Source of the DNA: Hellea sp.
Lineage (GTDB): Bacteria; Pseudomonadota; Alphaproteobacteria; Caulobacterales; Maricaulaceae
Direction: 5' to 3'
Assembly (NCBI GenBank): GCA_020628425.1
Contig: JAHDEZ010000031.1
Span: 1 to 33,040, forward strand
DNA: 33,040 nucleotides
Of the stretch, positions 1 to 33,040 are shown piece by piece. Numbering within the stretch: position 1 is the first letter of the stretch; each line of letters starts with the position of its first letter. Below the pieces are notes generated by a model. That model had not been told where the DNA came from. It saw only the letters and a list, made by a program, of their open reading frames with translations, and searched no databases. The position numbers were made by a program, and so were the translations under genes.

Positions 1-80
1 TTGCCATTGAAACCTCTGTATACGCTTTTTTGATTTTCGCGCGCGTTTAACAGAAGCGTTAAGAATAGGGAAGGGCGAAT

Positions 81-863
81 ATGGGCGGTAGCGTCAAAGA
101 TCAGCTGGGTCGCATTCAAGTGGAAATCGGTGCTTGCCCAGCTGTTATATTGGTCAATCCTCAGCTCGGTGAGAATATCGGCGCAGCGGCCCGGGCTATG
201 CTCAATTTTGGTCTGATCGATCTGCGTCTGGTGGCCCCACGCGACGGTTGGCCCAATCCGGCTAGCGAGGCCACGGCAGCGGGGGCAACCAATCTTCTGA
301 ACGATGCAAAGGTCTTTGAAACAACAGCCGAGGCAGTTGCGGATCTATCATTCCTTTTGGCAGCAACAGCTCGTCGCAGGGAGCTTGAAATCCCGGTCAT
401 TGGCACTGGTGAGGTCGGCGCAGCACTGCATGCCCATGAACAGGGCGGTACCAAGACAGGTATATTGTTTGGCCCTGAGAAAGCGGGGCTCAAAAACGAA
501 GATGTAGTGCTTTGTAATCATATTTTGACCTATCCGATTAATCCGGCCTTTCATTCGCTCAATCTGGCCCAGGCCGTTGGCGTGTTTGGATATATCTGGA
601 AGTCGGCCGAAGGCACAGCCCCTCCGCCCGCTTTTGATACCGAGCCGTCCGAGGCCGCTTGCCGCGAAGACCTAGTGCGTATGTTCGAACATCTTGAGGA
701 TGAATTAGACAAAGCCGGGTTCTTTTTCCCTGAGGCTAAAAAGGAGCTCATGAGCCGCAATATCCGCGCCCCCTTTACGCGCGCCAATATGACGGAACAG
801 GAGGTGCGCACATTCAGAGGCATAATTAAGGCTTTGGCCAAGGGACGGGGCAAGGCCCGATAG
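81..863 (+). CDS. trmJ: tRNA (cytidine/uridine-2'-O-)methyltransferase, TrmJ-type SPOUT
   Basis: Cytoplasmic SPOUT-fold enzyme expected to 2'-O-methylate the ribose at position 32 of several tRNAs using SAM. All three SpoU motifs are visible: NPQLGENIGAAARAM around residues 26-40, ILFGPEKAGLKNED around 128-141, and NPAFHSLNLAQAV around 154-166. The long C-terminal helical extension after residue 185 (260 aa in total) fits TrmJ/LasT rather than the shorter TrmL. The ATG is preceded by a GGGAAGGG ribosome-binding site. The gene is first in the window; bases 1-80 show no other gene and presumably hold its promoter. A weak hairpin (GCCGCT...AGTGGC, 913-932) follows. The family call is firm. The exact tRNA position is from family knowledge. 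Confidence 0.9.
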   Translation: MGGSVKDQLGRIQVEIGACPAVILVNPQLGENIGAAARAMLNFGLIDLRLVAPRDGWPNPASEATAAGATNLLNDAKVFETTAEAVADLSFLLAATARRRELEIPVIGTGEVGAALHAHEQGGTKTGILFGPEKAGLKNEDVVLCNHILTYPINPAFHSLNLAQAVGVFGYIWKSAEGTAPPPAFDTEPSEAACREDLVRMFEHLEDELDKAGFFFPEAKKELMSRNIRAPFTRANMTEQEVRTFRGIIKALAKGRGKAR

Positions 864-989
864 TCCGCTTGCGAATCCAATGATTAACGAAGTCCTTATG
901 CACATTTGCATGGCCGCTAATGCGTAAGTGGCGGTTCTAAATTACACAGTAATCTCCATATGAGCCTTGTCTTGAAATGGAGAGAGACA

Positions 990-1148
990 ATGAAACATCA
1001 ATTGAACAGCCGCGGATTTTCGCTGGTATCAGAAACCGTATTCAATTCACCTTTTACAGGTGGTTTTGAAAAGCGTGAACAAGCTGTTTCATCCGTCATG
1101 GCTCGGCGCTATGCGCGTCGTGCCCGTCGTGAGAACCGCGCCCTTTAA
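990..1148 (+). CDS. Small Arg-rich hypothetical protein (52 aa)
   Basis: I do not recognise a family. The start at 990 is chosen because GGAGAGAG lies 5-6 bases upstream; an in-frame ATG at 960 has no such site. The 52-residue product starts MKHQLNSRGF and ends in a strongly basic stretch, ARRYARRARRENRAL. This could bind nucleic acid or a membrane surface, but that is inference. There is no signal peptide or transmembrane segment. Its TAA stop shares the palindrome TTAA with the stop of the convergent prmA gene. A strong intrinsic terminator starts 24 bases after the stop, which supports this as a real, separately terminated transcription unit. Confidence 0.6.
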   Translation: MKHQLNSRGFSLVSETVFNSPFTGGFEKREQAVSSVMARRYARRARRENRAL

Positions 1149-2023
1149 ATTCGCTTTTTTCCCTGAAGCGAGGTCCATCCCGAGAGGGATGGGCCTTTTT
1201 TGGTTGTGATATCGTTATCTTCGAAGCGGGCGGAAACATCATCCGCAAGCTCATCTAGAATGCCTGACAGAATAACTGTTCCCTCGGGTTCTAAAGCTTT
1301 TGAAATATCGGGAGCGAGAGCCATGAGAGGACCTGCAAGGATATTGGCGAATATCAGGTCAAATGTTTGACCTTTTAATTCAGAGCTTTCGAATCCATCT
1401 GCCTGAAACGAGGTAACAAATTTAGCTACATTGTTCTGCTGAGCATTGGCTAAGGTCACATCAACGGCGTCCGAGTCGATGTCTGACGATTGAACTGGAA
1501 TTTGCAAGGCCATCGCCGCTGCAATCGCTAATGTCCCTGCGCCGCAGCCTAGGTCCAAAATGTGTTCGAAAGTTCGTCCCTCTTTTAACAGGTCGTCGAA
1601 TAGTAAAAGACAGCCTTTTGTAGTACCATGATGACCTGTCCCAAAAGCTGCACCGGCTTCGATATGAATTGGCCAAGGTTTGTCAGCCGGGACACTATTT
1701 TTGTCATGTTCACCGAAAATCCAAAACCGGCCGGCATCTACGGGTGGTAAGCCTTTTTGACTGAGCTCGACCCAATCTTCATCAGGAAGCTGTGTGACAA
1801 ACGCCTCCATTTGGTCATTTAATTTCAAAGAGGACAGGGCAATGTCGGCCTGTTCTTGGCTTTTATATAGTGCCTGCAAATGAAAAATATCGCCTTGTCC
1901 ATTATCTTCAAAAATTGAAACGGCGAGGGCTTCCATTTCCGTTTCAAATCCAAGAGCATCAGCAAGCTCGAATATGATCGCACTCTCTCCGCGTATGAAT
2001 AGAGCATAGGGCTGCAGGGGCAT
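1145..2023 (-). CDS. prmA: Ribosomal protein L11 methyltransferase PrmA
   Basis: Class I SAM-dependent methyltransferase that trimethylates ribosomal protein L11. Seen in the 292-aa product: the PrmA signature GAAFGTGHHGTT at 124-134, the SAM-binding glycine loop ILDLGCGAGTLAI at 155-167, the acidic motif DIDSDAV at 181-187, and the catalytic-site motif FANILAGPL at 225-233. Length is normal for the family. It is the last gene of an operon with uvrD and the lipoprotein gene. Its ATG shares one base with the upstream stop (TGATG), which implies translational coupling. The C terminus (KKGPSLSGWTSLQGKKRI) is encoded across an antisense terminator, and its stop overlaps the stop of the convergent small gene. 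Confidence 0.95.
   Translation of the reverse strand: MPLQPYALFIRGESAIIFELADALGFETEMEALAVSIFEDNGQGDIFHLQALYKSQEQADIALSSLKLNDQMEAFVTQLPDEDWVELSQKGLPPVDAGRFWIFGEHDKNSVPADKPWPIHIEAGAAFGTGHHGTTKGCLLLFDDLLKEGRTFEHILDLGCGAGTLAIAAAMALQIPVQSSDIDSDAVDVTLANAQQNNVAKFVTSFQADGFESSELKGQTFDLIFANILAGPLMALAPDISKALEPEGTVILSGILDELADDVSARFEDNDITTKKGPSLSGWTSLQGKKRI
1172..1201 (+). terminator. Intrinsic terminator after the small gene, inside antisense prmA
   Basis: A 10-bp stem (1172-1181 with 1186-1195, one G-U pair), closed by a GAGA tetraloop, is followed directly by six T. It sits 24 bases after the stop at 1148. On the other strand the same bases encode about residues 276-285 of PrmA (KGPSLSGWTS), so the terminator is embedded in a coding region. 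Confidence 0.8.
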
Positions 2024-3402
2024 CAGTTGTCTTCGCTTTCTGGTCTCTGTTTGGCTAGACAGTTTTCTTCAGACATTTGACCGTTCACTGCACCGCATAG
2101 CATAAGTTCTATGAGTTCGGGTTCGGCAACGTGTTTAGAGTGTGCCTGTAATGGATCAACAAAATCATTGACGATACTGATGATAGGGTCGGCAAATTCG
2201 AGACGAATATCAACGAAGTCGAAACCTAATATGCGGCTTATATTTTCCCGCGCTTCGGAATTAAACGGTGGAACAGATTGGCCTTCCGGTACGGATTGAG
2301 ATTGCCATAGATTTTCAATGAAGGGATTGACCTCATATGTCAGAAAATCATTAATCTCGGACAAGGCAACAATCCTAGGACGGCTTTGATAGGGAGCGTT
2401 ATTCGCGGGTTTTACGGGTTCGTTTGAGATGTCGCTGAGTGATAGCAATGCCAGCTGATTAGCCAACATATAAATTTCGCTACCTGCAATCATCCGATCG
2501 ATAATTGTTTCCTGTTCATCCGTCAGATTTTCGCGCATAAGGTCGAAGGTAATTTTACTGCCCAGACTTTCGCTGACAAATGCGAACTGATTGGTTTGCG
2601 GGTTTTGGCGTTCGGCCACTTCACAAGCCCTTGCTGCGGAAACGCGTTCACCTTGCAATTCAAATTGAAAACCGCCGGCATCCAAACCAGCAGAGCACAT
2701 GGCGCCCTGAATGGCATTGCGAATATCCTGTCCGGCCGGCCCCAAATACATGACGGCATCGGAAAATCCATAGTTGACCATTTCGTCTTTGAGACGACGA
2801 TTATATTTTCGACGTAATCCTGCCAGAACTCCAGAGCGCTCGGAGTTTACGTCCTGCCCGACATGTGCGTATTGCAGGCCTTCCCAGAAAAATTCATCCC
2901 AGAAAATCCGGTAAACAACAAACTCGAGTTCGTCAGTCACACTTAAAGTCTGCTTGTCCATACATACCAGACGATCCAATTTAAGAGGAGCATTCGGGAT
3001 GATCGTTTGATAGGTTATGGGTTGCTCGGCGGCGGATATTTCAATACGAGATCCTTTTCGCAAATCCATGGCTTCATTGTCGACAATCCCGCATTGAGAG
3101 TCGAGTGTATTACCTTCTATTTCAAGGCCGTAAGCATTAGCGACGCCCTCCAGAAAAGTGCGGGCTAATGGGGCCTCTTCAGGGTTTTCAGTACGTCCGA
3201 TTCCGTGGAGATAAAAAATATTCAGGCGCGCTTTTTGGTCTTCTCGGTGAATGGTGTCTGCCAAAAATTCCAGTCCGCGGAAACCACCGTCATCGGGTTG
3301 TTCACTGGCGAGCGCGTTCATCTGCATAATTTTCAATTCGGTTTTACTGGCCGCACAACCATTGAGGAGTATGAAAGCGATTAACGCCGATAGAATTCGC
3401 AT
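2023..3402 (-). CDS. Lipoprotein with alpha/beta-hydrolase-like features
   Basis: Exported lipoprotein of 459 aa. The signal peptide MRILSALIAFILLNGC ends in a lipobox (LNGC, lipidated Cys16). Two segments suggest a serine hydrolase of the alpha/beta fold: a strand ending in FYLHGIGRT near residues 63-71, reminiscent of the HG oxyanion region, and FVSESLGSK near 275-283. The latter resembles a nucleophile elbow with Ser279, where the first Gly of GxSxG is replaced by Ser. I cannot place the catalytic His with certainty. The ATG at 3402 is preferred over an in-frame TTG at 3408 because it follows the uvrD stop by two bases and has AAAAGG upstream. It is operonic with uvrD and prmA. The function is unknown; a lipase or esterase role is possible. 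Confidence 0.75.
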   Translation of the reverse strand: MRILSALIAFILLNGCAASKTELKIMQMNALASEQPDDGGFRGLEFLADTIHREDQKARLNIFYLHGIGRTENPEEAPLARTFLEGVANAYGLEIEGNTLDSQCGIVDNEAMDLRKGSRIEISAAEQPITYQTIIPNAPLKLDRLVCMDKQTLSVTDELEFVVYRIFWDEFFWEGLQYAHVGQDVNSERSGVLAGLRRKYNRRLKDEMVNYGFSDAVMYLGPAGQDIRNAIQGAMCSAGLDAGGFQFELQGERVSAARACEVAERQNPQTNQFAFVSESLGSKITFDLMRENLTDEQETIIDRMIAGSEIYMLANQLALLSLSDISNEPVKPANNAPYQSRPRIVALSEINDFLTYEVNPFIENLWQSQSVPEGQSVPPFNSEARENISRILGFDFVDIRLEFADPIISIVNDFVDPLQAHSKHVAEPELIELMLCGAVNGQMSEENCLAKQRPESEDN

Positions 3403-3404
3403 TA

Positions 3405-5723
3405 TCAAACCTTTTCCACAAACCCTTCCAGAACCTTTTTCTCACCGGCCTTTTCAAATGAGACGGTCAGCTTGGTGCCTTCAGAAGCTTTAATTGTTCC
3501 ATAGCCGAATTTTTGATGAAAGATACGCTCGCCTACAGAAAACATGCTCGTGTTTTGTTTGACCTGTCTACGTCTTGCTGTTGCATTTATTGTCTGAGGG
3601 GGCTGACGTCTTTGCTCGAAACGCTGCCACCCTGGAGAGCTTCGGCCTCTGTCGAAAGATGCTGCGAAACTTTCAGAGACTTCTTCTGCGAACCCTCGAT
3701 GTTCGTAATATCCGGTCTCAGACGCGGCTGTCACATGTTGAGGTGGAAGCTCATCTATAAAACGCGACGGAATAGATGATTGCCATGAACCGTAAACCTG
3801 ACGATTAGCGGCAAAGAATATTTTAGCCCGCTCTCGTGCCCGTGTTAATCCTACATAGGCAAGACGTCGCTCTTCCTCGAGACCAGCCATGCCATTTTCA
3901 TCTAATGATTTTTGAGACGGGAAAACGCCTTCTTCCCAGCCAGGCAAAAACACAAGCGGGAATTCCAGCCCTTTGGCAGCATGAAGTGTCATCAAAGAAA
4001 CTTCATCTTCTTGAGGCCCGGAGTCCAAGTCCAGTACTAAAGAGACATGTTCCAGATATGCGGGCAGGGTGTCAAATTCGGAAATGGCTTGAATGAGTTC
4101 CTTAAGGTTTTCAAGACGACCCTGTGACTTGGCGTCTTTATTGTCTCGCCACATCTGTGTGTATCCAGACTCGTCCAAAACACGCTCAGCCAGATCCACT
4201 GGTGACAGGTTCTGACTGTCGGCCCGCCAGCGCTGTAAATCCAGTAGAAAGGCCTTTAGCGCCGTGCGGGCCTTCCCTCGGATTTCATCTGTTTTAACCA
4301 GCTCCGACGTTGCATGCTCAAGATTACTGTTCATACCACGTGCGGCCAGTTGTAATTTCTGGACACTGGTTTGGCCTATACCGCGTTTTGGAACATTCAC
4401 GACGCGCTCAAATGCCAAGTCGTCGGTTTCCGAAACAATGAGGCGCAAATAGGCGTGTGCATCCCTGATTTCCTGCCGTTCGAAAAAGCGCGGGCCGCCA
4501 ACAACCCTGTAGGGTAGGCCTAGTGCGATAAACCTTTCCTCAAAGGCCCGCATTTGACGAGATGCTCTTACTAATACTGCAACATCATTATAGTCTCGGC
4601 CCCGGCTTTTCCAATTTTCAATCTCACTAGAAATATTTCGAGCTTCGGACGGCGCGTCCCAAACACCTGTTACAGTGACGAGCTCACCTCCTTCATCCTC
4701 GGTCCAAAGCGTTTTGCCAAGCCGGTCCTGATTGGCCGAAATTAGCCCTGATGCAGCCCCTAATATATGTCTGGTAGATCGGTAATTACGTTCCAGTTTG
4801 ACGACTTTCGCGCCAGGGAAATCTTTCTCAAAGCGGAGTATATTATCTACTTCAGCTCCGCGCCAACCATAGATAGACTGGTCGTCATCACCAACCACGC
4901 AAAGATTACCCGTCCCTTGAGCCAAAAGGCGCAGCCACAAATACTGACAGACATTCGTATCCTGATATTCGTCAACCAATAGATAACGAAATTTTACATG
5001 GTACTTTTTCAAGACGTCCGGGTGGTGTTTGAATATAGTCAAATTGTGCAGCAGCAAATCACCAAAGTCACAGGCATTCAGGACTTTAAGTCTTTCCTGA
5101 TAAATATTGTAAATTTTCCCGCCTTTGCCTTCGGCGAATTTAAAGGTTTCTTTTGCTGGAAGTTTATCAGGCGTTAGACCTTTGTTTTTCCAGCTATCGA
5201 TAAGTGATGCCATAAAACGAGGAGTCCAACGCTTGTCGTCGATGCCTTCGCTTTGTATGACTTGTTTTAGCAATCGTACCTGATCGTCCGTATCCAGTAT
5301 GGTAAAGCTTGATTTCAGGTCAACGAGCTCAGCATGTATACGTAGAATTTTCGCAGCAATAGAGTGGAAAGTTCCTAGCCAAGGCAGTCCCTCGACGGCG
5401 CCGCCAATCAACTCTCCGACTCGCTCTCGCATCTCACGGGCGGCTTTGTTGGTAAATGTCACCGAAAGAATTTGGGACGGATAGGCTAATCCTCTATCCA
5501 AAATATGAGCAAGGCGGCATGTTAAAACGCGGGTTTTGCCCGTGCCCGCGCCCGCCAGAACCAAAACCGCGCCATCGGTCGCTAGAACGGCGTCCCTTTG
5601 CTCGGGGTTTAATCCTTCGAGATAAGTGGCTTCGCGCCCGGCTGCCCGCGGCATTGCCTGAGCCGCGATAGATCCGGGACGCGGCGGCGGAGGCGCTGGA
5701 CGAAATGAATCAGGGTCGGACAT
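3405..5723 (-). CDS. uvrD: ATP-dependent DNA helicase UvrD/PcrA (SF1A)
   Basis: 3'-5' DNA helicase for nucleotide excision and mismatch repair. The 772-aa product shows the SF1 motifs in order: Q motif LNPEQRDAV (39-46), Walker A GAGTGKT (58-64), TFTNKAA (89-95), Walker B DEYQD (251-255), GDDDQSIYGWRGA (278-290), LERNYRST, and later VSLMTLHAAKGLEF and VGLTRA. The C-terminal 40 residues (FGYGTIKASEGTKLTVSF...) match the Tudor-like RNA-polymerase-binding domain of UvrD/PcrA. A proline-rich tail of about 35 residues precedes the Q motif. The ATG lacks a clear ribosome-binding site, so translation may be leaderless. It is first in a coupled operon with the lipoprotein gene and prmA. No convincing SOS box is visible upstream. 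Confidence 0.95.
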   Translation of the reverse strand: MSDPDSFRPAPPPPRPGSIAAQAMPRAAGREATYLEGLNPEQRDAVLATDGAVLVLAGAGTGKTRVLTCRLAHILDRGLAYPSQILSVTFTNKAAREMRERVGELIGGAVEGLPWLGTFHSIAAKILRIHAELVDLKSSFTILDTDDQVRLLKQVIQSEGIDDKRWTPRFMASLIDSWKNKGLTPDKLPAKETFKFAEGKGGKIYNIYQERLKVLNACDFGDLLLHNLTIFKHHPDVLKKYHVKFRYLLVDEYQDTNVCQYLWLRLLAQGTGNLCVVGDDDQSIYGWRGAEVDNILRFEKDFPGAKVVKLERNYRSTRHILGAASGLISANQDRLGKTLWTEDEGGELVTVTGVWDAPSEARNISSEIENWKSRGRDYNDVAVLVRASRQMRAFEERFIALGLPYRVVGGPRFFERQEIRDAHAYLRLIVSETDDLAFERVVNVPKRGIGQTSVQKLQLAARGMNSNLEHATSELVKTDEIRGKARTALKAFLLDLQRWRADSQNLSPVDLAERVLDESGYTQMWRDNKDAKSQGRLENLKELIQAISEFDTLPAYLEHVSLVLDLDSGPQEDEVSLMTLHAAKGLEFPLVFLPGWEEGVFPSQKSLDENGMAGLEEERRLAYVGLTRARERAKIFFAANRQVYGSWQSSIPSRFIDELPPQHVTAASETGYYEHRGFAEEVSESFAASFDRGRSSPGWQRFEQRRQPPQTINATARRRQVKQNTSMFSVGERIFHQKFGYGTIKASEGTKLTVSFEKAGEKKVLEGFVEKV

Positions 5724-5867
5724 AAGGTGAACATATACATGTAACGCAGGGGAATTCTACACCTGTTCCTTAATAAATATTCATGAAAAACAGCTTTGTG
5801 TTTGCGATCTGTTCATCTTGAAACTCTTATAGTGCCAAGTGAATCGGAATTGAGATTTGGATTAATT

Positions 5868-8258
5868 ATGGCCCTTAATGTCAAAACGCTCCTAATGTCT
5901 GCCGCCAGCCTGGCCCTTATGGCCTGTAGTAGTGGAGGCGGTTCCTCTTCGTCCGGAAATGGCGGATTCGTCAGCAACAATGACACGACTCCGCCTACCG
6001 TATCCTTCTCCCCGGATGTCATTGCGGTGACAGGACGCGAGACGGGCGAATCTACATTGGCCAGTTCAGATAATGTCGGCGTCGCTTCGAGCAATGTGAC
6101 CTGTACCAATAATGGTACGTTTTCCAATAATACGTTCACGGCTCCGGACGTGGACGAGGAAACGACCAGTGTCTGTACGGCTACTGTCCGTGATGCGGCC
6201 GGTAACCAAGCTTCGACTACCCTGACAGTGACAATTACGCCCGGTGCGGATATTGCCGATCCGGTTTTGACCGTGACCGTGCCAAATACAACCGTTAGCT
6301 CAGGTGGTTCAGTGGATCTGACCGTTGAGGCGACGGATAATCGCGGCGCACCCACGGTCAATGTCAGCTGTGAAAATGGTGGCAGCTGGGCGGACGGCGT
6401 CTTTACCGCGCCCGCTGTAACAGAAGACACAACAGTCACCTGTACGGTTAGGGCTGAGGACGATGCCGGAAATGTGGCCGAAGAAACCGTAATATTTACA
6501 GTTACACCGCCGGATACGACAGCTCCGACGATTACGTTTCCGGGTGGAAATACGTTGACAGTCGCCTCTGGTCAGACAGCCAATTACGCCATTGATATAA
6601 CGGATAATTCCGGAGAGACCATTATTCCGACGGTAGCCTGTGATAATGGCGGCAGCTGGGAGAACGGCGTGTTTACGGCACCAAACGTGACCGAAGATAC
6701 CACCGTGACCTGTACGGTCACGGCAGAGGATAGCGGTGGCAACGCGGTCAGTGAAACTTTCACCGTGACAGTTACAGCGCCGACATCCAATAAGGTCATC
6801 ATTAGCGGCATGGCAACGTTTGATTTTGTGCCGCATAACCCATCAACCAACGGCTTGGACTACGCTATTACTTCAGCCAAGCCCATTCGAGGTGCGACCG
6901 TTCAATTGGTGGATGGCAGCAATGGAGTCCTGCAAAGCGCCATGACTGACGAGATGGGTAATTATTCGTTTGAAGTGGATCGGAACACATCCGTTCGTAT
7001 CCGTGTATTGTCGGAAATTGTGTCGGCGAGCGGCGCGATCTGGGACATCAAGATCGTAAACTCTGGCAATAATATTTATGCCATTCAGGGTGGGCTGCAA
7101 AGCTCAGGCACGGCGAATTCAACCCGCGACCTTCATGCCCAGTCGGGTTGGGGCGGGACCAGCTATAGCTCCACACGCCAGGCGGCACCCTTCGCCGTAT
7201 TGGACCCGCTTTACACGACTGTGACCCGTTTTGCCGCCGTCGACCCGGATATTAATTTCCCGCGCCTGTTCGTGGATTGGGCGCCGACTAATAATCAAGG
7301 CTCCTTCTATACGGGCGGTCGTATTACATTGCTCGGTGATGAGAATAATGACACGGACGAATATGACCCGCATGTCGTTGTGCATGAGTGGGGTCACTAT
7401 TTCGAAGACATTCTCTCGCGTGCTGACTCTCTCGGTGGACCGCATACGGGCGGAGACCGTCTCGACCCGCGCGTCGCCTTTGGAGAAGGCTGGGGCTATG
7501 CGCTGGCAGCTATGATCTTGGATGATCCCAATGCTCGCGACAGCGGCGGTGCCCGTCAAGCAGGTGGGTTTAACATTCCTGTCGACCGCAATAATAATGT
7601 CAATTCCGGCTGGTTCAGCGAAGCCACAGTGCAGTCCGTGCTCTATGACCTGTATGATGCGCCGCAGGATGGTGTTGACACGGTTGAAGCCGGACTGGGG
7701 CCTATTTACGAGACTTTGATCTCGGCAGATTATGTGGACTCGCCTTATTTCACGACCATCTTCCTGTTTGCAGATGAATATCGCAAGCAGCAGTCGGCCA
7801 CATCGCCAGGTCTGGATGCCCTGCTGACCGATCAGGACGTTTTCGGAACCGGCCCGAACGGTGCGGGTGAAAACAATAACGGTAATATTGCGTCCAGCCT
7901 GCCGGTATATAAAGTTCTCACCAGCGGCGGTTCGGTTGAGATTTGCTCGGTCAATGATGCCGGGATTGAGAATAAGCTCGGAAATACGATTTTCCTGGAA
8001 TTCTCTCCGCCCTCAAGTCGGAACTACACACTGACCATGACCCGGAGCTCAGGCGCGTCCGGTCGTGACCCGGATTTCAGAATTTTCCGTCGTGGAACAT
8101 TAATTGCACGGGCGGAAAGCTCAGACGTCAATACGGAAAGCTGGACAGGTACTTTATCGGCAGGAGAGACTTATACCATTGATGCCAGAGACTGGCAGAA
8201 TGTGGACCGGAACACCGCCTCATCGGGTGATGCCTGTTATAACTTCACGGCGAATTAG
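5868..8258 (+). CDS. Multidomain HEWGH metalloprotease-like lipoprotein with Ig-like repeats
   Basis: Secreted lipoprotein of 796 aa, probably a zinc peptidase. The start at 5868 gives a clean signal peptide, MALNVKTLLMSAASLALMAC (lipidated Cys20); upstream in-frame codons are not signal-like. Domain order: a Ser/Gly-rich linker; three Ig/HYR-like repeats at about 39-124, 128-214 and 215-303, each with a conserved Cys pair; a carboxypeptidase-regulatory/transthyretin-like domain at about 310-385 (GATVQLVD...MGNYSF); a catalytic region with H506-E-W-G-H510 and a likely third zinc ligand, E540, in GEGWGYAL; and a C-terminal beta-sandwich resembling PPC domains (about 700-796). The HExxH plus Glu spacing suggests a gluzincin-like arrangement. 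I cannot assign a MEROPS family. A second lipoprotein gene follows after 12 bases. Confidence 0.8.
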   Translation: MALNVKTLLMSAASLALMACSSGGGSSSSGNGGFVSNNDTTPPTVSFSPDVIAVTGRETGESTLASSDNVGVASSNVTCTNNGTFSNNTFTAPDVDEETTSVCTATVRDAAGNQASTTLTVTITPGADIADPVLTVTVPNTTVSSGGSVDLTVEATDNRGAPTVNVSCENGGSWADGVFTAPAVTEDTTVTCTVRAEDDAGNVAEETVIFTVTPPDTTAPTITFPGGNTLTVASGQTANYAIDITDNSGETIIPTVACDNGGSWENGVFTAPNVTEDTTVTCTVTAEDSGGNAVSETFTVTVTAPTSNKVIISGMATFDFVPHNPSTNGLDYAITSAKPIRGATVQLVDGSNGVLQSAMTDEMGNYSFEVDRNTSVRIRVLSEIVSASGAIWDIKIVNSGNNIYAIQGGLQSSGTANSTRDLHAQSGWGGTSYSSTRQAAPFAVLDPLYTTVTRFAAVDPDINFPRLFVDWAPTNNQGSFYTGGRITLLGDENNDTDEYDPHVVVHEWGHYFEDILSRADSLGGPHTGGDRLDPRVAFGEGWGYALAAMILDDPNARDSGGARQAGGFNIPVDRNNNVNSGWFSEATVQSVLYDLYDAPQDGVDTVEAGLGPIYETLISADYVDSPYFTTIFLFADEYRKQQSATSPGLDALLTDQDVFGTGPNGAGENNNGNIASSLPVYKVLTSGGSVEICSVNDAGIENKLGNTIFLEFSPPSSRNYTLTMTRSSGASGRDPDFRIFRRGTLIARAESSDVNTESWTGTLSAGETYTIDARDWQNVDRNTASSGDACYNFTAN
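6250..6780 (+). repeat. In-gene tandem repeat encoding Ig-like domains 2 and 3
   Basis: Two adjacent copies with a period of about 270 bases are recognisable at DNA level. For example GGCAGCTGGG occurs at 6381 and 6651, followed by near-matching stretches ending ACCTGTACGG. They encode Ig-like repeats 2 and 3 of the protease-like lipoprotein. A third, more diverged copy lies just upstream (about 5985-6240). The pattern indicates fairly recent internal duplication. Confidence 0.7.
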
Positions 8259-8270
8259 AAAGGTATGATT

Positions 8271-8846
8271 ATGACCTCAAAGAAATTTTTACGTATCGCG
8301 GGATTATCCGCCTTTGCAGTCGGGTGTTCTGCAGCTCAGGACAATACGAAATATGTCTCCGAAAAAATGTCGCTGCCAAGTGCCGAAAAGCACCAGGCGC
8401 CACATACGCCGCATACTAAATTATCGGCGGCGGTCGATTTTAATACCGATTTTTCGGGCCGGGCGGATATCGGTGTCGTGGAGACGCTCAATATTAATGT
8501 CACCAGCCACTATCCCGGCAGTAGGGTTTCATTTGAATTGCTGGACGCGCCAGGACTTCAGATTTTCCAAAAATCCGGTCTGACGGAAACGACGGCGTCT
8601 CTGGGTGAGGGCGGCCATGATCTGTCCTTGCAGTTCCAGCCAGTTACCGAAGGCGTTCATGATATAATTATCTTGGCCAAAGTTACCCTGGCGGATGGTC
8701 AGTATATGACCAAAACTCATCTAATTCCTGTCTATGTAGGCGACCAGTTTCAACCGTCTAAAGAGGTTAAAACGCTGGAACCGTCAACGACATCTCAGGA
8801 ATTGGGCGGTATGATAATCATGGATGCAGAAGAAACGATTGAGTAA
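8271..8846 (+). CDS. Small lipoprotein, beta-sandwich-like, partner of the upstream protease
   Basis: Exported lipoprotein of 191 aa that I cannot assign to a named family. The start at 8271 is preferred over ATG 8265 because AGAAAGG (8257-8263) lies 7 bases before it. The signal peptide MTSKKFLRIAGLSAFAVGC ends in the lipobox FAVGC (Cys19). The segment after residue 60 alternates hydrophobic and polar residues (VSFELLDAPGLQIF, LSLQFQPVTEGVHDIIILAKVTL), as expected for an Ig-like beta-sandwich. It lies 12 bases after the HEWGH lipoprotein, so the two are probably co-transcribed and may work together at the cell surface. Its stop abuts the convergent RHH gene stop. Confidence 0.7.
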   Translation: MTSKKFLRIAGLSAFAVGCSAAQDNTKYVSEKMSLPSAEKHQAPHTPHTKLSAAVDFNTDFSGRADIGVVETLNINVTSHYPGSRVSFELLDAPGLQIFQKSGLTETTASLGEGGHDLSLQFQPVTEGVHDIIILAKVTLADGQYMTKTHLIPVYVGDQFQPSKEVKTLEPSTTSQELGGMIIMDAEETIE

Positions 8847-9080
8847 TCAGTCCTTTTGAGCCAGTTGCAACTTTACCTGCTTAAAGGCCCAAACCCGCAG
8901 GAAAGAGGCCAGGCCAGAGCTGTTCCCGTCGGATACGCGCTGATCATCCAGCTCCGCTAGCAGCCCAGCCAGGGACTGTTGTCGTTTTTCGGCCTGCGCT
9001 TCGATAACGTCCCAAAATTCCGGTTCCAGCGCGATAGACGTCCGGTGACCATGCAGGGATAAAGACCGTTTCTTTTTCAT
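8847..9080 (-). CDS. Ribbon-helix-helix domain protein
   Basis: Small 77-aa protein resembling the RHH_4 ribbon-helix-helix family. The basic start MKKKRSLSLHGHRTSIALEPEFW gives the beta-strand that would contact DNA. The helices follow in EFWDVIEAQAEKRQQSLAGLLAELD. RHH proteins bind DNA as dimers, but the target here is unknown. It is the last gene of the sspB-fumC-DUF4169-RHH operon and overlaps the preceding gene by four bases (ATGA). The same small gene follows fumC in many alphaproteobacteria (family knowledge, from memory). Confidence 0.8.
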   Translation of the reverse strand: MKKKRSLSLHGHRTSIALEPEFWDVIEAQAEKRQQSLAGLLAELDDQRVSDGNSSGLASFLRVWAFKQVKLQLAQKD

Positions 9081-9259
9081 CTATCCGTCTGATGATCGTC
9101 GATGCGACGTTTAAGCTTGTCAGCTTTGAGTTTGTCGTGTTGTTTTTCGCTTTTGGTGCGACCGAATTTTACCCGGTTTGCCTCTGCCTGTTGGTCTTTG
9201 GCTTTGCGGGCCAGAGCCTTTTTCGCCTTGCCGAATTTTATGACATTATCATCGCCCAT
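9077..9259 (-). CDS. DUF4169 family small protein
   Basis: 60-aa, highly charged, mostly helical protein. The N terminus [21 protein letters not shown] and the central motif ANRVKFGRTKSEK match what I know of DUF4169, a small alphaproteobacterial family of unknown function. It has no signal peptide or membrane segment. The ATG overlaps the fumC stop by one base (TAATG), and its own stop overlaps the RHH start (ATGA), so translation is probably coupled through all three genes. The Lys/Arg-rich composition could mean nucleic-acid or ribosome contact, but nothing in the sequence proves it. Confidence 0.85.
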   Translation of the reverse strand: MGDDNVIKFGKAKKALARKAKDQQAEANRVKFGRTKSEKQHDKLKADKLKRRIDDHQTDR

Positions 9260-10650
9260 TAGCGGGGTTTTATCATCAGTTCCGGTCGCACGACTTTGTC
9301 AAATTCAGCTTCAGTGACAAAGCCCAGGCGGACGGCTTCTTCGCGCAAAGTGGTACCATTCTTATGGGCGGTCTTGGCAACTTTGGTGGCGTTGTCATAG
9401 CCAATAGTCGGGGCGAGGGCGGTCACCAGCATGAGCGAGCGCTGCAGCAATTCGTCAATGCGCTCTTCATTGGCTTCGATGCCGACCACGCATTTATCCG
9501 TAAAGGCATGGGCGCTGTCGGCCATCAACTGTATGGATTGCAGCATGTTATAAGCCATGACGGGCTTAAATACATTCAGCTCAAAATGACCCTGAGACCC
9601 GGCCATATTGATGGTGGCATTATTGCCCATTATCTGTGTGCAGACCATGGTCAGCGCTTCGCACTGTGTCGGATTGACTTTGCCCGGCATAATGGATGAA
9701 CCTGGCTCATTGGCGGGCAGAGATAACTCGCCCAGTCCGGAGCGGGGCCCCGAGCCCAGAAAGCGGATATCATTGGCAATTTTAAACAGGCTCATAGCCA
9801 TGGTATTGATAGCGCCATGAGCCGAAACATAAGCATCATGCGCCGCCAGGGCTTCAAATTTGTTAGGGGCCGTTTTAAAGGGCAGTTTCGTATAGGCGGC
9901 GACTTCCTCGGCGAATTTTTTGGCAAAACCCGGCTTGGTATTGAGTCCCGTCCCAACGGCCGTTCCGCCCTGGGCCAGATAATAAAGCTCTTTAAGGCCG
10001 TTCTGGATACGTTTTATGCCGCCGTCCATCTGAGCCACATAGCCCGAAAATTCCTGACCCAGAGTAACAGGCGTCGCGTCCTGCGTATGGGTGCGCCCGA
10101 TTTTGATGATTTTGCGAAATTCATTGGATTTATCATTCAGTGCATTTCGGAGCTTTTGCAGGGCAGGGAGCAGATTGTGATGAATTTCTTCGGCGGCCGC
10201 AATATGCATGGCCGTCGGGAATGTATCATTGGAGCTTTGAGAGCGATTGACGTGGTCATTGGGATGAACCGGGTCTTTTGAGCCAATTTCACCGCCCATG
10301 ATTTCGATGGCGCGATTGGCAATCACTTCATTGGCGTTCATATTGGACTGAGTGCCTGACCCGGTTTGCCAGACCGCTAGCGGGAAATTATCGTTGAGCT
10401 TGCCTTCGGCGACTTCTGAGGCCGCTTTGACGATAGCACTCGTCCGCTTGGAATCCAGATTTTTGAGGAACTTATTGGTCAGAGCCGCGGACCGCTTTAT
10501 AACGCCCAAAGCCCGGATCAGAGACGGCGGCATGGTTTCAACGCCAATTGGAAAATTGATAAGACTTCGAGCCGTTTGGGCGCCGTAATATTTATCAGCT
10601 GGCACTTTTAGCTTGCCGAAACTATCCGTTTCAGTCCGCGTTTTAATCAT
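9259..10650 (-). CDS. fumC: Class II fumarate hydratase
   Basis: Oxygen-stable, iron-independent fumarase that interconverts fumarate and L-malate in the TCA cycle. The 463-aa product has the full superfamily pattern: [14 protein letters not shown] (96-109), [14 protein letters not shown] (129-142), the GRTHTQDA segment with catalytic His188 (185-192), and the signature [11 protein letters not shown] (317-327) carrying catalytic Ser318. Length and motifs are complete. It lies 21 bases downstream of sspB and is followed by overlapping DUF4169 and RHH genes. This order is typical of alphaproteobacteria. Confidence 0.97.
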
Positions 10651-10671
10651 AATAGTCTCTTGGGTAGGGTG

Positions 10672-11214
10672 TTATTTCTTGCGAAAGGAATCCAGGCTGA
10701 CGACTTTGTCGTCAGATTCTTCTTCTGTCTTTTTAGCTGGCTTCTTTTTAGCTTTAGCTTTCTTGGGTTTTGCGGGTGCTTTTTTTGCAGCAGGTTGCGC
10801 AGTAGGCGCAGTACCTATTTGCGAAACGGTTGCCGGTGCGCCCTCGTCCGCTGATTTAGGGGGTTCGAATTGCAAGGCAAAACCTACACTCGGATCGTGA
10901 AAACGTGTAATGGCCGTATAAGGTACTTTGATATACTTTGGAACGCCGCCAAATTTCAAAGTTACTTCGAAATTGTCTTCATTTGCCGTCAGGTCCCAAA
11001 ATTGATGCTCCAAAACTATTGTGATTTCTTCGGGGTATTTCTTAGCAAGAACCTCATCTATTTCCGCGCCGGGAAAACGGGTCAGAAATGTAATGTAAAA
11101 ATGGTGAGTTCCAGGCAGGCCGTCTTCACGAATTACCCGTCGGATCGCATCTCGGACAACGCCTCGCAAAGCGAGCTGAGTCATCTGTTCGTAGTTCATC
11201 AAGTCCTGTGCCAT
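10672..11214 (-). CDS. sspB: ClpXP adaptor SspB, alpha type
   Basis: Substrate-delivery adaptor that carries ssrA-tagged proteins to the ClpXP protease. Residues 1-120 form the SspB fold (LRGVVRDAIRRVIREDGLPGTHHFYITF near the N terminus, followed by IVLEHQFWDL). A Lys/Ala/Pro-rich disordered linker follows at about 135-165. The last residues, DDKVVSLDSFRKK (168-180), match the ClpX-binding tail of alphaproteobacterial SspB. The length of 180 aa is normal for the alpha type. It is first in the operon with fumC, DUF4169 and RHH, and divergent from the desaturase gene across a 125-base region. Confidence 0.9.
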   Translation of the reverse strand: MAQDLMNYEQMTQLALRGVVRDAIRRVIREDGLPGTHHFYITFLTRFPGAEIDEVLAKKYPEEITIVLEHQFWDLTANEDNFEVTLKFGGVPKYIKVPYTAITRFHDPSVGFALQFEPPKSADEGAPATVSQIGTAPTAQPAAKKAPAKPKKAKAKKKPAKKTEEESDDKVVSLDSFRKK

Positions 11215-11339
11215 AATGACAGACTAGAACAAACTGAGCGTGGGTCAACATTGGGCTTGAACTTTTCGTGCTTTTTCACAAACTGTTCACGGAATCACAC
11301 TTAATAAGCCCCAAAAAATAAATTGCCCCAAGGTCTATT

Positions 11340-12245
11340 ATGAAGCCCCGCTCTCTTTCTATCCCTAGAACCTTCAAAAATTTCAATTTCGGAAGTCTGT
11401 TCTCTGCTTTTATCTATCCCGCCGCAGGACTTATTGTTCTCGTGACGATGATTCTAATCGCCGTCTTTGCGAAAAATGTGGAGTTGAGTTGGGGGTATCT
11501 TGGTTGGGGCTTGTTGACGGTCGCCCTTACTATATTCATCTGTAATGCGGGAATAGGACCCTTACATCGAATAATGCAGCATAAAGCCGGTGAAATGGAA
11601 GCACCAGCTCAAATCATTACCATGATAAACTTAATGATAGCGATGCAGGGGACCGTACGCGAATGGGTCAATTATCACAGTCAACATCATCGTTTTGCCG
11701 ACAGACCAGGGGACCCGCATAATCCAGCCGAAGGAAAAATTTGGGCTTGGGTTGGTTGGATTATTTGGCGTGACCAAAAAGATTCTAGGCGCCCTATGGC
11801 GCTTTGGTTGCGTTCACGTCCGATCATTGTCTGGATGGATAAATTTTACCATCATATTTCTATTGGTCTCCATGCCGGGGTTCCGGCCTTGATTTATTTA
11901 ATCGTCTGGTTGGCCGGCGGGTCTCTAGTGTTTACGGCATTCCTTCACGGATGTTTTATGATCGGCCGGGCTATCCAGTTCCATGCAACTGTCTACGGCA
12001 TTAATGTCTTGGGACATCTAAAAACGCCAAAATGGCTGGATTATGCGGTCGCCGTTTTGACTGGTGGTGAGGCATTTCATGACCATCATCATGATGAACC
12101 ACAAAGTGCTTTGCATTTGCCTCAGCGTGGATTTTGGAATCGATTTTTCGATTATAACGGGACGCTTTTACTCGTTTATCAAAAACTTGGCTGGACGAAA
12201 GAGCTGATTATTGCGCCTCAATTTGTGCAGCTGGGAAAAAACTAA
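11340..12245 (+). CDS. Membrane fatty acid desaturase (acyl-CoA desaturase type)
   Basis: Integral membrane di-iron desaturase of 301 aa that introduces a double bond into an acyl chain. All three His boxes are present: HRIMQH (76-81), HSQHH (113-117) and HDHHH (247-251), each on the same side of the predicted membrane hairpins. Hydrophobic segments lie at about 25-44, 52-70, 175-200 and 200-220. The box pattern fits the stearoyl-CoA/delta-9 desaturase type, but regiochemistry cannot be read from sequence. AAGG lies about 10 bases before the ATG. It is convergent with rpoH (24 bases apart, no clear terminator) and divergent from sspB. Confidence 0.9.
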   Translation: MKPRSLSIPRTFKNFNFGSLFSAFIYPAAGLIVLVTMILIAVFAKNVELSWGYLGWGLLTVALTIFICNAGIGPLHRIMQHKAGEMEAPAQIITMINLMIAMQGTVREWVNYHSQHHRFADRPGDPHNPAEGKIWAWVGWIIWRDQKDSRRPMALWLRSRPIIVWMDKFYHHISIGLHAGVPALIYLIVWLAGGSLVFTAFLHGCFMIGRAIQFHATVYGINVLGHLKTPKWLDYAVAVLTGGEAFHDHHHDEPQSALHLPQRGFWNRFFDYNGTLLLVYQKLGWTKELIIAPQFVQLGKN

Positions 12246-12269
12246 TCACAAGTTGATGCTAAAACGGCA

Positions 12270-13247
12270 TTAAGCCTGATCGGTTTCTAGAAGTCCGGAA
12301 TTTCCGGCCGCCGCGAGCATGGCTTCTTGCAGCTTTTCGAAGGCTCGAGCCTCAATCTGACGAATACGTTCACGACTGACATCATAAATTTGTGCCAGCT
12401 CTTCGAGCGTTTTTGGTGAGTCAGATAGACGGCGTTCCGCAATAATATGACGTTCCCGATCATTCAGGTCGGCCATGGCATCCTGCAGTAGCTCCATTCG
12501 GGCATCAAATTCTTGACTGTCAGCCAGAACCTCTTCCTGGTTTTCGGAGTCGTCTTTCAACCAGTCCTGCCATTCAGAGCCGCCGTCTTCGCCGCCTATC
12601 GTAACATTGAGAGAAGCGTCTCCGCCAGACAGCATGCGACGGTTCATTGAGGTCACTTCTTGTTCTTTTACATTCAAACGTGTAGCGATCTTTTTGACCT
12701 GATCCGGCGATAAATCACCATCGTCGATGGCCTTCATCTCACCTTTGAGGCGGCGCAAATTGAAGAAAAGTTTTTTTTGGGCGGCCGTGGTTCCCATTTT
12801 AACCAGAGACCAGGAGCGCAATACATATTCTTGAATAGCTGCTCTAATCCACCACATAGCATAAGTCGATAAGCGGAACCCTTTATCAGGGTCGAATTTC
12901 TTCACGGCCTGCATAAGACCTACATTGCCTTCGGAGATCACTTCTCCGATCGGTAGTCCATATCCCCGATATCCCATGGCAATCTTGGCCACGAGGCGTA
13001 GATGAGATGTCACCATACGTTCTGCCGCGTAAGTATCACCATCTTCGCGCCAGCTTTTGGCGAGCATAAATTCCTCGTCCTTTTCGAGCATGGGGTATTT
13101 TCTGACCTCTGACAGATAGCGATTGAGACCTTGTTCAGGTGACAGGCTGACAGACAGGCCCATATTGCCAGAATAGCTAGCATCCTTCTTCGATGCGGAC
13201 TTTTTGCTGGTTTTCGCTGGCAGATTTTTTTCGGTATCTTTCGTCAT
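12270..13247 (-). CDS. rpoH: RNA polymerase heat-shock sigma factor RpoH (sigma-32)
   Basis: Directs RNA polymerase to heat-shock promoters. In the 325-aa product, region 2 includes LVAKIAMGYRGYGLPIGEVISEGNVGLMQAVKKFDP and the -10-binding FRLSTYAMWWIRAAIQEYVLRSW. The RpoH box QKKLFFNLR (157-165) separates it from the housekeeping factor. The region 4 helix-turn-helix is TLEELAQIYDVSRERIRQIEARAFEKL (about 280-306). A Lys/Ser-rich leader of about 28 residues precedes the core. GGAGGAGAG lies just before the ATG. An intrinsic terminator ends about 58 bases upstream, so rpoH needs its own promoter in that short gap or depends on readthrough. Confidence 0.96.
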   Translation of the reverse strand: MTKDTEKNLPAKTSKKSASKKDASYSGNMGLSVSLSPEQGLNRYLSEVRKYPMLEKDEEFMLAKSWREDGDTYAAERMVTSHLRLVAKIAMGYRGYGLPIGEVISEGNVGLMQAVKKFDPDKGFRLSTYAMWWIRAAIQEYVLRSWSLVKMGTTAAQKKLFFNLRRLKGEMKAIDDGDLSPDQVKKIATRLNVKEQEVTSMNRRMLSGGDASLNVTIGGEDGGSEWQDWLKDDSENQEEVLADSQEFDARMELLQDAMADLNDRERHIIAERRLSDSPKTLEELAQIYDVSRERIRQIEARAFEKLQEAMLAAAGNSGLLETDQA

Positions 13248-13305
13248 GCTCTCCTCCGGAAAGCTATCATATAGGTATTTGATATGGGAATTAAAGAGGG
13301 CGCAT

Positions 13306-13329
13306 AAAAAAAGCCCCGTCCGGAGCTTT
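13306..13329 (-). terminator. Intrinsic terminator between the outer membrane gene and rpoH
   Basis: On the minus strand AAAGCTCC pairs with GGGGCTTT (one G-U) around the loop GGAC and runs into a seven-base T tract. It lies 25 bases after the stop of the outer-membrane-type gene and about 58 bases before the rpoH start, separating the two transcripts. Confidence 0.8.
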
Positions 13330-13354
13330 CAACTAAATGTTATCCAGAAATTAT

Positions 13355-13966
13355 CTAAAATCTTCGCATATAAGAGATCGTCGACCAGGTACTTGTGTTG
13401 TCAAAATTCAAATCGCTGGTTTCAAACCAAGTTAGGTCAAAGCGAATCCCGTTTTTCTTATCAAAGAAATATTCAGCTGCAAAACCTCCGGTTAGACCCT
13501 CAAAGTCAAGATCTATTAGTTCGACCTCTCTTTGGTTGAGATTCGGAATCTCGACGATGCGGTCGCCGCCAAAATTACTGGAATGGTATCCGGCGCGAAC
13601 GGTGATGCCTAAGCCGGAGTCCAGAGGAACACGGAACATAAAATAACCTGCCAAGTGATTTTGTACGCCGAAACCCTCGATAGAAGTAAAAACTTCTTCG
13701 GGGTTGCCGTCAATTTCTATCAATTGAATGATTCCGTCCTCTGCACCATCAATTTGAGTGCCGCCTTCAACTTCGATCCCGATGTCAAAGGCACGGTCTA
13801 CGATTGGAACCGTCAAGTTTGCCCGTCCGGTCAAACCGATGGATTGACTGTCCCCGTAGGAGGTCAGTCCGGCACCAACTTCAACCTTTACAGGTTTATC
13901 GTCGTCTGCTTGGGCAGAAAAAGCAAAAAGAGTGGCTATTCCAGTGGCAACCAATAGTTTCTTCAT
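13355..13966 (-). CDS. Outer-membrane beta-barrel-like exported protein
   Basis: 203-aa exported protein of unrecognised family. The signal peptide MKKLLVATGIATLFAFSAQA is followed by a mature start DDDKPVKVEVG. Alternating strands with aromatic ends (VEVGAGLTSYG, GLTGRANLTVPI, AGYFMFRVPL, GLGITVRAGYHSSNFG, GGFAAEYFFDKKNGIRFDLTWFET) and the terminal Phe in STISYMRRF suggest a small outer-membrane barrel. It has its own terminator and sits between rluD and rpoH, which are usually close neighbours in alphaproteobacteria (from memory). The function is unknown. The barrel topology is inferred. Confidence 0.7.
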   Translation of the reverse strand: MKKLLVATGIATLFAFSAQADDDKPVKVEVGAGLTSYGDSQSIGLTGRANLTVPIVDRAFDIGIEVEGGTQIDGAEDGIIQLIEIDGNPEEVFTSIEGFGVQNHLAGYFMFRVPLDSGLGITVRAGYHSSNFGGDRIVEIPNLNQREVELIDLDFEGLTGGFAAEYFFDKKNGIRFDLTWFETSDLNFDNTSTWSTISYMRRF

Positions 13967-14054
13967 GATGTTCCCTCGATTATAATATCCATTCGGTAGT
14001 TTAAACGGAGGGAAAATTCAAGCTGACTCCTCATAGAGGGGCATCACAATTTGG

Positions 14055-15080
14055 CTAGAGTTGCTCCAGCATGTCTTGGAGAGTCCGTATATCTGTAGGG
14101 AATTCAGACTGAAATTCCATAAAATTTTTAGTCGTAGGATGAATAAAACCTAGCGATCTGGCGTGGAGTGCCTGTCTTTTGAATGTCTTTAAGAACTCGG
14201 ATAATTGTATTTCTGCCGGGTTTTTACTGGTTTGAAATGCTTTTTGACGGCCATAAAGGGGATCGCCGATTAAAGGGCAGCCAAGATGTGCCATATGTAC
14301 CCGGATTTGATGTGTACGCCCTGTTTCAAGCCGGCATTCGACACGAGATACCAAGGGCGTGCCAATGGCGGCTTTTGGTAAAGTCCCAAATCCTTGTAAA
14401 AATTTGTAATTGGTTATGGCGTGTCGCCCATGATCGGAAGCCGTGATGTCTCCCCAAGTTTTTTTAACAACCGCTTGTTTTTGACGATTATGGGGAGAGC
14501 GTGCAAGGCGACTTTCTATTCGGCCTTCCTTGGGTTTTGGTTGGGTCCGCACAAAGCATTCATAAACCCGTTCGACGCTATGCTTCGCGAATTGGTTGGA
14601 TAAATGCGCATGCGTATTGTCGTTTTTTGCAACGACGAGCAGTCCGGATGTATCTTTATCAATTCGATGAACGATGCCGGGGCGTAAAACTCCGCCGATT
14701 CCTGACAGTGAGGCTTTAGCATGAAATAGCAAAGCGTTGACAAGCGTCCCGTTAGGAGACCCAGGTGCGGGATGGACTGTCATGCCCGCAGGTTTTTCAA
14801 CAACAATCAGATCGTTATCCTCAAAGTGAATGTCTAAAGGAATATTCTCTCCTTTGGGAATTGGGTCCTGAGGGGGTGGAATTCGAATCGTATAAGATTG
14901 GTCTGCAATCACCTTGTCTGAAGGGCTTGCAACCGCAATTCCATTTGCTTTGACAGCATTTTTACCGATCAAAGATTGAATGCGACTGCGAGAAAGGTCG
15001 CAGACCGAAGCCAGCCATCTATCTACCCGTAATCCGGCAGCGTCTGTGTCGGCAATGAATGTGTTAAGGTCTTGTGACAT
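14055..15080 (-). CDS. rluD: RluA/RluD-family 23S rRNA pseudouridine synthase
   Basis: Isomerises uridines in 23S rRNA helix 69, by analogy to RluD. The 341-aa product has an N-terminal S4 RNA-binding domain (LRVDRWLASVCDLSRSRIQSLI, about 17-38), the catalytic motif HRIDKDTSG (138-146) with nucleophile Asp141, and the family block GRTHQIRVHMAHLGCPLIGDPLYG further on. The RluD assignment rather than RluA or RluC rests on the S4 domain, the length and the nearness of rpoH. It is divergent from the TonB-dependent receptor gene across 187 bases, and 88 bases separate it from the next gene downstream. Confidence 0.9.
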   Translation of the reverse strand: MSQDLNTFIADTDAAGLRVDRWLASVCDLSRSRIQSLIGKNAVKANGIAVASPSDKVIADQSYTIRIPPPQDPIPKGENIPLDIHFEDNDLIVVEKPAGMTVHPAPGSPNGTLVNALLFHAKASLSGIGGVLRPGIVHRIDKDTSGLLVVAKNDNTHAHLSNQFAKHSVERVYECFVRTQPKPKEGRIESRLARSPHNRQKQAVVKKTWGDITASDHGRHAITNYKFLQGFGTLPKAAIGTPLVSRVECRLETGRTHQIRVHMAHLGCPLIGDPLYGRQKAFQTSKNPAEIQLSEFLKTFKRQALHARSLGFIHPTTKNFMEFQSEFPTDIRTLQDMLEQL

Positions 15081-15267
15081 AAGAAAAGTTTACTGTTCAA
15101 AAGGCCTATAAACAGAGTTGTGGCCTTTGGGCAACATATTCTAAAAATTGCATATAAATGCTTGCACGATTTGCATTATGACGTTACGCCGAAAAAATAA
15201 TAATATCACGTCTAAACCGGGCGTGGGGAGAATATCCAAATCATTAACATCTAATTCCGGGGAAAAT

Positions 15268-17790
15268 ATGTTGAAAAAAGCATTCCTTACTACTTCGTCC
15301 ATGACGCTTATCGTCGGTCTTGCTATGCCTGCCGTCGCTCAAGACTCTTTTGAGGATGAAATTATCGTTACGGCGACAAAGCGTGAGCAGACTCTTCAAG
15401 AGGTGCCCGTTGCTGTTTCTGTAACAACGGCGGATACAATTGAAAAAGCCGTCATCAAAGACGTACTCGACTTACAGTCAGTTGTACCCTCTCTTCGCGT
15501 GTCGCAGCTTCAAAATAGTATTTCGACTAATTTTATTATCCGTGGTTTTGGTAATGGTGCCAACAACCCAGGTATAGAACCATCCGTTGGCGTGTTTATT
15601 GACGGTGTATACCGTTCGCGTTCAGCAGCCGCACTTTCAGACCTTCCTAACCTGGAGCGGGTAGAGGTTTTGCGTGGTCCTCAATCTACATTATTCGGAA
15701 AGAACGCCTCTGCGGGTGTCATCAGTGTCGTGACGGCCAAGCCGACTTATGACACTCAGGGCTATGTTGAGGGTTCAGTCGGTAACTATGACTTGCGGAG
15801 CGTTAAAGGGTATATTTCAACTGGTCTTGACGATACCGAAACTCTGGCGGTCAGCCTTGGTGGGTCGGTTACAAAACGGGATGGCTATTACAAAAACCTC
15901 CTGACTGGTACAAATCAAAATGACCGGGATCGCTGGGGCCTACGTGGTCAGGTCCTCTATGAGCCATTTGATGATTTATCTATCAGGGCTATTGCAGATT
16001 ATGACAAAATTGATGAAATCTGCTGTGGCGTTGCCAATCTGGTGGCGGGGCCTACAGCTGATGTCATTGCGGGACTACAAGGTCTAACGGATCTCAACAA
16101 TGCAGTGATTGGTCTCGGAGGTGTTAATCCTTTGACGCCTGCCCAGTTGAATGGCCTTGGTGCCGGGTTTGTGACGGAGCAGCCATTTGCCTATGAAGGT
16201 TTTTATGATTTTGATCCGGTCAATGAAATTGAGAACAAGGGCGTTTCTTTGGACGTTGAGTACCAAATAAATGATAACATGACATTACGGTCAATTACGT
16301 CTTTGCGAGGACAGGAAACATTCGTCAATGGTGACGTAGATTTCACCGGCGCTCGTTTGGTCGCCCAAAACGTTCTGACAAGCGACTCTACGTCCTTCTC
16401 ACAAGAGCTGCGTCTTGAAGCCAGTTCAGGGGATTTGGATTGGACCGTTGGTGGTTTTTACTTTGAGGACGACCTAACAACAGATTCTGATCTCAGATAT
16501 GGTGATCAGTTTCGTGATTTCGGAAACTATGCGGTTTGGCAGCTGCAAGCCGCAGGATTTTTGCAGGGCGGTGGCCAACCCATTGCCTTGGGTGGGATCC
16601 TGAATGTAATTGATCTGTTTGAAGGAACTCAGGCATTCGGCACGGGGCAGGGGCTGCAGGTCGGTTTCAACCAGGACAATGAAGCGCTTTCATTGTTTGG
16701 TCAGGCGGATTGGCACGTTTCTGATAGACTGACACTCACTGGTGGTGTTGCTTTTGTGGAAGACCGAAAAAGAGTGGATTCATTCTCAAGTACAACAGAC
16801 GGGTTCTCGGCACTTGATCTGAACACGGCGGTATTTGGACTGTTCAACTCTCTAAGTTCTCTGCAATTCCTTCCGCCGTTTGAAGATTTCCCGAATTCAG
16901 TTGAAGGTAACAGAACAAGAGACGACAAATTCACTTATACATTGCGTGGTGCTTATGATGTGAATGACGATGTCAATGTTTACGCGTCTGTTTCAACTGG
17001 TTTCAAGGCGTCTACTTGGAACCTGTCTCGAGACTCACGTCCGTTGGGCACACTAACAGATCCTTCATCAGATTGTGCACAAGTGTTCGGCGCCCGCGTT
17101 ACAGCTTCAAACGTAAGTTGTGGTTCGCGTTTCGCTGGTCCGGAGGAGTCCACAGTTTACGAAGTCGGTGTTAAGGCCAAGCTGGACCGCGGCTATGTGA
17201 ATGTCACATTGTTTGACCAAAACATCAAAGGTTTCCAGTCTAATATCTTTACAGGTACAGGCTTTATTCTCGGAAATGCGGGGCAGCAGTCCTCAAGAGG
17301 TGTGGAACTGGATGCCGCTTACAGCCCGCTTGACGGATTAAACCTTGGCTTCAGCGCAACCTATTTGGATCCAGTTTATGATGACTTTGATGACGGCCAA
17401 GGGCCACGTGGAACAATCGGTCTGACAGGTGAACAGGTTGCCGGAATTCATGAGCTAAGTGCTGTTCTTGCTGCGACTTATAACTTCAATGTTGGAGAAC
17501 GTGACGCATATGTTCGTGGCGATTTCCAGTTCGAGAGTGACGTCCAGATCAGTGACGCTATTGATGAAGTTGACGTTGGTGATAACGCTTTCCGTGAGCA
17601 AAAGCTTTTCAACGCCAGTGCGGGAATCCAGGTTACGGACCAAGTCGGACTTCAAATCTGGGGTCGTAACATCTTTAATGATGAGTTTATCACAGCGAAC
17701 TTCCCGTCGGTGGCACAGGCTGGTAGCTTCAGCGGATATCCGAATCCGCCGCGTACATATGGTGCGACAGTTAAATATCAGTTCGACTAG
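15268..17790 (+). CDS. TonB-dependent outer membrane receptor
   Basis: Energy-dependent outer-membrane transporter of 840 aa. The start at 15268 has GGGGAAA upstream and gives a proper signal peptide, MLKKAFLTTSSMTLIVGLAMPAVAQ; the longer in-frame reading begins with a TTG and is not signal-like. The TonB box is DEIIVTATKR just after cleavage. The plug domain follows (VPVAVSVTTADTIEK, GFGNGANNPGIEPSVGVFIDGVYRSR, LERVEVLRGPQSTLFGKNASAGVISVVTAKP). The rest is a long barrel with periodic aromatic strands ending YGATVKYQFD. No substrate can be inferred; no TonB, ABC or regulator genes are adjacent. A strong terminator follows. Confidence 0.93.
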   Translation: MLKKAFLTTSSMTLIVGLAMPAVAQDSFEDEIIVTATKREQTLQEVPVAVSVTTADTIEKAVIKDVLDLQSVVPSLRVSQLQNSISTNFIIRGFGNGANNPGIEPSVGVFIDGVYRSRSAAALSDLPNLERVEVLRGPQSTLFGKNASAGVISVVTAKPTYDTQGYVEGSVGNYDLRSVKGYISTGLDDTETLAVSLGGSVTKRDGYYKNLLTGTNQNDRDRWGLRGQVLYEPFDDLSIRAIADYDKIDEICCGVANLVAGPTADVIAGLQGLTDLNNAVIGLGGVNPLTPAQLNGLGAGFVTEQPFAYEGFYDFDPVNEIENKGVSLDVEYQINDNMTLRSITSLRGQETFVNGDVDFTGARLVAQNVLTSDSTSFSQELRLEASSGDLDWTVGGFYFEDDLTTDSDLRYGDQFRDFGNYAVWQLQAAGFLQGGGQPIALGGILNVIDLFEGTQAFGTGQGLQVGFNQDNEALSLFGQADWHVSDRLTLTGGVAFVEDRKRVDSFSSTTDGFSALDLNTAVFGLFNSLSSLQFLPPFEDFPNSVEGNRTRDDKFTYTLRGAYDVNDDVNVYASVSTGFKASTWNLSRDSRPLGTLTDPSSDCAQVFGARVTASNVSCGSRFAGPEESTVYEVGVKAKLDRGYVNVTLFDQNIKGFQSNIFTGTGFILGNAGQQSSRGVELDAAYSPLDGLNLGFSATYLDPVYDDFDDGQGPRGTIGLTGEQVAGIHELSAVLAATYNFNVGERDAYVRGDFQFESDVQISDAIDEVDVGDNAFREQKLFNASAGIQVTDQVGLQIWGRNIFNDEFITANFPSVAQAGSFSGYPNPPRTYGATVKYQFD

Positions 17791-17807
17791 AGCTGATTGC
17801 ACAAATG

Positions 17808-17838
17808 AAAAGGCCGCTCAATGAGCGGCCTTTTTTTT
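17808..17838 (+). terminator. Intrinsic terminator between convergent receptor and glycosyltransferase genes
   Basis: GGCCGCTCA (17812-17820) and TGAGCGGCC (17822-17830) form a perfect inverted repeat, followed by eight T. Four A precede the stem on the left, so the element may also stop transcription arriving from the minus-strand gene that ends at 17845. Confidence 0.88.
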
Positions 17839-17844
17839 AACTTG

Positions 17845-18699
17845 TTATGGCTTCATGGATTGTTGACGTTTCCATCTTTGCCATATCTGAAATATTTTTG
17901 GCCCTTCGACCAGATACCGACGCCAAAGGCGTTTAGGTTCGCTCAAAAGGCGGAATAGCCATTCCATTCTAGAGCGCTGCATCCATTTAGGTGCACGTTT
18001 TGTGCGACCTGCGAGAAAATCCAGACTGGCGCCGACGCAAAGGCCCAGGCCAACCGCGCCGTTCAATTCAGTGGCAGCTTTGGCGACCATTTCCTGTTGG
18101 GGTGAACCAACACAAATGAAAACGTATCGCGCCGGGTGCTCGCGTATGAATTCGGCGCAGGCTTTAATGGCGTCGGGTTTGCGGCGTAAACCCATAGGGG
18201 GTTCGTGGTGATAGATTTCGCCTACGTCATATTTATCTTTGATGATCGCAATAATCTCAGTGTCAGCTCCTATCACCGTAATATTATCTACTGATGTGAT
18301 GACATTATCGAATAGCTGTTGCGTCAAGTCTGAACCAGGAACGGCTTTAAGCGGTATGTCGGATTTGTTGGCCATGAGTTCCAAAATTCGTGAGTCGCAA
18401 ACGGATAGCCATGCGGCCTCATAGAGAGGTTTATATACCTCAGGTTCTTTGGTGAGGCGAACAATGTGATCCACATTGGGCGTCACAATATAACGGAACG
18501 GTTTATCTTCTGTCATCCATTTGGCGCGCTTCAGGGTCTGGAGTGGATCCAAAGGGTGAAACGTTGCCCCAAGAAACTCATATGTGCGTGGATTGACCCT
18601 CCAATCTAAAACTTGTTTTTTACTGAAAACGTCGTCGATTTCGGACGTGTTTGTCTGAATTTCTGCCGTATTTTCTCTAATCGTCATGTCATCCACCAT
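17845..18699 (-). CDS. WecG/TagA/CpsF family glycosyltransferase
   Basis: Family GT26-type enzyme that adds a sugar (ManNAc or similar) to a lipid-linked precursor at the inner face of the membrane. Visible in the 284-aa product: VTPNVDHIVRL (72-82), SVCDSRIL with the conserved Asp102, PGSDL (121-125), FICVGSPQQEMVAKAA, and GLGLCVGASLDFLAGRTKRAPKWMQRSRMEWLFRLLSEPKRLWRRY, the hallmark basic C-terminal block. The start is uncertain: ATG 18699 lacks a ribosome-binding site, while ATG 18687 has GGTGGA upstream. No polysaccharide cluster surrounds it. It follows the VWA gene by about 57 bases. Confidence 0.88.
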   Translation of the reverse strand: MVDDMTIRENTAEIQTNTSEIDDVFSKKQVLDWRVNPRTYEFLGATFHPLDPLQTLKRAKWMTEDKPFRYIVTPNVDHIVRLTKEPEVYKPLYEAAWLSVCDSRILELMANKSDIPLKAVPGSDLTQQLFDNVITSVDNITVIGADTEIIAIIKDKYDVGEIYHHEPPMGLRRKPDAIKACAEFIREHPARYVFICVGSPQQEMVAKAATELNGAVGLGLCVGASLDFLAGRTKRAPKWMQRSRMEWLFRLLSEPKRLWRRYLVEGPKIFQIWQRWKRQQSMKP

Positions 18700-18735
18700 T
18701 TCTGGAGGGCGAAATTACAAGAAAATGTTTAGGAT

Positions 18736-18754
18736 TCAGTTATCGATTAACTGA
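18736..18754. other. Inverted repeat between the VWA and WecG-type genes
   Basis: TCAGTTA (18736-18742) and TAACTGA (18748-18754) form a perfect 7-bp inverted repeat around TCGAT. It lies two bases beyond the VWA gene stop. It has no T tract and is AT-rich, so it is a poor terminator. It could be a protein-binding site or an mRNA-end hairpin. Confidence 0.35.
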
Positions 18755-18756
18755 CT

Positions 18757-19944
18757 CTAACGGGCCAGCTCTTTCATGGCGTTTTCAAGTCCTGATAATG
18801 TCATTGGAAACATGCGGTCTTCGCCTATGATATCCTGGATCATCTGAGTGGACTGAGAATATTGCCAGTATTTTTCTTGTGTTGGATTTATCCAGATCAA
18901 ATGCGGATAAACATCCACCATACGTTGCAACCAGACGGCCCCGGGTTCGTCATTCCAATGCTCAACAGAGCCGCCCCGAACGGCAATTTCATAGGGGCTC
19001 ATAGCCGCATCGCCAACGAATACGACACGGTAGTCCGAAGGGAATTTATGCAGGATATCCCAAGTAGGTGTAATTTCACGCATTCGCCGGATATTGTCTT
19101 TCCAGACGTGCTCGTACAGGCAGTTGTGGAAATAGAAATATTCTAACCTTTTGAACTCGGATTTTGCGGCTGAAAACAAGTCTTCAGCCTGTTTGACATG
19201 GCTGTCCATAGAGCCCCCTATATCAAAAAGAGCGAGAACTTTGACGGCATTTCGTCGTTCTGGGCGCATGCGAATGTCAAGCCAGCCTTGTTTGGCCGTT
19301 CCGCGGATAGTTCCGTCCAGATCAAGTTCTTCCGCCGCACCTTCGCGGGCAAACTTTCTTAATCGTCGCAGCGCTACCTTGATATTTCGCGTTCCGATTT
19401 CTCTGTCGCCATCCAGATTTTTAAACTGACGTTTATCCCAGACTTTAACCGCTTTGCCGTGACGTCCTTCTTTTTGGCCTATGCGAATGCCTTCAGGATT
19501 ATAACCGTAGGCGCCGAAGGGAGAGGTTCCGGCTGTACCGATGTTTCGATTTCCACCTTCATGGCGTTTGTCCTGATTTTCGAGGCGCTCCCTCAAGGCT
19601 TCCATTATTTTGTCGAAATCACCAAGCGACTCGATTTCTGCCATTTCTTCCGGCGTGAGGTATTTTTCGGCCATGGCCTTGAGCCAGTCGGATGGAATTT
19701 CTCCCTCCGCAACGCCGAAAATATCGTCCAAATAGTCCATCCCTCTAAAAACATGCCCGAATACCTGATCAAATTTATCTAGATCGCGTTCGTCTTTAAC
19801 GAGTGCGGTACGTGATAAGTAATAAAACCCATCAACACTGTCGCCAGTTACATTCCTGTCCAGACCTTCAAGCAGGGTCAAATACTCCCGTATTGTAACC
19901 GGGATTTTTGCGGCTCGCAGCTCAGTAAAAAAGGTTTGAAACAT
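18757..19944 (-). CDS. VWA domain-containing CoxE-like protein
   Basis: 395-aa cytoplasmic protein with a C-terminal von Willebrand A domain of the CoxE type. The start at 19944 (MFQTFFTELRAAKIPVTIREYLTLLEGL) is chosen because this N terminus is the conserved family start; an upstream in-frame ATG at 19989 overlaps the previous gene. The metal-binding MIDAS motif is DIGGSMDSH (241-249), a Gly variant of DxSxS. The middle is charged and disordered (about 115-190). Family members usually work with a MoxR-type AAA+ ATPase encoded next door; none is present here. The role is therefore uncertain; chaperone-like maturation of an enzyme complex is the usual proposal. Confidence 0.85.
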   Translation of the reverse strand: MFQTFFTELRAAKIPVTIREYLTLLEGLDRNVTGDSVDGFYYLSRTALVKDERDLDKFDQVFGHVFRGMDYLDDIFGVAEGEIPSDWLKAMAEKYLTPEEMAEIESLGDFDKIMEALRERLENQDKRHEGGNRNIGTAGTSPFGAYGYNPEGIRIGQKEGRHGKAVKVWDKRQFKNLDGDREIGTRNIKVALRRLRKFAREGAAEELDLDGTIRGTAKQGWLDIRMRPERRNAVKVLALFDIGGSMDSHVKQAEDLFSAAKSEFKRLEYFYFHNCLYEHVWKDNIRRMREITPTWDILHKFPSDYRVVFVGDAAMSPYEIAVRGGSVEHWNDEPGAVWLQRMVDVYPHLIWINPTQEKYWQYSQSTQMIQDIIGEDRMFPMTLSGLENAMKELAR

Positions 19945-19964
19945 CTTTGTTCGTCTATCTTGAA

Positions 19965-20366
19965 TTAGGGGATAAGGCCATCCCGACATTCGCCTTTATA
20001 GGCAGCACTAACGCCTTTTGAATTGGCCGAGCACTCATTACCATAGGTGTTTCCGTCGCATCCGCAAACTGGATCGAACTGTTGGGTGCACATTTCAGGT
20101 TTTGTTTTGCAGGTGCCAGTCATATCGGCGGCGCCGCATTGGGCCTCAATATCAGTATGACAGTAATCGGCCTTGCTGGCACAAATTGTGCCCATCATTC
20201 CACCGCATATTTCGCCGGTTTCGGCCTTGGTGCGGACAGGCGAGCCTTTAGTTTTATCGTCGCTTTGAGACTCCAAAATGGGCGCTTCGTCTGTTATATC
20301 GTACTGCTGGCAAGAAATGAGAAAAATGCTGCTAAAAATCAGTATAATTGTGGAAAAATATTTCAT
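19965..20366 (-). CDS. Kazal-type serine protease inhibitor lipoprotein
   Basis: 133-aa exported lipoprotein. The start at 20366 gives the signal peptide MKYFSTIILIFSSIFLISC with lipobox Cys19. A flexible acidic spacer follows. A Cys-rich part then runs from GEICGGMMGTIC (51-62) to the end. Residues about 86-127 carry the Kazal signature PVCGCDGNTYGNECSANSKGV...YKGEC, with Cys at 93, 101, 103, 112 and 127 plus Cys86. Kazal domains block serine proteases in a substrate-like manner. The gene is divergent from a secreted M43-type metalloprotease gene, and the VWA gene lies just downstream. No ribosome-binding site is obvious before the ATG. Confidence 0.87.
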   Translation of the reverse strand: MKYFSTIILIFSSIFLISCQQYDITDEAPILESQSDDKTKGSPVRTKAETGEICGGMMGTICASKADYCHTDIEAQCGAADMTGTCKTKPEMCTQQFDPVCGCDGNTYGNECSANSKGVSAAYKGECRDGLIP

Positions 20367-20495
20367 AGTGAGGCGTCCGTATTTGATATGGTGTAAATCT
20401 CCCAGAAAAGTCTTTGACAATCAATTTCTATTTTGAAAAACCATCAGCGGGGGGAGCTAATCACTCCAAACTTAATATAACAAAGGGGATCTTTA

Positions 20496-21479
20496 ATGAA
20501 AAGATTGACAACGAAACTCGTTGTGTCCGCGTCTACACTTATGCTGACGTGTGCGTTCGCAACAACGGCTTCTGCGCAAGATGATACCGCATGGCACAAT
20601 GCGCATGATAACGCTGCTTTTAAACGCTGTGGTACGCCGCACAAAACTGAAAAAGAAGTGGCTATGATCGAAGATTATGTGCGTGGTCAAATGACACGTG
20701 CCGGTTTCAAAAAAGGCGGTAACGGCGGCGGCAATGGCGGCGGAAAACCCGACGGCGGCGGCGGTGATGGTGGCGGTGGTGAACCCACAACGCGTCCGGC
20801 CGGTTCGGTTGTTTTTGACACTTATTATCATATTATCTGTGATGATAATGGTAATAATTGTAATACCGACGCTGAAGCTCGGGCTCAGGTTGATGTTTTG
20901 AACGCAGCTTTCGCAGGTTCTACCGGCGGTACAGCAACTCCATTTCAGTTTAATCTGGTAGGGATTACACGGACCAACAACTCTTCTTGGAATCAGGTGG
21001 GTTTTGGAAGCACGGCAGAGCGTCAAATGAAAACGGCACTACGTGAAGGTGATGCGACAACCCTGAACATTTATTCCGCCCGGATCGGTGGTGGCCTCTT
21101 AGGTTGGGCGACCTTCCCGAACGACTACGCGTCTGATCCAATTGATGACGGTATCGTAATTTTGGACGAAAGTGTACCTGGTGGTTCAGCAGCTCCGTTT
21201 AACGAAGGCGACACTGGAACCCACGAAGTGGGACACTGGCTTGGTCTATACCACACGTTCCAAGGACGTGGCTGTAAAGGCAATGGAGACTTTGTTGCCG
21301 ACACGCCGCCAGAAAGCTCAGCAGCTTCCGGTTGTCCGGTCGGTCGCGACACATGTCGCGGTGATGGTCCTGACCCGATCTACAATTTCATGGACTATTC
21401 TGACGACAACTGCATGTTCGAGTTTACGCCTGGTCAAACGGTTCGTGCTGATGAATACTCTCTGACCTATAGAAAGTAG
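20496..21479 (+). CDS. Secreted zinc metalloprotease, M43 pappalysin-like
   Basis: Exported metzincin of 327 aa. The signal peptide MKRLTTKLVVSASTLMLTCAFATTASAQ is followed by a short propeptide-like region, then a Gly-rich linker at 73-96, then the catalytic domain. The extended zinc motif HEVGHWLGLYH occupies 243-253, with Glu244 as general base. The Met-turn is Met299 in NFMDYS. Cys residues near 259, 280, 287 and 306 probably form disulfides as in other M43 enzymes. The position of the conserved block VADTPPES just after the zinc site also fits M43. An intrinsic terminator follows. It is divergent from the Kazal inhibitor gene. Confidence 0.9.
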   Translation: MKRLTTKLVVSASTLMLTCAFATTASAQDDTAWHNAHDNAAFKRCGTPHKTEKEVAMIEDYVRGQMTRAGFKKGGNGGGNGGGKPDGGGGDGGGGEPTTRPAGSVVFDTYYHIICDDNGNNCNTDAEARAQVDVLNAAFAGSTGGTATPFQFNLVGITRTNNSSWNQVGFGSTAERQMKTALREGDATTLNIYSARIGGGLLGWATFPNDYASDPIDDGIVILDESVPGGSAAPFNEGDTGTHEVGHWLGLYHTFQGRGCKGNGDFVADTPPESSAASGCPVGRDTCRGDGPDPIYNFMDYSDDNCMFEFTPGQTVRADEYSLTYRK

Positions 21480-21500
21480 TCTCGTCATTAATTAAAAATT

Positions 21501-21525
21501 AAGGGTGCCTCGGGCACCCTTTTTT
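21501..21525 (+). terminator. Intrinsic terminator after the M43 protease gene
   Basis: GGGTGCC (21503-21509) pairs with GGCACCC (21513-21519) around the loop TCG, followed by six T. AT-rich sequence on the left gives it some bidirectional character toward the convergent DUF533 gene. Confidence 0.88.
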
Positions 21526-21563
21526 ACTTGTTCTTTGTGGGTTTATACGCTCGCTTAGAAGGC

Positions 21564-22277
21564 CTAACCGGTCCTCACATCTGTTTCCAGCCTTGCGGCT
21601 AATTCCGGGTCGAGGCGTAGCGCCATTGCTAGATCATCAAGATAGTCACGCTCTTTCTCATTAAGGCCGTTAGCTATTCGACAAGATGCAGCATAAATTT
21701 CACGTTCTGCTTGTTCACTGTCGGCCAAGCGAGCAATCTCCCTTGGATTTGGCTCTTGATTCAGAATGTCGCCGAGATCAATTTCGTCATGTGATTTGAT
21801 GAATGCCATTTCGGCATCTGAAATTTCACCATCAGCTTTGGCCGCGGCTATCATTGCACGTAAGATGGCTTCTGATCTGACTTCAGCTTTTGGGCCGGAA
21901 ATCATTCCTGCGATTTCTTCTTTCCAGTTTGGCATCGATCCACCGTTTTTCTGATAGGCTTTATAGGCCAGCGTTCCGAGCCCTGCGAGACCGCCAAGCG
22001 CCGCAAGCTTACGACCTGATTTGGATTGAAGCATTAAAAGAAGGGCGCCTGCCGCAGCACCTGTTCCAACACCTTTGCGTAAGGCTTCTCGAACTTTTGG
22101 AGTATCTTCGAGGCCGAGCTTTTCGATTAATAAATCCTCACCTTTTTTACCGAGCTCCTTTCCCTTGTCGACGACGCCAGTTTCTTTGACGCGTGTTTTG
22201 GCTTCGCTGGCAAGTTCTTTGCCGCCACTCAATATTTGATCGAGTAGGCCTTGAAAATTGATAGTCGATGGATTCAT
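21564..22277 (-). CDS. DUF533 / TerB-like protein
   Basis: 237-aa protein. The start at 22277 has GGGGGAAATC directly upstream. The N-terminal 65 residues are amphipathic and charged. Two Gly/Ala/Leu-rich hydrophobic stretches follow (GVGTGAAAGALLLML about 69-83, and LAALGGLAGLGTLAYKAY about 91-108), possibly a membrane-associated hairpin. The C-terminal half is helical with a TerB-like acidic motif, MIAAAKADGEISDAEMAFI (142-160). This layout matches DUF533 inner-membrane proteins. The biochemical function is unknown; TerB-like domains bind metal ions in tellurite-resistance proteins (family knowledge). It is divergent from the acylase gene with only 70 bases between starts. Confidence 0.82.
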   Translation of the reverse strand: MNPSTINFQGLLDQILSGGKELASEAKTRVKETGVVDKGKELGKKGEDLLIEKLGLEDTPKVREALRKGVGTGAAAGALLLMLQSKSGRKLAALGGLAGLGTLAYKAYQKNGGSMPNWKEEIAGMISGPKAEVRSEAILRAMIAAAKADGEISDAEMAFIKSHDEIDLGDILNQEPNPREIARLADSEQAEREIYAASCRIANGLNEKERDYLDDLAMALRLDPELAARLETDVRTG

Positions 22278-22347
22278 GATTTCCCCCATATGTTGATGAC
22301 AAGTTGTTGAACAGGCTATAGCAATAGCATCACGAAATGAATGCTAA

Positions 22348-24516
22348 ATGGCAGCACCGATGACTCGAAATATTTTCTTTGTTTTTTTTCCGATAATTGC
22401 TTTGATTATTGGATTGTTATGGTTTTTAAAGACGCCGTCTTCCTCGTTTGATCAGTCGTCTATTCGAGAAACGGCAAAAACATATAATGCGCGGATAATT
22501 CGAGATAATTGGGGTGTTGCCCATATCTTCGGACGAACGGATCCTGATACATCCTTTGGGCTAGGTTACTCACACGCCGAAGATGACTGGGAAACCATTC
22601 AAGAAACAATCATGACCTCGCGGGGCATGTCTGCGAAATATCTGGGTGGAAAGAAAAATCTAGTGGGATTGGCTGCGCCGGTTCAGGACTATTTATTTGA
22701 CTTGTTCAAAGTTCAAGAGGCTGTTGAGTCTAAAATAGCCAGTGAAGTTTCCCCCCAAGCACGAGCAATGGCAAAGGCCTATGCGGATGGTTTAAATCTG
22801 TGGGCCATAGAAAATCCAAAGCGTATCCTGCCAGGTATATTGCCAGTGACCGACAAAGACGTGATTGCGGGATATACTTGGGCGACGCCGTTTTTTTATC
22901 GTATGGATGAAGAACTTCAGCAGGTTTTCGCCGAAGGTGAAGCGCCACCGGTTGGACCATATCAGTCGTCATCGATTCATCGCGACGGGGCCGTCCTCGG
23001 GTCCAATGCTTTTGCCATCGCTCCAAGTCGTGCCGAAGATGGGCACACTAGGCTGGTGGTCAACTCGCATCAGCCATTTGTGGGACCTTATGCCTGGTTT
23101 GAAGCTCATGTGATTTCAGAAGAGGGGCTAAATCTCGCAGGTGGGGGCTTTCCGGGTACGCCTATTCTAGCTCAAGGCGTGACTCCGACTCATGGTTGGG
23201 CTCATACTGTGAACAAGCCAGATCTAACGGATTTGTTTAAACTGGAGACCGAACGTGCTTGGAATCCTCAAAAGTATAAACTGGATGGTGAATGGGTGGA
23301 TTTTGAAATTAGCACTTCAAAGTTTCGGGTTAAACTGGTGGGGCCGTTTTCCTTCCCTGTTGAAATGCAAATGCGTTGGAGCGTGCATGGACCGGTTCTG
23401 GACACAGGTCAGGGGTTCTATGCTATTCGTTTTGCGGGCCTACAGGGCGTGGGTGCGCTGGACCAGTGGTATGCAATGAGCAAGGCGGACAACCTGCAAA
23501 AATGGAAAGAAGCGCTTGATATGAACGGGGTGTTAAGTTTCAACATTGTCTACGCCAATAAAGACGGTGATATTATGACGATTTATAATTCACGCATGCC
23601 AAAGCGGAAAACGGGTCCAGCTTGGCGCGGTGTTTTACCCGGAGATGACTCATCGCTAATATGGGATGAATTTCATTCAGTTTCCGAATTGCCCCAAATT
23701 TACAATCCAGAGAGTGGGTGGTTGTTCAGTGCAAATTCCTCTCCCTTTTTTGTAACAGATGACGGGCACAATAATCTTCGGGAAAACTATCCGGACACAT
23801 TTGGAATTGAGACGCGCATGACCAATAGAGCCCAAAGGTCATTAGCCCTGTTTTCTAATGATGGCTCAATCAGCGATCAGGAACTTCTAAAATACAGGGC
23901 CGATGCGCGATATCAGCCGGGAACACATATTCGGGACATGCAGCAAAAAATCGCGGCCATGGAGTTTGAGGATGAAACCCTACAGGAAGCACAACGTCGC
24001 ATAAAAAACTGGGGAGGATCTGCCGAAGTGCAGGACAGACGGGCAGCCATTGCTATTTTAACGGCTATGCATGCTGGTGGTTTTGAACTGAAGGATGATC
24101 TCATGCCCTTGGAAGACGCCATGAAAAAGGCAAGTGATGACCTTATAGCCGTATTTGGTCGACTTGACCCTACATGGGGAGAGGTCAACAGACTGCGTCG
24201 CGGAGATTTAGATCTTTCACTACGAGGCGGGCCAGATACATTGCGCGCCATATATGGCGACCATAATAATTTTGTTGCTAACAAAGGTTTGACTGCTGTC
24301 GCCGGTGACACGCATATCATGATTGCGGACTGGGACGGGGAAGGGCAACTGAAAGTGGAGACTATACATCAGTTTGGTGCGGCGACTTTGGATGAGAACT
24401 CATCTCATTATGCGGACCAAGCCGTACTTTTTGCCGATGAAAAATTCAAAAACATGCCAATGACACTCGAGGAGGTTCTACCGTTGGCAACTCGAGACTA
24501 CAGACCAGGGCAGTAA
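22348..24516 (+). CDS. Penicillin acylase family Ntn-hydrolase
   Basis: Periplasmic amide hydrolase of the penicillin G acylase/AHL acylase superfamily, self-cleaving into alpha and beta chains. The 722-aa precursor starts with a signal anchor (NIFFVFFPIIALIIGLLWFL, about 8-27). Catalytic Ser219 is the first residue of the beta chain, in VLGSNAFAI. The downstream block NSHQPFVGPYAWFEAHV matches the NDPHL...PxxWYE region, and FPGTPILAQGVTPTHGWAHTVN is also typical. Substrates in this family include beta-lactams, acyl-homoserine lactones and cyclic lipopeptides; sequence alone does not choose. No strong ribosome-binding site is visible; ATG 22360 is an alternative start. A terminator follows. 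Confidence 0.92.
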   Translation: MAAPMTRNIFFVFFPIIALIIGLLWFLKTPSSSFDQSSIRETAKTYNARIIRDNWGVAHIFGRTDPDTSFGLGYSHAEDDWETIQETIMTSRGMSAKYLGGKKNLVGLAAPVQDYLFDLFKVQEAVESKIASEVSPQARAMAKAYADGLNLWAIENPKRILPGILPVTDKDVIAGYTWATPFFYRMDEELQQVFAEGEAPPVGPYQSSSIHRDGAVLGSNAFAIAPSRAEDGHTRLVVNSHQPFVGPYAWFEAHVISEEGLNLAGGGFPGTPILAQGVTPTHGWAHTVNKPDLTDLFKLETERAWNPQKYKLDGEWVDFEISTSKFRVKLVGPFSFPVEMQMRWSVHGPVLDTGQGFYAIRFAGLQGVGALDQWYAMSKADNLQKWKEALDMNGVLSFNIVYANKDGDIMTIYNSRMPKRKTGPAWRGVLPGDDSSLIWDEFHSVSELPQIYNPESGWLFSANSSPFFVTDDGHNNLRENYPDTFGIETRMTNRAQRSLALFSNDGSISDQELLKYRADARYQPGTHIRDMQQKIAAMEFEDETLQEAQRRIKNWGGSAEVQDRRAAIAILTAMHAGGFELKDDLMPLEDAMKKASDDLIAVFGRLDPTWGEVNRLRRGDLDLSLRGGPDTLRAIYGDHNNFVANKGLTAVAGDTHIMIADWDGEGQLKVETIHQFGAATLDENSSHYADQAVLFADEKFKNMPMTLEEVLPLATRDYRPGQ

Positions 24517-24542
24517 TCATTCCGTCCAGGCAATATGTTAAA

Positions 24543-24570
24543 CCCCGCTTCAAGCAGCGGGGCTTTTATT
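24543..24570 (+). terminator. Intrinsic terminator after the acylase gene
   Basis: CCCCGCT (24543-24549) pairs perfectly with AGCGGGG (24556-24562) around TCAAGC, followed by CTTTTATT. It lies 26 bases after the acylase stop and 20 bases before the end of the convergent DUF481 gene. Confidence 0.85.
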
Positions 24571-24589
24571 CTAAAATGGGCGACTAAGC

Positions 24590-25303
24590 CTATTCCATGG
24601 TGTAGACGACACCAAAGCGCAAGGCAGTGTCCGTCTTTTCCGTTCCGAAAGGAACGTCGGTGTGATGGTCAATCCGGTAGGACACACGAGCTGCCAGATT
24701 GCCCATAAGCTGGGCGTTCAGGCCGATATCATTCCAGATATAGGTATCACTTTCTGACCAGATGATTTCAGTGTCGTTATACAAAGACACATTTTCATTT
24801 AGCGCATAGTCGAAGTCTGAAAACCCACGGAGGGCAAATTCATTAGTCCGGGCGCCAATAACTGGGTTTTGTGAGCGATAACCGGCACCCGCTTCAAGGT
24901 TCCATCCAACTGGATCTGGCAAAATCATTTTGTAACCTAAACCAGCGCCGAGGAAATAACCGTCTTGGAACGCGCCGAAGTCGTCGTTGAAATAGTCGGC
25001 ATTGCCGTAAACATATGTCCGGTCGTTTAGATCTCTGTCGATCTGATAGCCGAGTGCAAAACGCTGCTTAGTTTTGATGCCGCTAACTTTGCCAAAATCT
25101 GCTAGGGCATCAAACTTGTGACGCCATTTGTCACCCTCTTTGGCTAGTTTCAGTCCGAGCGATAGATCTTCTGTATCAGTATTACCTGTTGTTTTGCCAC
25201 CAGCTAGAGATGCTTCGCCTGACCAGCCATCATCGTCTTGAGCAATAGAGATCCCAGCGAAAGATACGCTGAGCGTCAAGGCAATTGTAAATTTTTTAAA
25301 CAT
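24590..25303 (-). CDS. DUF481 outer membrane protein (YdiY-like)
   Basis: 237-aa exported beta-barrel. The start at 25303 is chosen because GAGG lies 7 bases upstream; an in-frame TTG at 25315 is less likely. The signal peptide MFKKFTIALTLSVSFAGISIA precedes QDDDGWSGEASLAGGKTTGNTDTEDLSLGLKL, the characteristic DUF481 opening. Repeated barrel strands follow (ALADFGKVSG, QRFALGYQIDRDLNDRTYVYGNADYF, GLGYKMI, LEAGAGYRSQN), ending FGVVYTME. The family includes E. coli YdiY, described as salt-induced; no substrate is known. It is divergent from hscC. Confidence 0.9.
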   Translation of the reverse strand: MFKKFTIALTLSVSFAGISIAQDDDGWSGEASLAGGKTTGNTDTEDLSLGLKLAKEGDKWRHKFDALADFGKVSGIKTKQRFALGYQIDRDLNDRTYVYGNADYFNDDFGAFQDGYFLGAGLGYKMILPDPVGWNLEAGAGYRSQNPVIGARTNEFALRGFSDFDYALNENVSLYNDTEIIWSESDTYIWNDIGLNAQLMGNLAARVSYRIDHHTDVPFGTEKTDTALRFGVVYTME

Positions 25304-25424
25304 AATGTTCCTCAATTTTAGATTCTCACTGCCGGGCTAATTGAGGCAGCTATTCTGTATAGAAGATGAATAGAAAGGGTGTTATTTTCCTTAACAAAAT
25401 CTTGCTGAAAATTAACCCGGTGAA

Positions 25425-25453
25425 TTGCTAAAGTGTTGAAAAATAACTATAAG
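25425..25453 (+). promoter_or_regulatory. Candidate sigma-70-type promoter of the hscC operon
   Basis: TTGCTA (25425-25430) and TATAAG (25448-25453) are separated by exactly 17 bases, with 4 of 6 and 5 of 6 matches to the -35 and -10 consensus. Transcription would start near 25460, leaving a leader of about 20 bases before the GGGG ribosome-binding site and ATG. No convincing heat-shock (RpoH) promoter is seen in the same 176-base gap. Confidence 0.4.
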
Positions 25454-25479
25454 ATATAGGAATCTCACGTGGGGAATAT

Positions 25480-27180
25480 ATGACACTCATCGCAATAGAT
25501 CTGGGAACCACCAATTCATTGGTGTCGGTATTTGAAGAGGACGGGCCTGTCCTTATTCCAAATGCGTTAGGCGATTTTTTAACCCCTTCCGCTGTGGGGC
25601 TTAATAAGGCCAATGAGGTTATCGTAGGTGCAGAAGCAAAAGACAGATTAGTAACACACCCTGACCGAACCTATGCGCGTTTTAAGCGCTATATGGGGAC
25701 AAACCGGGATTTTCGCTTGGGCCGAAAAACCTACAGAGCCGAAGAATTATCTGCGATGGTGTTGCGCAGTCTAAAAGACGATGCGGAACGCCATCTTGGG
25801 AAGCCTGTAGAGCGGGCGATTATCTCCGTTCCGGCATATTTTAATGATGTTCAGCGAAAGGCTACCTATGCAGCTGGAAAAATGGCTGGCCTGCAAATTG
25901 AGCGCCTCATTAATGAGCCCACAGCGGCCGCTCTGGCTTATGGTCTCAACACGCTTTCTGATGAAAATACCTTTCTGGTCATTGATCTAGGTGGGGGAAC
26001 ATTTGATGTTTCAATTCTCGAGATCTTTGACGGTATTATGGAAGTACGCTCCTCCGCAGGTGACGCGTTTTTAGGCGGAGAGGATTTTACAGATTCAATC
26101 GTAAAGGAATTTGGCGCTCAGAAAAAAATCGACCTTTCCAGCTTGTCTCCAAAATCAATGGGCCTTTTGCGGGATTTGGCGGACCGGGCCAAACGCGAGC
26201 TCTCAAGTAAAGAGGAAGTTGGCGTGAAGTTTAAGCTCGGAGAGGAACAAATTCCATTGACTTTAACCCGGGCAAAGTTTGACGAAATTACAAGGCCGCT
26301 AATTGAAAAACTCCGCCAGCCGATTAAACGTGCGATTTCTGACGCGGGCCTCAAGGCAGATGGAATCGACCGGGTCGTACTTGTAGGCGGCGCCACGCGC
26401 ATGCCGATCGTTAGACAAAATGTAACAAAACTTCTTGGCTTGTTTCCAGAGCATAAAATTGATCCCGACCAGGTTGTCGCCTTGGGCGCAGCCGTTCAAG
26501 CTGGATTGGTTGACCGTCATGAAGCGCTCGAAGATGTGGTTATGACTGATGTTTGTCCGTTTACTTTGGGAACCGATGTATCCCGTAAACTTGGTGAGGG
26601 GCGTTACGACCACGGGGCCTTTCAACCTATTATCGAACGCAATACTGTTATACCGGTGAGCCGTGTTGCAACCAATCATGCCATGGAAATCGGACAACAA
26701 AATGTCTCGATCAGTATTTTCCAAGGGGAGTCACCGCGCGTTAAGGATAATGTCTTTTTGGGGAAAATTGACGTCGCGCTCCCGAAAAAGCAAGAGCATC
26801 ACGAAGCCATTGATATCCGCTTTACCTATGACGTGTCGGGCATTCTCGAAGTGCTGGTGACGGTGTTGTCCACGCAGAAAACAAGCCGCATGATACTTGA
26901 GGGTAATCCCGGAAGTCTATCACAAGAGGAAATTGAAAAACGTTTTAAGGCCTTGGAAAAACTAAAAATACATCCAAAGGACAAGTCCGAAAATGCCGCC
27001 GTCATCGCACGACTAGAACGGGCCTATGAAAACCAATTGGGACATGTTCGTGAAGAAATCAGTTTTCGGTTGAGTCAATTTATGACTGTCCTCGAGGGAC
27101 AAAAGGATACGGATATAAAAATCGCGCGGGATGAGTTGATGAAATGGTTGGATGGCATTGAAAGTATGGATATTTTTTAA
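25480..27180 (+). CDS. hscC: HscC-type Hsp70 chaperone
   Basis: ATP-dependent Hsp70 of 566 aa, much shorter than DnaK and the size of E. coli HscC. Actin-fold motifs are intact: phosphate-1 DLGTTNS (7-13), INEPTAAALAYG (144-155), phosphate-2 VIDLGGGTFDVS (167-178), GGEDF (199-203) and adenosine-binding VLVGGATRMPIV (300-311). The substrate-binding part begins near TDVCPFTLGTDV (356-367), with ERNTVIPVSR and ISIFQGES. The lid is truncated and there is no DnaK-like C-terminal tail. The segment FKRYMGTNRDFRLGRKTY resembles HscC rather than DnaK. GGGG precedes the ATG by a few bases. It heads an operon with three J-like genes and its stop abuts the first of them (TAAATG). Confidence 0.92.
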   Translation: MTLIAIDLGTTNSLVSVFEEDGPVLIPNALGDFLTPSAVGLNKANEVIVGAEAKDRLVTHPDRTYARFKRYMGTNRDFRLGRKTYRAEELSAMVLRSLKDDAERHLGKPVERAIISVPAYFNDVQRKATYAAGKMAGLQIERLINEPTAAALAYGLNTLSDENTFLVIDLGGGTFDVSILEIFDGIMEVRSSAGDAFLGGEDFTDSIVKEFGAQKKIDLSSLSPKSMGLLRDLADRAKRELSSKEEVGVKFKLGEEQIPLTLTRAKFDEITRPLIEKLRQPIKRAISDAGLKADGIDRVVLVGGATRMPIVRQNVTKLLGLFPEHKIDPDQVVALGAAVQAGLVDRHEALEDVVMTDVCPFTLGTDVSRKLGEGRYDHGAFQPIIERNTVIPVSRVATNHAMEIGQQNVSISIFQGESPRVKDNVFLGKIDVALPKKQEHHEAIDIRFTYDVSGILEVLVTVLSTQKTSRMILEGNPGSLSQEEIEKRFKALEKLKIHPKDKSENAAVIARLERAYENQLGHVREEISFRLSQFMTVLEGQKDTDIKIARDELMKWLDGIESMDIF

Positions 27181-28065
27181 ATGCCGTCTGTAAATTCAGA
27201 ACCCTGGGCTGTCCTTGGGCTGGAAGGCCCCACCGATGACCTAAAGATCATTAAGAAGGCCTATGCGGCCAAGCTCAAAACGACCCGTCCAGAAGATGAC
27301 CCAGAAGGTTTTATGGTGCTCCGCCGGGCTTTTGACAGTGTAACCCGAAAGGATACACCCGTCTATGCGGAGCCGGTTTATGGTACGCCGCAAACTACAG
27401 ATGTAGCTACAGATACAGCCGATAAAATGAGTGATTTTGATGAGCCTGTTTCTCAAGATTTGCGATCACACTTACCGGAATATTATCATGAAATTCGCCA
27501 AGGCATTTACCGCATATTGGAGAACCCTGAGCGGCGGAGCAATATAAGAATATGGGAGCAATATTTTAAAGACGAGTTCTTTGAAAATATGGACCACGAT
27601 TTGGCATTGCCGCACATCATGTTGGAATGCCTTATGGATTTTACAGGTGTTTTTGATGGCCTGACCCTCAAGGAATCTCGAAAAAAGGCGAGGACGGAAA
27701 TCGGAAAAGATGCGGGTGTATTCATTTTTGAACAAATGGGATGGTCTGACCTGATTGAACGAAGCTATGATGACAATTCAAATTGGGATGTTCGTTGGTT
27801 GGCACAGGTTTTTGGTATTGGTCTTGAAACCAGAGACAAGCAGAAAGTCCGCCGAGGTATGTATAAAGATATCGGTTTCTTTTTGATATGCCTTACTGGG
27901 TTTGTGTTTTGGGCACGTGGTTTCATTTCGGATTATGACTCAAATCATTTATTCAGTTACGGTGTCGGCGCATCGATAGCGATAACCGGTATAATGGCAG
28001 GCTATTTGTTCTGGGAAATTGTTCGACGTTCTGGCAATAAGGTGTCTGACATGTCGGAGCATTGA
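27181..28065 (+). CDS. J-like membrane-anchored HscC partner 1 (RPE instead of HPD)
   Basis: 294 aa; first of three paralogues after hscC. The N terminus WAVLGLEGPTDDLKIIKKAY (9-28) resembles J-domain helices I and II, and AAKLKTTRPEDDPEGF brings Arg36-Pro37-Glu38 where classical J proteins have HPD. The loop to helix III (VLRRAFDSV) is about six residues shorter than in DnaJ. A low-complexity linker (about 60-90) is followed by a helical domain containing IWEQYF (124-129) and GWSDLIERS...VRWLAQVFGI. Unlike its two paralogues it has two C-terminal hydrophobic segments (231-247 and 257-280). The ATG directly follows the hscC TAA. By analogy with E. coli DjlB/DjlC it should recruit HscC at the membrane. 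Direct activity is unproven. Confidence 0.8.
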   Translation: MPSVNSEPWAVLGLEGPTDDLKIIKKAYAAKLKTTRPEDDPEGFMVLRRAFDSVTRKDTPVYAEPVYGTPQTTDVATDTADKMSDFDEPVSQDLRSHLPEYYHEIRQGIYRILENPERRSNIRIWEQYFKDEFFENMDHDLALPHIMLECLMDFTGVFDGLTLKESRKKARTEIGKDAGVFIFEQMGWSDLIERSYDDNSNWDVRWLAQVFGIGLETRDKQKVRRGMYKDIGFFLICLTGFVFWARGFISDYDSNHLFSYGVGASIAITGIMAGYLFWEIVRRSGNKVSDMSEH

Positions 28066-28069
28066 TAAC

Positions 28070-28921
28070 ATGGCGACGATTTGGGAAATACTTGATCTTG
28101 AAGGTCCAACAACAGATGAGAAAGTGATAAAGAAAGCCTATGCGGCGCGGTTGCGTATCGTAAGGCCAGATGAGGATCAGACCGGCTTTATGGCGCTACG
28201 GGATGCCTTTGAACGCGCACGAACCTACGCCCGAATACATGCCGAGGAAATAGACACTGATAGGATTTTCGAGGCCAGTAGACCACAGGAAGCCGCACCA
28301 CCGCAGTCGACTGAAAACACAGAGGGCGCGTCGAAGTTCGAATATAGCGAGGATTATGTACCCGAGGAACAAGTCCCTGTGTTTTTCGATGATGCCGCCG
28401 ATTTCAACTTTGTCGAAATGGAAGGACTATCGCCTGAGGAGGAGGCGGAGCAAGACTTTCACGATCAAATGCGCGAAAAAATTGCGGCGATTATCCGGAG
28501 CCCGTGGACCATTAATTCAGAGCATGCCTGGGATGAGCTTTTTGCTATTCCCGAATTAGAATTCATAGACGTAGAGACGCGATTTCAACGCATATTACGG
28601 ACTTCGCTTTTAGCGATGGCCGGTTTTTTTGGTCAGGAAGACGGAGACAAAGTTCTCAAGATGAAACCGGCAATTGCGGCGCATATTTTCCATCGAATGG
28701 ACTGGATGGATCCAAGCGGACTCTCAGATATGGAGCGCCATGAGTTATATTGGTTGAGTGATAAATTAGGCCTAACCCTTTATGATCAACCTAGTGAGGC
28801 CGAGTTGGATTTTTACGAAGCGCAGGAAGAGGAAGAAGACGGGGGTGTGAGCTGGAAAATTGCACTCGTTACGGTGCTGGGAACCAGCTTGCTTATTTAT
28901 ATCAGCAATAATTTTTTCTAG
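28070..28921 (+). CDS. J-like tail-anchored HscC partner 2 (RPD instead of HPD)
   Basis: 283 aa; second paralogue. The start at 28070 follows the previous stop by four bases, with CGGAG 10 bases upstream. The J-like N terminus IWEILDLEGPTTDEKVIKKAY (4-24) is followed by AARLRIVRPDEDQTGF, with Arg32-Pro33-Asp34 replacing HPD, and helix III MALRDAFERA. Residues about 60-130 are strongly acidic and probably disordered. The shared helical domain includes AWDELFAIPE (153-162), IFHRMDWMDPSGLSD and LYWLSDKLGL. One C-terminal membrane helix (261-279) leaves almost nothing beyond it, so the protein is tail-anchored with the J-like part in the cytoplasm (inference). Confidence 0.8.
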   Translation: MATIWEILDLEGPTTDEKVIKKAYAARLRIVRPDEDQTGFMALRDAFERARTYARIHAEEIDTDRIFEASRPQEAAPPQSTENTEGASKFEYSEDYVPEEQVPVFFDDAADFNFVEMEGLSPEEEAEQDFHDQMREKIAAIIRSPWTINSEHAWDELFAIPELEFIDVETRFQRILRTSLLAMAGFFGQEDGDKVLKMKPAIAAHIFHRMDWMDPSGLSDMERHELYWLSDKLGLTLYDQPSEAELDFYEAQEEEEDGGVSWKIALVTVLGTSLLIYISNNFF

Positions 28922-28924
28922 GCA

Positions 28925-29797
28925 ATGGAAGACGCGAAAACCATATGGACGGTTCTAGGCCTCGATGGTCCCATTGATGATAAATGTGCCATCAAAAAAG
29001 CCTATGCCAAACGACTAAAGGTAACGAGACCAGATGATGACCTGACGGCGTTCATCCAACTTCGTGAGGCTTATGAAGCCGCACTTAAATATGCGCCAGA
29101 CACTTCTATATCTTTCGATGAACTCGAACGACCAGCGTCACGGATTGAATTCGATGATGATTTAGAGCCAGAAATCTATCCCAATTCGGACCCGGAATAT
29201 GACTATTTTGAGATAGATAGTTCAGCCGCCGCTGATGAGCTTGTTTCTTTTTATCCTGAAGATGATCTGCAGCAAAGAATATCACGGGACATCCAATCTT
29301 TGTTAGCGAATGGTGATGCTCATCTCAAACCGCAAAGCTGGAAGCAAATAATCGAAAATCCGGATTATTTCTCTGTTGATGCAGAGCTTATTCTGGAGCG
29401 AATTATCCGAGAGGCGATATTGGTGCATTATGGATTTTACGCAAAAGACGGTGTTTTTGGAAACATAGGGTCTGCCAAGGAGGAGGCGTCGTCAATTTTT
29501 ATGTCGGAAGCAGCTGCCAGGTTTAACGGGGAGCGGCCGACAACATGGTTCGCCACATATCTGTTTGATAAATTTGAATGGCACCTACCTGAAAAAGTCG
29601 GCTTTGACCAATTTTACAAGATTGAATGGCTGAGACAAAAACTGGATGTCGTCAACCGATCGCGTTCAGATCTGGGACACAGCACAGAAACCGATGATCC
29701 ATTTGCTGATGATAAAGATGGGACCTGGCTCGTCGTTCTAGGCAGTCTTATATTCACATTCTTGATTGTATATTTTTGGTTTGGTAGGCGCTTTTAA
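28925..29797 (+). CDS. J-like tail-anchored HscC partner 3 (RPD instead of HPD)
   Basis: 290 aa; third paralogue, starting three bases after the previous stop without a clear ribosome-binding site, which suggests coupled translation. J-like segment: IWTVLGLDGPIDDKCAIKKAY (7-27), AKRLKVTRPDDDLTAF with Arg35-Pro36-Asp37, then IQLREAYEAALK. An acidic, Tyr-rich linker follows (about 75-115). The shared domain includes SWKQIIENPDYFSVDAEL (138-155), LFDKFEWHLPEKVGFDQF and IEWLRQKLDVV. One C-terminal membrane helix, 267-286, ends with GRRF. It is the last gene of the hscC operon and ends 14 bases from the convergent GT-C-like gene, with no terminator visible. Confidence 0.8.
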   Translation: MEDAKTIWTVLGLDGPIDDKCAIKKAYAKRLKVTRPDDDLTAFIQLREAYEAALKYAPDTSISFDELERPASRIEFDDDLEPEIYPNSDPEYDYFEIDSSAAADELVSFYPEDDLQQRISRDIQSLLANGDAHLKPQSWKQIIENPDYFSVDAELILERIIREAILVHYGFYAKDGVFGNIGSAKEEASSIFMSEAAARFNGERPTTWFATYLFDKFEWHLPEKVGFDQFYKIEWLRQKLDVVNRSRSDLGHSTETDDPFADDKDGTWLVVLGSLIFTFLIVYFWFGRRF

Positions 29798-29811
29798 GAT
29801 TGAAATTTATT

Positions 29812-31350
29812 TTATTCGATTGCGTTCGCGCGCCGTCGAAAAATGTCCATATCGTTCTTTGTCCCCGTTTTAACGTAGTTTGACCAAGCTTCTTTGAATG
29901 GCGCATATTGGCTATAATCAGCGACAAAGTCATAAGGGGCGCGCATGAAATTTTTGTTCCTCGATATGTCGACCAGGACGAGATCCGGCTTTCTTTCATT
30001 CAGATCATTGGTGACCGCATCCCACATGTAAAGCTCGATTTCGTCAAGCAAGGGGGTTGATGTGCCAAGTTCATGACGTCGGGTCTGAACGCCAGCAGAA
30101 TAGGACAGCGCACCAAATCTTGAGGTCCAGTTCTTGCCCGTTTCTGTAATGAGTGGAAAGCCGTAAAGTAGGTCGGTTGACATAATGAATAGTCCATCGA
30201 TATCCGGCTCAGTTTGAATGATTTCCAGCATGGGGTCGTAAAAACTAATCTGCTTTGTATTCGAAAAGCTTTTGGATGATTGGAAGAAGCAAAAAGCCAT
30301 GTAGAAAACTGCAACAATCGGTAAGGCAACTTTCAAAGGCGATGTCTCTTTCTCGCTGGATTTTCCGGAGGGAATAGCAAGATATATTGCAATCATTGCA
30401 AAGCTAACGCCGAATATCTGATGAGAATACCAACCTTTGCCCTGCAAGATGACGCTGAAATAGATCGCCATGGCAGCGACGATAAATGTTCCAATTATGT
30501 GTCGTTTCTCCTGCGGGGCGCATATGAATGCCATTAACAAGGCCAGTAGCATTAGCAGGATAGACGACATTGTTTTTCCAATTAAGACATGCCATGGTGC
30601 ATTAAATGTGGCCGAATATATCTCTGTTGCATAGGTTAGCATCTCTTTGGAAAAATAGTGCGGTGTCAAAACCCAAATGGACAAGAGATAGAGGCTGGCA
30701 ACCAAACCAACCATGTAGGGTTCGATCCTCGAAAACAGCTTTTTCAACCCTACATGAAAAAGAAGATAAATTTCCAAACCAAAAGGGATAATGAGAAAAT
30801 AGGGCTTGATTGCAAAACCTATACCTCCCAACAGTCCCACCAAGAGCGCAAGTCCAACGGGTATAGCTGTGCCACTCGTTCTGGCAGCGATCAGGAAAAC
30901 ATAAGGAAGGGATAATGCCAATCCGATATGTTCACGCTGACCAAAATTCCAACCTGGCAATAAAAAGAATAAACCAACCAGTAAAACGAACCAGATTGGG
31001 AGCCGCTCCTGTTCATTGATATATTTGAGCATTTTGCCGCAAAGTAAGATCAATATCGCTAAGGCCAAGGCGACGTAAATGTAAAAAGCGGATTTCAGAC
31101 TCAGGCCTAATATTTCTGCCAGAAATATAACCGGCAATTGAAGCCAAATAATCAGAGGAGGGTTTATCTCCATAACATCTTTGTAGAGCGTTTTACCGGC
31201 TCGTAATTCTGATGAAGCATGCACTAACCAAGAGACGTCATAGTTTAACGGATTGGTAAACAGCTGAAAAAGCGAAAACGCCGCTACAAGCCCGCAGAGG
31301 ACTAAGGCCAATATCAGTTTCTGACGAGTGTTTTCAGTAGCCGGCAACAA
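29812..31350 (-). CDS. Multi-pass GT-C-like membrane protein, paralogue A
   Basis: 512-aa polytopic inner-membrane protein, about 11-12 hydrophobic segments, with a soluble C-terminal domain of about 130 residues. The first periplasmic loop carries NYDVSW (Asp38) and KDVMEINPP (57-65), the kind of acidic site seen in GT-C glycosyltransferases that use lipid-phosphate sugars. FGQREH (136-141) and IKPYF are shared with the divergent neighbour. The reading frame has no ATG near its start; the only candidates are TTG codons at 31350 and 31347, right after an in-frame TGA. A glycosyltransferase role (GT39/ArnT-like) is inferred, not proven. The acceptor is unknown. Confidence 0.7.
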   Translation of the reverse strand: MLPATENTRQKLILALVLCGLVAAFSLFQLFTNPLNYDVSWLVHASSELRAGKTLYKDVMEINPPLIIWLQLPVIFLAEILGLSLKSAFYIYVALALAILILLCGKMLKYINEQERLPIWFVLLVGLFFLLPGWNFGQREHIGLALSLPYVFLIAARTSGTAIPVGLALLVGLLGGIGFAIKPYFLIIPFGLEIYLLFHVGLKKLFSRIEPYMVGLVASLYLLSIWVLTPHYFSKEMLTYATEIYSATFNAPWHVLIGKTMSSILLMLLALLMAFICAPQEKRHIIGTFIVAAMAIYFSVILQGKGWYSHQIFGVSFAMIAIYLAIPSGKSSEKETSPLKVALPIVAVFYMAFCFFQSSKSFSNTKQISFYDPMLEIIQTEPDIDGLFIMSTDLLYGFPLITETGKNWTSRFGALSYSAGVQTRRHELGTSTPLLDEIELYMWDAVTNDLNERKPDLVLVDISRNKNFMRAPYDFVADYSQYAPFKEAWSNYVKTGTKNDMDIFRRRANAIE

Positions 31351-31410
31351 TCAAGGCTCTTCTATGTGAGACACCATTGAGCTAACGATATAGGCTTAAT
31401 TAACCATTAA

Positions 31411-32964
31411 GTGGGCAAACAGGATGCGAATATTTGGGCTATTACCCGGAGTGAGAGTTTGGACGCCTTCGCGACATCAGACCAGTATACAATTTTGGCG
31501 AAAGTTATTGCCATTATCGCGCTGGCCTATGCTCTGATTTTACAGTTTGGAACTTCTCTCAACCATGATGCGGCGTGGCATATGCAAACATCGCTGATGT
31601 GGCTGGAAGGAGGTCAGATTGGTAAAGACGTTGTTGACTTCAATCCACCTATGACGTTGTGGATTTCGTCTATCCCATCTCTTTTACATGTGTGGACGGG
31701 ATTATCGCCAGCGCTATTATTAAAGGCCTACGTGTTCGTACTTTTGGCCATCAGCTTTTTCTTTAGTTGGATTGTCTTGCATTCCGCGTTTTCAATGTCG
31801 AAATATGTTTTTCTGGCGTGTTTCATTTGCATAATGGTTTTGTATCCTGGCTACCATTTCGGTCAAAGAGAGCATCTCTCCCTGGTCTTAGTGTTACCTT
31901 ATCTTTTGCTTTCGGCGACTTTTCCGAATGATCGTCCGGGGGGCGCCATTTGCATTGTAGCGGGAATGTTGGCAGTGTTTGGTGTTGGTATAAAACCTTA
32001 TTTCGTTATTCTACCAATGTTGACTGAGCTCACGGTCAGTTTGCGGACGCGGAAGGTCACTAACTTTTTGCGAATTGAAACAATTTTATTGGCCATTGGG
32101 TTGTTTGCTTATCTTGGGGCTGTTTATATTTTCGCTAGGCCGTATTTGACTGAGGTTCTTCCCAAAGCATTTTGGAGTTACGAATATTTTGAAGGGGCAC
32201 GATTCCGATGGGTCACGCTGGGGCCTGCTTTGCTGTTTGCTGGCACAACCTTCTGGCTCATGAAAGACCGTAAGGTTACGACGTTCATGCCGATTTTTTG
32301 GGTGCTTTTTGCCGCCATGCTCGCCTATGCGATCGCTGCGTCTTTGCAAAACAAAGGATGGGAATATCAATGGATGCCAGTCATCATGGCAGCCATGCTT
32401 GCGGCGACTTTGGTCGCGCTATTTCCTCAGAAGTTCAGAGGTACTTCGGTTGTTGCCCTGATAAGTATTTTCGTATTGGTTAACCTTGGCCCTGCTTTGG
32501 GATGGACAAAAAACGGCCTCATTGGCGGGCAAGACTATTCGACAAGATTGCGGGTGGAAAAATTGACAAAAGTCATCGAGAAAAACGCCCAAGCTGAAGA
32601 CTATATCTACGGGTTCATCACGTCACCGCGGGATATTCATCCCGTTGTTTTAGAGACGAATATGCGATGGGCTGATAGTGCCGGGGCACTACTGTTCACG
32701 CCTGCCATCTTGTCAGGAAACTCAAATGAGTTGAGCAAGGAGGTTTTTGAGGCTATTAAAAGTGAAGAAGTGAAAATCATTAGAAACCTCGAGCTAACAT
32801 CGCCGAGAATTTTGATTTTCAACGCGGCTAACAGATTGGCCATTAGTGATGATGCCCCATCTTATATCGAGCATTTTTCGAGCTATCCCGAATTCACCGA
32901 ATTTTTTCAAGCTTACGAGCAAATTGAATGGGTAGGGTCTTTTGAAATCTGGGTGCGCCGCTAG
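31411..32964 (+). CDS. Multi-pass GT-C-like membrane protein, paralogue B
   Basis: 517-aa paralogue of the neighbouring minus-strand protein. Shared landmarks: NHDAAW (51-56) with Asp53, KDVVDFNPP (72-80), YPGYHFGQREH (145-155), GIKPYF and LQNKGWEYQ, plus the same topology and a C-terminal soluble domain. The start is uncertain: GTG 31411 directly follows an in-frame TAA, while TTG 31459 has GGAG (31448-31451) seven bases upstream and would remove 16 residues. The two genes are head-to-head with about 60-110 bases between starts. The stop overlaps the stop of the convergent uvrB-like gene through the palindrome CTAG. The glycosyltransferase function is inferred from the loop-1 acidic motifs. 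Confidence 0.7.
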   Translation: MGKQDANIWAITRSESLDAFATSDQYTILAKVIAIIALAYALILQFGTSLNHDAAWHMQTSLMWLEGGQIGKDVVDFNPPMTLWISSIPSLLHVWTGLSPALLLKAYVFVLLAISFFFSWIVLHSAFSMSKYVFLACFICIMVLYPGYHFGQREHLSLVLVLPYLLLSATFPNDRPGGAICIVAGMLAVFGVGIKPYFVILPMLTELTVSLRTRKVTNFLRIETILLAIGLFAYLGAVYIFARPYLTEVLPKAFWSYEYFEGARFRWVTLGPALLFAGTTFWLMKDRKVTTFMPIFWVLFAAMLAYAIAASLQNKGWEYQWMPVIMAAMLAATLVALFPQKFRGTSVVALISIFVLVNLGPALGWTKNGLIGGQDYSTRLRVEKLTKVIEKNAQAEDYIYGFITSPRDIHPVVLETNMRWADSAGALLFTPAILSGNSNELSKEVFEAIKSEEVKIIRNLELTSPRILIFNAANRLAISDDAPSYIEHFSSYPEFTEFFQAYEQIEWVGSFEIWVRR

Positions 32965-33040
32965 TCGCCTTTAAGCTTATTCATTTGATCCCGAAGCTCT
33001 GCGGCCTGTTCAAATTCCAAATTTTCCGCGGCTTCAAACA
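32961..33040 (-). CDS. uvrB: UvrB C-terminal end (UVR domain), truncated by window edge
   Basis: Only the last 25 complete codons are in the window. They read FEAAENLEFEQAAELRDQMN and then KLKGD before TAG. This is a UVR (UvrB/UvrC-interaction) helix hairpin. A UVR motif placed within a few residues of the C terminus fits UvrB, the damage-verification subunit of the excision nuclease; in UvrC it lies mid-protein. Another UVR-containing protein cannot be excluded from 25 residues. Confidence 0.65.
   Translation of the reverse strand, partial: FEAAENLEFEQAAELRDQMNKLKGD

Follow-up and report, generated by a model that had tools for sequence, protein, structure and literature searches.

The window analysed here, a 33,040-nucleotide stretch from the marine bacterium Hellea sp., carries a compact unit of four plus-strand genes. 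The first, hscC (P0001; positions 25480..27180), encodes an HscC-type Hsp70 of 566 amino acids, and the other three encode the different J-like proteins J1 (P0002; 27181..28065; 294 amino acids), J2 (P0003; 28070..28921; 283 amino acids) and J3 (P0004; 28925..29797; 290 amino acids). The genes are separated by only 0, 4 and 3 bases, the start of J2 being taken as the ATG at 28070 (the mechanical open reading frame starts at TTG 28019). One HscC and three different J-like proteins with just these gaps had been read from the sequence in an earlier note, and this reading is borne out by the open reading frames and protein families.

Neither adjoining gene shares the strand of the unit: a DUF481 gene upstream is divergent, and a convergent gene ends 14 bases downstream. 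The promoter would be expected in the 164-base intergenic stretch 5' of hscC (25316..25479, plus strand), within which a consensus promoter scan found no σ70-like site. Over positions 25200-30000 the scan yielded 11 σ70-like sites as against 7.7 expected in shuffles, and terminator-like sites numbered 3 as against 5.2 expected. When cargo was sought among the neighbours of the unit, we found only a penicillin-amidase-like gene, the DUF481 gene and two further genes that match no family above the cut-off. The first two are in synteny with relatives (loci L016 and L017) and are regarded simply as locus markers. A search with anti-phage defence models gave no match. The host genome (3.07 Mb in 99 contigs, contamination estimate 5.38%) has a single hscC and three J-like genes of the DjlB/DjlC-like kind, all within the unit. 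J1, J2 and J3 share 27-31% identity pairwise over their full length (49-53% in the J domains); these three distinct sequences, together with the synteny, exclude that the triplet is an assembly artefact or duplicate.

HscC and the architecture of J1, J2 and J3

The Hsp70 of the window matches the Pfam HSP70 family (E 3.5e-137) and is 43% identical to E. coli HscC as compared with 36% to E. coli DnaK (alignment A4). It scores below the cut-offs of the NCBIfam models for DnaK (463.8 bits; cut-off 648) and HscA (389.9 bits; cut-off 708.55). HscC-type proteins are described in PMC8215388 as 550-580 residues long, with a deletion in lobe I of the nucleotide-binding domain (DnaK 76-101), a small deletion in the same domain that takes D211, an insertion of 4-8 residues in loop L1,2 of SBD-β and a nine-residue deletion in helix B. 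With its 566 residues the window protein falls within this range. In the alignment it lacks DnaK 79-102, DnaK 208-211 and thus the J-contact residue D211, and the nine residues 524-532 of helix B, and it has nine residues inserted after DnaK 403, one more than the quoted range for loop L1,2. HscC-type proteins are further said to lack the GrpE signature (quoted as 290-295) and the cleft salt bridges; on these points the picture is mixed, since it is the nearby DnaK 284-289 that is absent, and positions 56 and 264 are both aspartate, but lysine stands at the K55 and aspartate at the E267 position. The assignment to the HscC type is thus upheld by the hallmark deletions, the insertion and the identity to E. 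coli HscC. Equivalents of R167, Q378 and P419, which contact P34 and D35 of DnaJ, are retained. Among seven aligned HscC-type sequences R167 and P419 have equivalents in all and Q378 in six; all seven lack D211 and D477. A simple correspondence between linker residue 391 and motif type was not seen when these seven sequences were inspected by eye.

J1, J2 and J3 share a common plan of J domain, linker, helical module and hydrophobic C-terminus, and differ in linker length and in the C-terminus itself. The linker is short in J1, acidic and disordered over about 50-70 residues in J2, and acidic in J3. J2 and J3 each end in a single hydrophobic helix as judged from hydropathy, which for J2 also appears in the AlphaFold model. 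The C-terminus of J1 probably forms a hairpin of two hydrophobic helices, as suggested by a second hydrophobic segment (hydropathy 1.46) and an AlphaFold model of moderate confidence. The idea that every J-like protein ends in a membrane anchor therefore holds with respect to the hydrophobic C-termini, but in J1 two helices apparently take the place of a single tail-anchoring one. Nor do all family members have a tail anchor, since by hydropathy 12 of the 76 J-like proteins from named hscC loci lack a transmembrane segment (two of them cut by a contig end) and a further 20 have one away from the C-terminus.

None of the three proteins reaches the Pfam DnaJ cut-off of 27.8 bits; J3 gives a weak match (14.5 bits), and J1 and J2 give none at E up to 1. 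The J domain of J2 is nevertheless predicted with a pLDDT of about 95. A Foldseek search with this region returned J domains as 10 of the 11 best matches, none with E < 0.001 (2och: probability 0.98, TM by target 0.64), and the best E value in a profile comparison to solved J domains was 0.0013. By hhalign, a 27-row alignment (A3; headed by J2 and including J1 and J3) matched a set of 13 sequences containing DjlB and DjlC (probability 99.6, E 5.4e-25, 174 columns spanning J domain and helical module). Judged by this profile similarity, J1, J2 and J3 are short relatives of DjlB and DjlC.

The E. coli system, consisting of HscC with DjlC (Hsc56) and DjlB, resembles that of the window in the type of its Hsp70, in the vicinity of the genes and in the make-up of its J proteins, which have a J domain, a helical module homologous to that of J1, J2 and J3, and a hydrophobic segment at the C-terminus. 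As stated in the earlier note, E. coli hscC lies near djlB and djlC, but these are on the opposite strand and each follows a DUF1266 gene, whereas the genes of the window form one same-strand unit with no DUF1266 gene. Moreover, E. coli has two such proteins of 475 and 483 residues with an HPE motif, as compared with the three of 283-294 residues, carrying RPE, RPD and RPD and including one probable C-terminal hairpin (J1), in the window. According to PMC8215388, the ATPase of E. coli HscC is stimulated by DjlC, a protein inserted into the plasma membrane, but not by DnaJ, CbpA or HscB; few clients of HscC are known, and its role is not settled.

J-like genes beside hscC in other genomes

Linkage was examined at 74 named hscC loci, which remained of 78 after removal of four (L090-L093) whose match to hscC was incomplete or had an identity of about 30%. 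Counting open reading frames of at least 90 amino acids with a J-domain E ≤ 1e-10, which leaves out an extra 71-residue J fragment at L030, we found a J-like gene at 73 of the 74 loci, and at 70 it lies on the same strand and starts within 600 bases of the hscC end. There was one such gene at 70 loci, two at three, none at one and three at none; at four loci fewer than 1000 bases follow the last gene of the pair, so that more copies are possible there. Within the order a J-like gene was present in 42 of 42 hscC genomes and adjacent in 41. These counts bear out a dedicated HscC/J pair whose linkage extends over distantly related bacteria. A single J-like gene of the DjlB/DjlC-like kind was found in 19 of the 25 genomes with a match in the family search, in which every candidate was scored, and in 41 of 45 genomes of the order search among the best-scored candidates. 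The order and class searches with alignment A2 covered the best six candidates per genome, making their paralogue counts lower bounds, and the order search with P0001 covered the best three. The phylum search with A5 matched 16 of 398 genomes, that of the window among them; as it covered the best two candidates per genome and accordingly shows two for the window, it was blind to triplets and was not used for the triplet claim.

Single-J loci of Hellea, Robiginitomaculum, Hyphomonas and Ponticaulis, like those of Paraburkholderia, Paenibacillus, Clostridium and Lachnospiraceae, consist of hscC followed by one same-strand J gene with a non-HPD motif, where the window has three. Two Hellea relatives have, at the syntenic place, one J gene, or one plus another upstream. 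Tandem expansion of the partner occurs in Robiginitomaculum sp. L088 (genome G144) and in genome G273, where hscC precedes two tandem J genes rather than three (motif RQD in the L088 pair), and possibly in G131, whose two J genes are both at contig ends, leaving room for more copies. In the part of the literature that was searched, no report was found of hscC accompanied by three or more J genes. Linkage of the J-like genes to hscC, the loss of which in relatives would have spoken against the earlier note, is thus kept, but usually for one J gene only; the three genes of the window are unmatched in the tabulation, and their packing into one unit is borne out as an expansion. Given that relatives at the syntenic locus and the named loci mostly have one J gene, we consider the triplet a local expansion.

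The HPD motif and selection on the J domain

The histidine of the HPD motif is generally held to be indispensable. At this position J1 reads RPE and J2 and J3 read RPD, a departure from canonical J domains that the earlier note had overlooked. It is shared by the family: none of the 76 J-like proteins from named hscC loci has HPD, and histidine is missing in 48. By contrast, the same genome encodes five DnaJ-domain proteins that score over the Pfam cut-off, and each of them keeps HPD. The HPE of E. coli DjlB and DjlC is not present in J1, J2 or J3, and because 48 of the 76 proteins are without it, HPE does not define the family. Among 113 J domains, de-duplicated by matched segment (J2 of the window is possibly counted twice), the first motif position is H, R, N or K in 105; at some hscC loci the J-like protein lacks both H and P (e.g. 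VTD, DIE, NVE). The motif changed at least six times on the hscC tree.

The J genes of the window are without a close homologue, the nearest having Ks values that are saturated or above 1.2, and selection was therefore measured in relatives. For the same reason 14 of 22 gene pairs (13 with a window gene, plus L016/L017) were not used. In the remaining eight pairs of related non-HPD genes, of which three have Ks > 1 in at least one part, Ka/Ks of the J domain ranged from 0.015 to 0.28 (median 0.05) and was in seven below the value for the remaining protein (median 0.12); the exception is L021/L088 with the motif RQD (0.28 versus 0.14). Judged by these ratios, purifying selection acts on the J domains without histidine in relatives. 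This, and the intactness of J1, J2 and J3, speaks against their being pseudogenes.

A probable membrane-recruited HscC system

Taking into account gene order, protein families, conserved linkage, motif, J-domain selection in relatives and predicted fold, all of which were computed here, we think it reasonably probable that these genes specify an HscC system recruited to the membrane, in which the three J proteins are alternative adaptors whose specificity resides in their fast-evolving parts. J1, J2 and J3 would be anchored in the inner membrane via a C-terminal helix or hairpin, exposing to the cytoplasm a J domain on a flexible acidic linker. Docking to HscC would involve the conserved basic helix II and the last two positions of the [R/H/N/K]-P-[D/E] motif, proline and an acidic residue, the place of the histidine being filled in most members by another hydrogen-bond donor, usually arginine. 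HscC would thereby be brought to clients at the membrane and triggered there, and the choice of client would be set by linker, helical module and membrane segment. Docking mode, ATPase stimulation and topology are inferred, and the conserved J domains next to fast-diverging remainders suggest distinct clients or sites for the three adaptors, as the earlier note had proposed. A parallel is offered by mitochondrial Pam18 and Pam16, a J protein and an HPD-less J-like protein, both membrane-associated, by which a single Hsp70 is positioned. Pam18, however, retains HPD and serves a DnaK-type Hsp70, while the HPD-less Pam16 binds the Hsp70 beside Pam18 without triggering ATP hydrolysis.

J1, J2 and J3 might instead be tethers or brakes that bind HscC without triggering ATP hydrolysis, the trigger coming from another J-domain protein (JDP). 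The missing histidine in these three and in so many family members is compatible with such a role, as are the five intact HPD proteins encoded elsewhere in the genome. Against the main reading, ATPase stimulation was lost in all systems tested when glutamine stood in place of the histidine (PMC8215388), and as glutamine fails despite being a hydrogen-bond donor, substitution by arginine is not guaranteed to work; a 2026 JDP review calls HPE seemingly 'the only replacement tolerated' (PMC13254874). Yet the single J-like gene in most genomes of the family search and, among best-scored candidates, of the order search would then be a brake without a trigger, the related DjlC does stimulate E. coli HscC, and HscC of the window retains the residues contacting P34 and D35. 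We therefore regard a tether or brake as unlikely.

Still less probable is a lineage-specific duplication, driven by dosage or drift, with little or no division of labour. It would fit the unstable J copy number at this locus within the genus (three, one, or one plus one), and elsewhere among relatives there are both orphan tandem J-like genes and genomes without any. A recent tandem duplication, however, is rejected on the low identity. A single clade of J1, J2 and J3 is weakly rejected (AU p 0.043; long branches). Together with the differences in linker length and C-terminus and the intactness of all three genes, this indicates that J1, J2 and J3 are old or fast-diverged and have all been kept. 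Very improbable, finally, is a role in transcription control in which HscC binds the housekeeping σ factor and membrane J-like proteins withhold it or release it upon stress: E. coli HscC co-purifies with σ70 and lowers σ70-dependent promoter activity when overexpressed (PMC3861889), but these data derive for the most part from overexpressing E. coli HscC or studying it in vitro, no gene of the locus points to transcription, and it is the membrane parts that diversify fast.

Pairing of HscC with a J-like protein is general, the triplet of the window is a local expansion, and the non-HPD motif is the less expected result. In the part of the literature that was searched, no description of histidine-less motifs in HscC partners was found. 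It is tempting to speculate, though with some reserve, that HscC and its partners represent an Hsp70/JDP branch functioning without the HPD histidine, often with arginine instead, of which the window, with three different membrane J proteins lacking the histidine as interchangeable client adaptors of one HscC, would be an extreme case. One HscC with three short, divergent membrane adaptors would amount to a natural separation of the constrained J domain from divergent, client-choosing parts. Likewise, genes that have lost HPD, still lie beside hscC and are under purifying selection in the relatives measured may serve as a natural panel on the indispensability of the histidine.

The hscC unit and its three J-like partners

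The window carries one hscC gene (25480–27180) and three J-like genes, J1 (27181–28065), J2 (28070–28921) and J3 (28925–29797), all on the plus strand. Re-derivation of the coordinates returned the layout described in the earlier note, with spacings of 0, 4 and 3 bases. The unit is alone on its strand: its upstream neighbour is a divergent DUF481 gene, and on the other side a convergent gene has its 3' end 14 bases beyond J3. A genome search placed the single hscC of the home genome and its three J-like genes of the DjlB/DjlC kind inside this unit. No DUF1266-like gene was recognized among the neighbouring genes inspected. By eye, the diverging pair 29812–31350 (minus strand) and 31411–32964 (plus strand) looks multi-transmembrane, and no Pfam family scored over cut-off for either gene; in the Hellea relatives L016 and L017 a gene 28–29% identical to a member of this pair lies directly behind the J gene, on its strand.

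The Hsp70, P0001, shares 43% identity with E. coli HscC and 36% with DnaK of that species, and scores far under the curated-model cut-offs of both DnaK and HscA. In the alignment it lacks counterparts of DnaK residues 79–102, 208–211, 284–289 and 524–532, and carries nine additional residues after DnaK position 403. The 79–102, 208–211 and 524–532 deletions and the insertion, one residue longer than the quoted range, match the HscC features listed in Mayer's review (PMC8215388); the missing 284–289 segment is near the 290–295 given there. P0001 is an Hsp70 of the HscC type.

None of J1, J2 and J3 reaches the Pfam DnaJ cut-off. A family profile of the J-like proteins hits J domains of known structure (best E 0.0013), and J2 is predicted with confidence to adopt a J-domain fold (pLDDT about 95); of its 11 best Foldseek matches 10 are J domains, at E-values without significance. 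An acidic linker follows, of about 38 (J1), 71 (J2) and 58 (J3) residues by our own division of the alignment; its confidence is low in the models of J1 and J2, both of which place a confidently modelled helical module between linker and C-terminus. A membrane anchor had been proposed for each protein, and a hydrophobic C-terminus is indeed predicted in all three, as a single helix by the model of J2 and by hydropathy in J3, but probably as a two-helix hairpin in the model of J1. Profile comparison with the DjlB/DjlC set (prob 99.6, E 5.4e-25) spans J domain and helical module, which identifies J1–J3 as short members of that kind.

The stated proximity of E. coli hscC to djlB and djlC is correct in that all three lie together in K-12 (L101:712–5664), but hscC has the strand opposite to both djl genes, which stand in a repeated pair (ybeR-djlB, ybeU-djlC) where a DUF1266 gene precedes each djl gene with a four-base overlap. 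The window unit is real and intact, and belongs to the known HscC-DjlB/DjlC kind, varied by its three partners.

Linkage across bacteria and rarity of the triplet

A scan of species genomes yielded 78 loci, and the 74 with a real hscC were used for counts. A J-like gene is present within the locus stretch in 73; in 70 such a gene begins no more than 600 bases from the hscC end, on the strand of hscC. As to number, one J-like gene is found in 70 loci, two in 3 and three in 0; the paralogue count proposed earlier shows the linkage kept in relatives, usually with one J-like gene. As named, the taxa are mostly Pseudomonadota and Bacillota, with a few Acidobacteria, Leptospiraceae and Parachlamydiales.

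Within the order Caulobacterales, hscC was detected at E 1e-110 in 42 of 398 genomes; all 42 have a J-like gene, adjoining hscC in 41 and on a different contig in one. Three more genomes have a J-like gene without hscC at this threshold, and one of these genes adjoins a partial hscC. Relatives of the J-like proteins occur in 25 of the 137 genomes of the family Maricaulaceae, beside hscC in 24; the sole relative in G005 is a J-less protein. The distribution of hscC is sporadic (7 of 61 genomes at E 1e-150, home genome included). In one genome, G128, the usual gene order is inverted: the J-like gene precedes a distant hscC (about 44% identical; L138:3016–5791), and both genes share one strand. 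Another, G003 (L096 and L100/L018), has two hscC genes with a separate J-like gene for each; one partner has DPA at the HPD position, together with four hydrophobic segments.

Synteny with Hellea MAGs comprises the amidase gene, the DUF481 gene, hscC and J. At this locus the window has three J genes, L017 one and L016 two, of which one follows hscC and the other sits upstream, flanked by the amidase and DUF481 genes. Pairwise identity among J1–J3 is 27–31% over the full length and 49–53% in the J domain. They do not form one clade in the tree, and constraining them to be monophyletic is rejected weakly (AU p 0.043), a result that the long branches may affect; nearest to J2 are the J proteins behind hscC of L016 and L017 (41–42% identity). 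Other tandem J pairs occur in Robiginitomaculum sp. (L088) and G273, and possibly in G131, whose two J genes lie at contig ends. Three partners in a row were found nowhere else in the 74 named loci or the 137 family genomes, where all candidates were scored, nor among the matches listed for 398 order and 385 class genomes (searches with alignment A2), where J copies per genome are "at least" counts.

The genus also has a second J-like locus (L132:4503–6697 in G001; L133:5905–6639 in G006; L135:5718–6335 in G005), near two genes that, from their sequences, look like EttA-like ABC-F and dienelactone-hydrolase-like genes. It holds a second tandem J-like pair in G001, on a contig stretch without hscC, and in G006 a single J-like gene whose motif is SLE. 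In G005 it holds the relative that lacks a J domain but has the helical module and a hydrophobic stretch at its end. A further J-less relative of the same make-up (L134:5514–6131, G006:C26) has no hscC on its 12-kb stretch.

The HPD position and the proposed recruitment of HscC

At the HPD position J1 reads RPE, and J2 and J3 read RPD. HPD occurs in 0 of 76 J-like proteins of the named hscC loci (HPE 28, RPD 16, RPE 12, NPE 6, RQD 5, KPE 2, others seven); as a control, all 5 DnaJ-domain proteins of the home genome over the Pfam cut-off carry it. Parsimony requires at least six switches between H and not-H at the first letter in the nearest partner, on a quick hscC tree with some long branches. 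Across 113 de-duplicated J domains the helix II tyrosine never varies, and there is little or no variation in the basic residues at -11 and -3, in F at +8 and in L at +11. The position of the histidine, in contrast, varies freely, with H, R, N or K in 105. In eight pairs of related non-HPD genes, J-domain Ka/Ks is 0.015–0.28 (median 0.05); the remainder of the protein has a higher ratio (median 0.12) in all pairs except L021/L088, with motif RQD. These low values, obtained from relatives only since the window's J genes have no sufficiently close homologue, argue that non-HPD J domains are kept and are not decaying.

The DnaK residues contacting HPD in the DnaK-DnaJ structure are summarized in PMC8215388. 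Equivalents of R167, Q378 and P419 are retained in the window's HscC; D211, which falls within its 208–211 deletion, and D477 are missing in all 7 aligned HscC-type sequences.

Families, gene order, linkage, selection in relatives and predicted architecture are shown here by computation, and the best reading is that three adaptors, J1–J3, recruit HscC to the membrane. DjlC stimulates HscC and is located at the plasma membrane via its tail, according to PMC8215388 and, for the anchoring, also PMC6794478. By analogy, J1–J3 would stimulate HscC and sit in the plasma membrane; arginine may substitute for the motif histidine, and the divergent parts may select different clients. The strongest alternative is that histidine-less J domains tether HscC without triggering it.

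According to a 2026 review of J-domain proteins (PMC13254874), no change of HPD other than to HPE seems to be tolerated. If the HscC partners act as J domains, their sequences suggest a much wider tolerated range. The non-HPD motifs across all surveyed HscC-linked proteins are of more general interest than the triplet, and are directly testable.
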